Assembly (NCBI GenBank): GCA_905182175.1
Contig: CAJJAT010000014.1
Location: 1 to 64,000 of the forward strand
Origin: Flavobacteriales bacterium UBA1494
GTDB lineage: Bacteria > Bacteroidota > Bacteroidia > Flavobacteriales_E > Vicingaceae
Reading direction: 5' to 3'
Length of the DNA: 64,000 nt
The stretch's first letter is position 1. Each line of letters begins with the position of its first letter. Below are positions 1 through 64,000 of this stretch, in pieces. The notes under the pieces were generated by a model that was given only the letters and a program-made list of their open reading frames with translations, did no database searches and was not told the DNA's origin. The translations under genes and the position numbers were made by a program.

Positions 1-1388
1 GAAGTCTCTAAATACAAATACATACCACCTACCGTGTTAGGTGTTGTGTTGTCATAAAATGGTCCTGTACCAGTAGAGTTTTCATTCGCTCCAGAAGCAT
101 CTTCTGCTTCCCACCTTGGACCAACTCCTGCTTTAGACCAACCTTCGGGTAAAGGGTTGTTCAAAGCGCCAGGAGTCCAATTTTCAAAATCTTGAGCATA
201 AGGAATACCGTAAGAGGTGTTAAACGTTTGTGGTCCTAAATAGGCAGAAACATCTCCTGCCCCGCAATTCGAACGCACATAAACATCGTACGTAGTTCCT
301 TGAGAAAGACCACTAATTGTAAAATTAGCAGTAGGAGAAGAACCAGCGGTTCCAGTTCCGGGTGCAAATCCAAGTAATCCTACCTCATATTCTACCGTTC
401 CTGCACCACCAATTGCATTTACATCAACAGTTGTTAACGTAACGTTTGAAAGTGCTATAGAAGTTGGAGCAGCTGCAGATACCAAATTCACTATCATCGT
501 ATCATTCAAATTCGAAGTATCAGCAACTCCATTCGGCATAGAAGTCCATGCTTTTAATGTATTTGACCCTGCATTAAAAGTAGCAGAACCTAAGGCAATA
601 GAAGCAATATTTGGTAATGTACCACCTAACGTATCTAACATGTTAGTATAATAAATGGTTGGTTGAGCCGTTCCATTTAATTCCCAATTCACCCGAACTG
701 AATCCAATTGATTCACACCTGAATTCCGAATGGTTACAATTGCATTGTTTAAACCAGCACAAAAAACGTATGGCGAATCAACAGATGCTAAAGCAGCGTC
801 ATCCGGCCCAGTTAATGGGGTGTAAACCAACTTAAACCTAACGTTGTCATTTCCACACAAAGTTGGATTTACATTAGCTGTTGGAGTGAAATCAAAATCA
901 ATGATTTGATTTGCAGCCCAAGAAGATAAAGTTGCAACAGGAATTACAAAAGATACCGAATCAAGATTAGGGAAACACTGCTGAGTTGCAGGTGGAGTAA
1001 ATCCAATTAAAACAGAGTTCTCATCGAAGATGTCAGCATTTTCTAAATTCCCAGCGCCACCATCAAAGTCACCTTGGTAATAAACAGTAAGCACTCCATC
1101 AGTTGCTGGAGGAGTAACTCCGGTAGTAAAGCTAACTGCCAAATTTGTTCCGGCACCTGCTGGTAATGGAGTCAAAGGTGTAATTAGCACAGTATTCTGC
1201 GCATTCCCAGCCATAATTAACGACATAGAAAAGACGACAAACATAGCCAACCTTTTAAAACTCCTCAATATTGAATTGTCGAACCCAGTGTTTATTCCAA
1301 ATCGATTTTTGGAATTTAATTTAGCTTGAGAGTCACCTGACGAACAGATACCTTCAGCAGGAGAAAAGAGCAAGTTAAGTTTCTTCAT
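1..1388 (-). CDS. Secreted surface protein with FnIII and MAM-like domains (C-terminus outside window)
   Basis: The frame is open from an ATG at 1388 down to base 1, so the gene continues beyond the window. The predicted N-terminus has a long polar stretch and then a hydrophobic segment ending in a typical signal cleavage context (MAGNAQ, about residues 58-63). An internal ATG at 1244 begins directly at that signal peptide and is an alternative start. The mature part is Thr/Pro/Gly-rich: a region with cysteines (about 70-200), a CARDB/FnIII-like stretch, a fibronectin type III domain (near 320-400, ending in a GTTYDVYVRSNC-like strand), and then what looks like the start of a MAM-type domain (PYAQDFENW). 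This architecture is usual for Bacteroidota proteins exported by the type IX system, but the sorting domain lies outside the window and is not seen. Role is probably adhesion or a cell-surface enzyme; the catalytic part, if any, is not visible. Confidence 0.75.
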   Translation of the reverse strand, partial: MKKLNLLFSPAEGICSSGDSQAKLNSKNRFGINTGFDNSILRSFKRLAMFVVFSMSLIMAGNAQNTVLITPLTPLPAGAGTNLAVSFTTGVTPPATDGVLTVYYQGDFDGGAGNLENADIFDENSVLIGFTPPATQQCFPNLDSVSFVIPVATLSSWAANQIIDFDFTPTANVNPTLCGNDNVRFKLVYTPLTGPDDAALASVDSPYVFCAGLNNAIVTIRNSGVNQLDSVRVNWELNGTAQPTIYYTNMLDTLGGTLPNIASIALGSATFNAGSNTLKAWTSMPNGVADTSNLNDTMIVNLVSAAAPTSIALSNVTLTTVDVNAIGGAGTVEYEVGLLGFAPGTGTAGSSPTANFTISGLSQGTTYDVYVRSNCGAGDVSAYLGPQTFNTSYGIPYAQDFENWTPGALNNPLPEGWSKAGVGPRWEAEDASGANENSTGTGPFYDNTTPNTVGGMYLYLET

Positions 1389-1523
1389 ATAATAAAAATT
1401 TTGATTAAAAAATATATTTACAACCGATGAAATTAAACATAATTGTTGTTAAATTGTAAATTTTTTAATAAAAAAAGGTCAACAAATAAATTTATTGCCC
1501 TTTTTTTCGTGTAAACTAAATCA

Positions 1524-2846
1524 TTAGCTCTTCAAAACTTTTCGAACAGTTGTTTCTTTGTCTGTTTCAATCTTTATGAAGTATACTCCTTTCGGAAATT
1601 TACCCACATCAATTTACTGATTTAATTGCACAAAGGTCGACGCTTCAAAAGATTCTACCATCCTGCCTTCAGCAGATAGTAAGAAAATTGAACGATTGTA
1701 AATTTCAACAGAACTTTGGCTGATCGTTAACACATCTGAAACTGGGTTAGGGAAAATCTCTAACGTTCCCAATTGGTCACTTTCTTGCAATCCAACCGCA
1801 CAGTCATCTAAATTTGATGAATATGTCAGTCAAAGTAGTGTCATCAAACACACAACCAAAATTGGTTGAAACATCTACATAAAGTTTATAATAACTGCAT
1901 CCTCTTGTTACGTCCATTCTCAATAGATCAACCGCAAATGATTGAGTGTTTACAGTGTCACGTCCAATCTGAGGATTTCCATTTTGATTTGCAAAATTAA
2001 AGCCCTATGAATAGGCCTCTTGTCTTACAGGAATGCCATTCGCATCAAGTGGTCCATTGTCTACTGTAAACACATCTCCTTGGTTCAATGTTGAACTAGT
2101 ATTAACTTTAAAAGTTGCATTTAAACCACTTCCAGCTTGAGCAATCATCACTACATCACCGTCTTTATAATTAAGTCCTAGTTTTGAAACTTCAAAGCTT
2201 ATTACAGCTCCAGATTTAGCCTGAACTGATGTTATATTTACGTCTAAGCCTGTTCTAATTCCGGTTACAGCTGAAGTTGTTACTCCACTTGCTAAATAGA
2301 ACCCGATTCTCCCATTTACTATGGTACCTTCAGGATCACAATAAAAAACCCTATCAGTAGGGAACGAACCTACCTTTGGTGCTATGTGAATTGTTCGAAT
2401 ATCAGGCATTTTCTGTATTGACGTACAAAATAAACCTGATGGTAAAATGTTCGGTATATCAATCAATGTTTCTACATAGAAGTTATCCGTTTCAGTCAAT
2501 CTGGTTTTCAATGGAAAATCTAATGATACATCTTGAGGCAACCTAAATTTACCTTCGATATCAAGTGCCGTATGGTTTGTGTAATAATTTACACTTGTAA
2601 TATTAAATTGAACTTAAACCTTTACCGTGTCCTGAGTTCGATCATTTTCACAACGTTATCCTCCAAAAGTCAACGCTCTGTAAGATTTTATCACCTCAAT
2701 TCTTACTGAGTCACTTGTCTCATTTATTCCTTCTAATGTAAAAAGCTGAACACATGTTCGGGCTCTGAAATCAGAAGTTGAATCTAGCAAAAGAGAACGA
2801 AAGGAGCCGATCGCTTACCGTAAAAGTTATCAAATCCTGAATGCAC
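1524..2846 (-). pseudogene. Decayed T9SS-secreted protein gene, 5' truncated
   Basis: Reading the minus strand from the stop of the neighbouring gene gives one long protein-like frame broken many times: a frameshift near 2,780-2,800, in-frame TAA at 2656-2658 and 2614-2616, TAG at 2005-2007, a frameshift just after the TGA at 1804-1806, and TAA at 1614-1616, before a normal end at 1524. The longest open piece is 2005-2541. The last 90 or so codons (from NLDDCAVG) are a clear type A T9SS sorting domain: a FPNPVSD motif followed by GKFPKGVYFIKI and a basic end. No start codon or signal peptide survives; the 5' end abuts the stop codon at 2849. The in-frame stops can each be explained by a C-to-T change in a Gln codon. 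The gene is dead unless these are sequencing errors. The original function is not recognised. Confidence 0.8.
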
Positions 2847-2848
2847 CT

Positions 2849-4552
2849 CTAGTTCTTTACCAATTTAAATGTTTTTCGCTCTGCCCCGTTTAAAAGAAGT
2901 TCAATAATGTAAACCCCATTTTCTTCTTCAACAGGTACTTCAATTAATTGCACAGTGAAATACTTCTCCTCTTGCCTCAGTCTTCCCTGTGTATCATAAA
3001 TTTTCATCTCAATAAATTTATACTCTCTCCCAAAATCGATTCTAACCCAATCGTTAATGGGATTAGGATATACAGTTACATTTCTTTCCATTTCCTCACT
3101 TAACTCTACTATAGCTACTACAGGGGAAGGCGCATGCTTGTGAATAAAAGCATCAGATTGCCCAATTGCAAGCCTATTATTGGCGACTAAAGATGGATCA
3201 AAATCTACTGCTCCCTCAAAACTCCCTACTGTATAAACATTGTCCTGCTGGTCAACATAAATACGATTCGCTGTACTTATCATATTTCCTGTAAACTGCT
3301 GCACCCAAAAAAGGGAACCTAAGGTATCTAGTTGATAAACGTAATGATCATAATTACCTTGTGCTACCAAATTAAGTGTACTGGAAGTGTCTGGATCAAA
3401 ATCTACCGTATCCCTAAAATTACCTGTTACATATACCTTGTGTTGATGATCTATTGCAATATCTAAAACCCGATCATCTCCACTCCCTCCTATTTTGTTT
3501 ACCCACATGTAATTGCCTAACGAGCTCAATTTAAGAATAAACCCATCCATACTATCCGCTACAAGTTGACTAATGCCAGTACCGGGATTAAAGTCGCAAC
3601 TCCCTTCAAAAGCTCCTGCTAAATATATGTTCCCAGCATCGTCTATTTCCAAAGCAAGAATTTCATCTGACATCGTTCCACCTACTTTTTTCACCCAAAT
3701 AACAGATAGGTTACTGTCTACCTTCAGGATAAAGGCATCTGAAGACCCTGAAGAGCTTAGCGTATCGTTGCTGTTTGTTGAATTAAAATCTACCTGTAAC
3801 TCAAAACTGCCGCTTACCAATAAATTTCCTTGGTTATCAATTTTCAAGTCCGTACAAAAATCTACCCCTATATCTCCACAAGAGTAGACAGTTTTAAAGT
3901 TTCCTGCATGATCTAGTTTTAATATAAAAGCATCTTGTACCGAAGATCCACTAATTTGATGCGTTGTAATTCCCGGGTCAAAGTCCACAACACCTTCGAA
4001 ACTTCCAGCAACGAAAACATTCGAATCTTGATCAACGACTATACTTGATGCATAGTCAATCCCAGAGCCTCCAATGCCTTTTGCCCATATGAAATTACCC
4101 CAATTGTCATATTTTGCTACAAAAATATCTCCTTGAGCATTTGTTGAAATAAGGTCAACGTTATTTGAGGTTGCATCGAAATCTGCAGTATCTAAAAATG
4201 AGCCTGTAATGTAAAAATTATCTTGGGCATCTGTTGCAATGTCTCTAACGTGAATACTCCCGTTTCCTCCAATGTGCCGCAACCAAATTAATTGTCCACT
4301 AGCACTTTGCTTTGTAATGAAACAATCTCCCCTCCATGGCAAAAGTACATAACTGTTACCTCCCCAAGTAAAAGTGACTGTATCCTTTATAACTCCCGCA
4401 GTAATAATATCTCCTGAATGGTCTTCCGTAATTGCCGTTACTTGGTCTTTTGCAACAGAGCCAAAATTAAGTAACCACGAATTTGATTGCGCATTTAATT
4501 GCAAACAACATAATAATCCGAAAACGAGAAGTAAAATAGGTAGTTTATTCAT
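2849..4552 (-). CDS. SBBP-type beta-propeller repeat protein with T9SS C-terminal sorting domain
   Basis: 567 residues. Residues 1-21 form a signal peptide (hydrophobic LLLVFGLLCC, cleavage after NAQ). The body (about 25-480) is built of repeated units of roughly 50-60 residues with the pattern D-x-x-GN-hydrophobic-x-x-x-G-x-F-x-x-x-x-DFDP, typical of the SBBP (seven-bladed beta-propeller) family of secreted proteins. The final 80 residues carry a T9SS type A sorting domain: VYPNPINDW near 495, then IYDTQGR and a lysine-ended tail. It should therefore be exported through the outer membrane and attached or released at the surface. The ligand is unknown. A TACTTTTA element just upstream resembles a -7 box. 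It lies alone, between gapA and the decayed T9SS gene. Confidence 0.85.
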   Translation of the reverse strand: MNKLPILLLVFGLLCCLQLNAQSNSWLLNFGSVAKDQVTAITEDHSGDIITAGVIKDTVTFTWGGNSYVLLPWRGDCFITKQSASGQLIWLRHIGGNGSIHVRDIATDAQDNFYITGSFLDTADFDATSNNVDLISTNAQGDIFVAKYDNWGNFIWAKGIGGSGIDYASSIVVDQDSNVFVAGSFEGVVDFDPGITTHQISGSSVQDAFILKLDHAGNFKTVYSCGDIGVDFCTDLKIDNQGNLLVSGSFELQVDFNSTNSNDTLSSSGSSDAFILKVDSNLSVIWVKKVGGTMSDEILALEIDDAGNIYLAGAFEGSCDFNPGTGISQLVADSMDGFILKLSSLGNYMWVNKIGGSGDDRVLDIAIDHQHKVYVTGNFRDTVDFDPDTSSTLNLVAQGNYDHYVYQLDTLGSLFWVQQFTGNMISTANRIYVDQQDNVYTVGSFEGAVDFDPSLVANNRLAIGQSDAFIHKHAPSPVVAIVELSEEMERNVTVYPNPINDWVRIDFGREYKFIEMKIYDTQGRLRQEEKYFTVQLIEVPVEEENGVYIIELLLNGAERKTFKLVKN

Positions 4553-4582
4553 TCATCGTAAAAGTAATTCAAAATTATAGCT

Positions 4583-5578
<996 letters not shown>

Positions 5579-5660
5579 TTATTTAAAGTACAAAATTAAG
5601 CTTTGAGCATTTATCACTGTAATATTTTCAACTAACTATTTCTGTCAAAAAGTTTATGGC

Positions 5661-5690
5661 ACAAAAAAAGGAGTTGCAAAGCAACTCCTT
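5661..5690 (-). terminator. Intrinsic terminator of rpmH
   Basis: A perfect 10-bp inverted repeat (AAGGAGTTGC, loop AAA, GCAACTCCTT) at 5668-5690. On the minus strand it is followed by a run of seven T, which places it at the 3' end of the rpmH transcript. Confidence 0.9.
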
Positions 5691-5716
5691 CCTTAAATTT
5701 TATGTAACGTATCTTA

Positions 5717-5869
5717 CTATGATCTTGATTCAGCCGAAACAGTTAAAGCTTTTCTACCTTTCGCTCTTCTTCTAGCTAAAATTTTTCTACCGTTAGCAGA
5801 AGCCATTCTAGTTCTAAATCCGTGCTTATTTCTTCTCTTTCTTTTCGAAGGTTGGTATGTTCTTTTCAT
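5717..5869 (-). CDS. rpmH: 50S ribosomal protein bL34
   Basis: 50 residues, very basic, beginning [19 protein letters not shown], the hallmark of bL34, which binds 23S rRNA in the large subunit. The core [23 protein letters not shown] is intact; the tail ([10 protein letters not shown]) is slightly longer than in enterobacteria. ATG at 5869, TAG stop. In many bacteria rpmH sits with rnpA and dnaA near the origin; here neither is present, and gapA lies downstream behind the terminator at 5661-5690. Confidence 0.97.
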
Positions 5870-5977
5870 CGATGTTTCTTTATTCGTTTAAAACGGGTGG
5901 CAAAAGTATGAATTTTTAATCATTCTCCAAACTTCACATAGTATTTTTTTTTACTCCGTTCGGGTACTATGATTGGT

Positions 5978-5985
5978 TACTTTTG
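5978..5985 (+). promoter_or_regulatory. -7 promoter box (TACTTTTG) of the ABC exporter gene
   Basis: Exact match to the Bacteroidota -7 consensus TAnnTTTG, 15 bp before the ATG at 6001. The TTG that could be read as an upstream in-frame start lies inside this box (5983-5985), so it would not be in the transcript. No clear -33 TTG at the expected spacing. Confidence 0.55.
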
Positions 5986-6000
5986 CACAAAAAATATTCC

Positions 6001-7791
6001 ATGGCAAAGTTCGGAAGAAGAAGTCAAAAAGGCAGCGATGAACCGAAAAAAAAGATAACAAAAGAAGCTTTAAGTAAGTCTCTTCGTCTTTTTAAATACG
6101 TGAAGCCAAATGCAGGGATCTTTGCAGTTGGCCTTATCTTTCTTTTGTTAAGCAGTTTAGCATCTATGGTTTTTCCTTATTTCACAGGTCAATTAGTTGA
6201 TGCAGCTAAATCTGACCTAGTAGGAGATATTAATAAAATCGCTTTAATTTTACTGGGAGTCTTCTTTTTAAATGCTGTTTTCTCCTTCTTTAGAATTTAT
6301 CTTTTCGCTATTGTTACGCAGAAAACGTTAGCAGCTCTGCGCCAAGACACGTACAATCATTTGATAAAACTTAAAATGGCGTTTTACAGTGAGCGAAGAG
6401 TTGGAGAATTAACAAGTAGGATTTCGTCAGATATTTCCCTGCTTCAAGAAACACTAACAACGACCATTGCTGAATTTTTACGTCAAATTTTAGTGATTAT
6501 TATTGGCATTGGGTTACTTACTTTTATTTCAGGCAAACTGACCTTATTAATGTTGGCATTAGTTCCTGTTGTAATTGTTATTGCAATTATTTTCGGGAAA
6601 AAAATAAAAGGCCTTTCAAAAGAAGCGCAAGATAAAATAGCTGATTCAAATGTAATTGTAGAAGAAACGTTACAAGGAATCGCTACGGTTAAGGCTTTTG
6701 TAAATGAAGCTTTCGAATACCTGCGATACAAGAAGAAAACAGACGATGTAATTGCCATTTCACTGAAGGCTGCAATTTGGAGAGGCGCTTTCGCTTCCTT
6801 CATTATCTTTTGCCTTTTCGGCTCTATAGTAGCTGTAATATGGTACGGTGTAATTTTGGTGCAAGAAGATGCATTAAGTGTAGGTGATTTATTTACTTTT
6901 ATTTTATACTCCGTTTTTGTAGGAGCTAGCTTGGGGGGTATTGCCGACCTTTATTCTCAATTACAAAAAGCGATTGGAGCTACTGAAAATCTAATGGAAA
7001 TTTTAGACGAGGAGCAAGAATCTTCTCAAGATGCTCAAAAAGAAAACATCGAAGTACAATCAGGAGCAATAGAATTTGACAACATTTCATTCTCGTATCC
7101 GAATAGAAGTGATGTTTCTGTTTTAAACAACCTTAGCTTTAGTATTGAAAGTGGACAGCAAGTCGCATTAGTGGGTCCTTCAGGAGCAGGAAAAACAACT
7201 ATTACCGCACTACTTTTGAAGTTTTACGAAGCAACTTCCGGCAACATTAAAGTAGATGGTAAAAACATCGATGATTACAAACTTGAAAAATTGCGTTCTT
7301 CTATGGCCATTGTGCCTCAAGATGTGGTTCTTTTCGGAGGAACGATTTACGAAAACATATTGTACGGCGACCCCAATGCCAGCAAAGAAGAAGTTAGAGC
7401 TGCTGCCAAAAAAGCAAACGCTTTAGAATTTGTTGAAGAATTTCCAGAACAATTTGAAACTTTGGTTGGAGAACGTGGAGTTCAACTTTCAGGTGGTCAG
7501 CGACAAAGAATTGCAATTGCCAGAGCGATTTTAAAAAATCCTAAGATTTTAATTTTAGATGAAGCTACAAGTGCATTGGATTCTAAATCGGAGAATTTAG
7601 TACAAGAAGCGTTAGATGCGTTAATGAAAGGCAGAACGTCACTCGTTATAGCGCACAGACTTTCTACCATTAAAAAGGCAGACAAAATTGTAGTTTTAAA
7701 AGATGGCTCTCTAGCGGAAAGTGGAACTCACGATGAGTTGATTTTAAAAGATGGCGGATTGTATCGAGATTTAAAAACCTTGCAGGTGTAA
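6001..7791 (+). CDS. ABC exporter, fused permease/ATPase (MsbA/BmrA-like)
   Basis: 596 residues from the ATG at 6001; a longer frame opens with TTG at 5983 but that codon lies in the promoter box. Residues 35-320 are a six-helix exporter membrane domain (FAVGLIFLLLSSLASMVFPY is the first helix). The ATPase domain follows: Walker A GPSGAGKT at about 392-399, Q-loop VPQD, signature LSGGQ near 496, Walker B ILILDEATSALD near 519, and the H-loop AHRLST. It is a half transporter that should act as a homodimer in the inner membrane, exporting lipid or a hydrophobic compound. MsbA-type lipid A flipping is possible but not provable here. No partner gene is adjacent. Confidence 0.92.
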   Translation: MAKFGRRSQKGSDEPKKKITKEALSKSLRLFKYVKPNAGIFAVGLIFLLLSSLASMVFPYFTGQLVDAAKSDLVGDINKIALILLGVFFLNAVFSFFRIYLFAIVTQKTLAALRQDTYNHLIKLKMAFYSERRVGELTSRISSDISLLQETLTTTIAEFLRQILVIIIGIGLLTFISGKLTLLMLALVPVVIVIAIIFGKKIKGLSKEAQDKIADSNVIVEETLQGIATVKAFVNEAFEYLRYKKKTDDVIAISLKAAIWRGAFASFIIFCLFGSIVAVIWYGVILVQEDALSVGDLFTFILYSVFVGASLGGIADLYSQLQKAIGATENLMEILDEEQESSQDAQKENIEVQSGAIEFDNISFSYPNRSDVSVLNNLSFSIESGQQVALVGPSGAGKTTITALLLKFYEATSGNIKVDGKNIDDYKLEKLRSSMAIVPQDVVLFGGTIYENILYGDPNASKEEVRAAAKKANALEFVEEFPEQFETLVGERGVQLSGGQRQRIAIARAILKNPKILILDEATSALDSKSENLVQEALDALMKGRTSLVIAHRLSTIKKADKIVVLKDGSLAESGTHDELILKDGGLYRDLKTLQV

Positions 7792-7919
7792 TTGTTGAAT
7801 TGTTAGTTTTTATTTGAATATTTCAACAGATCTGATTTTAATTTCGCAAACAATATAGTAACACCGTACGTCAAGTCAACATACTTCATGTTAAAAATTG
7901 ATGATTGAAAATTAAAAAC

Positions 7920-8489
7920 CTAAACCCCCAACCTTTTCACCACCAAACTCTCCACTTTTTGAAACATGGTCTGTGGCGTATATGTTCTCCAATTTAGGTC
8001 TTCTAAATCACCACCGGCTACTATGTAGTAATCTATGTTCGCTTCTTGAAAGTCAGCCATTACGTGCTCTCTAAAATTTACAAAAGCAATCCAACCATCT
8101 TCCACATCATCGAACCATTCTTCATAGTAAGAATCGTCTGACGAATGATAATTCAGAACATTCTCGCCAACCATTATAAATTTGTTGATGCCAGCATCAA
8201 CCAATTCATCAATGATATTCCTTTTTAGAAACATTATGTCGTTGTGCAACAAATCGTTCCACTCCCCTATCATTTCTATCGTAGCAAAACCCTCGTCATA
8301 ATCAACATATAAAATCTTTATGTACAGCGTTGGAGACTCAATTTCATCCCATTGTGGGTGAATTACGTGATCATAGATCGCATGAGTGAATTCGAATTCG
8401 TTGTAAATCCGACCGAAAAATGGAGAATTTTTATCTTCTGAAGCGATATAGTGATCTCTCCAACGGTAATGTGGTTCAATTGCATGCAT
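7920..8489 (-). CDS. Conserved hypothetical protein next to murQ
   Basis: 189 residues, acidic, with many Tyr/Trp/Asp (SSDDSYYEEWFDDVEDGW). No signal peptide or membrane helix, so probably cytosolic. I recall related proteins of the same length beside murQ in other Flavobacteriales, with the same MH-IEP-Y-WR start and the HPQWDEI and LIGEWND blocks, but I know no function. ATG at 8489. It is separated from murQ by about 130 bp containing a 14-bp tandem repeat, so it may or may not be cotranscribed. Confidence 0.8.
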   Translation of the reverse strand: MHAIEPHYRWRDHYIASEDKNSPFFGRIYNEFEFTHAIYDHVIHPQWDEIESPTLYIKILYVDYDEGFATIEMIGEWNDLLHNDIMFLKRNIIDELVDAGINKFIMVGENVLNYHSSDDSYYEEWFDDVEDGWIAFVNFREHVMADFQEANIDYYIVAGGDLEDLNWRTYTPQTMFQKVESLVVKRLGV

Positions 8490-8543
8490 GAATTAAGAAA
8501 CGGATAGTGATTGGAAAATGTTTTGAAGTTTGTACAATTACAA

Positions 8544-8599
8544 ATGGAGAATGTGGAATGGAGAATGTGGAATGGAGAATGTGGAATGGAGAATGTCGG
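8544..8599. repeat. Tandem repeat, four 14-bp units
   Basis: Four head-to-tail copies of ATGGAGAATGTGGA (8544, 8558, 8572, 8586); the first three are identical and the last ends CGG. It lies in the gap between murQ and the 189-aa gene. Small overlapping open frames across it are probably fortuitous. Confidence 0.9.
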
Positions 8600-8618
8600 A
8601 TGAGAAGCGGAGTTTATT

Positions 8619-9422
8619 CTAAAAATTAGAAATAGCATTTCGAACACTGCCGTACTTTTCTAATAGCTCCCTAGCCTCTTCGTAGCTTATTTTTAATTCA
8701 GAAACAATCATTTGAACGCCCCTTTTAACCAACTTGTTATTTGTTAGCTGCATGTCAACCATCCGATTTCCTTTTACTCTTCCTAAGCGAACCATAACCG
8801 CTGTAGAAATCATATTCAATACTAACTTCTGAGCTGTGCCTGCTTTCATTCTAGTACTACCGGTCACAAATTCCGGACCCACAACAACCTCGATTGGATA
8901 ATCGACTGAAGCAGCCAAGGGAGATTCATCGTTGCAAACAATACAAGCGGTAGCAATATTATTGTCTTTGCACTTCTCCATAGCTCCAATTACATATGGT
9001 GTTGTTCCTGAAGCTGCAATTCCTATTACAAAATCTAATTCCGTAACGTTATACTCTATCAAATCCTTCCAACCTTGCTCTTGATCATCTTCCGCATATT
9101 CTACTGCTTTTCGGATGGCTAAATCCCCTCCTGCAATAAGTCCAATAACCAAATCAAAGCTTACCCCAAAAGTTGGCGGACATTCTGAAGCGTCAATCAC
9201 TCCTAAGCGGCCACTAGTGCCTGCACCCATATAAAACAAACGACCTCCATCTTGTAACCTTTTTACAATTAAAGGAATAATAGCCGAGATCTGAGGAATT
9301 ACCTTTTCGATCGCGTAAGCAACAATCTTATCCTCTTTATTAATGTTTGTCAATATTTCTTCTACACTCATCTTTTCTAGATTGTTGTGCTTGCTTTCCG
9401 ACTCGGTGGTTGGTTTATTCAT
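8619..9422 (-). CDS. murQ: N-acetylmuramic acid 6-phosphate etherase
   Basis: 267 residues, the short form typical of Bacteroidota (E. coli MurQ is about 298). It cleaves the D-lactyl ether of MurNAc-6-phosphate to GlcNAc-6-phosphate, recycling cell-wall sugar in the cytosol. The SIS-fold signature is clear: YMGAGTSGRLGVIDASECPPTFG (about 64-86), then AGGD, the catalytic-region ESPLA, and GPEFVTGSTRMKAGTAQK. The ATG at 9422 keeps the family N-terminus (TTESESKHNNLEKMS). No murP or anmK is adjacent. Just upstream is a dead hydrolase gene, whose stop at 9427 nearly touches this start, suggesting a former operon. Confidence 0.96.
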   Translation of the reverse strand: MNKPTTESESKHNNLEKMSVEEILTNINKEDKIVAYAIEKVIPQISAIIPLIVKRLQDGGRLFYMGAGTSGRLGVIDASECPPTFGVSFDLVIGLIAGGDLAIRKAVEYAEDDQEQGWKDLIEYNVTELDFVIGIAASGTTPYVIGAMEKCKDNNIATACIVCNDESPLAASVDYPIEVVVGPEFVTGSTRMKAGTAQKLVLNMISTAVMVRLGRVKGNRMVDMQLTNNKLVKRGVQMIVSELKISYEEARELLEKYGSVRNAISNF

Positions 9423-9426
9423 GCTT

Positions 9427-10053
9427 TTACGCTAATTCTTTGTTTATTATTTTACTGATAGCGATTGCTTCATCTGCAATCATAAAATGCCCTCCATTCG
9501 TAATTCTGTACTCCCCATTGTTGGGCCATATTGGAAACAATCTATCTTTGGCTCCATGAATACGAATTGCATCCATTTTTATTGAGCTAGACTGCCAAGT
9601 TAATGTTTTATCTAAAGACCATTTCACAGAGCTTTCATCAGTCTCTCCAAAAATATCGTCCAATAGCAAAGAGTTTGTGCCAAACACTCTTTTAGCCAAC
9701 CAAAAAGGCAGTTTAAAACCGAAGCTAGGAATCAGCTTAATTAATTTCAATCTTCCAACTAATCGATAGATTGGCAGTAACTCCAATTGGTCTTGAATTG
9801 TTGAAATTAGAATGAGCTTTTGGGACTTTATAAATTTTCACAACCCTTGCGCAACAAGGCCACGGAAACTAACTCCTAATAAAGCAAATTGCTTGCTTGT
9901 GTCAATTTGGTTCTGCAATCGTGGAACGTAAGAGGAGCGCTATTCGCCAGGCTCATTTTTAATCCATGTAACGGGAAAGAATTCATGTGTACGTATTATG
10001 TATTTAGAACCCATCTCATCAGCACCCAAACCGCCTATTCCATCTACTTTCAC
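9427..10053 (-). pseudogene. Alpha/beta-hydrolase gene inactivated by two in-frame stops
   Basis: A single minus-strand frame of 209 codons from a GTG at 10053 to 9427 reads as a short alpha/beta-hydrolase of a Bacteroidota family (about 220 residues): a start like GLGADE, then QNQIDTSKQFALLGVSF (nucleophile elbow), LILISTI, YRLVGRLKLIKLIP, and a C-terminal acid/histidine part (IHGAKDRLFP, NGGHFM). It is interrupted by TAG at 9940-9942 and TGA at 9838-9840. The elbow reads G-V-S-F-R, losing the second Gly of GxSxG. Only 9427-9837 is still open (up to 137 codons), without the catalytic Ser. It starts 8 bp after the aminopeptidase stop and ends just before murQ. Decay or two sequencing errors are the options; decay is more likely given the elbow change. 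Confidence 0.8.
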
Positions 10054-10061
10054 TCAACCAT

Positions 10062-11099
10062 TTATAAAGACTCGTATCGTCCTTTAAACGAAGTTACCAT
10101 TTCCTTCAAATCTCCATTGAACTCTTTTTGCAATTGTTTCCCCAATTTTGGCAAGTCGCTTGAATAGGTTGAAAAACCAGAAAAATAAGCGTTATTAAAT
10201 TCTAGTTTATCAAGCCATACTCGTCCTTTAAGCGAATCCGAAAAGAAGTTAATCTCAAATAACCCTTCTCTGATTTTTTCTATTTGCTGAAGCTTCATGG
10301 CTCTTCTTTTTTCAATGGTTTGAGTTGTATCTATCTTTCCATAAAACCCATTTAGCACGTTAATCTCTTTTCTCAAATAATCCTTATAGACATTCCTCCG
10401 AATCCGAGAATTCTTGTAATCCCTCAGCTCTTTACTTTCTTCTCCAAATTTGTACGCCAAGAATTTCTCGGCGCCTAACTTCCCAACAAAGCTTGCTAGG
10501 TTTTCGTTAAAAGCGGCGCTATCCTTCACATACAAAGTAGCGTGAGTAGACTCGTGAATTATTAATTCAGCCAAGGAACCTGAACCTCTCTGTAACATAG
10601 ATGAAAGTATTGGATCTTTAAACCAGCCCAATGTCGACCAAGCATTTACTTCATCTAACTCCGTGTCAAATCCCTTAAAATTCATCTCCGCCTGTATTTC
10701 TTTTGCAATTTCTAAATCGAATGATCCTTTGTAAGGGAAACTGCCCGCAATTGGAAATGACCATTCGTACGCCTTGATTTCAAATTCAGGACTAGCGGTC
10801 ACCACCCATAAAATTGGCTTTCCCTTTTGATCGTAAAAAGTAGAATAATTTTGAGTTTGATTCAATCCTAAAAACTGCTCAGAAAAGGCTTTGACCTCGG
10901 CAATGTATTTGAATTTATCTTTTGTAGAATCTGGGAAGGTTGAATCTGTCAATAACCCTTCAATTTTTTTAGCATTCCAAAGTACCTCAGCTTGGCCCGC
11001 ACCTTGCTGCAAACCGTAAATTATCGATTTCAGATTGATGAATCCAAACCCAACTATCACGATTGCAATTAATGTATATGCCTTTTTATGCTTGCGCAT
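10062..11099 (-). CDS. Predicted zinc aminopeptidase (COG4324, Aminopep/DUF2265 family)
   Basis: 345 residues. An N-terminal hydrophobic segment (8-25) anchors or exports the protein. The zinc-peptidase motif HESTH is at 182-186, followed by a downstream acidic ligand candidate in FNEN (about 197-200), and preceded by the family block STLGWFKDPILSSM (155-168). The family is described as predicted aminopeptidases, usually envelope-associated; substrate unknown. The start overlaps the end of the MarC gene by 14 bp, and the decayed hydrolase follows after 8 bp, so these form an operon. Confidence 0.88.
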   Translation of the reverse strand: MRKHKKAYTLIAIVIVGFGFINLKSIIYGLQQGAGQAEVLWNAKKIEGLLTDSTFPDSTKDKFKYIAEVKAFSEQFLGLNQTQNYSTFYDQKGKPILWVVTASPEFEIKAYEWSFPIAGSFPYKGSFDLEIAKEIQAEMNFKGFDTELDEVNAWSTLGWFKDPILSSMLQRGSGSLAELIIHESTHATLYVKDSAAFNENLASFVGKLGAEKFLAYKFGEESKELRDYKNSRIRRNVYKDYLRKEINVLNGFYGKIDTTQTIEKRRAMKLQQIEKIREGLFEINFFSDSLKGRVWLDKLEFNNAYFSGFSTYSSDLPKLGKQLQKEFNGDLKEMVTSFKGRYESL

Positions 11100-11730
11100 G
11101 AATAATTTCTTTTAAGATAGGTTGTAATCCGCTAAAAAAGAATTCAACAGCAATTACCATCATAATCAACCCCATTAACCGCATCATAATTTTATTGCCG
11201 GTTTTACCAATCAAAACAGTTATTTTTCCTGAGCTCCATAACACCAGAAAACTTAAAAAACAAACCAACAGAATTGACCCAATTACGATTCCTTTCATCT
11301 CAAAAGTTTTCGCGTCCTCCATCAATACAATTGCATTTGTGATGGCTCCCGGGCCGCAAATCATTGGAATTGCTAAAGGGGTTACCGAAATATCATCTTC
11401 ATATTCTCGGTTCACTGACTTCTTATTCATTTTAACCTTCACTAATTTAGCTTGTAGCATGTCCCAGCCCATCATAAAAAAAATAATTCCCCCAACCATT
11501 CGGAAACTATTGACTGAAATACCAAAGAACTTAAATAATAATTGGCCAGAAAATGCAAACAAAATAAGCGTTAGAGCTGCCACCATATTGGCTTTTCGCG
11601 CAATTACTTTTCGTTCTTGTTTATCCAAGGAATCGGTCATTGTCATAAATACCGGCATAATACCTAGGGGATTCATTAAAGTGACGAATGAGGTGAAGCA
11701 AAGAAGCGCAAACGATAGATAAGTGTCCAT
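11086..11730 (-). CDS. MarC/YchE-family inner-membrane protein
   Basis: 214 residues with six predicted membrane helices and the family blocks FVTLMNPLGIMPVF (15-28) and the central PLAIPMICGPGAITN. MarC proteins are multi-pass membrane proteins; the early link to multiple antibiotic resistance was not sustained, and the YhgN/SnatA branch was proposed to carry neutral amino acids, so the substrate here is open. The 3' end overlaps the aminopeptidase gene by 14 bp, implying translational coupling. A CACTTTTG element about 15 bp before the ATG resembles a -7 box with one mismatch. Confidence 0.9.
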   Translation of the reverse strand: MDTYLSFALLCFTSFVTLMNPLGIMPVFMTMTDSLDKQERKVIARKANMVAALTLILFAFSGQLLFKFFGISVNSFRMVGGIIFFMMGWDMLQAKLVKVKMNKKSVNREYEDDISVTPLAIPMICGPGAITNAIVLMEDAKTFEMKGIVIGSILLVCFLSFLVLWSSGKITVLIGKTGNKIMMRLMGLIMMVIAVEFFFSGLQPILKEIIHAQA

Positions 11731-11837
11731 TGAGTTGTTAATTTTTGCAAAAGTGCGATTTATTGCAGAATCTCAATGAAATAAACACAATAATTCTTCG
11801 TTAATTTCATGAGTTTTTAGTTTAGACTCTCGCCCTT

Positions 11838-11968
11838 TATAGTTTGGCGAAGTAATATTTACCTATGCATGATTTCTTAGGACTTTTTGTGTGGGTCTGC
11901 TAAATAAGATAAGCGGATTGTTTTGTTGGGAATGGCTTTGGAGTTTAAACTTCAAAGTCATTTTTTTT
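11838..11968 (+). promoter_or_regulatory. Structured leader or small-RNA candidate before the SDR gene
   Basis: The 260-bp gap holds several inverted repeats on the plus strand: CCTA..TAGG (11862-11880), an 8-bp hairpin with G-U pairs (GGTCTGCT/AGCGGATT, around 11893-11917), and a terminator-like palindrome at 11932-11961 followed by eight T. GACTTT at 11881-11886 is complementary to AAAGTC at 11954-11959 inside that terminator, so an alternative anti-terminator pairing is possible. A weak -7-like TATAGTTTG lies at 11838-11846. It matches no riboswitch class that I know. It could be an attenuator or a free small RNA. Confidence 0.35.
11932..11968 (+). terminator. Terminator-like palindrome 22 bp before an SDR start codon
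   Basis: A 30-bp near-perfect palindrome from ATGGCTTTGG to CTTCAAAGTCAT (11932-11961) with G-U-compatible mismatches, followed directly by TTTTTTT. In sequence it is a good intrinsic terminator on the plus strand, yet no protein gene lies upstream on that strand, and the SDR ATG is at 11991. Confidence 0.6.
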
Positions 11969-11990
11969 GTTACATTAAAAAGTAAAATAT

Positions 11991-12695
11991 ATGGATTTAA
12001 AAAATGCAAAAGTTATCATAACAGGAGGGAGCTCAGGACTAGGAAAAGCAATGGCTAAATTATTAATTGAGCTTGGAGCAAAGGTCCTAATCACAGGTAG
12101 GAATGTTGAAAAATTGAATGCTGTAGCGCAAGAAATTGGAGCAATTCCATTTCATGCAAATGTAGCTGAACAAAGAGATGTAATTGCAACTTTTGAAGCG
12201 GCAAAGAAAGAATTAGGCGGTTTAAACGTTTTAATAAACAATGCCGGAATTGCATCTAGTTGGTCTAAAATAAACCAATTAGACATAGATCAAATGAGGA
12301 AAGTCTATGATGTGAATGTTTTTGGTGCTGCAATGATGGGAAAAGAAGCCGCCAAAATTTTTATTGAGCAAAAGAGTGGAAATATTGTGAACATTGCTTC
12401 TACCGCTGCATTAAATGGTTTCCCCGGAGGAACGATTTACAGCTCTTCAAAATTTGCATTACGCGGAATGAGCCAGAATTGGCAACAAGAATTGAGAAAG
12501 TTCAACATTCGAGTTTTCAACATCAATCCGAGTGCTGTTCCAACCGCTTTTAATGTGGAAGATAGATCTGAAAGAAAAGAAGAAGCAAACAAGTTAACAT
12601 CAGCTGAAGTAGCTCATGCAATAATTGGAGTGCTGCAGATGGATGAAAGGGGTTACATTCCTGAATTGAGTGTTCATGCAACAAATCCTTTTTAG
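11991..12695 (+). CDS. Short-chain dehydrogenase/reductase (classical SDR)
   Basis: 234 residues. Cofactor motif TGGSSGLG (11-18), NNAG (84-87), and the full catalytic tetrad Asn110, Ser138, Tyr151 and Lys155 (YSSSK). The residue after strand 2 is TGRN, and the Arg suggests NADP(H). It is cytosolic and probably reduces a ketone or 3-oxoacyl group; DltE-like and FabG-like annotations are both possible, and the substrate cannot be told. Monocistronic: the upstream leader has terminator-like structure and a strong terminator follows at 12733. Confidence 0.88.
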   Translation: MDLKNAKVIITGGSSGLGKAMAKLLIELGAKVLITGRNVEKLNAVAQEIGAIPFHANVAEQRDVIATFEAAKKELGGLNVLINNAGIASSWSKINQLDIDQMRKVYDVNVFGAAMMGKEAAKIFIEQKSGNIVNIASTAALNGFPGGTIYSSSKFALRGMSQNWQQELRKFNIRVFNINPSAVPTAFNVEDRSERKEEANKLTSAEVAHAIIGVLQMDERGYIPELSVHATNPF

Positions 12696-12732
12696 TAAAA
12701 GATATATCAAAATTAACTTATCACAACAAAAT

Positions 12733-12762
12733 AAAAAAGGCTGCTACATGGCAGCCTTTTTT
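12733..12762. terminator. Strong intrinsic terminator after the SDR gene
   Basis: Perfect 12-bp stem AAAAAAGGCTGC, loop TACATG, GCAGCCTTTTTT. A and T runs on both sides make it usable from either strand; the gene on the plus strand ends 38 bp before it. The remaining gap to 12904 shows nothing else. Confidence 0.9.
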
Positions 12763-12904
12763 ATTCCCATACTTCTTTAACAAAAAAACACCTTTTTCTA
12801 TTTAAGCCTTTGATCATGCCTCACTTTTATGATCTATTAAACCCTATCGATTATATATTTACGATCATTTTTCCAGAATCAATATCCCAACAAAACATCT
12901 GGCT

Positions 12905-13807
12905 TTACTCCCACAATTCCTTTGCTACCCTGTAGGTGTTAGCATGTGCCTCTACAATGTATTTTATTTCTTTCGAATAACCTCCGCCCATGCTCGCCAT
13001 GACCGGTATGTCCGCATTATATGCAAATTGAAGTACTCGCTCATCTCTGCGTTTGCAATCTTCAATACTAACTCCTAAGCGCCCTAATTTATCCGTCTCT
13101 AAAATATCTACTCCACACTGGTAAAAGATGAAATCAGGTTTCACTTCTTTCATTAATTTGGGTAAATATTGGTCTAGTAAAGCCAGGTAATCCGCTCCAA
13201 TAATACCATCTGGCAAACCAACATCTAGATCAGATTTTTCTTTTCGTAACGGATAATTATGTTCCCCATGCATGCTAAAGGTAAATACTCGAGGTTCATT
13301 CTCAAAAATCTTAGCCGTTCCATTTCCTTGGTGAACATCTAAATCAATTATTACTATTTTCGAAGCTAACTTATTTCGCAACAAGTAAGACGACGCTATA
13401 GCTTGGTCATTCAACAAGCAAAAACCCTCTGCTCTATCTGCATAAGAATGATGTGTTCCTCCTGCAATGTTAAATGCAACCCCGTGCTCTAATGCATATT
13501 TGGCTGCTTGCAAACTACCTCCAGTAATGTATAGCTCTCGTTCTATTAATTCATTAGAGTGAGGAAAACCCGACCTCAACTGCTCTTGCCGAGTTAACTG
13601 TAAACCGGAAAGCTTCTCCCAATACGCTTTATCGTGAATAGCGAGCACATCTTCCAAATCAATCTTATTTGGTCGAAAGAAGTTTTCTTTTGTAAGTATG
13701 CCTTCGTGCAACAATTGCTTGGGCAACAGGTCATATTTATCCATCGGAAAACGATGGTTATCCGGAAGAGGGTGAATATAAATGGGAGACCAGGCGACTT
13801 TGATCAT
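12905..13807 (-). CDS. Histone-deacetylase-family protein (acetoin utilization/AcuC-like)
   Basis: 300 residues from the ATG at 13807. A longer frame opens at 13834 but begins inside the upstream terminator, so I reject it. The class I/II deacetylase fold is visible: GGTHHSYADRAEGFC (about 117-131, with the His-His pair), the zinc ligands in IIDLDVHQGNGT, the H-G-E-H-N segment, YQCGVDILETDKLGRL, and the active-site SMGGGYS. It should hydrolyse an amide-linked acyl group (an acetyl-lysine or acetylpolyamine) in the cytosol. It is probably part of a minus-strand group with the SDR at 13892, although a terminator intervenes. Confidence 0.92.
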   Translation of the reverse strand: MIKVAWSPIYIHPLPDNHRFPMDKYDLLPKQLLHEGILTKENFFRPNKIDLEDVLAIHDKAYWEKLSGLQLTRQEQLRSGFPHSNELIERELYITGGSLQAAKYALEHGVAFNIAGGTHHSYADRAEGFCLLNDQAIASSYLLRNKLASKIVIIDLDVHQGNGTAKIFENEPRVFTFSMHGEHNYPLRKEKSDLDVGLPDGIIGADYLALLDQYLPKLMKEVKPDFIFYQCGVDILETDKLGRLGVSIEDCKRRDERVLQFAYNADIPVMASMGGGYSKEIKYIVEAHANTYRVAKELWE

Positions 13808-13831
13808 GATGGTATTTAAACTTTTCTTTAA

Positions 13832-13873
13832 CAAAAAAAAAGACCTCCAAAGATTCTAACTATTGGAGGTCTT
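13832..13873 (-). terminator. Terminator after the 13.9-kb SDR gene
   Basis: Perfect 11-bp stem AAGACCTCCAA / TTGGAGGTCTT (13840-13850 with 13863-13873) and 12-nt loop, followed on the minus strand by eight or more T. It ends the transcript of the gene at 13892-14770. Confidence 0.88.
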
Positions 13874-13891
13874 CTATGAATTTTAAATAAT

Positions 13892-14770
13892 CTACTTCTT
13901 ATTTTTCCCTCTAACTTCCTTCTCTATGTGATCCCACATTTCTGCAGGAACAGCATCTAGTCCTGTAAATTCTCCTGCTCCGTAAAGCCATTCGCCACCG
14001 TCAATAGTAACTACTTCGCCGTTTACGTATGCAGAAAACTCCGACATTAAATAACCTGCTAAGTTGGATAACTCTTGGTGCTCTCCATATCTCTTTAATG
14101 GAATTCTTTTAAGTGGATCAATTTTCTCCTTTAATCCTTCTGGAAATAATCTACTAAACGCACCCGTTGTTGGAAATGGTCCCGGAGCAATTGCGTTTGT
14201 TCTAATGCCATATTTCGCCCATTCTGCGGCTAACGAACGAGTCATTGTTAATACTCCTGCTTTCGATACTGCCGATGGAACAACATAGCCTGAGCCTGTC
14301 CAAGAATAGGTAGTTACGATATTTAAAACAGTTCCTGCAATTTTATTCTTAATCCAATACTGTCCCATTAATAAAGAGCAGTTGTAAGAACCTTTTAATA
14401 CGATATCTACAATCACATCAAATGCCTTTGGAGACAAACGTTCCGTAGGACTAATGAAATTACCTGCAGCATTGTTCACTAAACCGTTGATTTCTCCAAA
14501 AGTCTCAATTCCTTTCGCAATTAACTTCTCCACCTCCAAAGGCTTTCTAACGTCACAAGGAACAGCTAAAATTTTACCACCCGTTTCTTCAATCAACTCT
14601 TTCGCAGTTGCATCTAACACTTCCTGTTTTCTACTTGCAATAATCACATTCGCTCCTAATTGCATGAAGTACTTGGTCATGGATTTTCCTAAACCAGTTC
14701 CACCACCGGTTACTAATATAGTTTTTCCCTGCAGCTCTTCAGCCTTGAACATTGGTTCTGTATATTTCAT
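13892..14770 (-). CDS. SDR oxidoreductase, 2,4-dienoyl-CoA reductase-like
   Basis: 292 residues from the ATG at 14770, which follows the upstream gene's stop by one base; a longer frame from 14803 would run into that gene. Cofactor motif TGGGTGLG, then NNAAGNF. The usual catalytic Tyr is absent: the site reads SAVSK instead of YxxxK, as in the 2,4-dienoyl-CoA reductase branch (DECR), which also keeps the Lys but not the Tyr. The C-terminus (NGEVVTIDGGEWL) fits this branch. Likely role: NADPH-dependent reduction of 2,4-dienoyl-CoA in beta-oxidation of unsaturated fatty acids. The substrate is inferred from family only. Confidence 0.88.
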   Translation of the reverse strand: MKYTEPMFKAEELQGKTILVTGGGTGLGKSMTKYFMQLGANVIIASRKQEVLDATAKELIEETGGKILAVPCDVRKPLEVEKLIAKGIETFGEINGLVNNAAGNFISPTERLSPKAFDVIVDIVLKGSYNCSLLMGQYWIKNKIAGTVLNIVTTYSWTGSGYVVPSAVSKAGVLTMTRSLAAEWAKYGIRTNAIAPGPFPTTGAFSRLFPEGLKEKIDPLKRIPLKRYGEHQELSNLAGYLMSEFSAYVNGEVVTIDGGEWLYGAGEFTGLDAVPAEMWDHIEKEVRGKNKK

Positions 14771-14771
14771 A

Positions 14772-15128
14772 TTATTTCTTTTTAAATTGATTTGATTTAC
14801 CATTTAGTCCAAAAATGGAATTTAAAATTGACATAACTAAACTCAATAACAATGCCCATAATAATCCATTAACACCGAAGCCATCTACAAGTTTATCAGC
14901 TATCAATATTATAATTGCATTGATGCAGAAAAGAAACAAGCCTAATGTTAAAATGGTAATCGGGATGGTTACAATAATTAATAATGGTTTTACGAAAGCA
15001 TTTAATATTGCTAATACAATAGCGACAATAACAGCAGCATAAAACCCATCTACCTCCACACCTGGGAGCAAATAAGATGCGATGATTAATGCTGCTGCGT
15101 TCAATAAAAGTTTAGGAATCCAAGTCAT
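14772..15128 (-). CDS. YvlD/phage-holin IV family small membrane protein
   Basis: 118 residues with four hydrophobic helices and the family sequence YLLPGVEVDGFYAAVIVAIVL with NAFVKPLL (PF04020). These are chromosomal inner-membrane proteins of unknown function; despite the family name there is no phage context here. The stop is followed after one base by the DECR-like gene, so the two are cotranscribed. A consensus -7 box lies 67 bp upstream. Confidence 0.85.
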   Translation of the reverse strand: MTWIPKLLLNAAALIIASYLLPGVEVDGFYAAVIVAIVLAILNAFVKPLLIIVTIPITILTLGLFLFCINAIIILIADKLVDGFGVNGLLWALLLSLVMSILNSIFGLNGKSNQFKKK

Positions 15129-15194
15129 GGTTTTATTTGTAGTTCAGTTTGGTCAACAGCAAGCCTATTTCAGTTTTCACTTTCATGCTTCCTT

Positions 15195-15202
15195 CAAAGG
15201 TA
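15195..15202 (-). promoter_or_regulatory. -7 promoter box (TACCTTTG) upstream of the YvlD gene
   Basis: Exact TAnnTTTG match on the minus strand in an otherwise noncoding gap. The leader of about 60 nt contains a 17-codon open frame (ATG at 15186, stop at 15133) immediately before the YvlD start; whether it is translated is unknown. Confidence 0.5.
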
Positions 15203-15236
15203 AATGATTTTCCAAATCTAAAACGATACATTCGAT

Positions 15237-15695
15237 TTAAAAAAATGAAAACTCCTTCTCTTTTAAATTTCCAGTTTCCCAAGCATTTAAAAGAAAGAAC
15301 ATATTTTTAAAACGATAACCTCTATCATGCCCAGGAAGCGCGTGACGCATTTCCACACAAAGCGTTGTATTTGAACCTCTTTCATGACACTCTTCTGAAG
15401 GATAATCGAAGGTTTTTAAATACTCATGAATTACTTCTAAATTTGAAAAGTCAACATCATTGCACCTCTCTCCCGCAAGAGTATGCATTTTCGACTCATT
15501 TCCAAATTGCTGTTGTGCTAACATTATGTCATTTCTCACTTTTTGATCTATTGCTAGAATACTATCTAAAAAGATTCTTCTCTTCTCGATTTTATCGAGG
15601 TCTTTTACGGTGAACTCCTTTGGCTCTTTTGAGCTACAAGATGAAATAATAAGGCTCAAAAGGATTATTATTATTATTATGTTATTGTTTTTCAC
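15237..15695 (-). CDS. Putative lipoprotein, unknown function
   Basis: 152 residues. N-terminus MKNNN followed by a run of six Ile encoded by an ATT/ATA microsatellite (about 15,660-15,680), then a lipobox-like LIISSC with Cys20. The mature part has three further cysteines and a HALPGHDRGYRFKNMFFL block. I do not recognise the family. Likely tethered in the periplasm or outer membrane. It stands alone, with a 270-bp gap upstream. Confidence 0.65.
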   Translation of the reverse strand: MKNNNIIIIIILLSLIISSCSSKEPKEFTVKDLDKIEKRRIFLDSILAIDQKVRNDIMLAQQQFGNESKMHTLAGERCNDVDFSNLEVIHEYLKTFDYPSEECHERGSNTTLCVEMRHALPGHDRGYRFKNMFFLLNAWETGNLKEKEFSFF

Positions 15696-15967
15696 TTTAC
15701 TTAATTATTAGGTTCATAAAACGAACCACTAAGGACACTAAGTTCCCAAAGGCTGTTATCACATTTGAGATGATTACTTATTCCACGGCTTAAATCATTC
15801 ATCTTATAAAACCTACCACTAAATATCCTATATTTAAATATAGAATGCACCCATTATAATTTCACTTTCAGTTTTTATCAGAAAAGTCATTGGAGTTCAG
15901 AAAACCTCTATTATTTCTTTCAACTCCACTCCGACTTCGCTTAGTGCACGACATCCGGAACTCTCTT
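15696..15967. other. Noncoding gap with a 16-bp palindrome and a dispersed-repeat-like string
   Basis: No gene seen. It holds the perfect palindrome CTATATTTAAATATAG (15828-15843) and the string ACCACTAAGGACACTAAG (about 15,725-15,742), a phrase I associate with scattered intergenic repeats in Bacteroidota. Confidence 0.4.
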
Positions 15968-17236
15968 CTATTGCGAAACCAGTTGCATCAGCTGTGCACA
16001 GAAAATTGCCCCAAACGTTCCAACGGCATAACCAAAAACAGCTAACAAAACGCCTACCGGAGCTAAAACTGGACTAAATGCCGAAGCCACAATTGGTGCA
16101 GAGGCTGCTCCGCCAACATTGGCTTGACTGCCTACCGCAACAAAAAAGAACGGTGCTTTTATAATCTTTGCTACAACGAGCAGGATAATGACATGCACAC
16201 ACATCCATATAATTCCGATTAAGAACAATTCAAGATTATCGAAAATAGCTAAAATGTCCATTTTCATTCCAATTGTTGCGACCAATACATATAGAAAAGC
16301 ACTTCCGAATTTAGATGCTCCTGCTCCTTCGTAAGACTTCAACTTTGTGAATGAAAAAATTAACCCCATGATGGTAGCAATTACTACCAACCAAAAGAAA
16401 TGACTAGACATAGATGTTAAACGATACGCCTCTAAGAACTCTTTCTTCGTTTGCATGATTGGCGTAATCAAATCTGCCCCAAAATGAGCAATGGCTGTTC
16501 CGCCAAAACCAATAGCGCAAATGGTAATAATATCGGACAAATTTGGAACTTTGGTAATGCTTGCAGCGTAATCTTCTATCCCTTTTTTAACTTCTTCAAT
16601 TGCCGAAGAGTCAGCTTTTAACTTCTTATCTAATTTCTCGGTCATTCCAGCACCAATTAATAAAAAGGCCATCCAAATGTTAGCAACAATTACGTCAACT
16701 GTTATCATGGCAGAGAACAATTGATCACTTGCTCCATAAATTTCTTTCATTGCAGTTTGGTTGGCTCCTCCGCCAATCCAACTTCCTGCAACAGTGGCCA
16801 AACCTCTCCACACTTCATCAGGTCCAGAGCCTCCAATCAAATCTGGGGCAAAAGCTGACACTGCTAATATTGCAATCGGACCGCCTAAAATAATTCCGAG
16901 CGTACCTGCAAAAAACATAATAATTGCCTTTGGACCAAGCTTAGTTATTGCTTTTAAATCTATCCCTAAACACAGCAAAACTAAGGATGCAGGCAATAGA
17001 TATCGAGATGCAACGAAATACAAACTAGAAGTTTCACCAGAAATAACCCCTAAAGAATTCAAAACAGAGGGAACAAAATAACAGAGCAATAAAGCGGGTA
17101 TGACTTTGTAAAATTTTGCCCAAGTTGGATTTTTACTGCCTGAGGTTTTAAAAATAACCGCTAAAATAGTTAGCAGTATGCCTAAAACAACTGCATCGTT
17201 GGTGATAAAAGCGGCAGCTTCTGATGTTCCTTCCAT
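15968..17236 (-). CDS. DUF819-family multi-pass membrane protein
   Basis: 422 residues from the ATG at 17236; the frame can extend to a TTG at 17260, but this falls in a promoter-like TATCTTGG. About ten or eleven hydrophobic helices, with conserved loops GSWIGGGANQTAM and the C-terminal VGGAASAPIVASAF typical of DUF819 (YjcL-like). Members are inner-membrane proteins suspected to be transporters; no substrate is established. No operon partner: SirB1-like gene lies 57 bp upstream on the same strand. Confidence 0.88.
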   Translation of the reverse strand: MEGTSEAAAFITNDAVVLGILLTILAVIFKTSGSKNPTWAKFYKVIPALLLCYFVPSVLNSLGVISGETSSLYFVASRYLLPASLVLLCLGIDLKAITKLGPKAIIMFFAGTLGIILGGPIAILAVSAFAPDLIGGSGPDEVWRGLATVAGSWIGGGANQTAMKEIYGASDQLFSAMITVDVIVANIWMAFLLIGAGMTEKLDKKLKADSSAIEEVKKGIEDYAASITKVPNLSDIITICAIGFGGTAIAHFGADLITPIMQTKKEFLEAYRLTSMSSHFFWLVVIATIMGLIFSFTKLKSYEGAGASKFGSAFLYVLVATIGMKMDILAIFDNLELFLIGIIWMCVHVIILLVVAKIIKAPFFFVAVGSQANVGGAASAPIVASAFSPVLAPVGVLLAVFGYAVGTFGAIFCAQLMQLVSQ

Positions 17237-17292
17237 AGTTTTTAAAAAATAAAAAACCAAGATAGGGATTTTGATTGAAAGCTAAGGAATAT

Positions 17293-18159
17293 TTACTTCA
17301 AGCAGTTTTTTAGAATTTTTAGCTCCTCTACTTTGTCATTTTTACCATTGTTGTGGTAACCGTAGATTAAATTATTAATCATTCGATTCACTACCGTCAT
17401 TTTTTCGCAAGGCATGAAGAATTTTTCTTGCTTTTCAATTTTCAACTTTGTTAAATATTTTTCAATGTCATTTCGCTGAAAAAGTGCCCCTTTATTAAAA
17501 GGGTCAACATAAAAAAGGATACATTCTTCATCTACGGTATCTAAATATTTTAGCGGAAGCACCAAATAAGCCACCACAAAATGTTCCGGTAAATTCACTC
17601 CGTAAATTGGTAATTTTAGCCGTTCTGCCAATTCTAGGTAAAGCATTGAAATACTAATCGGATTGCCCTTCTTGGACTGTAATAAGTTGTTTATGTAAGA
17701 CTTTCTAGGAGCATTGTAGTCCTTTCTGTTGCCATCGAAACCATTAATTTCGAAAAACACTTTATTCAAAACACCTGCTTTTTCTAATGCCGTGTAGTCA
17801 GAGTTCATCTCCAACCAACACTGCTGATACAAGTTTTCCACCGTGCGGTGAATTTCTTTCTCGTCTAATTCAGAATATTGATATTGCGTTAAAATAATAG
17901 CGGCTTCTAACAAAGAATGGGTGTCTCCATTTTTCCACTCAGTTAGACGCTTTTTTACCTGTTGGAATTGAATCTGATGAATAATTTGTTCAATTCGAAG
18001 CTGTAAAATTTCATCAAAGCTGTTCTCCCAAGCAAATTCTAAGTCTTTTACCACATGTTCGCCAAAACTCAGTAACTCCTGACTTACCTGCGTAAAAATT
18101 AATTCATCAGGATCGTCTAATAAGTTGATTAAAGCGGAAATTCTAGAAGTGTCTTTCAT
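17293..18159 (-). CDS. Transglutaminase-like SirB1-family protein
   Basis: 288 residues from the ATG at 18159; the three-codon longer frame starts inside the -7 box. Helical N-terminal half (1-150), then the SirB1/Transglut_core2 block KKGNPISISMLYLELAERL (about 164-182) and LPEHFVVAY (near 193-201) with the His that in active transglutaminase folds belongs to the triad; the position of the usual Cys is Ser here (PISIS), so enzymatic activity is doubtful. C-terminal helices end in a TPR-like tail. Function unknown; cytosolic. Confidence 0.85.
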   Translation of the reverse strand: MKDTSRISALINLLDDPDELIFTQVSQELLSFGEHVVKDLEFAWENSFDEILQLRIEQIIHQIQFQQVKKRLTEWKNGDTHSLLEAAIILTQYQYSELDEKEIHRTVENLYQQCWLEMNSDYTALEKAGVLNKVFFEINGFDGNRKDYNAPRKSYINNLLQSKKGNPISISMLYLELAERLKLPIYGVNLPEHFVVAYLVLPLKYLDTVDEECILFYVDPFNKGALFQRNDIEKYLTKLKIEKQEKFFMPCEKMTVVNRMINNLIYGYHNNGKNDKVEELKILKNCLK

Positions 18160-18165
18160 GTCTAC

Positions 18166-18173
18166 CAAAGATA
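18166..18173 (-). promoter_or_regulatory. -7 box (TATCTTTG) of the SirB1-like gene
   Basis: Exact TAnnTTTG on the minus strand, only 6 bp before the ATG at 18159. A TTG lies 16 bp upstream as a possible -33. The predicted transcript would be nearly leaderless. Confidence 0.5.
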
Positions 18174-18219
18174 GACAAAGGTGAAACTACAAATTTTAAA
18201 TAAAATGAAGTTTTAAACT

Positions 18220-19086
18220 CTAGGCTGTTAATCGCTCTAAAACGTCATCAATCAGCTTGTTCATAACTGGCTTGTAATCGTCGCTAAACGAGTTGGCATA
18301 ACGGTTTGCAACGACTGCACAAACTGTACAAGCTTTATGTCCCATTAGTTTACTTAGTCCATATAAAGCGGAAGTTTCCATTTCATAGTTGACAATCATG
18401 TTTCCCTCAAACTTGAATTTTCGCAAATCTTCATTTACTTTAGGATGTCTTGGTAAGAGACGAAGTCTTCGACCTTGTGGCGCATAGAATCCATTTGCAG
18501 TCATGGTTACTCCCGGGTGAAATCCTTTTCCAATTCTTTCAATTAAATCGGAAGAGCCTTTGACCAAGTATGGTTTATTAAAACGGTCTCTCCATTCTGT
18601 TTGAGACTTAAATTCCTCAAACATTTTGTTTTCTTCAGCATCCATTTCAAAGTCATAGAAATTCATCAGACCATCTAATCCAATGGCATGAGTGGAAACT
18701 ACGATTTGGTCTGCAGGTACATGTTCTTGAATAGAACCGCACGTGCCTATTCTTACTATTTCCAAGGAAGTTAATTGCTCCTTTACTGTCCGCTCTTGTA
18801 AATTGCAATTTACTAAAGCATCTAGCTCATTTAAAACAATATCAATATTATCAGTACCAATACCTGTTGCCATAGCTGTTACTCGTTGGCCATTAAAAGT
18901 CCCTGTATGAGTAATGAATTCTCGGTTTTGAACTTTACATTCAATAGAATCAAATTTAGCTGAAATAGTAGCTATTCGATCCGGATCACCTGCTACAATT
19001 ATCTTGTGTGCTACTTGCTCCGGTTGCAAAGCTAAATGGTAAATCGAACCGTCAGGGTTCAGAATTAATTCAGAGGAGTGAATCAT
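18220..19086 (-). CDS. udp: Nucleoside phosphorylase (uridine phosphorylase-like)
   Basis: 288 residues, PNP/UDP phosphorylase family 1. Visible: AGDPDR (32-37, phosphate site), GTCGSIQ (about 114-120), and NYEMETSALYGL (about 231-242), where the Met/Glu pair binds the ribose. It cleaves a nucleoside with phosphate to base plus ribose-1-phosphate for salvage. The Udp-type assignment is from the overall pattern; other pyrimidine or purine nucleosides are possible. ATG at 19086; divergent from the UspA gene across a 104-bp shared promoter region containing a TAGTTTCG -7-like element. Confidence 0.88.
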   Translation of the reverse strand: MIHSSELILNPDGSIYHLALQPEQVAHKIIVAGDPDRIATISAKFDSIECKVQNREFITHTGTFNGQRVTAMATGIGTDNIDIVLNELDALVNCNLQERTVKEQLTSLEIVRIGTCGSIQEHVPADQIVVSTHAIGLDGLMNFYDFEMDAEENKMFEEFKSQTEWRDRFNKPYLVKGSSDLIERIGKGFHPGVTMTANGFYAPQGRRLRLLPRHPKVNEDLRKFKFEGNMIVNYEMETSALYGLSKLMGHKACTVCAVVANRYANSFSDDYKPVMNKLIDDVLERLTA

Positions 19087-19190
19087 GTTTTTGAGATTTA
19101 TTACGAAACTACAAAAAAGTTAATTCTTACTTATTGATTTTAGTGTTGAATATAATGTAATTGAATACCTTTATAGAAAATAATAGTATC

Positions 19191-20096
19191 ATGAAACACC
19201 AATTCCAAATAAACAAGATTCTAATTCCGATAGATTTTTCAAAAACCTCAAAACTAGCACTTGAGCATGCAGCTCACTTGTGTAAAACATTTAAATCTGA
19301 ATTGCATTTATTACACATTACAAAAAATTATACTATTGACGTTCTTCCCAATTTAACAGCAACCTCTGCAGTTCTTTCAAATCTAGAGGATTTAAGAGGA
19401 AGAGTTACTGATGAACTCAATGCAATTGGCAAAAAATTCAGCGAACAGCACAATGTTGGTTACAATATTGAAGTAAAAGGTGGAAGCGTTGCTAACGGTA
19501 TCATTGAGTCTGCCAAAGACTGTAAGGCTGATTTAATTGTTATGGGTACACATGGCGTTAGTGGGTTTGAAGAGTTTTTTATAGGAAGTAATGCATATAG
19601 AGCTGTAACTTCTGCCACTGTTCCTGTACTTACAGTCCAGGAGCATTCTGACAAAATGGGATTTGAAAACATTGTATTACCAATTGATAGTTCTAATCAC
19701 ACAAGAGATAAGGTTTCAGAAGTTGTTGCTCTTGCAAAGGCCCTAGGAAGCAAAGTACACATTGCTCAATTAGTTAGAAAAGATGATGACAAGGCAATTC
19801 TTAACCTTAAAGTAAAGCAGGTAGAAGAACACCTTAACAACAAATTGATTTCACATGAAACTACGGTGATTGAGGTCGACAACATTGGTCAAGCTACTTT
19901 GGAGTTTGCAAAAAAAGTAAATGGAGACTTAATTGCAATCATGACGGATCAAGAAAATTATACCGGCTTTTTTGTAGGTGAATATGCTCAACAAGTTGTG
20001 AACCATTCAAAAATACCCGTGTTAAGTATAACCCCTTTGGGAATTATTAAAGGTTTTTCACAAAACCAATTGGGCGGAGAAAGCAATCCTTTTTAA
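19191..20096 (+). CDS. Universal stress protein, tandem UspA domains
   Basis: 301 residues from ATG 19191 (the open frame reaches a TTG at 19161, but TACCTTTA, a -7-like element, lies at 19166-19173). Domain 1 (about 1-145) has the UspA start KILIPIDFSKTSKLAL and the nucleotide-binding G-TH-G-x9-G pattern (GTHGVSGFEEFFIGSNA). Domain 2 (150-280) is more diverged: FENIVLPIDSS is kept but the GxxG loop reads MTDQENYTGFFVG, so only the first domain is likely to bind ATP. Cytosolic stress protein. cinA follows after 15 bp, probably cotranscribed. Confidence 0.92.
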   Translation: MKHQFQINKILIPIDFSKTSKLALEHAAHLCKTFKSELHLLHITKNYTIDVLPNLTATSAVLSNLEDLRGRVTDELNAIGKKFSEQHNVGYNIEVKGGSVANGIIESAKDCKADLIVMGTHGVSGFEEFFIGSNAYRAVTSATVPVLTVQEHSDKMGFENIVLPIDSSNHTRDKVSEVVALAKALGSKVHIAQLVRKDDDKAILNLKVKQVEEHLNNKLISHETTVIEVDNIGQATLEFAKKVNGDLIAIMTDQENYTGFFVGEYAQQVVNHSKIPVLSITPLGIIKGFSQNQLGGESNPF

Positions 20097-20111
20097 AAGA
20101 TAAATAAACAT

Positions 20112-21350
20112 ATGCAAGCAGAGCTGATCACCATTGGTGACGAAATTCTTATTGGCCAAACGATAGATACCAATTCTGCCTGGATGGGTAAAGAATTGAA
20201 CAGTTTAGGAATTCAAGTAAGTCAAATTACTTCCATCAAAGACGAAAGAGATGCTATAAAAAATGCCCTATTTGCTGCAGAGCAATCAGCAGCAAATTTG
20301 GTTTTTATAACAGGTGGGTTGGGTCCAACCAAGGACGACATTACCAAACACGTATTGTGTGAATATTTTAATACAGTACTAATCCGCGACAACGAAGTTT
20401 TAGATCGCATTCAAACATTTTTCAAAGCCAGAGGACGAGAAATGTTAGAAAGCAACAATCAACAAGCTGATGTTCCCGAAGCATGTACTGTTTTATTGAA
20501 CGATATGGGAACTGCAAGTGGCATGTGGTTTGAACGAAATGGAACTGTATTTGTAAGCATGCCAGGCGTACCTTACGAAATGAAACACTTGATGCAAGAC
20601 AGAGTTTTGCCAAAGATTCAAGAGCTTTTTAAACTCCCAGCTGTTTTTCACAAAACCATAATGACTACCGGTATTGGCGAGTCATTTTTAGTGGAAATCA
20701 TTAAAGATTGGGAGACGAGCTTAATTACTGAAGATATTAAAATTGCTTATCTCCCTTCTCCCGGAATTGTTCGAATTCGGTTAACGGGTCAAGGAGACGA
20801 CTTAGCTCCTTTGCAAGAAAAAGTCCTGCGAAAAGCCAAAGAACTGTATTCCCTTGTCCCCCAACACATTTTTGGTGAAGATGATATTTCAATGGAAGAA
20901 GCGTTGGGCAACTTATTGAAAGAGAAAGGACAAACCATTGCAACTGCAGAAAGTTGCACTGGAGGATACATTGCTCACTTGCTCACAAATAAACAAGGTA
21001 GTTCTGCCTTCTATTTAGGAGGTTTTGTTTCGTACGACAATCAAGTAAAAATTGAAGTGCTACGAGTAGACAAGGACTCAATTGAAGAGGAAGGCGCAGT
21101 AAGCGAAACAGTGGTGAAACAAATGGCGAACGGTGCTCGGAATTTATTAAAAACTGACTTGGCCATCGCTACCTCGGGCGTTGCAGGCCCTGATGGCGGA
21201 ACCGATGAAAAACCTGTTGGAACCGTTTGGATTGCAATCGCTTCTTCAAAAGGGGTTATTGCCAAAAAATTCTTATTTGAGAAAAATAGAGACAGGAACA
21301 TTAGAAGAACAGCATTGGCGGCTATGAGTATGGTTAGAGAGGTTTTATAG
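20112..21350 (+). CDS. cinA: CinA family protein (COG1058 domain plus NMN amidase domain)
   Basis: 412 residues, full length. N-terminal MoCF-like domain (1-170) with ITIGDEIL(I)GQ at the start and VFITGGLGPTKDDIT near 64-78. C-terminal CinA domain (about 255-412) with the amidase motif TAESCTGGY and GVAGPDGGTDEKPVGTVWIA. The C-terminal domain deamidates nicotinamide mononucleotide; the N-terminal domain is an ADP-ribose pyrophosphatase in characterised members. Cytosolic NAD recycling or nucleotide clean-up; the competence link is only historical here. ATG at 20112. Confidence 0.96.
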   Translation: MQAELITIGDEILIGQTIDTNSAWMGKELNSLGIQVSQITSIKDERDAIKNALFAAEQSAANLVFITGGLGPTKDDITKHVLCEYFNTVLIRDNEVLDRIQTFFKARGREMLESNNQQADVPEACTVLLNDMGTASGMWFERNGTVFVSMPGVPYEMKHLMQDRVLPKIQELFKLPAVFHKTIMTTGIGESFLVEIIKDWETSLITEDIKIAYLPSPGIVRIRLTGQGDDLAPLQEKVLRKAKELYSLVPQHIFGEDDISMEEALGNLLKEKGQTIATAESCTGGYIAHLLTNKQGSSAFYLGGFVSYDNQVKIEVLRVDKDSIEEEGAVSETVVKQMANGARNLLKTDLAIATSGVAGPDGGTDEKPVGTVWIAIASSKGVIAKKFLFEKNRDRNIRRTALAAMSMVREVL

Positions 21351-21369
21351 GACAAAGTAAAAATTACTG

Positions 21370-21516
21370 GTGAATACAAGCAGTTTCGATTCAGATTATC
21401 CAACAAACAAAGACTTGTTGAGCAGAAAACAATTTTCTGAAGATTTAGCTAAAAATATATTAAACACCTTTCCCTACAAGTCTGAATGTATGTCAATTAG
21501 AATAATACAAATTTAG
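21370..21516 (+). pseudogene. Remnant: N-terminus of a KAP-type P-loop NTPase
   Basis: A 48-codon frame from GTG 21370 to TAG 21516. Its sequence (DYPTNKDLLSRKQFSEDLAKNILN) matches the region that precedes the Walker A motif in KAP-family NTPases (pattern D-P-x-x-x-D-L-L-x-R-x-x-F-x-x-x-L-A). The frame ends where the P-loop would be expected, and no continuation is seen in other frames. It looks like the stump of a lost gene; KAP NTPases are often found in mobile or defence contexts. Confidence 0.45.
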
Positions 21517-21902
21517 TCAACTAACTCTTATCTAAACGCATTCTATAGTACAGGAGTTACTAACCGGTACGAAACTTTTAGCAGTATTTAACATCCTGTC
21601 ATGCAAACTTGACCAATGAAGAAATGAGGATTCAACATTGGCAGACGATTAGCAAGAGCGCAAAACAATAAGCTGCGATTTTGTTTTGTATGTTGAACGT
21701 AGCCGAGATGCACAAAAGCTAGCAGCGGATGACGCACGGCGTTGTTTCCCGAGCTTGTCGAAGTGAAAGAAGGACCAACAAACATTTACATAAAAAACAA
21801 AAACCATGTCCTCTTGAGTGGCAGAGTTTACCATAAGCTTGTCGAAGTGAAGGAGGATTTTTGTGTTTTAAATTTTGATTTCAGGGGGCTTGAAGGATTA
21901 CT
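21517..21902. repeat. Noncoding stretch with a 16-bp direct repeat
   Basis: No convincing gene. AGCTTGTCGAAGTGAA occurs at 21752-21767 and again at 21836-21851. The part from about 21,650 to 21,770 is richer in G+C and CpG than the surroundings and resembles scattered intergenic repeats of Bacteroidota; open frames on the minus strand across it are judged fortuitous. Confidence 0.4.
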
Positions 21903-22088
21903 TTAGTTCCGCTTAAAAAGTTTAACCATTCCATAAAACACAAGCCAAGAACCAACAAAACAGACTACTTGAATCACATAAGACAATGTGGTACTAATTA
22001 TAATAGTTCCGTTAAAAAGCATGACGGGAATATGTGAAATTCCACCAAAATTTTCTGTTCTTTCTAAATAGTAACTATAAAGTTGCAT
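21903..22088 (-). CDS. Possible small membrane protein (61 aa)
   Basis: 61 residues with ATG at 22088: a short polar start and then two adjacent hydrophobic segments (about 20-37 and 38-56) ending in a positively charged tail (KLFKRN), consistent with an inner-membrane peptide. No family recognised. It lies in a degraded region, so it could be a fragment or chance frame. Confidence 0.3.
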   Translation of the reverse strand: MQLYSYYLERTENFGGISHIPVMLFNGTIIISTTLSYVIQVVCFVGSWLVFYGMVKLFKRN

Positions 22089-22637
22089 CTTAAACCATCG
22101 GAAGGAACTAGTATATTGAACTAATTATTCCACCAAATACGAGGACTAAATTGTATTTATTTAGTCTCATCGTTCCCTTTGTCTATCATTCTCGCATTGT
22201 TTTTCAACTGTTCTAATTAATTAAACAAATCTTTACCTAAATCAGCCGGCGCCGCCTATTTGGCAACAAATCACCTAGTAATAAAATAATTTTTATTACT
22301 TTAATACGAACCAATTGATGTATTAGCTCTTTTCTTGTAACCCCTATTTAATTTGCCAAATTTATAACTTAGAACATCTAATCGTCCTACTTAATTTTCT
22401 TTGTTAAAGTCCAAGTCGTGCTGCTTAATGTTTATGTCAATTCCATCCATGAGGTCTAATCTGTAATGGTCAAAAACTTGTGCTGGACGTCTTCAGTTCT
22501 TATAGAGTCTATGATTATTTGCTCCATAATAAATTCCATGGATAATTAAGATCGATTGGATCAGCAATCAAAAACCTACCAATCAATCATGAATCCGACA
22601 TTCAACCGCAGCACATTTGCCTTTTATCAATCCCAGA
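22089..22637. other. Noncoding or degraded stretch
   Basis: Nothing intact. On the minus strand a short frame from ATG 22527 to 22456 and, shifted by one base, another to the stop at 22391 together read as one plausible peptide (DSIRTEDVQHKF then DHYRLDLMDGIDINIKQHD), suggesting a small gene broken by a frameshift. Family not recognised. Confidence 0.3.
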
Positions 22638-23873
22638 CTAAAACCTCACCATCTCCTCAATAACTTTTTCTCCACGTTGCACTTTGACAAGTGTAGAGTC
22701 TCCTTTTTCAAACAGGCTCAATCCTTTCATATACGCTTGCATTCCGTCGACGATAACGGTGTCCATTTGAATAACTATATCGCCTTTCAAGAAACCTGCT
22801 TTATTGGCCGGCCTTCCATCTGTAACACCATCAAGTCGCATTCCTTCGCCTTGAAATAAATAATCTGGCATTACACCTAGTGTAACCGTAAACCTTGGAT
22901 TGTCTTGACTCTCATCCTTCGTTTTTACAAATTCTAATTGCTCCTGAGCATCTAGGTGCTCCGCCAGACGAGCGATTAATTTTTTAAGGGTATGAATTCC
23001 ATTGTAATTTATTTTCCCTACGTCGTCAGTTGGTTTATGATAATCTTCATGCTGCCCAGTAAAAAAATGTAGTATAGGAATGTCTTGCAAATAAAACGAG
23101 GTATGATCTGAAGGTCCTGTTCCTGACTCTCCATACACAAAAGGTAAATTATCCCAATTCGCTTTTTCCAATTCGGTAGTCCAATTCGGGTTGGTTCCCA
23201 CTCCATTAATCGCCAATCCTTTTGACGTGTCTAATCTACCCACCATATCGAAATTCAACATGTAGTGTACTTCTTCTAAATTAATAGTTGGGTTTTTGCA
23301 GTAATAATTAGAACCCAACAACCCCATTTCTTCACCTGAAAAGGCCATAAACAAATAATTAGATTCCTTCACAGCTTCACTGTTTTTCAACTCGTCTGCC
23401 AACGCTAACATTAAGGCTACTCCACTTGCATTGTCATCTGCTCCGTTATGAATCGCTCCATCCTTTTCTGCATTTAACGATCCTGAAATACCGTGACCCA
23501 AGTGATCGTAATGCGCGCCAATTACTACCGTTTTTGTTGCTCCATTATCAATCATACCTAACACATTAGAAATCCGAATTGTCTTGCTCGTATCCATTGT
23601 TTCTTTATGTGGATTTGCCTTTGGCGAAAAATCGAACGTTTGCATAAAACCTTCTTCTCCTTTCTCCGTCAACCCAATTTCTTTCATCCGATTTGCAATG
23701 AATGCTGCTGCCAAACGCTCACCTTCAGTGCCACTCTCTCTGCCTTCTAAGGAATCTGAGGCCAAATATTCGACATCAGATTTTAATTGTTTAATAGGAT
23801 CTACTTTATGTTCTTCGCAGGAATAAAGCAACAAAGAACAAACACAAATTGTAAGGAATAATTTCAATTTCAT
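22638..23873 (-). CDS. M28-family zinc aminopeptidase with PDZ domain, lipoprotein
   Basis: 411 residues from the ATG at 23873 (the TTG at 23894 lies in the -7 box). Lipoprotein signal with Cys19 (LLLYSC). Peptidase M28 domain at about 25-315 with all expected zinc ligands: His121 (GAHYDH), Asp146 (NGADDNASG), Glu181/Glu182 (SGEEMG), Asp209 (NFDMVGR) and His279 (EDYHKP). A PDZ-like domain follows (about 325-405: GVMPDY..GMRLDGV..GRPANKAGFLKGDIV). It should trim peptides in the periplasm or on the outer membrane. Divergent from the TolB-like gene. Confidence 0.93.
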   Translation of the reverse strand: MKLKLFLTICVCSLLLYSCEEHKVDPIKQLKSDVEYLASDSLEGRESGTEGERLAAAFIANRMKEIGLTEKGEEGFMQTFDFSPKANPHKETMDTSKTIRISNVLGMIDNGATKTVVIGAHYDHLGHGISGSLNAEKDGAIHNGADDNASGVALMLALADELKNSEAVKESNYLFMAFSGEEMGLLGSNYYCKNPTINLEEVHYMLNFDMVGRLDTSKGLAINGVGTNPNWTTELEKANWDNLPFVYGESGTGPSDHTSFYLQDIPILHFFTGQHEDYHKPTDDVGKINYNGIHTLKKLIARLAEHLDAQEQLEFVKTKDESQDNPRFTVTLGVMPDYLFQGEGMRLDGVTDGRPANKAGFLKGDIVIQMDTVIVDGMQAYMKGLSLFEKGDSTLVKVQRGEKVIEEMVRF

Positions 23874-23891
23874 AACGCTAAAAATAAAATC

Positions 23892-23899
23892 CAAAGCTA
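23892..23899 (-). promoter_or_regulatory. -7 box (TAGCTTTG) of the M28 peptidase gene
   Basis: Exact TAnnTTTG match on the minus strand, 18 bp before the ATG at 23873. It occupies the divergent 85-bp gap shared with the TolB-like gene, which has a TACCTTCG element of its own near 23933. Confidence 0.5.
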
Positions 23900-23958
23900 C
23901 GTAATCTCGTTCTTTCGTTTTTACTAAAAACTTACCTTCGTGTTCAAATTATTTTGAC

Positions 23959-25071
23959 ATGAGAAAAATTGCAATTGCCATTTTAAGTTTAGGTCTTTTT
24001 GCCTGTGGAACCAAAAAGAAACCTGAGACAACTACTGAAGAAATAGAGGCGACAGCTAATGTTGCGGTTGAATCTTCAATTATAAACGAAGACGAAAATC
24101 ATTTTGCTAGTTTAAAACAATTAACCAACGGCGGTGATAATGCCGAAGCATATTGGAGTTTTGATGACTCTAAGCTCGTTTTTCAAGTAAGTAATCCTGA
24201 ATGGGAGTTAGAATGCGATCAAATTTTCGTTTTTGATTGGCAGAAAGATAATCTAATGGAGAAAGTGCCACAAATGGTAAGTACAGGTTTGGGCAGGACA
24301 ACTTGCTCCTATTTCTTGCCTGGAGATACAACGCTCGTCTATGCTTCCACACATTTAGCAGATTCGGCTTGCCCCCCAACTCCTGAGCGAACAAATGGTA
24401 GTTATGTTTGGCCGATTTATGAAAGTTTCGACATTTTTACTGCTGACCTACAGGGAAATATCACGAATCAATTAACTACGGAACCGGGTTACGATGCAGA
24501 AGCGACAGTTTCGCCAAAGGGTGACAAAATCGTATTTACTTCTATAAGAACAGGAGATCTAGAACTTTTCACCTGTGATATTGACGGTTCAAATGTGACG
24601 CAAATTACTTTTGATTTGGGGTATGACGGTGGTGCATTCTTTTCTCCTGACGGAACTCAACTAATATTTAGAAGTAGCAGACCAAAAACAGTCGGGGAAA
24701 TTGCAAAATACAAAAGTCTGTTGGATAGAGGTTTAGTAGAGCCTACTAACATGGAGCTCTATATTTGTAATGCTGATGGTTCTAAATTAACACAACTTAC
24801 TGATTTGGGAAAGGCTAATTGGTGCCCTTTCTTTCACCCCTCCGGCAATAAGATCATCTTTGCTTCAAACTACAGTACAGAAAGAGGATATCCTTTTAAT
24901 TTATATATGATTAATACAGATGGTACAGGCTTGGAACAAGTAACTCACGACGATACTTTTGATGCCTTTCCTGTCTTTTCAAACGATGGAAAACACCTAG
25001 TATTCTCATCCAATCGCAACAACGGTGGTACAAGAGAAACTAACTTATTTGTTGCAGAATGGCAAGATTAA
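23959..25071 (+). CDS. TolB-like PD40 beta-propeller lipoprotein
   Basis: 370 residues. Lipobox LGLFAC with Cys16. At least five PD40/WD40-like units of the TolB type (for example ATVSPKGDKIVFTS, AFFSPDGTQLIFRS, PFFHPSGNKIIFAS, PVFSNDGKHLVFSS), so a beta-propeller tethered in the periplasm or outer membrane. No Tol genes lie nearby, so it is not the canonical TolB of the Tol-Pal system. It overlaps the convergent gene at 25068 by 4 bp, leaving no room for a terminator. Confidence 0.88.
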   Translation: MRKIAIAILSLGLFACGTKKKPETTTEEIEATANVAVESSIINEDENHFASLKQLTNGGDNAEAYWSFDDSKLVFQVSNPEWELECDQIFVFDWQKDNLMEKVPQMVSTGLGRTTCSYFLPGDTTLVYASTHLADSACPPTPERTNGSYVWPIYESFDIFTADLQGNITNQLTTEPGYDAEATVSPKGDKIVFTSIRTGDLELFTCDIDGSNVTQITFDLGYDGGAFFSPDGTQLIFRSSRPKTVGEIAKYKSLLDRGLVEPTNMELYICNADGSKLTQLTDLGKANWCPFFHPSGNKIIFASNYSTERGYPFNLYMINTDGTGLEQVTHDDTFDAFPVFSNDGKHLVFSSNRNNGGTRETNLFVAEWQD

Positions 25072-25754
25072 AATCCTGTTCTTTGTGACTTAGTTCGTTC
25101 AATCAATACGCCAACGCAACCTGTTTCCCTAACCTTTAGTTTCATTCCAGAATTTGAACCTGGAACAGTTACTTCTATAATTAAGCTCATGGAGCCTTCT
25201 GCTGTAAATTCAATTTTTGGATTGTACCCATCTTGAGAATTATCGTATAACAACTCTTTTACCAATTTAAATTGAGGCCTGTTGCTTCCGGCTGTTGATA
25301 CTACTTCTTCACTGTAAGCATCCTCAGTATATTCCTCTTCTTCATAGTCATCGTAATCATCTTCCGAGTAATCGTCTTCCGAGTAATCGTCTTCCGAATA
25401 ATCCTCACTTATCTCTTCATCCTCAGGTACTTCTTCAAGTACATCCTCAAGTACTTCGTCTGCTTTAAGGTTGGCAAAAACCTTCTGCTTCTCGTAAATC
25501 TTAAACAGAACCTCATTTCCTAAGTTAGACTCATTACATACAGTAACCCTATAATCTTGACCACTGTAGGCTACCAAGTGGAATTCAGACTTCTGACCTT
25601 TCGCCATAATTGCACTTTTAGACTGGCCGTCATACTTCATGAACGCACCTTTTTTATCTTCGCAGCCTTTTTTATGATATTGAGAACACTCCGTTTGCGC
25701 TTGTGCTGAAAAAACGATAAGAACAATGCTTGTGAAAAATATTAACTGTTTCAT
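25068..25754 (-). CDS. Secreted protein with acidic EDDYS repeats, unknown function
   Basis: 228 residues. Signal peptide 1-19 (cleavage after SAQAQ). An N-terminal Cys-containing part (20-100), an extremely acidic linker (about 103-150) with three SEDDY-type repeats and DDYEEEEY, then a beta-rich C-terminal part. Five cysteines could form disulfides. The linker could bind Ca2+, but that is only inference. The upstream lipoprotein gene ends 1 bp before this start, so the two form an operon and may act together. Confidence 0.7.
   Translation of the reverse strand: MKQLIFFTSIVLIVFSAQAQTECSQYHKKGCEDKKGAFMKYDGQSKSAIMAKGQKSEFHLVAYSGQDYRVTVCNESNLGNEVLFKIYEKQKVFANLKADEVLEDVLEEVPEDEEISEDYSEDDYSEDDYSEDDYDDYEEEEYTEDAYSEEVVSTAGSNRPQFKLVKELLYDNSQDGYNPKIEFTAEGSMSLIIEVTVPGSNSGMKLKVRETGCVGVLIERTKSQRTGF
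25356..25400. repeat. Three 15-bp tandem repeats inside the acidic-linker coding region
   Basis: Units of ATCGTCTTCCGAGTA with one or two changes, starting at 25356, 25371 and 25386; each encodes one YSEDD pentapeptide on the minus strand. Copy-number slippage would keep the frame. Confidence 0.85.
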
Positions 25755-25755
25755 T

Positions 25756-26646
25756 TTATTGTGAATTTTGATTTACCAACTGAGTTCTATAGTCTTTTAT
25801 AGCGGACTTTAACTCTAAAAATTGTTTAACTGAAATTTCAATTTTTCTACCTTGACCAAACACCAATTTACCGCCTTTACTTTTTGTAGATTTTGAAGAA
25901 CCCACCTCTTCCAATGACGCAAATACCGCTCGAATTCGTTGAATCTTCTCTAACTCTCCTTTTATTCCAAGTTCGTCCTCATTGTTTTTCAAGTACGTAT
26001 ATAAGTTGCCAAACGTAATTTTCTGGGAAGAAATCCGCTGAACTGCAGCAGAATTGATATCAATGTCTTTCATGGCACTTAACGTAATGTGCACACTTTC
26101 TATCCATCCACCTAATGACATTAACGCCAACTTACTCTCTTGACCGTTACTTTCTAAATGCTCTACAGCTTTGTAGTAGGAGTCACCTGCTATTAAAGCT
26201 AATGAGTCCGGGTTTTCCATGTTAGTTAGCATATTCTGCATCATTTCTTTAGTCATTAATTCCTCAATGTTTAATTCAGCACTTAACGTCTGAACTGTTT
26301 TATACAACTTAATTGTTGATTCTACATCTTGGTAGGCAGCAGCATATGCTAAGTCTGCTATATAAATTCCAAATATTATAGCTTTATGGGTGGGGTCATT
26401 ATACCCATCTGAAAGTGAAACATCCAAAATCACATCCTTGTTATATTCAAGACCATTGTCATTAATGAAAGTAACCATTTGTTCAGGTGAGGGAATTGGA
26501 TAAAAGGATCTCTTTTCCTTGTCTTCAGATGGTACTGCAACTTCTATAAGTTCCTCTGATTTTTTCGTGTCCGAATTCCTGTTGCTCTGCTCTGAACAAC
26601 TTATAAAAAATAAACTAATACCAATTGAAAGAAGTAAGTTTTTCAT
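25756..26646 (-). CDS. Conserved lipoprotein, unknown function
   Basis: 296 residues from the ATG at 26646 (an upstream extension to 26694 lacks a signal sequence start and is rejected). Lipobox SLFFISC with Cys18, then a Ser/Lys/Glu-rich linker and a predominantly helical domain (about 50-285) with blocks such as IFGIYIADLAYAAAYQD. Similar hypothetical lipoproteins occur in Bacteroidota. The stop is 1 bp from the start of the acidic-repeat protein gene, so cotranslation is likely. Confidence 0.75.
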   Translation of the reverse strand: MKNLLLSIGISLFFISCSEQSNRNSDTKKSEELIEVAVPSEDKEKRSFYPIPSPEQMVTFINDNGLEYNKDVILDVSLSDGYNDPTHKAIIFGIYIADLAYAAAYQDVESTIKLYKTVQTLSAELNIEELMTKEMMQNMLTNMENPDSLALIAGDSYYKAVEHLESNGQESKLALMSLGGWIESVHITLSAMKDIDINSAAVQRISSQKITFGNLYTYLKNNEDELGIKGELEKIQRIRAVFASLEEVGSSKSTKSKGGKLVFGQGRKIEISVKQFLELKSAIKDYRTQLVNQNSQ

Positions 26647-26711
26647 TATTGTAAATTTAAAGCCTAAATTATAAAAAGCTGAACAACAAATCACAATAAA
26701 ATAGAATTATT

Positions 26712-28172
26712 TTAATTATTAGTTGTAGATATCGAAGAGCGGAGCAAATGCAGCCCGGTATAAGTTAAGAACCCGTTCAACATCAATAATTCAAACCCAA
26801 ATACGTATCCATTTAGCCATTCTATAGAGTTTAATTGGATAATATAACAAATCACAGGACAAATTAAACATACTAACGGCACCCACCTATCTTTAATCGA
26901 AAACTTATGAATTAGCCCGAATGCGTATAATCCCAAAAGAGGTCCATAGGTGTATCCCGCAACTTTAAACAAGGTGCTAATAACACTATCATCGCTAATT
27001 AAACTAAAAATTAGGATAACAATATACAACACCACAGACATAATAATATGGGTTCTTTTTCTAAGCTTTTGTGCCTCATAATCAGGTTTTTCTTGCACAT
27101 TTAGAAAGTCAATACAAACAGATGTTGTTAGCGCAGTTAAGGCAGAATCGGCACTGGAATATGCGGCAGCAATTAAACCTAAAATAAAAAAAACAGCGAC
27201 TGACATTCCTAATGTGTTGTCTAACGCCAAACCAGGAAATAAATCATCCCCTTTTGCAGGAAGTGCAATTCCATTTTGATTGGAATAGAGATAAAGTAAG
27301 GCACCTAAACCCAAGAAAAGCAAATTGACAAAAACAAGCACAACACTCATAGAAAACATATTCCACTTGGCTTCTTTCAGGTTTTTACAGCTTAAATTCT
27401 TCTGCATCATATCCTGATCCAAACCTGTCATTACAATAGTTATGAATGCTCCGCTTAAGAATTGCTTCCAAAAATAGTTGCCAGCTTTCCAATCATCAAA
27501 AAAGAAAATTTGAGAATACTCGCTGTCCCTTACTGTAGCGATTAAATCAAAAAATCCAAGATTCAATTGATCTCCTATTTGATAAATACCGACTCCAACT
27601 GCCAGCAGCATAAATAGCGTTTGCAATGCGTCTGTCCAAACGATTGTTTTAATTCCACCTTTGGCAGTATAAACCCATATCAGTAAAATGGTAATGGCAA
27701 CTGTAAAGTAATACGGAATGTCCCAATCATCAAAAATAGCAATCTGAAGAACATTAGCTACCAAGTAAAGGCGAAATGCAGCCCCAATGGTTCTGGATAA
27801 CAAAAAGTAAAAAGCTCCTGTTTTGTAGCTCCAAAATCCAAAACGTTGATCTAAGTATGTATAGATAGAAGTCAGATTCAATCTATAATACAGGGGCATT
27901 AAAACATTGGACACAACAATATAGCCCAAAAAGTACCCAAACACCATCTGCAGGTATGAGAACTGGCTAGTTCCAACCCACCCCGGGACTGAAATAAAGG
28001 TAACTCCCGAAAGAGAAGTCCCAATCATTCCAAAAGCAACCAAGTACCAAGGAGAACTCTTGTTGCCAACAAAAAACGAATTATTGTCAGCGCCCTTTGC
28101 TGTAACGCGTGCAATTAATAACAGAAACAAAAAGTACAGTGCAACTATTCCCGCTATTATGCTTGAACTCAT
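26712..28172 (-). CDS. Sodium:solute symporter (SSF family)
   Basis: 486 residues with about thirteen hydrophobic helices. SSF features: an N-terminal unwound helix GNKSSPWYLVAFGMIGTSLSGVTFISVPG, the GGIKTIVWTDALQ segment, and AAYSSADSALTALTT (near 340-355), where Ser residues of helix 8 form the Na+ site. It should cotransport Na+ with an organic solute in the inner membrane. Three base pairs separate it from lhgO, so a carboxylate such as 2-hydroxyglutarate is a reasonable guess for the solute, but only by context. Confidence 0.9.
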   Translation of the reverse strand: MSSSIIAGIVALYFLFLLLIARVTAKGADNNSFFVGNKSSPWYLVAFGMIGTSLSGVTFISVPGWVGTSQFSYLQMVFGYFLGYIVVSNVLMPLYYRLNLTSIYTYLDQRFGFWSYKTGAFYFLLSRTIGAAFRLYLVANVLQIAIFDDWDIPYYFTVAITILLIWVYTAKGGIKTIVWTDALQTLFMLLAVGVGIYQIGDQLNLGFFDLIATVRDSEYSQIFFFDDWKAGNYFWKQFLSGAFITIVMTGLDQDMMQKNLSCKNLKEAKWNMFSMSVVLVFVNLLFLGLGALLYLYSNQNGIALPAKGDDLFPGLALDNTLGMSVAVFFILGLIAAAYSSADSALTALTTSVCIDFLNVQEKPDYEAQKLRKRTHIIMSVVLYIVILIFSLISDDSVISTLFKVAGYTYGPLLGLYAFGLIHKFSIKDRWVPLVCLICPVICYIIQLNSIEWLNGYVFGFELLMLNGFLTYTGLHLLRSSISTTNN

Positions 28173-28175
28173 AAT

Positions 28176-29399
28176 TTAGTTTAGGTTGAAGCGTTTTTCA
28201 GCCATAGCAGTAATGTCTTCTCCAATTGCCAAACAAGCCGTCGCAGCAGGCGATGGGGCATTTAAAACATGGATGCTGTTGTTTGTATACTCAATTTTAA
28301 AATCTTCAATCATTTCACCATCCGGTCCAAGTGCCATGGCTCTAACCCCTGCTCTACCCGGTCGTATATCTTCCATCGTTAATGTTGGAATCAGCACTTG
28401 TAATCTCTGTAAAAATAACTTTTTACTAAAGGCTCGTTTGTATTCGTCTAATCCAAATTTCCAGTGCTTAGCGAACAATTTCCAAGTTCCTAGGTAGCCT
28501 AATGCGTCAACAGTATCTTTCAAATCGAAGTCTGTCTTTCCATAACCTTCCCTTTTAAAAGTAAATACCGCATTTGGACCGCATTCAATTTCTCCATTTG
28601 TCATTCTCGTAAAATGGACTCCTAAAAACGGAAATTCAGGATTTGGAACAGGATATACTAGGTGCTTTATTTTATGTTTTCCTTCGTCGTTCAATTCATA
28701 ATAATCACCTCTAAAGCCAACTATTTGCATATCCAAATTAACTCCATCTTTCTTTGCCAATCGATCAGATTGCAAACCACCGCAATAAATTAAGTACTTT
28801 GCTTTGTGTGTCGTTTTTTCAGTTTTTATGGTTGAAATACCACCCTCTTCCCGAGCTTCAATAAAAGCATCTCCCAAAGAAATAATACTTTCAGGCTGTA
28901 AGCCCAACGCCAGTTTAGCCATTTTATCAGTGGCCTGAACGTAATTTATGATTCCTGTACAACCTACTCTAATACCTGCAATACCGTTACAAAATGGCTC
29001 TATTTCTCGGACTTGGTCACCAGTAATTTTTTCAATATCCTCTGTATCATTTGCCAAACCATTTGCAAAAATCTTTTCCATGAAAGGAAGCTCAGATTTT
29101 TTGGTAGCAACAACTACTTTCCCACAAACTTCATGATCAACCATATGTTCCTGAGAGAACTTTACAAGCGCTCTTCTGCCTCTAACACAAGTTATTGCTT
29201 TTTGCGAACCGGGCTTGTAATATAATCCAGAATGAATTACACCGGAGTTATTCCCCGTTTGATGTGCCGCCAACTGATCCTCTTTTTCAATCAATAGTAT
29301 TTTTAAATTCGGAAATTTCACCTGCATTTGATAAAGCGTCGCTGCTCCTACAATTCCTCCACCAATAATGGCTACGTCGTATATTTTATCTTGAATCAA
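28176..29399 (-). CDS. lhgO: L-2-hydroxyglutarate oxidase/dehydrogenase
   Basis: 407 residues from a TTG at 29399, giving MIQDKIYDVAIIGGGIVGAA; the longer frame to 29420 starts within a consensus -7 box and cannot be transcribed from it. FAD-binding Rossmann motif GGGIVG near residues 12-17, AAHQTGNNSGVIHSGLYY and the C-terminal DIRPGRAGVRA are characteristic of LhgO. It oxidises L-2-hydroxyglutarate to 2-oxoglutarate, repairing the by-product of promiscuous dehydrogenases; usually membrane-associated. It leads a two-gene operon with the SSF symporter. Confidence 0.92.
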   Translation of the reverse strand: MIQDKIYDVAIIGGGIVGAATLYQMQVKFPNLKILLIEKEDQLAAHQTGNNSGVIHSGLYYKPGSQKAITCVRGRRALVKFSQEHMVDHEVCGKVVVATKKSELPFMEKIFANGLANDTEDIEKITGDQVREIEPFCNGIAGIRVGCTGIINYVQATDKMAKLALGLQPESIISLGDAFIEAREEGGISTIKTEKTTHKAKYLIYCGGLQSDRLAKKDGVNLDMQIVGFRGDYYELNDEGKHKIKHLVYPVPNPEFPFLGVHFTRMTNGEIECGPNAVFTFKREGYGKTDFDLKDTVDALGYLGTWKLFAKHWKFGLDEYKRAFSKKLFLQRLQVLIPTLTMEDIRPGRAGVRAMALGPDGEMIEDFKIEYTNNSIHVLNAPSPAATACLAIGEDITAMAEKRFNLN

Positions 29400-29417
29400 A
29401 GCTTTTTTTTTAGAATA

Positions 29418-29425
29418 CAAAAGTA
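29418..29425 (-). promoter_or_regulatory. -7 box (TACTTTTG) of lhgO
   Basis: Exact TAnnTTTG on the minus strand, 18 bp before the proposed TTG start. The gene upstream on the same strand ends at 29440, so the promoter sits in a 40-bp gap. Confidence 0.5.
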
Positions 29426-29439
29426 ATCACAAGACAACT

Positions 29440-30735
29440 CTATTGGGCAGTAATTTGTTCGTTCTTTGGCACTCTTAATAGCAATACAAAACCAACTATA
29501 AAAAAAGCACCCAAAGCAAATATCGAGTTTCGCATACTTCCTGTCCATCCTTCTATAAAGCCATACGCAAAAGTTCCCACAACAATTCCCAATTTTTCTA
29601 GAACATCGTAAAAACTGAAATACGAAGCATGATCTTTTGTTTTGGGCAATAATTTAGAATAAGTAGATCTAGAAAGTGATTGAATTCCACCCATGACCAA
29701 ACCGACTGAAGCAGCAATCACATAAAACTCGATGGGTTCATGAATAAAATAGGCTCCTATACAAATAAACACCCAAATAAATAAGGTGATAGACAAGGAT
29801 GCAATGTTGCCAATTTTACTCGAAACCCAAGAAAATAAGTACGCACCACCAATGGCTATGAATTGAATAATTAATACTGAAACAATTAACCCGGTTTTAG
29901 CGCTATCCCCTTCCCAGTTTATTTCTTTTGCAGCAAAAAGCGTTGCCATAATCATAACTGTTTGCACCCCCATACTGTAAACAAAAAATGAGCCTAAATA
30001 TCGCTTCAACGTTGTTAATTCCCGCAACTGAGCCCACACTTTTTTTAATTCTCTAAATCCTTTTGTAAATCTATTTTCCTTAGGTTGGTGAGAGTAAGAT
30101 GCATTGGGCAATACAGCATACGTGTAATGACTAAAGCCAATCCACCAAACCGCAACTGTCAGAAAAGCATACTTAGCAGGCATCTCAAAAACCATTATTG
30201 CTATTAGATTTAAAATAAGCAAAATAGAACTACCAATATAGCCTAAAGAATACCCTTTTGCAGAGATTTTATCATGATCTTTCGCTTCAGCAATTTCTGG
30301 TAAATAGGCATTGTAAAACACCAAGCTTCCCCAAAAACCAACGCTTGCCAGCAGAACAGGGATCATGCTTAATTCAAGATGATTCACATCAAAATAGAAA
30401 AGAGAAGCGCACGACAATGAGCCCAAATAACAAAATAATTTTAAAAAACTCTTTTTATTATCAGAATAATCAGCAACGCCTGATAAAATAGGTGAGATAA
30501 AGGCTACAATAATAAAGGAGACAGAAATAACGTAAGAATATAGTTGGGTATTTTTAAAGCTAGCGCCGAAAAACTCGACCATATCGTCGGTTAAAGCTCC
30601 ACTAGAATCGTGACTTGTCTGATACTCATAAAACATTGGAAAAATTGCAGTTGTAATCACTAACGGATACACTGAATTAGCCCAATCGTAAAAGGTCCAA
30701 GCGTTAATAATTTTGTTGTTTCCTTTTTGAATCAT
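29440..30735 (-). CDS. MFS transporter, UMF1/Atg22-like family
   Basis: 431 residues from the ATG at 30735. About twelve membrane helices; the UMF1 family start NAWTFYDWANSVYPLVITTAIFP (residues 10-32) and the second-half motif GGIQSLSRSTYSKLLPK are clear. Members are permeases related to yeast Atg22, a vacuolar amino-acid effluxer; the bacterial substrate is unknown. Inner membrane. Divergent from the lipoprotein gene at 30822; an approximate -7 box TATCTTTA lies just upstream. Confidence 0.9.
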   Translation of the reverse strand: MIQKGNNKIINAWTFYDWANSVYPLVITTAIFPMFYEYQTSHDSSGALTDDMVEFFGASFKNTQLYSYVISVSFIIVAFISPILSGVADYSDNKKSFLKLFCYLGSLSCASLFYFDVNHLELSMIPVLLASVGFWGSLVFYNAYLPEIAEAKDHDKISAKGYSLGYIGSSILLILNLIAIMVFEMPAKYAFLTVAVWWIGFSHYTYAVLPNASYSHQPKENRFTKGFRELKKVWAQLRELTTLKRYLGSFFVYSMGVQTVMIMATLFAAKEINWEGDSAKTGLIVSVLIIQFIAIGGAYLFSWVSSKIGNIASLSITLFIWVFICIGAYFIHEPIEFYVIAASVGLVMGGIQSLSRSTYSKLLPKTKDHASYFSFYDVLEKLGIVVGTFAYGFIEGWTGSMRNSIFALGAFFIVGFVLLLRVPKNEQITAQ

Positions 30736-30794
30736 GGGGTTAAAGATAACAAAACTCTGTTGTGGCACGGTTTTCCCCTACCAGATTAATAAAT

Positions 30795-30802
30795 TACTTT
30801 TG
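30795..30802 (+). promoter_or_regulatory. -7 box (TACTTTTG) of the 157-aa lipoprotein gene
   Basis: Exact TAnnTTTG, 19 bp before the ATG at 30822. It argues against any start further upstream, although the frame is open to 30762. Confidence 0.55.
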
Positions 30803-30821
30803 CACCACCAAAATAGAAATT

Positions 30822-31295
30822 ATGAAAAATAGAGCTTTACTTCTTTTATTAACTGTATTTGTTTTCGGAACTGCCTGCAACAATGACGACGATAATAATG
30901 GAGTAATCCTTTCAGGTTACGATAGAATGGTTGACAAAAACTTCAGACTTGTTGATATTGAAATAAGTGCAAATGGCCAAATAATTGCCAATGGTTCGAC
31001 TTTACTGGATTGCGAAAAAGATAATGTTAATAGGTATGAAAGCTCAGGAACCGCTCTTACGAGGTTTGGAACATTGAGATGTGACCCAAATGAGCCAGTG
31101 GAAGAATTTTATTTTTGGTCCTTAATTTCAAATGAAAGTAAACTAATCCTAGACTACAGTGGTCCTAGCTTAAGAGTATACAACATACTCACAAACGATG
31201 GAAATAGACTTACATTGGAGCGTTATACCATTGAAGACATTGATAATGACGGAACCCAAGAGAGTATAAGAACAATAACGTGGTATTCCCGTTAA
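30822..31295 (+). CDS. Small lipoprotein, lipocalin-like, unknown function
   Basis: 157 residues. Lipobox VFGTAC with Cys19 followed by an Asn/Asp-rich tether (NNDDDNN), typical of Bacteroidota surface lipoproteins. The body has alternating beta-strand pattern and two Cys (in LLDCEKD and TLRCDPN) that may pair, resembling the small lipocalin-like proteins of this phylum. No specific family recognised. It ends 6 bp from the convergent CAP-domain gene. Confidence 0.7.
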   Translation: MKNRALLLLLTVFVFGTACNNDDDNNGVILSGYDRMVDKNFRLVDIEISANGQIIANGSTLLDCEKDNVNRYESSGTALTRFGTLRCDPNEPVEEFYFWSLISNESKLILDYSGPSLRVYNILTNDGNRLTLERYTIEDIDNDGTQESIRTITWYSR

Positions 31296-31301
31296 CATTT
31301 G

Positions 31302-33581
31302 CTAATTGCAATTTTCACAGTATAACTGCTTGATTGTGTTGTTCTCAAAAAGCTGCTTTCCCATTTTTGAAACAGTAAATAAGTCGCAAAAAGCGATGTT
31401 ATCCGTTTGCCTTAGTTTCTGAAGGAGTTCAACGTATTTTTTTTGATTTACCTGATCCTGATCATATCGCGCAATTTGAAGCAAGTAAGACAACGTTCCA
31501 CTTTGGAGCTCCTGCCTCTCGTTACCCGTCAGCAACAACTGAATGGCCAAACTAAACTGATCTTGGTAGCAAAGTGTTTTCGCTAAATCAACCGTTTCTA
31601 AAGGGTTTAAATTTGCACTCGCCTGCCACTTCATTAATTCAACAAAAGCCTTCTTTCGTTTGTCGAAATTTCCACTTTCATAATAATAGTCAACTGCTAA
31701 TAAATTGTAATTAAGCATCGCTCTGGCGTATTTATCTTCAGGAATTTGTTGAGCAGGTATTTTTTTAAAGTCTTTTAACCATTTTTCAACATCGCCAATC
31801 TCAGCAGAATTATTAATCCAATAATCAAGCTTAGCAGTGTGGTAATTAAAAGCAACGTTAAACTCTTTCTCATTTATTAAATACAACTCAAACAAGGCTA
31901 AATAAATTGGATTTCCTCCGTATTGTTTCGCGCCCATAATAGATTCCAATACAATTTGATTGTTAATTACGGCCAACGTAGTTTTCTTTTGCAAAGGGTC
32001 AGCCAATGGCAAGCGTTTGGCTTCCAGCTCCCCAGACCTAACTTTAACTAGCAGCTTAGATTGAACAAACAAAGCAGGTTCGATTTGATTATTATCCAAA
32101 AAGAATTGTAAAAGAGCAAGCTGCTCCTCAGTATTATCAGCCAATTCAATTGTAGCTTTCCCTTTTACGGCATACTGAAGCTGGTTTAAATCCAGCAGAT
32201 ACTTTTCAAGCTTCAGATCTGTTAAAACTGCTTCTTGCAGAAAAACGATTTGCTCCACTTGAGACAAGCCCCTTAAATCCAAGTCGTAATATGTATTTTT
32301 TATAAAAGAGTTTAAGGAGTCCCAAGCAATGTGAGATCTACTAACCTCTCCTTCTCGAGCATCGAGGTTAACTAATAGGCTCTGATGAATTGGGGAGACT
32401 TGAACTATTAAATTGCTCGCAGTTGTTGTAAAATGCAACCGGTTTAGCATGTCCTTCGCCTTTCCCAAAGAATCAATCCCACCGTTTAATAAGGGAATCC
32501 TAAACTCGATAGAATCTTCCCATTGATGGGTATTTTCTTTGCTTTCGCCTGCAACAGCAAAATCTAAAGCTACTCGCTTCTCGTTTTTTGATTCCATCCT
32601 ATTAAAAGGAACAGTTGCGCAATGTACACCATCTTGTATGAAAATTAAATTAGGCTCGGTTGAAGAAACATTGTAAAAACTGGGCACAGTGCCTAACTCT
32701 ACGCTTAGTTCTTGTATACTGTCAGCTTCATTCTGCCCCATCAAAAATCCCTTCTTAAAAGGTTTTTGGAGGTAGCCATTTGCTATGGTTCCGGGAAAAA
32801 GCGCAGTTCCTTTGTCACACTCATACTGAAAATGATCTATCCAATCTATCGCAATTGCATCTGAAGAACTGCTCAGTACTTGCTCTATAAATGGCAAACT
32901 ATGATACTCCAAACGAACTTTATTTCCTTTCACCTTAATTGCCTCCGAGAAAAGCTCCGGTAATGTTGGAAATCGTTTGTTAAAATCTGCACACTTTTGC
33001 TCTTCAAAAGGCTCTATCCCGTGGTTCTTTAGACTCAACTTTTCCTCACCTAGCGACACATAAGGCTCAGATCCGAATACCACAGAAAACAGATACTCTA
33101 CTTCGTTGGTAATAATGGCCGTAATACCAACCTTATAAAAATTAGGATCTAATAGGTTTAGTTTACTACTTTTTTCATCTTCTAGCCACGAAGCCAAAAT
33201 TGCTTTCAAAAGCTTTTCGTCAGAATCAATTTCCTCACGAATACCATTAGGCGTCAACGCCTCTTTGGCTCCAAAAGATAGTTCAGATAAATTCTCTTCT
33301 AACTGAGCGTGCAATCCCTCATAAAAAAGGACTCTCCGAAATACACTCTTCTTTTTACTGTTGTCTTGCTCGTGAACCAACTTGCCCAACTCAGAACAAT
33401 ACTCCGCTTGATCAAACGCTGCGGCCTCCAATATTTCGTCTAGCTGCAATTCACTCAACTCCTTTTTTGCTCTTAAAAGATTTATTTCGCTCAACAATAA
33501 ACCTGCCAAATATGCACTATTCTCTTGGGCAGAAAATTGAAATGCAAAACAAACGAGAAAGATGGTTACACATTTATTCAT
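31302..33581 (-). CDS. Secreted protein with N-terminal CAP/SCP domain and long helical C-terminus
   Basis: 759 residues with a signal peptide (1-19, cleavage after FSAQ). Residues 25-175 look like a CAP (SCP/PR1) domain: LLLSEINLLRAKKELSELQLDEILEAAA, HEQ at 70-72, then SWLEDEKSSKLNLLDPNFYKVGI and VVFG; the usual second active-site His is not obvious. Residues 200-480 are beta-rich and unrecognised. Residues 480-745 are helical and TPR-like. It ends in CENCN. Its ATG follows the stop of the OmpA-like gene with no gap (TAGATG), so translation is coupled. Probably periplasmic or outer-membrane. Confidence 0.75.
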   Translation of the reverse strand: MNKCVTIFLVCFAFQFSAQENSAYLAGLLLSEINLLRAKKELSELQLDEILEAAAFDQAEYCSELGKLVHEQDNSKKKSVFRRVLFYEGLHAQLEENLSELSFGAKEALTPNGIREEIDSDEKLLKAILASWLEDEKSSKLNLLDPNFYKVGITAIITNEVEYLFSVVFGSEPYVSLGEEKLSLKNHGIEPFEEQKCADFNKRFPTLPELFSEAIKVKGNKVRLEYHSLPFIEQVLSSSSDAIAIDWIDHFQYECDKGTALFPGTIANGYLQKPFKKGFLMGQNEADSIQELSVELGTVPSFYNVSSTEPNLIFIQDGVHCATVPFNRMESKNEKRVALDFAVAGESKENTHQWEDSIEFRIPLLNGGIDSLGKAKDMLNRLHFTTTASNLIVQVSPIHQSLLVNLDAREGEVSRSHIAWDSLNSFIKNTYYDLDLRGLSQVEQIVFLQEAVLTDLKLEKYLLDLNQLQYAVKGKATIELADNTEEQLALLQFFLDNNQIEPALFVQSKLLVKVRSGELEAKRLPLADPLQKKTTLAVINNQIVLESIMGAKQYGGNPIYLALFELYLINEKEFNVAFNYHTAKLDYWINNSAEIGDVEKWLKDFKKIPAQQIPEDKYARAMLNYNLLAVDYYYESGNFDKRKKAFVELMKWQASANLNPLETVDLAKTLCYQDQFSLAIQLLLTGNERQELQSGTLSYLLQIARYDQDQVNQKKYVELLQKLRQTDNIAFCDLFTVSKMGKQLFENNTIKQLYCENCN

Positions 33582-34595
33582 CTATCGTTCTACTGTTATG
33601 GTAACTCTCCTATTCATCCCTTTTTTCTCTTCCTTAGTTCCGATGTAAATTATTTCAGATTCGCCAAGCCACGTGCTGTAAATATTTTGAAAGTTAAAGG
33701 TACCCAACCTTTCTTTTACCCGGTTTGCCCGCTGTTGCGAAAGCTGCAAGTTGTATTCAAAACTTGCATCTTGATCTGTGTGCCCTTCCACTTTAATAGG
33801 ATGAAACATTGGTTGTGGCAATTGCTGAATAAAAGCAACTAGCTTTTCTATTTCGACATGTGAAATACTTGAACTATCCTTCTGAAAATAGACAGTGTGA
33901 GACCATTCTGCAGGCTTCCTTGGCGTTACTTTTTCTTGTGCCATTACTTGTTTTCCGAAAAAAAAATCGTCCAAATAATAATATGTTGTTCTACTACCCG
34001 CTGAGCTTTCAACGATTTTTTCTTCGATAAAATGCTTTTGATAAAAGTTCCCGACGGTAATGAATTTCTCTCCGCCTTTTGCTACATACTTTCCCTCGTA
34101 TTTTTGCCATGAAAGAGTACTTTCTGCCACTTCATTAAACACTATTTGAGGCCTATTTGAAAAACGCATCCATATCTTCGAATGCAGCCCATTGGAGCTC
34201 AAAAAAGCACCAATTTTATTTATCGCAATCAGCGAATTTCTCGACAAACGAATGTAAAAACTTAGCGTATACTCTTCCCCAGGCTCTAACTCTTCCAATA
34301 ACTCAACTTGTAAATATTCTACGTTATTACTACTCTCAGACAAAAATATAACTCCTGCTAATCCTTCTCCGTTATGCGCCTTAACATCCGCCGTAAAACC
34401 ACACGTATGGAAGAGCTCAGGACTTCCGGCATTCGCTCCAGACCAATATTTTGCTGCATTCAATTGGCGTAAACCTGTTGGACAGGAATGGTATTCTTCA
34501 AACCCTGGATTTGGAATCAAATTTTGTGCAAAACACAAATGTGTGAACAGAAAAAAAGCCACAGAAGTGGCTATACTCTTAACTAACAAATACAA
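33582..34595 (-). CDS. OmpA-family protein with N-terminal lectin-like domain
   Basis: About 337 residues. The start is not ATG: a TTG at 34595 directly follows the upstream stop (TAATTG); TTG at 34589 is an alternative. Signal peptide ends at CFAQ. N-terminal domain (NLIPNPGFEEYHSCP, about 25-215) is the jelly-roll-like module shared with the next gene upstream. The C-terminal OmpA domain (about 235-337) is intact: VEGHTDQDASFEYNLQLS, QQRANRV and NRRVTI, so it should bind peptidoglycan and tie the envelope together. Confidence 0.82.
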   Translation of the reverse strand: MYLLVKSIATSVAFFLFTHLCFAQNLIPNPGFEEYHSCPTGLRQLNAAKYWSGANAGSPELFHTCGFTADVKAHNGEGLAGVIFLSESSNNVEYLQVELLEELEPGEEYTLSFYIRLSRNSLIAINKIGAFLSSNGLHSKIWMRFSNRPQIVFNEVAESTLSWQKYEGKYVAKGGEKFITVGNFYQKHFIEEKIVESSAGSRTTYYYLDDFFFGKQVMAQEKVTPRKPAEWSHTVYFQKDSSSISHVEIEKLVAFIQQLPQPMFHPIKVEGHTDQDASFEYNLQLSQQRANRVKERLGTFNFQNIYSTWLGESEIIYIGTKEEKKGMNRRVTITVER

Positions 34596-35885
34596 TTAGA
34601 GAGTCTTTACTGTAACCCTCTGATTTTTTGAAATATCTATGGTATCTGATGGTTTAGTTGTACCAAACGAAACCGTCTTTAATTGTGTGGTAGGAACACC
34701 CAATTTAGTAAGTTCTAACCTAAGTAAGGCCACTCTCCTTTTACCAATCGATGAAACTGATGATTCCGAAGAACTTGCATGACCTTGTAATTGGACGACT
34801 ACTACTTTGTTTGTTTTCAAATACCCAGCCAATTTCGCAATTGCAGCTTGATCACTGTCAGAAACCTTAAATTCTTTATCCTCGTAGTATATAACTACAT
34901 CATTAGGGGAATAGACCTTTTCTTTCGGCGGCTCGACTTTTTCTGGCTCCGTAATATTTGCCTTTTTATAGACAATTCCACCCTCTTCAACAGTCTTGGC
35001 TTCCTCTTTTTGCTCTTCTACCTTTGGTTTATCTCCAGCCTTTGAGCCGTCAGAATTAACGTACGTTACTTTCTGCGATGTTTTTTGCTCTACTAGTGTT
35101 GTTTCAAATGTTTTGTATTCCGTTTTCATTTGCCCACCGGCAATTCGCTCACAAGCACAATCTTTATCTCCAATTTTTTCTGTTGGTATTACAGATACAT
35201 CATCAATGTAATAATAACCGTCATATGTTTGGCGCCCTGTAAACTCTCTTGATAATCTAACTTGATCATATTTGGTATCAGCATCCTGTGCAAAGTTTCC
35301 AATTGCAATGAAACTCTCGCCACCCTTAGCAGTGTAAGTTGCACAAACAGGAGTCCAAGAGTACTGCTTCTTATAAATCATTTTTGTCACACTAATTATT
35401 TGTGGATCTTTATATATGTTCCCATCTGACGGTTCGGCCAAAGTCTCAAAGTCAATATAAACACCAAGATTATTCACAGCATATTTCGACATGTCTGACA
35501 TAGAAATATGAAATTTCACACAATACTGAGTCCCTTCTTCCATTGCTTTTAGAAGCTCGATGCCCAAATAAGTCCTAGGTTCCTTTCCTTTATGTCCGTA
35601 AAAGTTTAATCCTGCGTAATTTGTTCCTGTTCTTGCTTTCTCCTCTCCCCTTTTATTCACTGGTATAGCAAAATCATCATTTTTATTACTTTCAGAATAT
35701 AAATCTACAGGATTCATAGTAACTGAAGACCAAGGTTTGGCTAAATACACTTGCCCCTTTTCTGTTACTTTTCCTTTCTTCCCAAGGTCTTCAAAGCTAG
35801 GGTTAGGTACTAAATTGTGCTCCTCTTGAGCTACTGACAGCATTGCTATTGCAAAACCGACTACTAATAAACTTAACTTTTTCAT
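34596..35885 (-). CDS. OmpA-like envelope protein, paralogue of the next gene
   Basis: 429 residues. Signal peptide 1-19 (MLSVAQ). N-terminal NLVPNPSFEDLG domain (about 22-225), related to that in the following gene. A charged Lys/Glu/Pro-rich linker (about 250-320) leads to an OmpA-like C-terminal domain (325-429). This domain is atypical: the HTD stretch reads GHASSSESS, so the Asp that contacts diaminopimelate in OmpA is missing, while the Arg region (GKRRVAL) and NQRV remain. First gene of the three-gene operon; upstream T/A-rich region carries TATCTTG and TACTTTC elements as possible promoters. Confidence 0.8.
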   Translation of the reverse strand: MKKLSLLVVGFAIAMLSVAQEEHNLVPNPSFEDLGKKGKVTEKGQVYLAKPWSSVTMNPVDLYSESNKNDDFAIPVNKRGEEKARTGTNYAGLNFYGHKGKEPRTYLGIELLKAMEEGTQYCVKFHISMSDMSKYAVNNLGVYIDFETLAEPSDGNIYKDPQIISVTKMIYKKQYSWTPVCATYTAKGGESFIAIGNFAQDADTKYDQVRLSREFTGRQTYDGYYYIDDVSVIPTEKIGDKDCACERIAGGQMKTEYKTFETTLVEQKTSQKVTYVNSDGSKAGDKPKVEEQKEEAKTVEEGGIVYKKANITEPEKVEPPKEKVYSPNDVVIYYEDKEFKVSDSDQAAIAKLAGYLKTNKVVVVQLQGHASSSESSVSSIGKRRVALLRLELTKLGVPTTQLKTVSFGTTKPSDTIDISKNQRVTVKTL

Positions 35886-36206
35886 GATTGACTTTTTCTA
35901 CTGTTTTCAAAGAAAGTAACAAGATAACAAAAATAAGAAACCTGATAGGCAAAGCTGGCCAATTGGGAGCTTAAATAATAGCTGTTCTAACCGGAATGAA
36001 GCAATCAAGCGAATTACTAGAATCATTGCGAATGGAATCCAACGAAATGAAGCAATACCATAATCGAGAACACAGATTGCTTTATCGCACCTCTAATCGG
36101 CTCGGTGTCAATGGGCATCGACAGTTCAACTAGTAATTGTAAGTCTAACAAATCAAAAAGCTCCGAACGTTACATTCGGAGCTTTTAATTTGTATAAAAT
36201 TTAATC
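35886..36206. repeat. Intergenic region with a degraded hairpin repeat
   Basis: No gene. GAAGCAAT occurs at 35998 and 36049, CATTGCGAATGG at 36024, and the inverse ATTGCTTT at 36076 followed by ATCGCACCTC and GTCAATGGGC. The order resembles the dispersed bacterial hairpin element that reads CATTGCGA...GAAGCAAT...ATTGCTTC...CAATGAC, here with many changes. The ftsZ terminator occupies the right end. Confidence 0.45.
36154..36188 (-). terminator. Terminator of the dcw operon after ftsZ
   Basis: Perfect 12-bp stem AAAAGCTCCGAA / TTCGGAGCTTTT (36156-36167 with 36175-36186), loop CGTTACA, followed on the minus strand by five T. It lies 20 bp after the ftsZ stop. Confidence 0.88.
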
Positions 36207-37823
36207 TTAATCTACATTGTCATGCAAGAAAGAATTGTTCTGTCTTAGATTCGTTTTATTGTCCTCATCTTCGCTTAACGTATACCGAGAAACATTAGAC
36301 TCAGATGAATGCGGTGTATCGTCTAAAGAAATATTTCTACGCTTGTAAGCAGGTTCTTTTTCCAGTTCATTTATTCCACCCGGGCTCTTGATTTTCAAAC
36401 TCAACGCTTTCAACTTCATAATTCTGTCGTGCGTTTTTTTAATCTGAGCTTCCTCATCCATTGCTCTTCTTTCAGGCGACACTGTAGAGGACTCTGAAGG
36501 CACTGAGCTATGTGAATGAGCTTTTGCATCTTTTGTCGGAGTTCCAACACTATGTGGTGCCCAGTCATCCGCAGCAGCATCTGCAACAGATTTAAATTCA
36601 TCTTCTAAAGAGTATCTCTTCACCTTTGGTTCTTCCTTTTTTACAGGTCTTGGTGTAGGCTCCTTTTTAACTTCTGATCTAATCTGAAATTCGAAACTTT
36701 TTTGATCCTCAGCAGTTGATCCTAATTCAGGCTCATTTGAGTTAGTCGCCTTTGGTTCAGCTATTTTTTTTTCTGTTGATGGCGCCGTAATCATTGTATT
36801 TACGTCATCATTCAGATTTCTAATTTTTTTTTGGGGCTCCTTTGCTATTGTAAATCCACCTGGCTCCGCTTTTCCAAAACCCGTAGCAATAATAGTTACA
36901 CAAATCTTATTCCCTAACGTTTCATCAATTCCGTTCCCCCAAATAATATCTGCAGTATTACCTGCTTCATTTTGGATGTATTCCGTTATCTCATCAATTT
37001 CGTCCATGGCAACCTCTTCATCACCAGAAGTAATGTTTAACAAGATGTAGTTTGCGCCTGTAATGTCATTGTCGTTCAATAATGGAGAAGCCAATGCTTG
37101 ACTAACCGCCTTAACTGCTCTGTCTTCGCCTTCTGCTGCAGCAGAACCCATAATTGCAGTTCCGCCGTCTTTCATTACGGTTCTAACATCTTCAAAATCA
37201 ACATTAATATATCCTGCAACAGTAATAATCTCCGCAATTCCTTTAGCAGCAACAGTTAAAATATCATCGGCTTTGGAAAATGCTTCAGAAATTTTCAGAT
37301 TTCCGTGCATTTCTCTCAACTTATCGTTGCAGATAATGAGTAATGTATCTACATTGTCCCTTAATTCAGCTAAGCCTGAATCTGCTTGAATTTTTCTTCT
37401 ACGACCTTCAAATCCAAAAGGAATTGTAACGATCCCAACCGTTAAAATTCCCATTTCTCTAGCTGTTTTTGCAATGACGGGAGCTGCGCCCGTTCCGGTA
37501 CCACCGCCCATTCCAGCGGTAATAAAAACCATTTGAGTGTTTTTCTCCAACAGCTCTTTTAATTCATCTACATTTTCAATCGCAGCATTTTTGCCCACTT
37601 CAGGATTTGATCCTGCACCTCGTCCTTCAGTTAGAGTAGAACCCAACTGAATTTTATTAGGAATAGGGCTTAAATCCAACGCCTGCTGATCGGTGTTGCA
37701 AATAATAAAGTCTACACCTGTAATACCCTGACGGTACATATGGTTAACGGCATTACTTCCTCCGCCACCGACTCCGATTACTTTAATAATTGATGATTGT
37801 TCTTTGGGTAAGTCAAATCTCAT
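36207..37823 (-). CDS. ftsZ: Cell division protein FtsZ
   Basis: 538 residues, longer than the 380 or so of E. coli because of a charged linker, as is usual in Bacteroidota. The tubulin-like GTPase forms the Z-ring at mid-cell. [10 protein letters not shown] (17-26), GTP signature GGGTGTG (106-112), T7 loop and C-terminal globular part reach about residue 325. A disordered linker rich in Pro, Lys, Glu and Ser (330-520) leads to the conserved tail ending [10 protein letters not shown], which should bind FtsA and partners. Last gene of the dcw operon, followed by a terminator; 94 bp separate it from ftsA. Confidence 0.98.
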
Positions 37824-37917
37824 AATTCATTTATTTAATTCTATAATTTTTAATTCTTAATTGCTAATTCCTTTTAGTTTCAAATTGCAAAAAACTAATA
37901 ATTTGGGGAATTATAAA

Positions 37918-39213
37918 TCAAGTTTCGTCGTCTTCAAAAAATTGCTTGCCTTTTGCTAACATATTCTGCAAAAAGCCTCCTTTTGTTTTTTCTCCTTGTC
38001 TAACTCTAATCAAGTCTTCTTGCGCTGCATTTTTATTCATTTGTCCTTTTTGACGTTCCAATTTCTCGAAACCTTTCAAAATAAGACCAACACCTGTTGC
38101 ATACATTGGACTTGTAATTTCATCTGAATTACCACTCGCCAAATATTCATTTGGATAACCAATTCGAGTGTCCATACCAGTTACATACTCAAACAACTGG
38201 CCAATGTGTTTCATTTGAGAACCACCACCTGTAATCACCATTCCAGCAATTAGCTTGTTTTCGTAGCCACTGTTCTTTATCTCGTAATAAATATGTTCTA
38301 TAATTTCTTCTAGTCTTGCTTGAATGATGTGCGACAAGTTTTTTATCGAAATCTCTTTTGGCTCTCTTCCCCGTAAACCAGGAATAGAAACAATTTCGTT
38401 TTCTTGACTTTCATTTGCCAATGCAGATCCAAACTTCACTTTCAATAATTCAGCTTGATTTTTAATGATGCTACACCCTTCTTTAATATCTTCAGTAATG
38501 ATGTTTCCTCCGAAAGGAATTACTGCCGTATGTCGAATAATTCCATCTTGAAAAATAGCTACATCAGTAGTTCCACCGCCGATATCTATTAAAACTACTC
38601 CAGCTTCTTTTTCTTCTTCACTTAAAACCGCTGCAGAAGAAGCTATTGGTTCTAAAATAACATCTTGAACTTCTAAATTAGCCTTGTGCACACATTTATG
38701 AATGTTCTTAGCTGCTGCAACTTGACCTGTAATAATGTGAAAGTTTGCCTCTAAACGAATTCCTGACATTCCAATCGGATCTTTAATTCCCTGCTCATTA
38801 TCTACAATAAACTCTTGAGGCAGAACATCAATAATCTCTTCTCCAGGAAGGGTTACCAATTTAAACATATCGTTAATCAGCAAATCGATGTCTTCTTGAG
38901 AAATTTCGTCGTCTAACGTATTTCTCATTTTTATACCTCGGTGCTGCAAACTTTTAATGTGTTGCCCGGCAATTCCTACGTTCACTACTCGAACATCTAC
39001 GCCTGATTTATTCTCTGCTTCGCTTACAGCAGCTCTTATCGACTGAACAGTCTTCTCAATGTTAGCAACTACTCCACGAGTGACACCTAAGGATTCAGAA
39101 CGCCCCATGCCTAGAATATCAAGTTTCCCAACTTCATTCTTTCGGCCCACCATTACCACAATTTTTGTGGTTCCAATATCCAGTCCAACAACTATATCTG
39201 ATGATGATTCCAT
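37918..39213 (-). CDS. ftsA: Cell division protein FtsA
   Basis: 431 residues. Actin-like ATPase that anchors FtsZ to the inner membrane. Phosphate-1 motif VVGLDIGTTKIVV (8-20), phosphate-2 VVLIDIGGGTTDVAIF (about 206-221), adenosine motif MVITGGGSQM. The C-terminal GGFLQNMLAKGKQFFED forms an amphipathic helix for membrane targeting. ATG at 39213, 1 bp from the end of ftsQ. Confidence 0.97.
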   Translation of the reverse strand: MESSSDIVVGLDIGTTKIVVMVGRKNEVGKLDILGMGRSESLGVTRGVVANIEKTVQSIRAAVSEAENKSGVDVRVVNVGIAGQHIKSLQHRGIKMRNTLDDEISQEDIDLLINDMFKLVTLPGEEIIDVLPQEFIVDNEQGIKDPIGMSGIRLEANFHIITGQVAAAKNIHKCVHKANLEVQDVILEPIASSAAVLSEEEKEAGVVLIDIGGGTTDVAIFQDGIIRHTAVIPFGGNIITEDIKEGCSIIKNQAELLKVKFGSALANESQENEIVSIPGLRGREPKEISIKNLSHIIQARLEEIIEHIYYEIKNSGYENKLIAGMVITGGGSQMKHIGQLFEYVTGMDTRIGYPNEYLASGNSDEITSPMYATGVGLILKGFEKLERQKGQMNKNAAQEDLIRVRQGEKTKGGFLQNMLAKGKQFFEDDET

Positions 39214-39214
39214 G

Positions 39215-40006
39215 TTACAATCGTTTTTTACAAACTACTTGGTTTGCGAATTTTAAGTTTATCACACTATACTCATTCCATCCTGTTTTACTTAAGCCTT
39301 TCTTATAGAACACTTTAAGTTTATCGAACTTCATTTGAATGTCAGTAGCATCTCCTACTACAATTCTATGATTTCCAACCCGTGGAATCAATTCAATCTC
39401 CAACTCTTTATTAACATACAACTGTTCAATCTGCGCATGCCAAAGTGGATCGGTCCGAATAAATTCTGCCATTGTAAAGATGTCATCTATTAATACTCTG
39501 TTTTGAATAGAATCTGTTACCATTCTTGCATTCAAATGACTTACTTTTTTAAAGGAATCATTTATGTAACCGTTCGCTACAAAAACCCTTGAGGTATATT
39601 TACTTGAAGAGGGCATTACTTTGCCTGTCCCATCTAAATAATAACTATCCCCATTCATGCTAAAAATTCGAACAATTGGCATTCTTTGAGATACTTCAAC
39701 CTTCAATTTCCCATCTATGGTTTTGTACACTTCAGAGTTTGAAACAGACGGATGGTTGTTGATTTTACGTTCAATTTTCTGCGCATCGATTGCAGAAATT
39801 GGTCGCCCAACAACAGTATCAATTTCATGGTAAACCATCGCAAATATGTCCTGTTCTTCAACGAAAAAATTGCCGTTACTATTGTCTATTTCAATATCTA
39901 TTTCAGTGCAAACTTTTTTATTTTGCACCTGATTTACAAAACCTAAAACGACAACCAAACCCGCAGTAAGTAAAACCCAAGAAGCTATGCTTAAAAATTG
40001 TTTCAT
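39215..40006 (-). CDS. ftsQ: Cell division protein FtsQ (DivIB)
   Basis: 263 residues. Single membrane helix at about 8-25, then a periplasmic part; KINNHPSVSNSEVYKTIDGKLKVEVSQRMPIVRIF is the POTRA/FtsQ beta region that interacts with FtsL/FtsB-like partners. The family is poorly conserved, so the assignment rests largely on topology and position between murC and ftsA. It overlaps the murC 3' end by 4 bp. Confidence 0.93.
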   Translation of the reverse strand: MKQFLSIASWVLLTAGLVVVLGFVNQVQNKKVCTEIDIEIDNSNGNFFVEEQDIFAMVYHEIDTVVGRPISAIDAQKIERKINNHPSVSNSEVYKTIDGKLKVEVSQRMPIVRIFSMNGDSYYLDGTGKVMPSSSKYTSRVFVANGYINDSFKKVSHLNARMVTDSIQNRVLIDDIFTMAEFIRTDPLWHAQIEQLYVNKELEIELIPRVGNHRIVVGDATDIQMKFDKLKVFYKKGLSKTGWNEYSVINLKFANQVVCKKRL

Positions 40007-41379
40007 ATATCTACTTGATACTGGTTAATAATAGGTTCAATCATGGTATCTATGTCGCCGGCGCCTACCGTCAAAAGAACTTCTAATTTTTTCGTTTTTA
40101 ATATATTAATCAATTGATGCTTCTCACAAATATTTACCCCTTCTTTACCAATCAACTTAGACAACCACAACGAATTAATTCCTTCAATTGGCTCTTCTCT
40201 TGCAGGATAAATTTCTAACAAAATCAAGTCATCTGACAGAGATAATTCTCGTGCAAAATCTTCGCCAAAATCTTGAGTTCTACTAAATAAGTGAGGCTGA
40301 AATATGGTTGTTATCTTTTTTTCCGGATACATCTCCCGAACAGATTTGAGCAACATTCTTACTTCCTCTGGATGGTGCGCATAATCATCAATATAGACTA
40401 ATTCAGCAGTTTTCAAGTGCACGTCGAACCGACGTTTAATTCCCTGAAATTGGCCAATGCCTTCTTTTATTTTCGCAGCATCCACTCCCTGATTAAAAGC
40501 TACCGCCATAGCAACGATTGCATTCTCAATATTATGCAAGCCCGGTAAACCACATGTCACATTTTCAAGTACAAGGTCCTCTGATTCATAATCAAATATA
40601 AAATTCCCCTGCTCTACTCTAATATTTCGGGCTTGAATCATTGATTTCTGATCTAAAGAATAGGTGCGAGTCTGAATGTCTTCTGAAATATCTAACGCTG
40701 CTATAATAGCAGGTTTCGTGAATAACGTTCCGCCAGAATCTACTTGCGCTGCTAGTTGACTGTATGTCTTATTTAAATCCGCCGCATCTTCATATATATC
40801 TAAATGATCAGGATCTATAGATGTAATTACCAGTTGATTTGGGAATAGCTGTAAAAACGATCGATCATATTCGTCCGCTTCTGTAACCATTACTCTAGCT
40901 TCAGGGTCCAAGAGTAAGTTTGTTCCAAAGTCTCTAGAAATACCTCCCAAAAAGCCATTCACTTTAATCCCTCCAACTTTCAGCAAGTAAGCAATCATAG
41001 AAGAAACCGTAGTTTTCCCATGCGTTCCTGCAACTGCTATTGTTTTCATTTCACGACTTATTAGTCCTAAAACTTCCGCTCTCTTCAAACATTCAAACCC
41101 TTCTTCCTTGAAATAAGCAAGCATAGGGTTGTCAGCCGCTACCGCCGGAGTATAAATGACCAGAGTATTCTCTGAGTCTCTATACGGATGAGGAATAGCA
41201 TCTGCTTCATAAAAATCAGTTATTGAAATCCCTTCTTTCTGCAACTGCTTTGTCAAAATGGTAGTTGAACGGTCGTAACCTGCCACCTTATTTCCTGATT
41301 GATTGAAATAGCGTGCCAAGGCGCTCATTCCTATGCCGCCAATTCCAATGAAGTATATGTTTGCCTTGTTTAAACTCAT
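40003..41379 (-). CDS. murC: UDP-N-acetylmuramate-L-alanine ligase
   Basis: 458 residues. Adds L-Ala to UDP-MurNAc with ATP in the cytosol. N-terminal Rossmann motif FIGIGGIGMSALAR (10-23), ATP-binding GTHGKTT (near 118-124), EADEYDRSF in the central domain, NIENAIVA and YAHHPEEV in the third. ATG at 41379. A 119-bp gap without a gene separates it from murG upstream. Confidence 0.97.
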   Translation of the reverse strand: MSLNKANIYFIGIGGIGMSALARYFNQSGNKVAGYDRSTTILTKQLQKEGISITDFYEADAIPHPYRDSENTLVIYTPAVAADNPMLAYFKEEGFECLKRAEVLGLISREMKTIAVAGTHGKTTVSSMIAYLLKVGGIKVNGFLGGISRDFGTNLLLDPEARVMVTEADEYDRSFLQLFPNQLVITSIDPDHLDIYEDAADLNKTYSQLAAQVDSGGTLFTKPAIIAALDISEDIQTRTYSLDQKSMIQARNIRVEQGNFIFDYESEDLVLENVTCGLPGLHNIENAIVAMAVAFNQGVDAAKIKEGIGQFQGIKRRFDVHLKTAELVYIDDYAHHPEEVRMLLKSVREMYPEKKITTIFQPHLFSRTQDFGEDFARELSLSDDLILLEIYPAREEPIEGINSLWLSKLIGKEGVNICEKHQLINILKTKKLEVLLTVGAGDIDTMIEPIINQYQVDI

Positions 41380-41498
41380 TTCCTCTTATTCTCAAGCAGA
41401 CTTTGCTGATTTCTGCAGATTTTATATAATCCCGCTTGCCGACTTCGCCCTGCCTGACAAGCTCTCTATTCTTTTTTGCGTTAGTGCATTAGTAATTG

Positions 41499-42602
41499 CT
41501 ATTTATTAATCATCAGTTTAACCACTTCGTTTGCTATAATATCCGCAGCATCATGATACCCCAATGGTGAAATATTTTCGCTCAATCGAGTTAACTCTTC
41601 TTCGTTATTTATTAATCCCAAAACCTCTTGTTCTAACTTCTCTCGAACTTCAGCATCGCTCAACAAAATTGCTGCACCTAATGTAGAGAGCACCTTTGCA
41701 TTTTTTGTTTGATGATCTTCTGCTGCTGAAGGCAAGGGAATAAATATGCTAGGTTTTTTAACCAAACATAGCTCCGATACCGCCAAAGCACCTGCTCTAC
41801 TAACGACCAAGTCAGCAGCGGCGTAACCCAAATCCATGCGTTTAATAAACTCGGTTACTTTCAACCACGACTCTTTACCTAAAGCAGCATTTTGGGCTCG
41901 TTTATGAAAAAGTTTACCAGTTTGCCAAATCACTTGAATCCCCTCTTTTTCCCATGCTACAATGGATTTCTCTACCGCTTCGTTCACTGACCAAGCACCT
42001 AAACTTCCACCTACAACTAACAACGTCTTTTTAGCAGGATCTAATTTAAAAAACTCCTCTGCCCTCTCTTTTTTACCTTCCAACTTTATTACTTCCGACC
42101 GGACCGGGTTTCCTGTTAAAATAATTTTCTCTTTTGGGAAAAAGACTTCCATGCCATCGTATGCAACACAGATTTTTTGTGCTTTTTTTCCTAATATTTT
42201 ATTTGTTAAACCAGCGTATGAATTTTGCTCTTGTAACAACGTAGGAACATTTGCTTTTTCAGCAGCCCTCAGTAAAGGTCCGCTTGCGTACCCTCCCACG
42301 CCAATAGCAATATCTGGTTTAAATCCTTTTACAATTTTGCGCGCCATAGCTGCACTTTTAAGCAGCATAAAAGGAAATTTCAAGTTCTTGAACGTAAGCT
42401 TTCGCTGTAATCCCATAATTGGCAGTCCAACTATTTCGAAACCTGCCTCAGGCACTTTCGTCATTTCCATTCTACCCAATGCTCCCACAAAGAGAAACTT
42501 GGTATTAGGTCTCAATTTTTTTATAGCATTTGCGATAGCTATGGCAGGAAAAATATGTCCTCCTGTTCCTCCTCCAGAAATTATTACCTTAAATTTAGCC
42601 AT
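41499..42602 (-). CDS. murG: UDP-GlcNAc:lipid I N-acetylglucosaminyltransferase
   Basis: 367 residues, GT28 family. Makes lipid II from lipid I on the inner face of the membrane. SGGGTGGHIFPAIAIA (9-24) and GGYASGP (about 107-113) are the acceptor-domain G-loops; VVGGSLGAWSVN (near 196) and SRAGALAVSEL plus PLPSAAEDHQTKNA form the UDP-GlcNAc site. The start overlaps ftsW by 8 bp. Confidence 0.97.
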   Translation of the reverse strand: MAKFKVIISGGGTGGHIFPAIAIANAIKKLRPNTKFLFVGALGRMEMTKVPEAGFEIVGLPIMGLQRKLTFKNLKFPFMLLKSAAMARKIVKGFKPDIAIGVGGYASGPLLRAAEKANVPTLLQEQNSYAGLTNKILGKKAQKICVAYDGMEVFFPKEKIILTGNPVRSEVIKLEGKKERAEEFFKLDPAKKTLLVVGGSLGAWSVNEAVEKSIVAWEKEGIQVIWQTGKLFHKRAQNAALGKESWLKVTEFIKRMDLGYAAADLVVSRAGALAVSELCLVKKPSIFIPLPSAAEDHQTKNAKVLSTLGAAILLSDAEVREKLEQEVLGLINNEEELTRLSENISPLGYHDAADIIANEVVKLMINK

Positions 42603-43740
42603 TTTTTACCTCCACTTTTTCATTTTCAGTATTACGACTTACACTTAATATAATTCCAATGGCTAGGCAGGTGAACCAAATAGACGTGCCACCCATACTA
42701 ACCATGGGTAATGGCTGACCTGTAACTGGGAATAGATTTACAGCTACTGCCATGTTAATCATTGCTTGAAAAACGAGACTAAAACTAAGTCCTATAGCCA
42801 GCAACGAGCCAAACGTTCGTGGGGCATTCTTAGCAATAAGAACCCCCCTGTACAATAATATTAAATACAAAAGAAGGGTAAAAGTTCCTCCAATTATGCC
42901 ATATTCCTCAATTACGGTTGCAAAGATAAAATCTGAATACGATTGCGGCAAGAAGTTGCGCTGCGTGCTTCTTCCGGGGCCTTTGCCTATTATTCCTCCC
43001 GTAGCGATTGCTATTTTAGATTGCTCTGCTTGGTAGTTTACCTGAGCATTTCCATCAATAAAGTTTTCTATTCTGGTTTGCCAAGTCCCTACCCGATTGG
43101 TTACATCTGAATTCATTACGATCGCAATAAAAATCCCCAAACAAACAACCCCTATGGAAACCAACGATATAATATAACCTAAGTTAATTCTACCAATAAA
43201 CATGAGTACCAAACAAGTAACAAACAGCATCGCTGCGGTTGAAAAGTTAGCTGGCAAAATCAAACCACACACAATTAAAACAGGAATCATAATGGGCAGA
43301 AAAGCCTGATTAAAATCCTTGATATTATCTTGCCGTTTAGAAAGCATTCGCGCCAAAAACATAATGAGCGCTAGTTTTGCTAAATCCGAGGTTTGAAAGG
43401 TTTGATTGATAATGGGTATAACCAACCAACGACTTGCATCGTTGATGCTTGCCCCAGTAAGGAGCGTAAACAAGAGCAGCGGAATGGCTAACAACAAACC
43501 AATCTGCGAAATCCTTGAAAAATACCTGTAGTTTACTTTGTGCGCAAAATACATCAACAAAAAGCCGATAAATAAAATAATGGAATGTTTAAAGAGATAG
43601 TACTCTGTATTCCCATTTTGGTATTTATAAGCCAATGTAACAATCGAACTGTAAACAACCAGCACAGAAAATATAGCCAACAGCAAAGCTACTGCCCATA
43701 TTACTCGATCACCTTTTATATATTTATTGATGACTTGCAT
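42595..43740 (-). CDS. ftsW: Septal peptidoglycan polymerase FtsW (SEDS family)
   Basis: 381 residues, about ten membrane helices. SEDS glycosyltransferase polymerising lipid II at the septum with FtsI. Typical segments are GASINDASRWLVIP (about 107-120), the loop GKGPGRSTQRNFLPQSYSDFIFATVIEEYG (about 250-279) and the C-terminal GQPLPMVSMGGTS. Its start follows the murD stop by 1 bp. Confidence 0.96.
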   Translation of the reverse strand: MQVINKYIKGDRVIWAVALLLAIFSVLVVYSSIVTLAYKYQNGNTEYYLFKHSIILFIGFLLMYFAHKVNYRYFSRISQIGLLLAIPLLLFTLLTGASINDASRWLVIPIINQTFQTSDLAKLALIMFLARMLSKRQDNIKDFNQAFLPIMIPVLIVCGLILPANFSTAAMLFVTCLVLMFIGRINLGYIISLVSIGVVCLGIFIAIVMNSDVTNRVGTWQTRIENFIDGNAQVNYQAEQSKIAIATGGIIGKGPGRSTQRNFLPQSYSDFIFATVIEEYGIIGGTFTLLLYLILLYRGVLIAKNAPRTFGSLLAIGLSFSLVFQAMINMAVAVNLFPVTGQPLPMVSMGGTSIWFTCLAIGIILSVSRNTENEKVEVKNG

Positions 43741-43741
43741 C

Positions 43742-45073
43742 TTATAACGATTTTACAGCGCGCTTGTATTGATGCCCTCTGTCTTCATAATTTTCAAACA
43801 AATCAAAACTTGCACAAGCAGGCGATAACAATACTGCGTCTCCATGTTCACCAATCTCATATGCTTTTTTCACAGCCTCATCAGCTGAGCGAGCTTCTTC
43901 AATAATTTGGACATGACCTTTAAATGCCGCAATAATTTTTGAATTGTCTTTCCCCAAGCAAATGATAGCTTTAACCTTATCTTTTACTAAACCCAACAAC
44001 TCATCGTAGTCATTTCCTTTATCAACACCACCGACAATCCAAATAGCGTCTTTTGTCATACTTTCTAAAGCGTACCATGTTGAATTTATATTTGTTGCTT
44101 TAGAGTCATTGATAAATTCAATACCATGAATCGTTGCTACCGTTTCTAATCTGTGCTCCACATTCTGAAAATCTGTTAACGATTCTCTAATTAATTCTTT
44201 TCTTAAATCCAATACTCTACCGGCTATTCCTGATGCCATAGTGTTGTAAAGATTGTGTTTGCCCTGTAAGGCTAAGTCATGTATTGACATAATAAAGTGG
44301 TTGTTTGTTGTTAGTTTAACTATTAGTTGCTCGTCGTTTATATAAGCCCCTTGCGGGAGTTGTTGTTTTATTGAAAATGGAATGAGTTCAGCCTTTATAT
44401 TTGTTCGCTTCATAGCTGCTTCGATACTTTTATCGTCTTTACAGAAGATAAATTTATCTGTCGAAATGGCATTCTTGGTAATTCTCATTTTAGCATCTGC
44501 GTACAATTCGAAAGAATCCTTGTATCGATCTAGATGATCAGGAGTAATGTTTAACAGAATTGCGATGTCAGCTCGGAACGTCTTAATCCCGTCTAACTGA
44601 AAACTGCTTAACTCTAACACATACCAGTCAAAGTCTTCCGTCGCCACTTGCGCTGCAAAACTCCTTCCTACATTACCTGCTACCCCAGAATTTACTCCAC
44701 ATTTGGTTAGCATGTGGTGCATTAAAAGAGTCGTTGTAGTTTTACCATTACTTCCTGTAATTCCAATGATTTTTGCTTTGCAATAGCGAAAAGCAAACTC
44801 AATCTCAGAAATAACAGAAATCTCTTTCTTTAGTAATTGCTGAATCAAAGGCACTTCATCTGAAATACCTGGACTTTTAATTACTTCATCGGCAGTAAGA
44901 ATGTTCTCAATAGAGTGACTTCCTTCTTCCCATTCAATTTCATTTTGTATAAGAACTTTCTTGTATTTGTCTTTGATTTTTCCAAAATCTGAGACAAAGG
45001 GTACAAGCCCCTCTTTTTTTGCTAGCAATGCTGCTCCTACTCCACTTTCTCCGCCGCCAAGTATTGCTATCAT
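43742..45073 (-). CDS. murD: UDP-N-acetylmuramoylalanine-D-glutamate ligase
   Basis: 443 residues. Adds D-Glu to UDP-MurNAc-L-Ala. N-terminal GGGESGVGAALLAKK (6-20), P-loop GITGSNGKTTTT (about 108-119), NITPDHLDRY in the central domain and FINDSKATN in the C-terminal domain. ATG at 45073. The 219-bp gap upstream, to mraY, contains no gene or strong promoter that I can see. Confidence 0.97.
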   Translation of the reverse strand: MIAILGGGESGVGAALLAKKEGLVPFVSDFGKIKDKYKKVLIQNEIEWEEGSHSIENILTADEVIKSPGISDEVPLIQQLLKKEISVISEIEFAFRYCKAKIIGITGSNGKTTTTLLMHHMLTKCGVNSGVAGNVGRSFAAQVATEDFDWYVLELSSFQLDGIKTFRADIAILLNITPDHLDRYKDSFELYADAKMRITKNAISTDKFIFCKDDKSIEAAMKRTNIKAELIPFSIKQQLPQGAYINDEQLIVKLTTNNHFIMSIHDLALQGKHNLYNTMASGIAGRVLDLRKELIRESLTDFQNVEHRLETVATIHGIEFINDSKATNINSTWYALESMTKDAIWIVGGVDKGNDYDELLGLVKDKVKAIICLGKDNSKIIAAFKGHVQIIEEARSADEAVKKAYEIGEHGDAVLLSPACASFDLFENYEDRGHQYKRAVKSL

Positions 45074-45292
45074 TTGAATGTTGAATAGTGAATGCTTTTA
45101 ACTATCAATTTGTCTAGACTTTGACTCCGCTTATCCTGACAAAGCATACCAGTTATATCATTATCATTGTTGGAGACCCTTTTTTTCATTTGTTCATCTT
45201 GTTTAACCGCTTACTGAATTGACCCAATTTTTCTCCTATCGTCGAAAACCACTTAGTCTGATAAGCTAGCTTTTCTCATTCTACATTCGCAT

Positions 45293-46510
45293 TTACCTCA
45301 ACTTCAGTGTTACAATAGAAAGTATGGCCAGCATAATTCCTACAATCCAAAAGCGTGATACAATTTTTGATTCATGCATTCCTTTTTTCTGATAATGGTG
45401 GTGCAAAGGCGCCATCAAAAACACTCTCTTCCCTTCACCAAATTTATTCTTAGTGTATTTAAAATAAGCAACTTGAATCATTACTGATAAATTTTCTACC
45501 AAGAAAACACCGCAGAAAACTGGAATTAAAAGCTCTTTGCGAATCGCTAATGCAAAAACCGCAATAATTCCACCCAAGGCTAAACTTCCCGTATCGCCCA
45601 TAAATACTTGTGCTGGATAAGAGTTGTACCATAAAAAGCCAATGCATGCTCCAACAAAAGCACCGATAAAAATCACCAATTCACTCGAATTTGGGATGTA
45701 CATTATATTCAGATAATCTGAGAAAATAACATTCCCTGATACGTATGCGAAAACGGCTAACGTGATTCCAATAATTGCTGAAGTTCCGGTGGCGAGACCA
45801 TCGAGGCCATCCGTCATGTTAGCCCCATTTGAAACAGCAGTAACAATCACAATTACGACAGGAATAAATATTAGCCAAGCCCAATCCATAGCGTTATCAA
45901 AAAACCAATCGAGAATTGAACCATAATCAAATTCATTATTTTTTACGAATGGAATTGTTGTTTTCATTGACTTTGTTGGCTCCCACTGAAATGATTTTTC
46001 ACCGGTAGTCTGAACAGTTTCTATTTGAACTTCTTGCGCTACGTAGACATCTTCATGGAAATAAAGAATTGAGCCAACAAATAAACCGACAATGACTTGC
46101 CCTATTATCTTAAACTTTCCTGCTAAGCCTTCTTTGTTCTTTTTGAATACCTTGATGTAATCATCAATAAACCCAATTGCTCCTAACATTACTGTAGAAA
46201 CAAGCATTAGAATAATGTAGATGTTATCCAGTTTCGCGAATAACACTGTTGGAATCAGTATTGAAGCTAGAATAATCACCCCCCCCATAGTTGGAGTTCC
46301 TTGCTTCGCCTTTTGACCCTCTAATCCAAGATCTCGAACTGTTTCGCCAACTTGCTTAGCGTGCAAGTAATTAATAATTCGCTTTCCAAAAACCATGGAA
46401 ATTAAAAGCGAAACAATCACAGAAGCAGCCGTTCGAAAGGTGATGTATTGAAACACACCTGCCCCAGGAAAGTCTAATTCGTTTAAATATTCAAATAAGT
46501 AGTATAACAT
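45293..46510 (-). CDS. mraY: Phospho-N-acetylmuramoyl-pentapeptide transferase
   Basis: 405 residues, about 45 more than E. coli MraY because of an insertion near 155-205 (rich in Gln, Glu, Thr, Lys), as often in Bacteroidota. About ten membrane helices. Catalytic and substrate motifs: [17 protein letters not shown] with the Asp pair, [13 protein letters not shown], and the C-terminal [12 protein letters not shown]. It forms lipid I on undecaprenyl phosphate in the inner membrane. It starts 1 bp after the murE stop. Confidence 0.97.
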
Positions 46511-46511
46511 C

Positions 46512-47975
46512 CTATTTAGTTTGGTTTTCTGTCAATGCCTCGATTAATATTTCTAGATCATCGAAATGAAATCGTTCTCCGTTAATCTCTTGGTAGTTCT
46601 CGTGCCCTTTCCCGGCAACAAGTAAAATATCATTTGCTTTTGCCAAAGAAGTAGCGGTTCTAATTGCTTCTTTCCTATTCGTTATTGCCAATACTTTTCT
46701 TCGAGAAGCAGCATCAACTCCAGTTTTCATTTCTTCAATTATTGCATCTGGATTTTCTGTTCTTGGGTTATCGGAGGTCAAAATCACCCGATCGCTTAAC
46801 TTGCAAGCAATTGCTGCCATCAGAGGTCTTTTCGTTCGATCTCTATCGCCACCGCAACCAACCACCGTAATCACTTCTTCGTTTCCTGTGCGAATATCTT
46901 TTATGGTTTTCAATACATTCTCCAGTGCATCCGGACTGTGAGCATAATCAACGATGCCTGTTATGTCTGCTATTTTTAGGTGCTGAAAACGACCGGCTAC
47001 AGCTTTTAACGTGCTTAAGGCTGTTAATACTTCAATTTTATCTTGCTCCAGAAGCATCGCTACCCCATAAACTGTTGTCAAATTATAAGCGTTGAAATAT
47101 CCAATAAATGGACTCCAAAATTCTTGCCCATCAATTTTTAAACTCAACCCATCAAAATTGCTTTCAATAACTTTTGTCTTAAAATCAGCTTGAGTTTTTA
47201 AAGCGTAATAATGCTTTTTTGCAGACGACTCTTGAAGCATAACTCCTCCGTTTTTATCGTCTTTATTGGAAAGTGAAAATGCACTTTTTGGCAAAAGGTT
47301 GAAAAATCCTTGCTTTGCTTTTATATACTCTTTAAATGTTTTGTGAAAATCTAAATGCTCGTGCGTAATGTTCGTAAATGCTCCACCAGCAAAAGTAATT
47401 CCTGCAATTCTATGCTGCGCAACCGCATGCGAACTAACTTCCATAAAGCAAAATTCACAGCCTGCCAAAACCATGCTCTGCAAAAGCTCATTCATTTGAA
47501 TCGCATCGGGCGTCGTATGTGTTGACCTTATTTCCTCTTCACCAATTTTATTTACCACTGTAGAAATCAAACCTACATGATGTCCTAATTTTCCAAACAA
47601 CTCATGCAACAGAGTTACCGTAGTCGTTTTACCATTTGTTCCCGTTACACCTACTAATTTTAGTTTAGCAGAAGGGTTATCAAAGAAATTCGAAGCCATA
47701 ATACCTAGTGCTTCCCCGCTATCTTTCACCATTACGTAAGTAACTCCTGCAACAAAAGCGGAAGGCATTCTTTCACACAATACAGCAACCGCACCACCGT
47801 CAATTGACTTAGCAATAAAGCTATGACCATCAACTTGAGTTCCTACCTGCGCCGCATAGCAGTAACCAGTTGTCACTTTTCTCGAATCGAAAGCAATACC
47901 AGTCAATTCTACTGAAGTATCTCCAACCACTTCAACAATGGATACACCGTACAATATGTCCTTTAAATTTTTCAC
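46512..47975 (-). CDS. murE: UDP-MurNAc-tripeptide ligase (meso-diaminopimelate adding)
   Basis: 487 residues. Adds the third amino acid of the stem peptide. P-loop [11 protein letters not shown] (about 109-119), [18 protein letters not shown], and DNPRTENP in the C-terminal domain; the DNPR motif marks meso-diaminopimelate as substrate rather than lysine. It overlaps the ftsI stop by 4 bp. Confidence 0.97.
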
Positions 47976-50110
47976 GATAATTCGATTTGTATTTCTTGAC
48001 CTCTTACTATTCGTTGACCTCCCGTGATGGATTGAGACTTTACCATGCCTGCCCCATTTATTTTCACTCTTAACCCTTGATTTTCCAATAAAAAAATAGC
48101 ATCACGCAGACCCATTCCTAATACATTCGGAACTAAATTTTCTTTCACTGATCTCGGCTCAAGTCGCACAGATTTCTCAAGTGTAGAAGTCATGATCCAA
48201 TCATTATCAGCCGCCTTTGATTGCACCTTAATATTTAGTTGCTTGAACACCTTTTCAGCATCAGCCTTATTTCCATTTTTAGAGTATGGTATGGCCGAAT
48301 TGGCATAAAATGGCTGAGACTCCAACTCTTTGTGCATCTCCAAACTATTAGCATATACCTTATCTGCCACTTCCTTAAATATTGGCCCAGCCACTAAGTT
48401 TCCGTAGTACACATTTCTACTAGGTGCATTAATAACTACAATGCATGAATATTGAGGATTATCTGCCGGAAAATATCCCACAAATGAAGCTTGATGACTA
48501 ACTTGCCTCTTCTTTTTATAACTGTCTTTGTTTGAGCCATAACTCCCTCCGATGGCGATTTGAGCTGTACCTGTTTTTCCTGCAATTTTATAATCAGCAT
48601 TCTTCAAGTTAGTAGCAGTTCCATTTGAAACAACGCCTTCCAGAGCCAACTTCACCTTATCAATTGTCTCTTTCGAGCAAATTCTAGGATTCAATACAAT
48701 CGTTTCAATTTCCTCAACTACTTTTCTTCCTTTCGTAATCTTCTCAACGAATTTTGGTTTCACCATCCTACCGCCGTTCGCAACAGCATTGTAAAATGTC
48801 AAAATTTGAAGTGGCGTCATTTGCAATTCATATCCGTGAGCCATCCATGCCAAAGAAATTCCTGACCAAGTGTCTTCAGAGGCATTCTTGATATAGGGTT
48901 TTCCTTCACCAGCAATTTCAATTCCAAGCTGATCTCTCAAGTTCATTTTTGCGAGATGATCAATAAATTGCTGAGGATTTTGGCTGTAACTTTTTGTAAT
49001 AATTTCAGCCATTCCAATGTTCGAAGAAACCTCCAAAATTCTCTGAACTGTAATTTTCCCCCAACCGCCCTTATCGTAGTTCGAGTCATACATAGTACGA
49101 TCGTAATATTGCTTTGAACCATCTCCGCAATCGATTATATCTCCCATATCAACATAACCGTCTTCCAAAGCAGCAATTAATGCAGGTAATTTAAAAGTTG
49201 AACCAGGCTCAGTACTTTCTCCAATGGCATAATTATAGCCTTCGTAATAAGAACCATTTGAGGTCCGTTTCAAATTTGCAATGGCCCTAATTGCTCCTGT
49301 AGAAACTTCCATTAAAACCACTGTTCCGTGGTCCGCTTGATGCGTTTCCAATTGCTTCATTAAAGCATTCTCTGCAACGTCTTGTATATTTACATCAATA
49401 GTTGAGTAAATGTCTCGACCATCTTCCGGCTCAATCTCATCTGCATCACCAACCGGCATCCAAACACCTCCAGAAATTTTCTGCATTAAACGTTTTCCAT
49501 CAATACCACTTAAGGCTTTACTGTACGCTCCTTCTAAACCCACAGGCGTTACATCTTTTCGCTCGTAACCTATGGTTCTGGCTGCTAAACTATTAAAAGG
49601 TCGCTCTCTTTTATTCTGTTGAATTGTAATAAAGCCACCTTTATACTTCCCTCTTCTAAAAAGTGGGAAATTTTTCATTTGCTTCAACTCGGTATACTTT
49701 ATTTTTCTGCGAATCAAATGATAACGCGAACCTTTCTTGCGGGCTTCAATCAACTCCTTACGGTAAGAGGCAGGTGAACGATCTTTAAACAACTCACTTA
49801 AACTCCAAGCAAGTGTGTCTACTTTTTCGTTGAATAAGTCCTTTGTAATTGCATCAGCATTTGGGTCAAAACGCACTTCATAAATTGGTATTGAAGTTGC
49901 CAATAGACTACCATTTGATGAATAAATATTTCCACGAACCGCGTCAATACTTTTATCTTTTAAGGTTCTATTCTGCACCTTCTTTTTCAAATCTGCACCT
50001 TCAACCAACTGAATGTGCAAAGCCTTGGCTACAATGGCCAAACCAAAAAGACATACCGCGAAATACACGATAAAGATCCGCCAAGCGATGTCTTTCTTAA
50101 TTTCAGTCAT
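47972..50110 (-). CDS. ftsI: Septal penicillin-binding protein FtsI with one PASTA domain
   Basis: 712 residues. One N-terminal membrane helix (12-30), a dimerisation/pedestal domain (50-230) and a transpeptidase domain with STFK at 304-307 (catalytic Ser304), SSN at 362-364 and KTGT at 512-515. A PASTA domain closes the protein (about 655-712, LVPNVLGMGLRDAIFLLE). It crosslinks septal peptidoglycan in complex with FtsW. PASTA on the division PBP is common in Bacteroidota and Firmicutes but absent from E. coli FtsI. It overlaps ftsL by 8 bp. Confidence 0.97.
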   Translation of the reverse strand: MTEIKKDIAWRIFIVYFAVCLFGLAIVAKALHIQLVEGADLKKKVQNRTLKDKSIDAVRGNIYSSNGSLLATSIPIYEVRFDPNADAITKDLFNEKVDTLAWSLSELFKDRSPASYRKELIEARKKGSRYHLIRRKIKYTELKQMKNFPLFRRGKYKGGFITIQQNKRERPFNSLAARTIGYERKDVTPVGLEGAYSKALSGIDGKRLMQKISGGVWMPVGDADEIEPEDGRDIYSTIDVNIQDVAENALMKQLETHQADHGTVVLMEVSTGAIRAIANLKRTSNGSYYEGYNYAIGESTEPGSTFKLPALIAALEDGYVDMGDIIDCGDGSKQYYDRTMYDSNYDKGGWGKITVQRILEVSSNIGMAEIITKSYSQNPQQFIDHLAKMNLRDQLGIEIAGEGKPYIKNASEDTWSGISLAWMAHGYELQMTPLQILTFYNAVANGGRMVKPKFVEKITKGRKVVEEIETIVLNPRICSKETIDKVKLALEGVVSNGTATNLKNADYKIAGKTGTAQIAIGGSYGSNKDSYKKKRQVSHQASFVGYFPADNPQYSCIVVINAPSRNVYYGNLVAGPIFKEVADKVYANSLEMHKELESQPFYANSAIPYSKNGNKADAEKVFKQLNIKVQSKAADNDWIMTSTLEKSVRLEPRSVKENLVPNVLGMGLRDAIFLLENQGLRVKINGAGMVKSQSITGGQRIVRGQEIQIELS

Positions 50111-50498
50111 TTAAAATTTCTTTTTTCTCTTTTGCTGTAAGTACAATTTTCTTTGGAGGAGATGTCAATTCCTTCAAACCCATTTTTAACGTAGCTTCGG
50201 CCACTTCTGACTGCTTGCTAATAATCATCAAATCCGATTTTGTTGTAATGTATTCTGATCGCAATTCTTTTAATGATTTATTCGTGCGATCTAGATTGAT
50301 AACCACCTTTTGAGTTTGATAGCCATTTGCAATGTAGCAAATCCCCAAAAAGGTGAGAAAAAATACAAAAGGCAACGCACCAACAACATTCTCTTTCGAT
50401 AAGAAACTACCGGTCAACAAATATTTAAAGCCATTTGAGGGAGCTTTTTCAACCTGATTTTCATCAGACTTTTCCTTTGGTCTGACTCTATTGCTCAT
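50103..50498 (-). CDS. ftsL: FtsL-like cell division protein
   Basis: 131 residues. A basic cytoplasmic tail, one membrane helix (about 40-58) and a periplasmic coiled-coil (65-115, LDRTNKSLKELRSEYITTKSDLMIIS). This topology and the position between rsmH and ftsI identify the FtsL-type subunit of the FtsQLB complex; the sequence itself is weakly conserved. It overlaps rsmH by 11 bp and ftsI by 8 bp. Confidence 0.88.
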   Translation of the reverse strand: MSNRVRPKEKSDENQVEKAPSNGFKYLLTGSFLSKENVVGALPFVFFLTFLGICYIANGYQTQKVVINLDRTNKSLKELRSEYITTKSDLMIISKQSEVAEATLKMGLKELTSPPKKIVLTAKEKKEILND

Positions 50499-51402
50499 GT
50501 CCCTTCACTTTTTCTGCTATTCGCAATTTTGCACTCCTCGATCTGTTGTTATCTTTAATTTCTGCTGCACTTGGCACAATTGGCTTTCTATTAATCGGCT
50601 CCATTGGTCGAATTAGATTTCCAAAAAAATCCTTTTCTACTTTGCCTTGAACATTTCCTGTTTTGAAGAAATTCTTCACCAAGCGATCTTCCAAAGAGTG
50701 ATAGGTAATCACTGACATACGACCACCAACTTTCAACACTTCGACCGTTTGTTCTAATAAATCTTGAATTACCTTCAACTCTTCATTCACCTCAATTCGG
50801 AGTGCCTGAAATACTTGCGCTAAAAACTTGTGCTGAATCTTTTCAGGAGTTATCTCTTTTAGAATAGCCTTAAAACCTTCAACCGTTGTTATTCTTTTCT
50901 CTTTTCGAGCAATTTCGATTCTATCAACGATTTGTTTTGCATTTCGCAACTCACCGTATTCCTTAAAAATCACTTCCAGTTGCTCCGCAGAATAAGTGTT
51001 TACTACTTTCGCCGCTGTCAACTTTCTTTTTTGATCCATCCGCATATCTAACGGGCCTTCAAATCGGAAAGAAAACCCCCTTTTAGGAACATCAAATTGA
51101 TGAAACGAAACTCCCAAGTCTGCTAAAACACCATCCACAGGAATGACATTATACATGCGAAGAAAATTCTTGAGAAAAGAAAAATTTTGAGGAATTAATG
51201 AAAAACGCTCATCGTCTAATCTGTTATTTTCAGCGTCAGGATCCTGATCGAAAGCAAACAACCTTCCCTCTTCAGAAAGCCGACTAAGCATTTCCTTAGC
51301 ATGCCCACCTCCACCAAAGGTTACATCAACATAGCAGCCTTTAGCCACAATTGACAGACCATCAACGCTCTCGTTTAGTAATGCAGGTTTATGATACTCC
51401 AT
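50488..51402 (-). CDS. rsmH: 16S rRNA (cytosine1402-N4)-methyltransferase
   Basis: 304 residues. Methylates C1402 in the ribosomal P site using S-adenosylmethionine. YVDVTFGGGGHAKEML (24-39) is the SAM-binding loop; DGVLADLGVSFHQFD, RGFSFRFEGPLDMRMD and VITYHSLEDRLVKNFF are family blocks. The start overlaps mraZ by 14 bp. Confidence 0.97.
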   Translation of the reverse strand: MEYHKPALLNESVDGLSIVAKGCYVDVTFGGGGHAKEMLSRLSEEGRLFAFDQDPDAENNRLDDERFSLIPQNFSFLKNFLRMYNVIPVDGVLADLGVSFHQFDVPKRGFSFRFEGPLDMRMDQKRKLTAAKVVNTYSAEQLEVIFKEYGELRNAKQIVDRIEIARKEKRITTVEGFKAILKEITPEKIQHKFLAQVFQALRIEVNEELKVIQDLLEQTVEVLKVGGRMSVITYHSLEDRLVKNFFKTGNVQGKVEKDFFGNLIRPMEPINRKPIVPSAAEIKDNNRSRSAKLRIAEKVKGHEQ

Positions 51403-51868
51403 TCAAACCTCCTCTTTGATTGTTCTGACCTCCCATTACTTCCTCAGCAAGGTTTGCAAAATCTTCCGGCTCATCCGTCAACAATCCATCGTACGCTTCC
51501 TTATCCCAGATCTCAATTCGATCAGAATAAGCAAACAACACAAGCTCCTTTTCTACTCCGCCATATTCTTGCAAACGTTTTGGAAGCAAAATTCTTCCTG
51601 TACTGTCTAAACTCAACTCAGTGGCACCTCTATAGAAGTACCGGATAAAGTCTCGATTCTTTTTTACGTATTGATTCAATTGATTCACTTCTGCAGAAAT
51701 GCGCTCCCAGTCATTTTTAGGATATAATACCAAGCACTTTTCAAAACCACGATTCACCACAAACGACTCATTTGCCTCTGGACTCAATTGCTTACGCAGA
51801 CCTGAAGGTACCATAAGGCGGCCTTTAGCATCTAGTTTGCAATCAAATTCTCCGATGAAGTTTGTCAT
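51389..51868 (-). CDS. mraZ: Transcriptional regulator MraZ
   Basis: 159 residues, two SpoVT/AbrB-like halves with the paired DAKGR signatures: LDAKGRLMVPSGLR (12-25) and LDSTGRILLPKRLQ (about 90-103). MraZ binds direct repeats upstream of its own gene and controls the dcw operon, as shown in E. coli and Mycoplasma. First gene of the operon. ATG at 51868. Three matching operator repeats lie 57-82 bp upstream. Confidence 0.96.
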   Translation of the reverse strand: MTNFIGEFDCKLDAKGRLMVPSGLRKQLSPEANESFVVNRGFEKCLVLYPKNDWERISAEVNQLNQYVKKNRDFIRYFYRGATELSLDSTGRILLPKRLQEYGGVEKELVLFAYSDRIEIWDKEAYDGLLTDEPEDFANLAEEVMGGQNNQRGGLNGVS

Positions 51869-51924
51869 AACGTCTTAAACAGTGGGCTTTTTAGTAATAA
51901 TTGAGTAAAATTATATATAAATTC

Positions 51925-51949
51925 CCCACATCCTACCACTTCTTCCCAC
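51925..51949 (-). promoter_or_regulatory. MraZ operator: three GTGG(G/T) repeats at 10-bp spacing
   Basis: On the minus strand GTGGG, GTGGT and GTGGG appear at 51945-51949, 51935-51939 and 51925-51929, exactly one helical turn apart. Known MraZ sites are TGGG-type repeats with this spacing in the mraZ leader. An A/T-rich TATATAAT segment lies next to the last repeat on the mraZ side and may be the promoter. A further GTGGT at about 52033 is isolated and on the other strand. Confidence 0.75.
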
Positions 51950-52155
51950 TTTGTTAATAACTTCTAACTTAAAACGGCCCTGTTTATTGTTTTAAGCGGT
52001 TTTACCTAATGACCTTAAGAGGATTATAAAAAGTGGTAAAAATTCACCAAACCTTGATTAATGCAACCCTAACTGAGCTATTACAAAACAAACTTTTCAC
52101 ATTCCTTAGGTTAATAAGTTAAAAACGCCTCGTGTTACACGTTTTTGAAATCACT

Positions 52156-52163
52156 TATCTTTG
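52156..52163 (+). promoter_or_regulatory. -7 box (TATCTTTG) of the alpha/beta-hydrolase gene
   Basis: Exact TAnnTTTG, ending 4 bp before the ATG at 52168, which predicts a leaderless or nearly leaderless mRNA. It shares the 299-bp divergent region with mraZ; the rest of that region shows only the MraZ repeats. Confidence 0.5.
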
Positions 52164-52167
52164 AATC

Positions 52168-52935
52168 ATGAATCACGAGGATTATATTAAAAAAGAAGGG
52201 GAATTTGAATACCTAGAAAAAGGGGAAGGACATGTGTTATTAGTACTGCACGGTCTATTTGGCGCACTAAGCAACTTTGCAGATGTTATTGATGGTTTTT
52301 CAAAAAACTACAAGGTAGTTGTTCCGATAATGCCACTATATACCAACCCGTTACTAAAAACTTCTGTCGGAGGAATGGCGACCTACATAAAAGACTTTAT
52401 GCTTTTTAAAGGGCTGAACAATGTAACTCTTTTGGGTAATTCTTTAGGCGGCCATGTCGCCTTAGTTTGCGCTTTAGATGTTCCAGAAAAAATTCACTCT
52501 TTGGTTTTAACGGGCAGCTCGGGATTATATGAAAACGCTTTTGGAGGTTCTTTTCCAAGAAGAGAGGACAAGGAGTACCTGAGACAGAAAATTGCCGTTA
52601 CTTTTTATGATCCAACAGTTGCAACGGATGATTTAGTTGAGGAGGTTTACAAAATTGTAAATGACCGATCGAAATTGGTGAGAATTTTAGCCATGGCAAA
52701 ATCTGCTATTCGCCACAATATGGCAAAAGATTTAGATAAGTTCAAAATGCCAACCTGCCTAATTTGGGGCCAAGACGATAGCATTACCCCTCCTGAAGTT
52801 GCAGAAGAATTTCACAAGCATTTAGAAGATTCAGAATTACATTGGATAGAGAAATGTGGTCACGCAGCGATGATGGAGCACCCTAAAAAATTCAATGAAA
52901 TATTGAATGAGTGGCTGAGCAGAAAAGTTGGTTAA
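52168..52935 (+). CDS. Alpha/beta-hydrolase
   Basis: 255 residues. Oxyanion-side HGLFGALSNF (29-38), nucleophile elbow GNSLGG with Ser94 or thereabouts, acid in WGQDDSITPP, and the catalytic His in IEKCGHAAMMEHP. A complete triad is therefore present. Cytosolic; esterase or lactonase type, substrate unknown. engB follows after 97 bp. A hydrolase beside engB and the dcw cluster is a familiar Flavobacteriales arrangement. Confidence 0.9.
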   Translation: MNHEDYIKKEGEFEYLEKGEGHVLLVLHGLFGALSNFADVIDGFSKNYKVVVPIMPLYTNPLLKTSVGGMATYIKDFMLFKGLNNVTLLGNSLGGHVALVCALDVPEKIHSLVLTGSSGLYENAFGGSFPRREDKEYLRQKIAVTFYDPTVATDDLVEEVYKIVNDRSKLVRILAMAKSAIRHNMAKDLDKFKMPTCLIWGQDDSITPPEVAEEFHKHLEDSELHWIEKCGHAAMMEHPKKFNEILNEWLSRKVG

Positions 52936-53032
52936 CCTTTAGAATTTTTTAATTCCCAATTACTAAAGCTACTCTGCTATTATCACCGAACTTTGCGGCA
53001 GAATAAACAAGATCTTTTTAAAATCCGTATTC

Positions 53033-53632
53033 ATGATCATTCACTCAGCAGAATTTATAATTAGCAATACCGACATTACAAAATGTCCGGAGCCAACTAA
53101 GCCCGAATACGCTTTTATTGGTAGATCTAACGTTGGGAAATCTTCATTGATAAACATGATTTGCGAAAGAAAAAAGCTTGCAAAGACTTCTCAAACACCA
53201 GGAAAAACTCAACTAATTAACCATTTCGCAATTAATGATGATCTCTATTTTGTTGATTTACCCGGGTATGGCTTTGCTAAAAGTTCGAAACAAAGTAGAA
53301 ACATCTGGAGTAAATTCACTCAAAACTACCTTAAAACGAGAGAAAACTTGCTCTGCACATTCGTTTTAATTGACAGCAGATTGAAGCCTCAAAAAGTTGA
53401 TTTACAATTTATGAGCTGGCTGGGCTGGAACCGAATTCCTTTTGTGATTGTATTTACTAAAATGGATAAATTATCAAGCTCAGTTGTCAATAAAAACATC
53501 ACCCAATACAAAAAAGAACTCTTAAAAGAGTGGGAAGCGTTACCAATGTCTATTGTAACTTCTTCCATTACCAAATTTGGGAGAGATGAGATATGGAAGT
53601 TGATAGAAGATACAAACAAGACTTTTAGTTAA
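53033..53632 (+). CDS. engB: Ribosome biogenesis GTPase EngB (YihA/YsxC)
   Basis: 199 residues. G1 GRSNVGKSS (about 29-37), G2 TPGKTQ, G3 DLPGYGFA, G4 TKMD, G5 TSS. EngB acts in late assembly of the 50S subunit. ATG at 53033. A short inverted repeat TCTGC/GCAGA spans 52975-53005 upstream. Confidence 0.96.
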   Translation: MIIHSAEFIISNTDITKCPEPTKPEYAFIGRSNVGKSSLINMICERKKLAKTSQTPGKTQLINHFAINDDLYFVDLPGYGFAKSSKQSRNIWSKFTQNYLKTRENLLCTFVLIDSRLKPQKVDLQFMSWLGWNRIPFVIVFTKMDKLSSSVVNKNITQYKKELLKEWEALPMSIVTSSITKFGRDEIWKLIEDTNKTFS

Positions 53633-53777
53633 TTATTAAGCTGAACTTTTAGTTTTTTACATAAAAGCACTCTTGTCCGTGTCAGACATCAATTACAAAG
53701 TCTTCTTTTAGTAAACGGTTTAAGGGCTATAAAAACCCGCGAAACGACTCTCTATAAAACTCTTAATTCAATACAGC

Positions 53778-55265
53778 CTACATCCAACTCTCATCTGAAT
53801 CTTCTATTTTATACAAAATGTAATTGTAGAGTTCAACAGCGACAGCGGCATCCAATTGCGACATTCGCATACTACCTGAAGCCGTATAAAAATCAAGATG
53901 TGCTACATTTCTTCTCTTTTGAAAAACATTTTGTCGCATGGTAACACTCTGTAGCTTGTAATATTTTACTACTTCTGTTTTAGGAAAAAGCCAGCCCTTG
54001 TGCAAACGCATTACTTCCAAATCTACATCTAAGTGCAATTTCGATGCATATTTAATTGAAAAAGGCAGTCCGATGAGCAGCCAACCAATAGAAAGCGCAA
54101 AAAAGTCAGGTTCAAAAAAACCCAACAATCCGATAAAAATGGAGGGTAACACTGCAAAAACTAGTGCCATCTGAATTTTTAAATATGGATTTGCGGTGAA
54201 GGTGATTAAAGAAGAGAGTGTAAGCTCAGGAAAAAATTCTTTTACGATCGCTTCCAATTGCTCTTCCTTGCAGCCCGGAATCATTAATGACTGTTTATCG
54301 CTCGAAGCTGCACTGCTCGCTTGTTTTATCACTACCGTGTTAATTCCAAACAGTTTCCTCAAGGGGTTGCTTGAATACTTTATCGATTGAATTTTCGTGA
54401 TGGGAATCTGATATTCCGTTCTTTTCAACAAGCCAGATATCTTCTGCACTTCTTTAGAGCTTACAATAAACTGAAGGCCATAATATTTTAAAACAGACAA
54501 TACAACCGACGATATGATCGAAATCAAGAGTAAAGCAACCAACAATAAGGGTAAAATTAGAAGCCATTTGCTAACCCATATTTCCTGCCCTTCTTGGATA
54601 TAGTCGAGGAAAAAATTTGAAAAAAAATCTTGGTTTTGCCAAAAATATCCATTGACCAATGCAAATAAAGCAAAACTTGTCTTCAAGTGATTCTCTGTTA
54701 CACCAACTGTCAATACCTCTGCAAGACTTAGCTCAATCAGTGGCTCACCAGATGATTTAGGCTTTCCTTCAGATCCGCTCTCAACAGTATTACCTTCAGT
54801 TTCCAAAACTTCTAGGTTTTTCTTTTCTATTAAAAATGCTTGGATAGACCTTGCATATTCATCAGGCAAAGCAGCTATTTCCATTTCCTTTGTCCCAGAT
54901 CCGGCCGTATCAACCTTTAAACCAACCACCTTTAACGCCCGTTGAATAATATTTTGATCAATGTGAACCGATTGAATACGTTCAAATGGTACTGATATTT
55001 TTTCTCGGTTAAACAAGCCTTTGTCAATTACAAATTGATCCTCTTCAACATAGAATAAAAATTTACGGTGAATAAGAATCGAATATACAAGTGTTAAAAT
55101 TGCAATGGCAGCTATTCCAGTCCACAAAAATGCCATGCTCGTATTCGTGCTGTATTTCAGGATAAAGAAATAAAATACAAAATTACCTGCTTTCCTTAAG
55201 TGCTTAAAGAATAAGACAACTATTCCAACCGTACTTTGTCTTTGGGGCTTACTTAAATCAAGCAT
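53778..55265 (-). CDS. Membrane protein with bacterial PH domains (YdbT-like)
   Basis: 495 residues. Three bPH2/DUF304 (PF03703) modules: about 65-140 (FYVEEDQFVIDKGLFNREKISVPFERIQSVHIDQN), 265-345 (GLQFIVSSKEVQKISGLLKRTEYQIPITKIQSI) and 410-485 (VEVMRLHKGWLFPKTEVVKYYKLQSV), separated by hydrophobic helix pairs. Homologous to Bacillus YdbT. Inner membrane; role unclear. Overlaps the smaller PH-domain gene by 8 bp, as YdbS/YdbT pairs do. Confidence 0.9.
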   Translation of the reverse strand: MLDLSKPQRQSTVGIVVLFFKHLRKAGNFVFYFFILKYSTNTSMAFLWTGIAAIAILTLVYSILIHRKFLFYVEEDQFVIDKGLFNREKISVPFERIQSVHIDQNIIQRALKVVGLKVDTAGSGTKEMEIAALPDEYARSIQAFLIEKKNLEVLETEGNTVESGSEGKPKSSGEPLIELSLAEVLTVGVTENHLKTSFALFALVNGYFWQNQDFFSNFFLDYIQEGQEIWVSKWLLILPLLLVALLLISIISSVVLSVLKYYGLQFIVSSKEVQKISGLLKRTEYQIPITKIQSIKYSSNPLRKLFGINTVVIKQASSAASSDKQSLMIPGCKEEQLEAIVKEFFPELTLSSLITFTANPYLKIQMALVFAVLPSIFIGLLGFFEPDFFALSIGWLLIGLPFSIKYASKLHLDVDLEVMRLHKGWLFPKTEVVKYYKLQSVTMRQNVFQKRRNVAHLDFYTASGSMRMSQLDAAVAVELYNYILYKIEDSDESWM

Positions 55266-55779
55266 ACTTACTGCTCAATTTTGTTATGTGATCTTTTAAG
55301 CGATGTGCTTCATCAATTTTAAGACCCGATATAGTTATATCACTACTTGCTCCTCCCGCTGTAAAAACCTTCACTTCTCCTAGGTCAAATAAACGAGCCA
55401 ACGGGTTTTGACTAACTTCCGTGTGCTGAACCCTATTAAACGGAACGCTGGTCATAGAAAAAAATAGTAAACCTGACTTGAAAGAAACGTCGTTTTGCCT
55501 TATAGCATATCCCTTTTTTTCAAAACCCTTCCACTCTAGTAGATAAATTAAACTAAAGATTGTGCTGACAACTACCAAAGGTTGCCACCATTCTAAGTCA
55601 GATGTTATGCCACTGATTAACGAAACACAGGCAACAATCAAAAAGATTATGCTCGTAAATAATATTCGAAGCCACAGGTAGTCTTTCTCCAATTTTTGAA
55701 AATTAGCAACCTCAAGTTGAGGAAGCGAACTCATTTCAATTGTAGGATTATCAAATTTAATTTTTAAATCGCTCTGCAT
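55258..55779 (-). CDS. PH-domain membrane protein (YdbS-like)
   Basis: 173 residues. Two membrane helices (about 37-75) followed by one bPH2 domain (90-165: YAIRQNDVSFKSGLLFFSMTSVPFNRVQHTEV). Partner of the longer PH protein downstream. ATG at 55779 directly follows a TAG, the stop of a 27-codon basic reading frame (ATG at 55863). Confidence 0.88.
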   Translation of the reverse strand: MQSDLKIKFDNPTIEMSSLPQLEVANFQKLEKDYLWLRILFTSIIFLIVACVSLISGITSDLEWWQPLVVVSTIFSLIYLLEWKGFEKKGYAIRQNDVSFKSGLLFFSMTSVPFNRVQHTEVSQNPLARLFDLGEVKVFTAGGASSDITISGLKIDEAHRLKDHITKLSSKYA

Positions 55780-55863
55780 CTATTTCAAATTATTGATTTC
55801 TTTATGTCTTTTAAACTCTCTTATGGTTTTCATTTTCCGCTGCTTTTTGTATGCTTCAATCAT
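55780..55863 (-). CDS. Possible small basic peptide upstream of the PH-domain genes
   Basis: 27 codons, very basic (MIEAYKKQRKMKTIREFKRH), ending TAG immediately before the ATG of the YdbS-like gene (TAGATG). The frame continues open upstream for about a dozen more codons without another ATG. It could be a coupled leader peptide, the end of a lost gene, or chance. No family recognised. Confidence 0.25.
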   Translation of the reverse strand: MIEAYKKQRKMKTIREFKRHKEINNLK

Positions 55864-55897
55864 CGCTTGGTATACCAAAATACGTATCGTTTTCAGC

Positions 55898-56224
55898 TTA
55901 TTTCAACTTACCATTCTCCTTGTGCCTGTTAGAATCTCTTCCCGTTTTCTTCTCTAAATTCTTTTGAAGAACAGACTGAAGGTCAACACCAGTTTGATTG
56001 GCCAAGCAAATAATAACAAAAAGAACATCTGCCAACTCATCCCCAAGGTCTTTGCCTTTATCACTTTCTTTTTCCGATTGTTCCCCATACCGTCTGGCAA
56101 TAATTCGAGCAACCTCTCCAACTTCTTCGGTTAATTGAGCCATGTTTGTCAGCTCGTTAAAATATCGAACTCCATATTCCTTGATCCAATCGTCAACTGT
56201 CTTTTGCGCTTGTTCTATTGTCAT
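55898..56224 (-). CDS. MazG-like nucleotide pyrophosphohydrolase
   Basis: 108 residues, a single MazG-type helical domain: the metal-binding pattern ExxE..ExxD appears as LTEEVGEVARI (31-41) and LGDELADVLFVIICLA. It should hydrolyse non-canonical NTPs or dCTP to monophosphates. The ATG at 56224 overlaps the stop of dtd by one base, so they are translated together. Confidence 0.9.
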   Translation of the reverse strand: MTIEQAQKTVDDWIKEYGVRYFNELTNMAQLTEEVGEVARIIARRYGEQSEKESDKGKDLGDELADVLFVIICLANQTGVDLQSVLQKNLEKKTGRDSNRHKENGKLK

Positions 56225-56676
56225 TATTCCTTATTTTTTGAATCTAAAACGATGGTTACAGGCCCATCGTTTACCAAAGTAATCTTCATGTCTGCTCCAA
56301 ATTTGCCACAATAAATTGGTTTACCCAATTCATACTCCATTTGCTTTTTAAACTCCTCATATAGCGGCTTAGAAATTCCAGGTTTCGCTGACTTTAAAAA
56401 CGAAGGTCGGTTTCCTTTTTTCGTAGATGCATGTAGTGTAAATTGGGAAACAACCAAGATATCTCCTCCCACATGCTTAACTGATAGATTCATGTTCCCA
56501 TTTTCATCCGAAAAGATTCGCATATTACACGTTTTACGGCATAGCCAATCAATGTCTTGCTTAGAATCATCCTCTTCAATGCCTATCAACAAAAGCAAAC
56601 CTTGGTTAATTTCTCCAACTCTTGCAGTACTAATTTCAACTGATGCTTTTGAAACTCTTTGGATTACCGTTCTCAT
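56224..56676 (-). CDS. dtd: D-aminoacyl-tRNA deacylase
   Basis: 150 residues, full length. Removes D-amino acids wrongly attached to tRNA. Start MRTVIQRVSKASVEI, the catalytic SQFTLHASTKKGNRPSF (about 78-94) and the C-terminal NDGPVTIVLDS with the cis-Pro Gly-Pro motif. Operon with the MazG-like gene. Confidence 0.96.
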   Translation of the reverse strand: MRTVIQRVSKASVEISTARVGEINQGLLLLIGIEEDDSKQDIDWLCRKTCNMRIFSDENGNMNLSVKHVGGDILVVSQFTLHASTKKGNRPSFLKSAKPGISKPLYEEFKKQMEYELGKPIYCGKFGADMKITLVNDGPVTIVLDSKNKE

Positions 56677-56750
56677 TTAAATTGCAAATTTGTTAGTGCT
56701 TAATTTTTAATGAAATATGGCAAAGATTAAAGCCCCTAATTACCAATTGA

Positions 56751-57701
56751 TCATCCTCTAACCCCTTTCGCTCTGTGATGTTCTCTTTCGTCGTCGTGGT
56801 ACATAGAAAGATAGCTATCGTATCTCTCTTTTGCGATTTCACCTTTATCTAAGGCCTCCTTAACAGCGCACTTAGGCTCATTAATATGAACACAATTATT
56901 AAACTTACACCTTTCCATTTTACTCCTCATTTCTGGAAAATAATGAGACAGCACTTCATTCTCTAAATCAACTGTACCGAATCCTTTGATTCCTGGCGTG
57001 TCAATAATTTTTCCACCAAACGGCAATTCAAACAACTCTGCAAAAGTTGTGGTATGTTTTCCTGTTTTATGATAGTCGGAGATTTCGTTCACCCTTAATT
57101 TGAAATTTTCATCCAAAGAATTCACCAAAGTACTTTTACCAACTCCAGAATGACCAGAAAAAATTGACGTTTTACCCTTCATTAATTCTTTTAACTGATC
57201 TATTCCTGTTTTCTTCTCCGCCGAAAGCTCAATTTGCTGATAGCCTGCCAATCTATAAATTGATTGCCAGTGAGCTAATTCCGCTTTTTGCTCGTTGGTT
57301 TTATACAAGTCAATTTTATTGTAAATTAAAACCGTTGGAATCCGATACGCCTCTGCCCCTGCCAAAAATCGATCAATAAACCCTAAAGTTGTAGGCGGGC
57401 TGTCAATGGTAATTACCAGAAACAATTGATCAACGTTGGCTGCAATAATTTGAGTTTGTTTTGACAAATTAATTGACCGACGAATAATGTAATTTTTCCT
57501 ATCCTCTATGGTATGAATAACTCCAGCATCTCCTTCCAAATGGAATCTTACCCAATCCCCAACAGCAACTGGGTTCGTACTCTTAAATCCTTTTAAGCGA
57601 AACTTCCCCTTTAAACGCGCGTTAATGCGCTCACCATTCTCCTTTTCTAAGTCATACCAGCTGCCTGTCGACTTTACTACAAGCCCTCTAAATTCTTCCA
57701 T
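56751..57701 (-). CDS. rsgA: Ribosome small subunit GTPase RsgA (YjeQ)
   Basis: 316 residues. N-terminal OB-fold (about 1-70), circularly permuted GTPase with G4 NKID and then GHSGVGKSTLVN (about 182-193) and DTPGIKGFG, and a C-terminal zinc site C-x4-C-x-H-x5-C (CKFNNCVH...KC). Matures the 30S subunit. Divergent from gldA over a 52-bp gap. Confidence 0.96.
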   Translation of the reverse strand: MEEFRGLVVKSTGSWYDLEKENGERINARLKGKFRLKGFKSTNPVAVGDWVRFHLEGDAGVIHTIEDRKNYIIRRSINLSKQTQIIAANVDQLFLVITIDSPPTTLGFIDRFLAGAEAYRIPTVLIYNKIDLYKTNEQKAELAHWQSIYRLAGYQQIELSAEKKTGIDQLKELMKGKTSIFSGHSGVGKSTLVNSLDENFKLRVNEISDYHKTGKHTTTFAELFELPFGGKIIDTPGIKGFGTVDLENEVLSHYFPEMRSKMERCKFNNCVHINEPKCAVKEALDKGEIAKERYDSYLSMYHDDEREHHRAKGVRG

Positions 57702-57753
57702 ATTTCAGATTTTAAATTTAGTAAATTCGTGCTGCATTATAGAAGAGAAAAAG

Positions 57754-58659
57754 ATGTCAATTGTTGTAAAAAATGTAACAAAATTATACGGAGAGCAAAA
57801 AGCTCTAGATAGTGTAAGCTTTAGCATAAAGCCAGGCGAAATTGTAGGGTTTCTTGGACCAAACGGAGCAGGAAAATCTACCATGATGAAAATCATTACC
57901 GGCTTTATTCCGTCAAATGAAGGCGAAACCCAGGTCTGTGATTTAGATGTTAGCATATCTCCATTAAAAACAAAGAGTAAAATCGGCTATTTAGCAGAGC
58001 AAAACCCGCTTTATTACGACATGTATGTTCGGGAATATCTTGGTTTTGTCGCAGGTATTTTTAAACTAAAAAACAGCAAAGCCCGAATCAACGAGCTGAT
58101 TCATATGGTCGGTCTTTCTGCTGAACAGAATAAGAAAATAGGACAATTATCAAAAGGTTATAAACAAAGAGTAGGATTAGCGCAAGCACTAATACATGAT
58201 CCAGAAGTTTTAATTTTAGATGAGCCAACAACAGGGCTAGACCCAAATCAATTGGAAGAAATTCGAAAGTTGATTCAGAAAATTGGTGCCAAAAAAACGG
58301 TAATGCTCTCTACTCACATCATGCAAGAAGTTGAGGCTATATGCGATCGAGTTATCATCATTAACAATGGAAAAATAGTTGCTGATGATAAAGCGTCTAA
58401 CCTAAACAAATTATTCAGTAGAAAAAATGTAATTCACATTGAATTTGAAAAAGCAATTGATGAAAATACTCTCAGTAAATTAACAGGTGTTCAATCAATT
58501 GAAAGATTAGAATTAAATAATTACCTAATTCACAGCAAATCAGAAGTAGACATTAGGAATGACTTATTTCAGTTTGCAATTGCACAAGGAACAACTGTAC
58601 TGACCTTAAAAAAAGAGGAATTAAAACTGGAAGATATTTTCAAACAACTTACCACTTAA
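57754..58659 (+). CDS. gldA: Gliding-motility ABC transporter ATPase GldA
   Basis: 301 residues from the ATG at 57754; the frame can be extended to 57625 but that overlaps rsgA on the other strand and lacks family sequence. Walker A GPNGAGKS (35-42), Q-loop AEQNPL, signature LSKGYKQR (LSxGxxQR), Walker B VLILDEPTTGLD and THIMQEVE. The length, with a C-terminal extension of 80 residues, and the sequence fit GldA of Flavobacteriales gliding motility. Its partners gldF and gldG are not in the window, as in F. johnsoniae, where gldA is separate from gldFG. Confidence 0.88.
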   Translation: MSIVVKNVTKLYGEQKALDSVSFSIKPGEIVGFLGPNGAGKSTMMKIITGFIPSNEGETQVCDLDVSISPLKTKSKIGYLAEQNPLYYDMYVREYLGFVAGIFKLKNSKARINELIHMVGLSAEQNKKIGQLSKGYKQRVGLAQALIHDPEVLILDEPTTGLDPNQLEEIRKLIQKIGAKKTVMLSTHIMQEVEAICDRVIIINNGKIVADDKASNLNKLFSRKNVIHIEFEKAIDENTLSKLTGVQSIERLELNNYLIHSKSEVDIRNDLFQFAIAQGTTVLTLKKEELKLEDIFKQLTT

Positions 58660-58733
58660 GAAACTCAATAAATTGAATAATAAAGTATTTTCAATTCGTA
58701 CTTTAGCAATTCGTAAAAAAATAAAGGAATAAT

Positions 58734-59984
58734 ATGTCATATTTATTTACCTCAGAATCTGTATCGGAAGGGCATCCAGATAAAGTTGCAGATCAGATTT
58801 CTGATGCATTAATCGATAACTTTTTAGCTTTTGACAGCGAGTCAAAAGTTGCTTGTGAAACGTTGGTTACAACAGGACAAGTAGTACTAGCAGGAGAAGT
58901 AAAATCCAAAGCCTATTTAGACGTTCAAATAATTGCTAGAGAGGTAATCAACAAGATTGGTTACAATAAAAGTGCATACATGTTTGACGGAAATAGTTGT
59001 GGCGTATTTTCTGCAATTCACGAACAATCTCCCGACATTAATCAGGGTGTTGAAAGAGCAAATAAAGAAGATCAGGGAGCAGGTGACCAAGGAATGATGT
59101 TTGGCTATGCGAACAATGAAACAGCTTCGTACATGCCATTGCCCCTAGAGATTTCTCACATGCTTTTAAAAGAGTTAGCTAAATTGAGAAGAGAAAATAA
59201 TGAGATTACGTACTTGAGACCAGATTCAAAGTCACAAGTGACCATTGAATATGATGAAAATAACAAGCCTGTAGGAATTGATGCAATTGTTATTTCAACA
59301 CAACATGATGATTTTGATAGCGAGACAAACATGCTCGCAAAAATCAGAAAAGACATGATTGAAATTTTGGTACCTAGAGTAAAAGCTTTGCTACCTGAAA
59401 GCATTCAAGCCCTTTTCGACGATTCAATAACCTACCACATTAACCCAACCGGAATTTTTGTAATTGGCGGACCTCATGGTGATACTGGACTAACAGGAAG
59501 AAAAATTATTGTTGACACATACGGTGGAAAAGGCGCTCACGGTGGAGGAGCTTTTTCGGGAAAAGACCCCAGTAAAGTAGACAGATCCGGAGCATATGCA
59601 ACAAGACACATCGCTAAGAATTTTGTTGCTGCAGGTTTAGCTGACGAGATTCTAGTGCAGGTAGCCTACGCTATTGGAGTAGCTGAGCCGATGGGTTTAT
59701 ATGTAAACACATATGGTACCTCAAAAATTGACATCACTGATGGTGAGATTGCCAAAAAGCTTTCAGCAATTTTTGATATGAGACCTTATGCTATTGAAAC
59801 CAGATTTGCATTAAGAACTCCTATTTATTCAGAAACTGCTGCTTACGGCCACATGGGAAGAACTTGTGAAACAGTGGATAAGACATTTACATCTCCAAAT
59901 GGAGAAACAGTAAGTATGACCGTTAAATTATTCCCTTGGGAAGAATTAAACTACGTAGATAAAGTGACCGCTGCTTTTAAGTAA
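58734..59984 (+). CDS. metK: S-adenosylmethionine synthase
   Basis: 416 residues. Makes SAM from methionine and ATP. Family motifs: [15 protein letters not shown] (8-22), [12 protein letters not shown] (about 117-128), [21 protein letters not shown] and the P-loop [22 protein letters not shown] at 58734 follows an A-rich leader; TACTTTAG at about 58,698 is a -7-like element. Convergent with der across a strong terminator. Confidence 0.98.
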
Positions 59985-60004
59985 ACGGCAACTTCTATCA
60001 AAAT

Positions 60005-60050
60005 AAAAAACCTTTGGTCATCGAATATATTCGATGACCAAAGGTTTTTT
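60005..60050. terminator. Bidirectional terminator between metK and der
   Basis: Perfect 20-bp inverted repeat (AAAAAACCTTTGGTCATCGA with its complement at 60031-60050) around ATATAT. It carries A and T runs at both outer ends, so it can stop metK (+) and der (-). Confidence 0.93.
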
Positions 60051-60075
60051 TGTGTCTTGTTTACTTTTGAATTCT

Positions 60076-61383
60076 CTACTTCTCTCTAAAAAACAATTGA
60101 ATGGGAACTCCTGAGAAATCAAAATTCTCTCTCAAACGATTTTCAATGTATCGCTTGTACGGTTCTTTAATGTACTTTGGATGATTGCAGTAAAACGCAA
60201 ATGTTGGCTTATAAGTAGGCAACATTGTTGCAAACTTTACCTTTACGAATTTTCCTTTTACCGACGGGGGAGGGCTATTTTCAAAAATTGGCAGCATCAC
60301 ATCGTTCAATTTTGAGGTAGAAATCTTTTTAATTCTATTCTGAAAGACTTTTACAGCAGATTCTAATACATCATAAATACGTTGCTTGTCAGTTACCGAA
60401 GTAAATATAATTGGTACATCCGTAAAAGGTTGAATCTTTTGAACTATCCTTCCTTTGAAATCTTTCATCGTATTGGTCCCTTTTTCTTCTATCAGGTCCC
60501 ACTTGTTTACCATAATTACAATTCCTTTTTTATTCTTTATGGCAAGACTAAATATATTCATATCCTGAGCCATCATACCTTCATGCGCCTCGATTAACAG
60601 AACACACACATCTGCATTCTCAATCGCCCGAATCGTTCTCATAACTGAGTAAAACTCAATGTCCTCTTCAACCTTACTCTTTTTACGAAGACCAGCCGTA
60701 TCAGTTAAAATAAAATCAAATCCGTATGAATTATAGCGAGTTCCGACTGCATCTCTTGTTGTTCCGGCTGTTGGGGTAACAATGTTTCGCTCCTCACCAA
60801 TTAAAGCATTAATAAAAGATGATTTACCAACATTTGGTCTGCCTACAATAGCAATTCTAGGGATATCAGACTCTATTTCTTCTTGCGGCTCACCAAATTC
60901 GTGAATTACCTCATCCAATAAATCTCCGGTACCACTTCCGTTTATACTAGAAACATTGTGAACAAAACCCAACCCAAAAGAATAAAATTCAGCAGCATCT
61001 GCAATTCTTGCAGCATTGTCTACCTTATTTGCAACAACAAATATCTTCTTTTTAGCCCTTCTTAATAGATTCGCAACAGCGTTATCTAAGTCCGTAATTC
61101 CAACCATGGCATCAACCACAAATAAAATTACAGTCGCTTCTTGTAAAGCAATCTCTACTTGCTTTCGGATTTCACCTTCAAATTCATCATCAGACCCTCG
61201 AACATATCCCCCAGTATCAACTACAGAAAATTCATGTTTCCCCCAAGTAGTCTTGCCGTACTGTCTGTCTCTAGTTACTCCACTAGCCTCATCAACAATG
61301 GCTTTTCTACTTTCAGTTAATCTATTAAAAAGTGTTGATTTACCAACATTTGGTCTACCTACAATTGCTACAATGTTTTTCAT
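60076..61383 (-). CDS. der: Ribosome biogenesis GTPase Der (EngA)
   Basis: 435 residues. Two tandem GTPase domains: [12 protein letters not shown] (8-19) with DTGG and NKVD; and [12 protein letters not shown] (about 180-191) with DTAG and NKWD; then a KH-like C-terminal domain (about 350-435). Acts in 50S assembly. Six base pairs separate it from era upstream. Confidence 0.97.
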
Positions 61384-61389
61384 AATCTA

Positions 61390-62268
61390 CTATAAATAAC
61401 CGAAACGTTTCAGCTGCTTTTCGTCATTCCTCCATTCCTTATTCACCTTAACAAAAAGCTCTAAAAAAAGCTGTTTGTTAAAAAATTCTTCTAAGTCTTT
61501 TCTAGCTTCGGTGCCAACTTTCTTAAGTTTTGCTCCTTGCTTTCCAATAATAATGATTTTCTGACTTTCTCTACTTACGTGAATAACTGCTCTGATTCGA
61601 ATAATTTCTTCATGTTCTTTAAATTCCTCTACTTCTATTTCGACAGAGTAAGGAACTTCTTGCTTGTAATTCAACAATACCTTCTCCCTAATTTTTTCTT
61701 CGACAATGAAACGCTCACTCTTGTCTGTATAATTATCTTTTGGATAATAAGGAGGGCTTTCAGGAAGCAACTCTAAAACTCTTTTCTGAAGGAAATCAAT
61801 ATTAAAACCGTGCAAAGCTGAAATCGGAAAAACTTCGGCTTTTGGAAACTTCTCTGACCACAAGCCAACTGAATTCTCCATTGCCTCTTGATCTGTTAAA
61901 TCAAGTTTGTTAATCAATAACAAAATGGGACTTTCAATCTCAGCTAGACGCCTCTCTAACTTCTCATTTTTTAAATCTTTTTGACCAAACTCTACCATTA
62001 AAACCAACACATCAGCATCCTCTAAGCTTGTATATACAAACTTCATCATGCCTTCTTGCATTTTGTAAGCAGGGTCAACTATTCCTGGGGTGTCAGAGTA
62101 AATGATTTGATACTCTTCTTTATTGACGATTCCAAGAATTCTATGTCTAGTAGTTTGAGCTTTTGGAGTAATAATGGACAACTTCTCACCTACCAATTGA
62201 TTCATAAGAGTTGACTTACCAACATTTGGATGACCGATTATATTTACGAAACCTGCTTTGTGTGCCAT
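61390..62268 (-). CDS. era: Ribosome biogenesis GTPase Era
   Basis: 292 residues. GTPase domain with [12 protein letters not shown] (12-23), switch TTRHRI, DTPGIVDP and NKLD, followed by a KH domain with the RNA-binding GKQGAKLKKVGTEARKDLE (about 245-263). Binds the 3' end of 16S rRNA in 30S maturation. First gene of the era-der pair. Confidence 0.97.
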   Translation of the reverse strand: MAHKAGFVNIIGHPNVGKSTLMNQLVGEKLSIITPKAQTTRHRILGIVNKEEYQIIYSDTPGIVDPAYKMQEGMMKFVYTSLEDADVLVLMVEFGQKDLKNEKLERRLAEIESPILLLINKLDLTDQEAMENSVGLWSEKFPKAEVFPISALHGFNIDFLQKRVLELLPESPPYYPKDNYTDKSERFIVEEKIREKVLLNYKQEVPYSVEIEVEEFKEHEEIIRIRAVIHVSRESQKIIIIGKQGAKLKKVGTEARKDLEEFFNKQLFLELFVKVNKEWRNDEKQLKRFGYL

Positions 62269-62314
62269 TGGTTGTGATTAAAGATACAAAGAAACGAATT
62301 CTTAAAAAGAGAAG

Positions 62315-62350
62315 CTCAAAAAAAAAGCCCCAGAAGTTTCTGAGGCTTAG
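62315..62350 (-). terminator. Terminator of the initiator tRNA gene
   Basis: Stem AAGCCCCAGAA / TTCTGAGGCTT with one mismatch, followed on the minus strand by about ten T. It lies directly after the tRNA 3' end and before era, so era needs its own promoter or read-through. Confidence 0.8.
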
Positions 62351-62422
62351 TAGCGGGAGCCAGACTCGAACTGACGATCTTCGGGTTATGAGCCCGACGA
62401 GATACCACTTCTCCATCCCGCA
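62351..62422 (-). tRNA. Initiator tRNA-fMet (CAT anticodon)
   Basis: 72-nt cloverleaf on the minus strand: acceptor pairs GCGGGA/TCCCGC (positions 2-7/66-71), D-arm GAGA..TCTC, anticodon loop CTCATAA closed by the three G-C pairs GGG/CCC that mark initiator tRNAs, and T-arm GTCAG TTCGAGT CTGGC. Position 1:72 is T:T, an unpaired end like the C:A mismatch of E. coli tRNA-fMet, which permits formylation. The CCA end is not encoded (the genomic sequence after position 73 is CTA). Confidence 0.95.
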
Positions 62423-62457
62423 ATATATCTTAGGTATTTATTATCTATATTGGACGG

Positions 62458-62487
62458 CAAAAGTACATCTTTTTATTCACTTAACAA
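62458..62487 (-). promoter_or_regulatory. Consensus promoter of the initiator tRNA
   Basis: On the minus strand TTG (62485-62487), a 19-bp spacer and TACTTTTG (62458-62465): an exact match to the Bacteroidota sigma-A pattern. The tRNA 5' end is about 36 bp downstream. It is the best promoter in the window. Confidence 0.75.
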
Positions 62488-62575
62488 GTGAAAGTTTGAC
62501 TTTTTCAAAACTTATTTATATTCGTGCTTTTTGCAACTGCTATTGAAATGAATTCGATTAATTTAGTCATCTGAA

Positions 62576-63316
62576 ATGAAAATCTTACACAACATAGGAG
62601 AGTACTTTATTTTGATGGCGAGAACTTTTTCTCAACCAACGAAATCATCCTTGATTCGAAAGCAAATTTTGTTTGAAATAAACTCTCTTGGTTTAGGCTC
62701 AATGGGAATTATAACCATTATTTCAGCGTTCATGGGGGCTGTTATTACACTACAAACTGCTTCTAATATCGATAGTGCTTTAATCCCTGATTATACAGTA
62801 GGGTTTACAGCTAGACAATCTATGATTTTAGAGTTCTCGACCACAATAATTGCTCTTATCTTGGCAGGGAAAGTTGGTTCTAACATTGCCTCAGAAATTG
62901 GAATGATGCGGGTAACAGAACAAATTGATGCACTAGAAATAATGGGCGTTAATTCTGCATCCTATTTAATTGTTCCAAAAATTATAGCCGCCGTCTTTAT
63001 TAATCCATTTCTAGCAATTTGGAGTATGTTTGTTGGAATTTCCGGTGGTTACTTAGTTGCCGAATTCTCTGGGGTTGTTAGCACAGATGCATACATTGAA
63101 GGAGTTCAACTAGATTTTAAAATGTTCTCCATTTACTATGCATTGATAAAAACAGTAGTTTTTGCTTTCATTATCACATCAATTCCTGCCTTTTATGGCT
63201 ACAATGTTAAAGGAGGAGCTCTAGAAGTAGGCATCGCTAGTACAAGGGGCGTTGTTACATCTAGTATAGTCATTCTAATCGCCAATTATGTTATAACACA
63301 ATTACTACTGATTTGA
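62576..63316 (+). CDS. mlaE: MlaE-family ABC permease (phospholipid transport)
   Basis: 246 residues, five or six membrane helices, with family blocks QTASNID, EFSTTIIALILAGKVGSNIASEIGMMRVTEQIDALEIMGVNS (about 82-124) and GYNVKGGALEVGIASTRGVV near the C-terminus. MlaE forms the inner-membrane core of the system that moves phospholipids between the membranes. ATG at 62576; TATATTCG about 60 bp upstream is a possible -7 box. It overlaps mlaF by four bases. Confidence 0.93.
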   Translation: MKILHNIGEYFILMARTFSQPTKSSLIRKQILFEINSLGLGSMGIITIISAFMGAVITLQTASNIDSALIPDYTVGFTARQSMILEFSTTIIALILAGKVGSNIASEIGMMRVTEQIDALEIMGVNSASYLIVPKIIAAVFINPFLAIWSMFVGISGGYLVAEFSGVVSTDAYIEGVQLDFKMFSIYYALIKTVVFAFIITSIPAFYGYNVKGGALEVGIASTRGVVTSSIVILIANYVITQLLLI

Positions 63317-64000
63317 TTGAACTCAAAAACATACACAAGTCTTTTAGCGACAAACAAGTATTGCATGGTATTGATGTGCAATATGAAAAAGGGAAAACCA
63401 ACTTAATCATTGGAGCGTCAGGATCTGGAAAATCTGTATTAACTAAGTGCACGGTAGGTTTAATGGAACCTGACCAAGGCAGTGTGTTTTACGACGGACA
63501 GGATTTTACAAAGATGCAATTAGATGGCAAAAAAGAAATTCGAAAGAAGATTGGTATGCTTTTTCAAGGAGGCGCTTTGTTCGATTCTTTAACTGTTGAA
63601 GAAAATATTAAATTTCCCCTCAGAATGCATGCTAGCATGACTGAAAAAGAGATGGAAGACAGAGTGAACTTTTGCTTAGGTAGAGTTGACATGAGCGGTA
63701 TCAATGACCGTTTTCCTGCCGAAATTAGTGGTGGGATGCAAAAACGAGTCGGAATTGCTCGAGCAATTTCGTTGCAACCAAGTTATTTGTTTTGCGACGA
63801 ACCAAATTCAGGGCTAGACCCTAGCACATCGATTCTTATTGACAATCTAATTAAAGAGCTAACCGAAGAATATCAAATTACTACAATAGTAGTTACTCAC
63901 GATATGAATTCAGTAATGGAGATTGGGGATCATGTAATCTTTATTCACAAAGGGCACAAGCATTGGGAAGGCACTAAGGACACTATTCTGAAAGCTAACA
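63313..64000 (+). CDS. mlaF: MlaF-like ABC ATPase (3' end outside window)
   Basis: The frame is open from a TTG at 63313 (giving MIELKNIHKSFSDKQ) to the end of the window, 229 codons. The start overlaps the mlaE stop as TTGA, and no ATG fits before the conserved N-terminus. Walker A GASGSGKS (34-41), Q-loop FQGGALFDSLTV, signature ISGGMQKR (about 138-145), Walker B YLFCDEPNSGLDP and THDMNSV. It energises the MlaE permease. The MlaD substrate-binding gene is expected just beyond the window. Confidence 0.92.
   Translation, partial: MIELKNIHKSFSDKQVLHGIDVQYEKGKTNLIIGASGSGKSVLTKCTVGLMEPDQGSVFYDGQDFTKMQLDGKKEIRKKIGMLFQGGALFDSLTVEENIKFPLRMHASMTEKEMEDRVNFCLGRVDMSGINDRFPAEISGGMQKRVGIARAISLQPSYLFCDEPNSGLDPSTSILIDNLIKELTEEYQITTIVVTHDMNSVMEIGDHVIFIHKGHKHWEGTKDTILKAN

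Follow-up and report, generated by a model that had tools for sequence, protein, structure and literature searches.

The window (the whole stretch of DNA that was analyzed, 64,000 nucleotides from Flavobacteriales bacterium UBA1494) includes a marC gene and a divergent gene for a short-chain dehydrogenase (SDR), which are separated by an intergenic region with an intrinsic terminator and, probably, the gene for an independent small RNA. The features of this locus are:

11086-11730, minus strand: marC, encoding a MarC family membrane protein (PF01914, E 1.1e-56), divergent neighbor of the predicted small RNA.
11748-11776, minus strand: candidate sigma-A-type promoter of marC, TTG-N18-CACTTTTG, recognized by eye, back to back with the candidate RNA promoter.
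11777-11804, plus strand: candidate promoter of the RNA, TGAAAT-N15-TCGTTAA, exact in four of five genus copies; the copy in G001 has TGTAAT.
11807-11968, plus strand: predicted small RNA with a putative 5' end, conserved in G001-G004; its length is about 162 nt here and about 84-101 nt in relatives.
11928-11968, plus strand: intrinsic terminator with a 17-bp stem (11928-11965), a 4-nt loop, and eight T (11961-11968).
11991-12695, plus strand: SDR gene (PF00106, E 2.9e-52), the downstream neighbor, outside the conserved unit.
12905-13834, minus strand: HDAC-family gene, the next gene after the SDR gene.

The marC-SDR-HDAC gene order (11086-13834) is also present at a locus in another genus (L079), which suggests that the SDR gene may be an ancestral one that the sampled relatives in the genus have lost. 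A GC-rich hairpin at 12735-12765, 3' of the SDR gene, has A and T runs at its sides and is terminator-like for both strands; the loose terminator pattern picks out its minus-strand half. A small-protein reading of the intergenic stretch was rejected; the overlapping open reading frames encode only 20-55 amino acids on either strand.

The original prediction for this region described a terminator-quality palindrome followed by eight T, on the same strand as the SDR gene and 22 bp 5' of its ATG (11991), with no upstream plus-strand gene to terminate; the analysis bears out both statements. The extent first given for the palindrome (11932-11961) locates the hairpin but understates its length, as the stem has 17 pairs and spans 11928-11965. 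The fold of 11926-11968 has an energy of -18.1 kcal/mol (z -6.6), which none of 200 shuffled sequences equals. The hairpin is thus exceptional in fold strength, although the loose terminator pattern is common: on both strands of 8000-16000 there are five matches where 4.7 are expected, which is no rarer than chance. Assignment of the hairpin to the opposite-strand HDAC gene was rejected because, by eye, its minus-strand side lacks a T run. As the T run is found only on the plus side of the stem and no plus-strand gene lies upstream, a transcript that ends here would be expected to begin between the hairpin and marC. The small RNA would be transcribed on its own and away from marC, with its promoter within the shared region at about 11777-11804, its start near 11807, and its end at the terminator (11928-11968).

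Conservation of the region was assessed in the genomes of the family. When 46 genomes of the family were searched at the DNA level, the 3' part of the RNA was found in G003 (88% identity, E 5e-11) and G004 (90%, E 2.6e-12); weaker DNA matches in other family genomes are not counted as homologues. A MarC protein search matched 13 of the 46 genomes, including the genome of the window itself and its congeners G001-G004; marC was not found at the threshold of this search in the fifth genus relative, the draft genome G005. The RNA is present upstream of marC in all five genus genomes with marC, that is, in the window's own genome and in four of the five relatives, where the SDR gene is absent. The next gene is the HDAC gene in G003 and G004 and, from reading the sequence, in G002; in G001 the RNA is followed, by eye, by the 3' end of the next gene, encoding a reductase. 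A close copy of the SDR protein was not found in any of the five genus relatives, the best SDR-type match per genome having just 30-34% identity. Conversely, in two other genera (G019 and G040) marC and the gene of a 234-residue SDR are direct divergent neighbors, and no terminator separates them. Since relatives have the RNA without the SDR gene, and G019 and G040 have the SDR gene without the terminator, the two features occur independently.

These results bear on the two functions that were originally proposed for the palindrome, namely that it is part of an attenuator or riboswitch acting on the SDR gene, or that it forms the end of a free small RNA. Conservation of the RNA in four genus relatives without the SDR gene supports the second. 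The first, in which switching between terminator and antiterminator controls the SDR gene, is very unlikely: an attenuator should travel with its target gene, and this one does not, in either G001-G004 or G019 and G040. The hairpin does lie 22 bp from the ATG on the same strand, and no separate SDR promoter was recognized by eye between 11968 and 11991, as an attenuator would have it. The proposed antiterminator, a pairing of GACTTT (11881-11886) with AAAGTC (11954-11959), exists as a sequence match, and two further hairpins are present in the fold between GACTTT and the terminator, as had been suggested; its role in a switch is unsupported. When the upstream stretch is shuffled by mononucleotides 2000 times, 52% of the shuffled sequences contain at least one such 6-mer match, and folding in both states gives -28.2 kcal/mol for the forced antiterminator versus -44.8 kcal/mol, a cost of 16.6 kcal/mol; this comparison applies to the GACTTT/AAAGTC pairing only. 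The 5' half of the pairing falls in an insert that is missing from G001-G004. A search of the whole window against Rfam 15 identified no riboswitch at gathering score; only a tRNA reaches its cut-off, in agreement with the initial impression that the element belongs to no known class. Reading the element as a gene-specific switch was plausible but probably wrong, and is corrected here.

A gentler connection to the SDR gene is possible, though doubtful. Partial read-through, specific to this species, would allow the promoter of an old small RNA to drive the SDR gene as well, with the terminator setting the level of SDR expression; this is compatible with an independent small RNA. Just 22 bp separate the T run from the ATG, and in G019 and G040, where the SDR gene adjoins marC without a terminator, it presumably has a promoter of its own. 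Against this, unregulated read-through is by itself not attenuation.

The preferred reading is that the plus strand from about 11807 to 11968 is probably a small RNA gene in its own right, divergent from marC and conserved in the genus, with the SDR gene downstream in the present species by what would be happenstance. The RNA has its own intrinsic terminator, no upstream gene on the same strand, and conservation independent of the downstream gene, which are among the features expected of an independent intergenic small RNA. This reading is built on what the analysis shows: the RNA is conserved, it lies beside marC also where the SDR gene is absent, it has a predicted structure, and its terminator is polar, with the T run on one strand. 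From 5' to 3', the aligned genus copies consist of a conserved 5' block with TCGTTAA at its end, the two small hairpins (1 and 2), TGTTTTGTT, and the terminator. The internal parts of the window copy are:

11811-11829, plus strand: hairpin 1 (GAG...CTC), from the fold; 20 of 20 alignment cells are paired in four sequences, with no two-sided change.
11830-11850, plus strand: hairpin 2 (UCGCC...GGCGA); two pairs have two-sided changes, both contributed by the window copy.
11851-11917, plus strand (borders approximate): about 66 nt inserted in this species between hairpin 2 and the G/U segment and missing from four relatives.
11918-11930, plus strand: G/U-rich conserved segment UUGUUUUGUUGGG, a candidate seed or protein-binding site.

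The RNA as a whole folds with a z-score of -4.1 in the window and -4.1 to -6.2 in the four relatives. Hairpin 2 is missing in G001; single-sequence minimum-energy folds of G002 and the window agree with hairpins 1 and 2, while in those of G003 and G004 the 5' part forms other pairs. The sequence TGTTTTGTT is invariant in all five genus copies; the 13-mer of the four relatives, AATTAATCGTTAA, is not found exactly in the window copy. The G/U segment is predicted to be mostly open in the relatives (mean unpaired probability 0.60-0.98) and paired in the window (0.21). The shorter copies in the relatives offer a clean minimal form of the RNA.

The insert holds an extra hairpin (about 11861-11896), and no second copy of it exists in its own genome. 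Its positions 11854-11885 (32 nt) match, at 91%, a coding sequence in G027 that presumably specifies a monomeric isocitrate dehydrogenase; there are further matches of 25 nt in G021 and 15 nt in its own genome. All three are in unrelated places, and as sources of the insert they are rejected as probable chance matches.

Sequence conservation in the relatives supports the RNA, while covariation, which had been proposed as a check at the outset, lends its structure only slight support. In the alignment of five terminators 90.6% of cells are paired; three pairs show two-sided changes, a score equaled in 50 of 500 shuffles and approximately equaled by a slide of +1. Hairpin 2 has two such pairs (52 of 500 shuffles as high), the four relatives alone have three (109 of 500), and RNAalifold on three sequences identifies one covarying pair. 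A covariance model, R1, built from the four relatives with the window copy excluded, matches the window copy (48.2 bits; E 6e-8 over the window), which is its sole match at E<=0.1 in the genome. The match begins at 11869, bypasses hairpins 1 and 2 of the window copy, and uses the insert in their place, so the score derives from the 3' half. The runner-up in the window (59957-60072, minus strand; 19.6 bits, E 0.056) contains an inner hairpin and is probably due to chance. Weaker R1 matches in the family (24 among the matches listed) were discarded by eye: most look like ordinary terminators after genes, one of them after a tRNA, and a few among those listed look like coding sequence. Other motif matches in G000 and G005 were rejected as paralogues, as they read as coding sequence.

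Terminator-like hairpins beside marC extend beyond the genus. Thirty-three marC loci were scanned by one rule, a terminator-like hairpin no more than 330 nt from marC on the divergent strand; 20 of these were from other families, drawn from a 395-genome sample of the class. The hairpin is found at 5/5 genus loci, at 5/8 loci of other genera in the family (L078, L080, L082, L083, and L085; not L079, L081, or L084), and at 0/20 loci of other families. The hairpin counted at L082 is weak (-11.8 kcal/mol); that locus also has a stronger one, with no T run immediately after it. In the 20 nt 5' of the stem, the G/T fraction is 0.75, 0.85, 0.80, 0.75, and 0.95 for the genus copies, 0.80 for L078, 0.70 for L080, 0.75 for L083, and 0.90 for L085; it is low at L082 (0.50) and at a second hairpin of L085 (0.45). 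For 85 control terminators the mean is 0.44 (sd 0.15), and two are at or above 0.8, with one of the controls (L119) being the G003 locus itself. To call the loci beyond the genus homologues is a guess, made on position and composition.

Persistence of the terminator while the rest varies, including its occurrence at five of eight marC loci in other family genera, is also what would be expected of an insulating terminator, which would keep divergent antisense transcripts of the marC promoter from running into the opposite-strand HDAC gene, with the RNA itself functionless; in G003 and G004 the terminator indeed faces the 3' end of that gene. An insulator has no need of the conserved 5' block, the small hairpins, or the invariant 9-mer just before the stem, however, and G019, G040, and G038 manage without the terminator; this explanation is unlikely.

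For the independent small RNA, a candidate for the promoter is TGAAAT-N15-TCGTTAA, which looks like a promoter of the ECF-sigma type with its CGT box; similar CGT-box promoters are reported for Flavobacterium psychrophilum, and the sigma-A-type consensus is given as TAnnTTTG, in the same source (PMC9723704). A search of the genus with the TGAAAT-N15-TCGTTAA pattern yielded three orthologous sets, one of which is the RNA locus; the other two were rejected as members of an ECF regulon, since they fall in the coding sequence of divergent neighbors. These neighbors are presumably an HD-hydrolase-like gene, beside a gene for a PorX-like response regulator, and an acyl-ligase-like gene. The stretch 5' of the response regulator gene, which we take to be PorX-like at each of the loci (L138, L129, L127, L125, and L126), is nearly identical in five genus genomes, and this near-identity extends just beyond the coding part of the divergent neighbor.

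No match to Hfq was found in the six genomes of the genus, by a search that was positive in 5 of 14 named control genomes, and each of the six has one match to RRM_1. For bacteria without detectable Hfq, the RNA is a further small RNA candidate, conserved and as yet un-named. The RRM protein RbpB of Bacteroides is reported to bind small RNAs built from a seed sequence and a terminator (PMC11697453), and mRNAs of Bacteroidetes are described as being without Shine-Dalgarno sequences (PMC6847099). Taken together, the lack of an Hfq match, the RRM protein, the RbpB-bound RNAs, and the leaders without Shine-Dalgarno sequences make it a reasonable guess that a G/U seed meets A/C-rich leaders. We infer that the RNA may act in trans, its G/U-rich segment pairing with mRNAs at A/C-rich translation starts, independently of Hfq and perhaps with the single RRM protein of the genome. 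The predicted pairing of this segment in the window copy speaks against such a mechanism, as do the searches for targets. Perfect complements of the G/U segment number 43 in the six genomes, four being the RNA locus itself; the other 39 compare with 25 matches for a reversed-pattern control, an enrichment that is not convincing, and among the 26 non-self sites listed none is a convincing start-codon target. The combined proposal of a new, one-family group of Hfq-independent small RNAs, with an envelope-stress-type sigma promoter, A/C-rich targets, and an insert that masks the seed and tunes SDR read-through, is highly improbable as a whole.

A small RNA at MarC family intergenic loci of Bacteroidetes was not found in the open-licence literature, which is weak evidence of absence. 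The best sub-threshold local Rfam match to the RNA, HrrF from Haemophilus (RF02728; 18.8 bits, E 0.43), is far below its gathering score of 77 and is treated as chance. In enterobacteria, the R1 region of GcvB is an open G/U-rich segment for C/A-rich translation starts, and the RNA described here likewise has a G/U-rich segment that could meet such starts; unlike the case of GcvB, the genus has no Hfq match and no convincing target was identified among the sites listed. The FopS/GibS small RNAs of Bacteroides thetaiotaomicron, which act with RbpB, have a seed region, and the genus considered here also has an RRM_1 protein; compared by description, the window RNA differs in having one locus per genome as seen, 5' hairpins, a seed beside the terminator, and no Rfam match. 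Rfp18 and other independent small RNAs of F. psychrophilum, as described in PMC9723704, resemble the window RNA in that they are structured small RNAs conserved within a genus.
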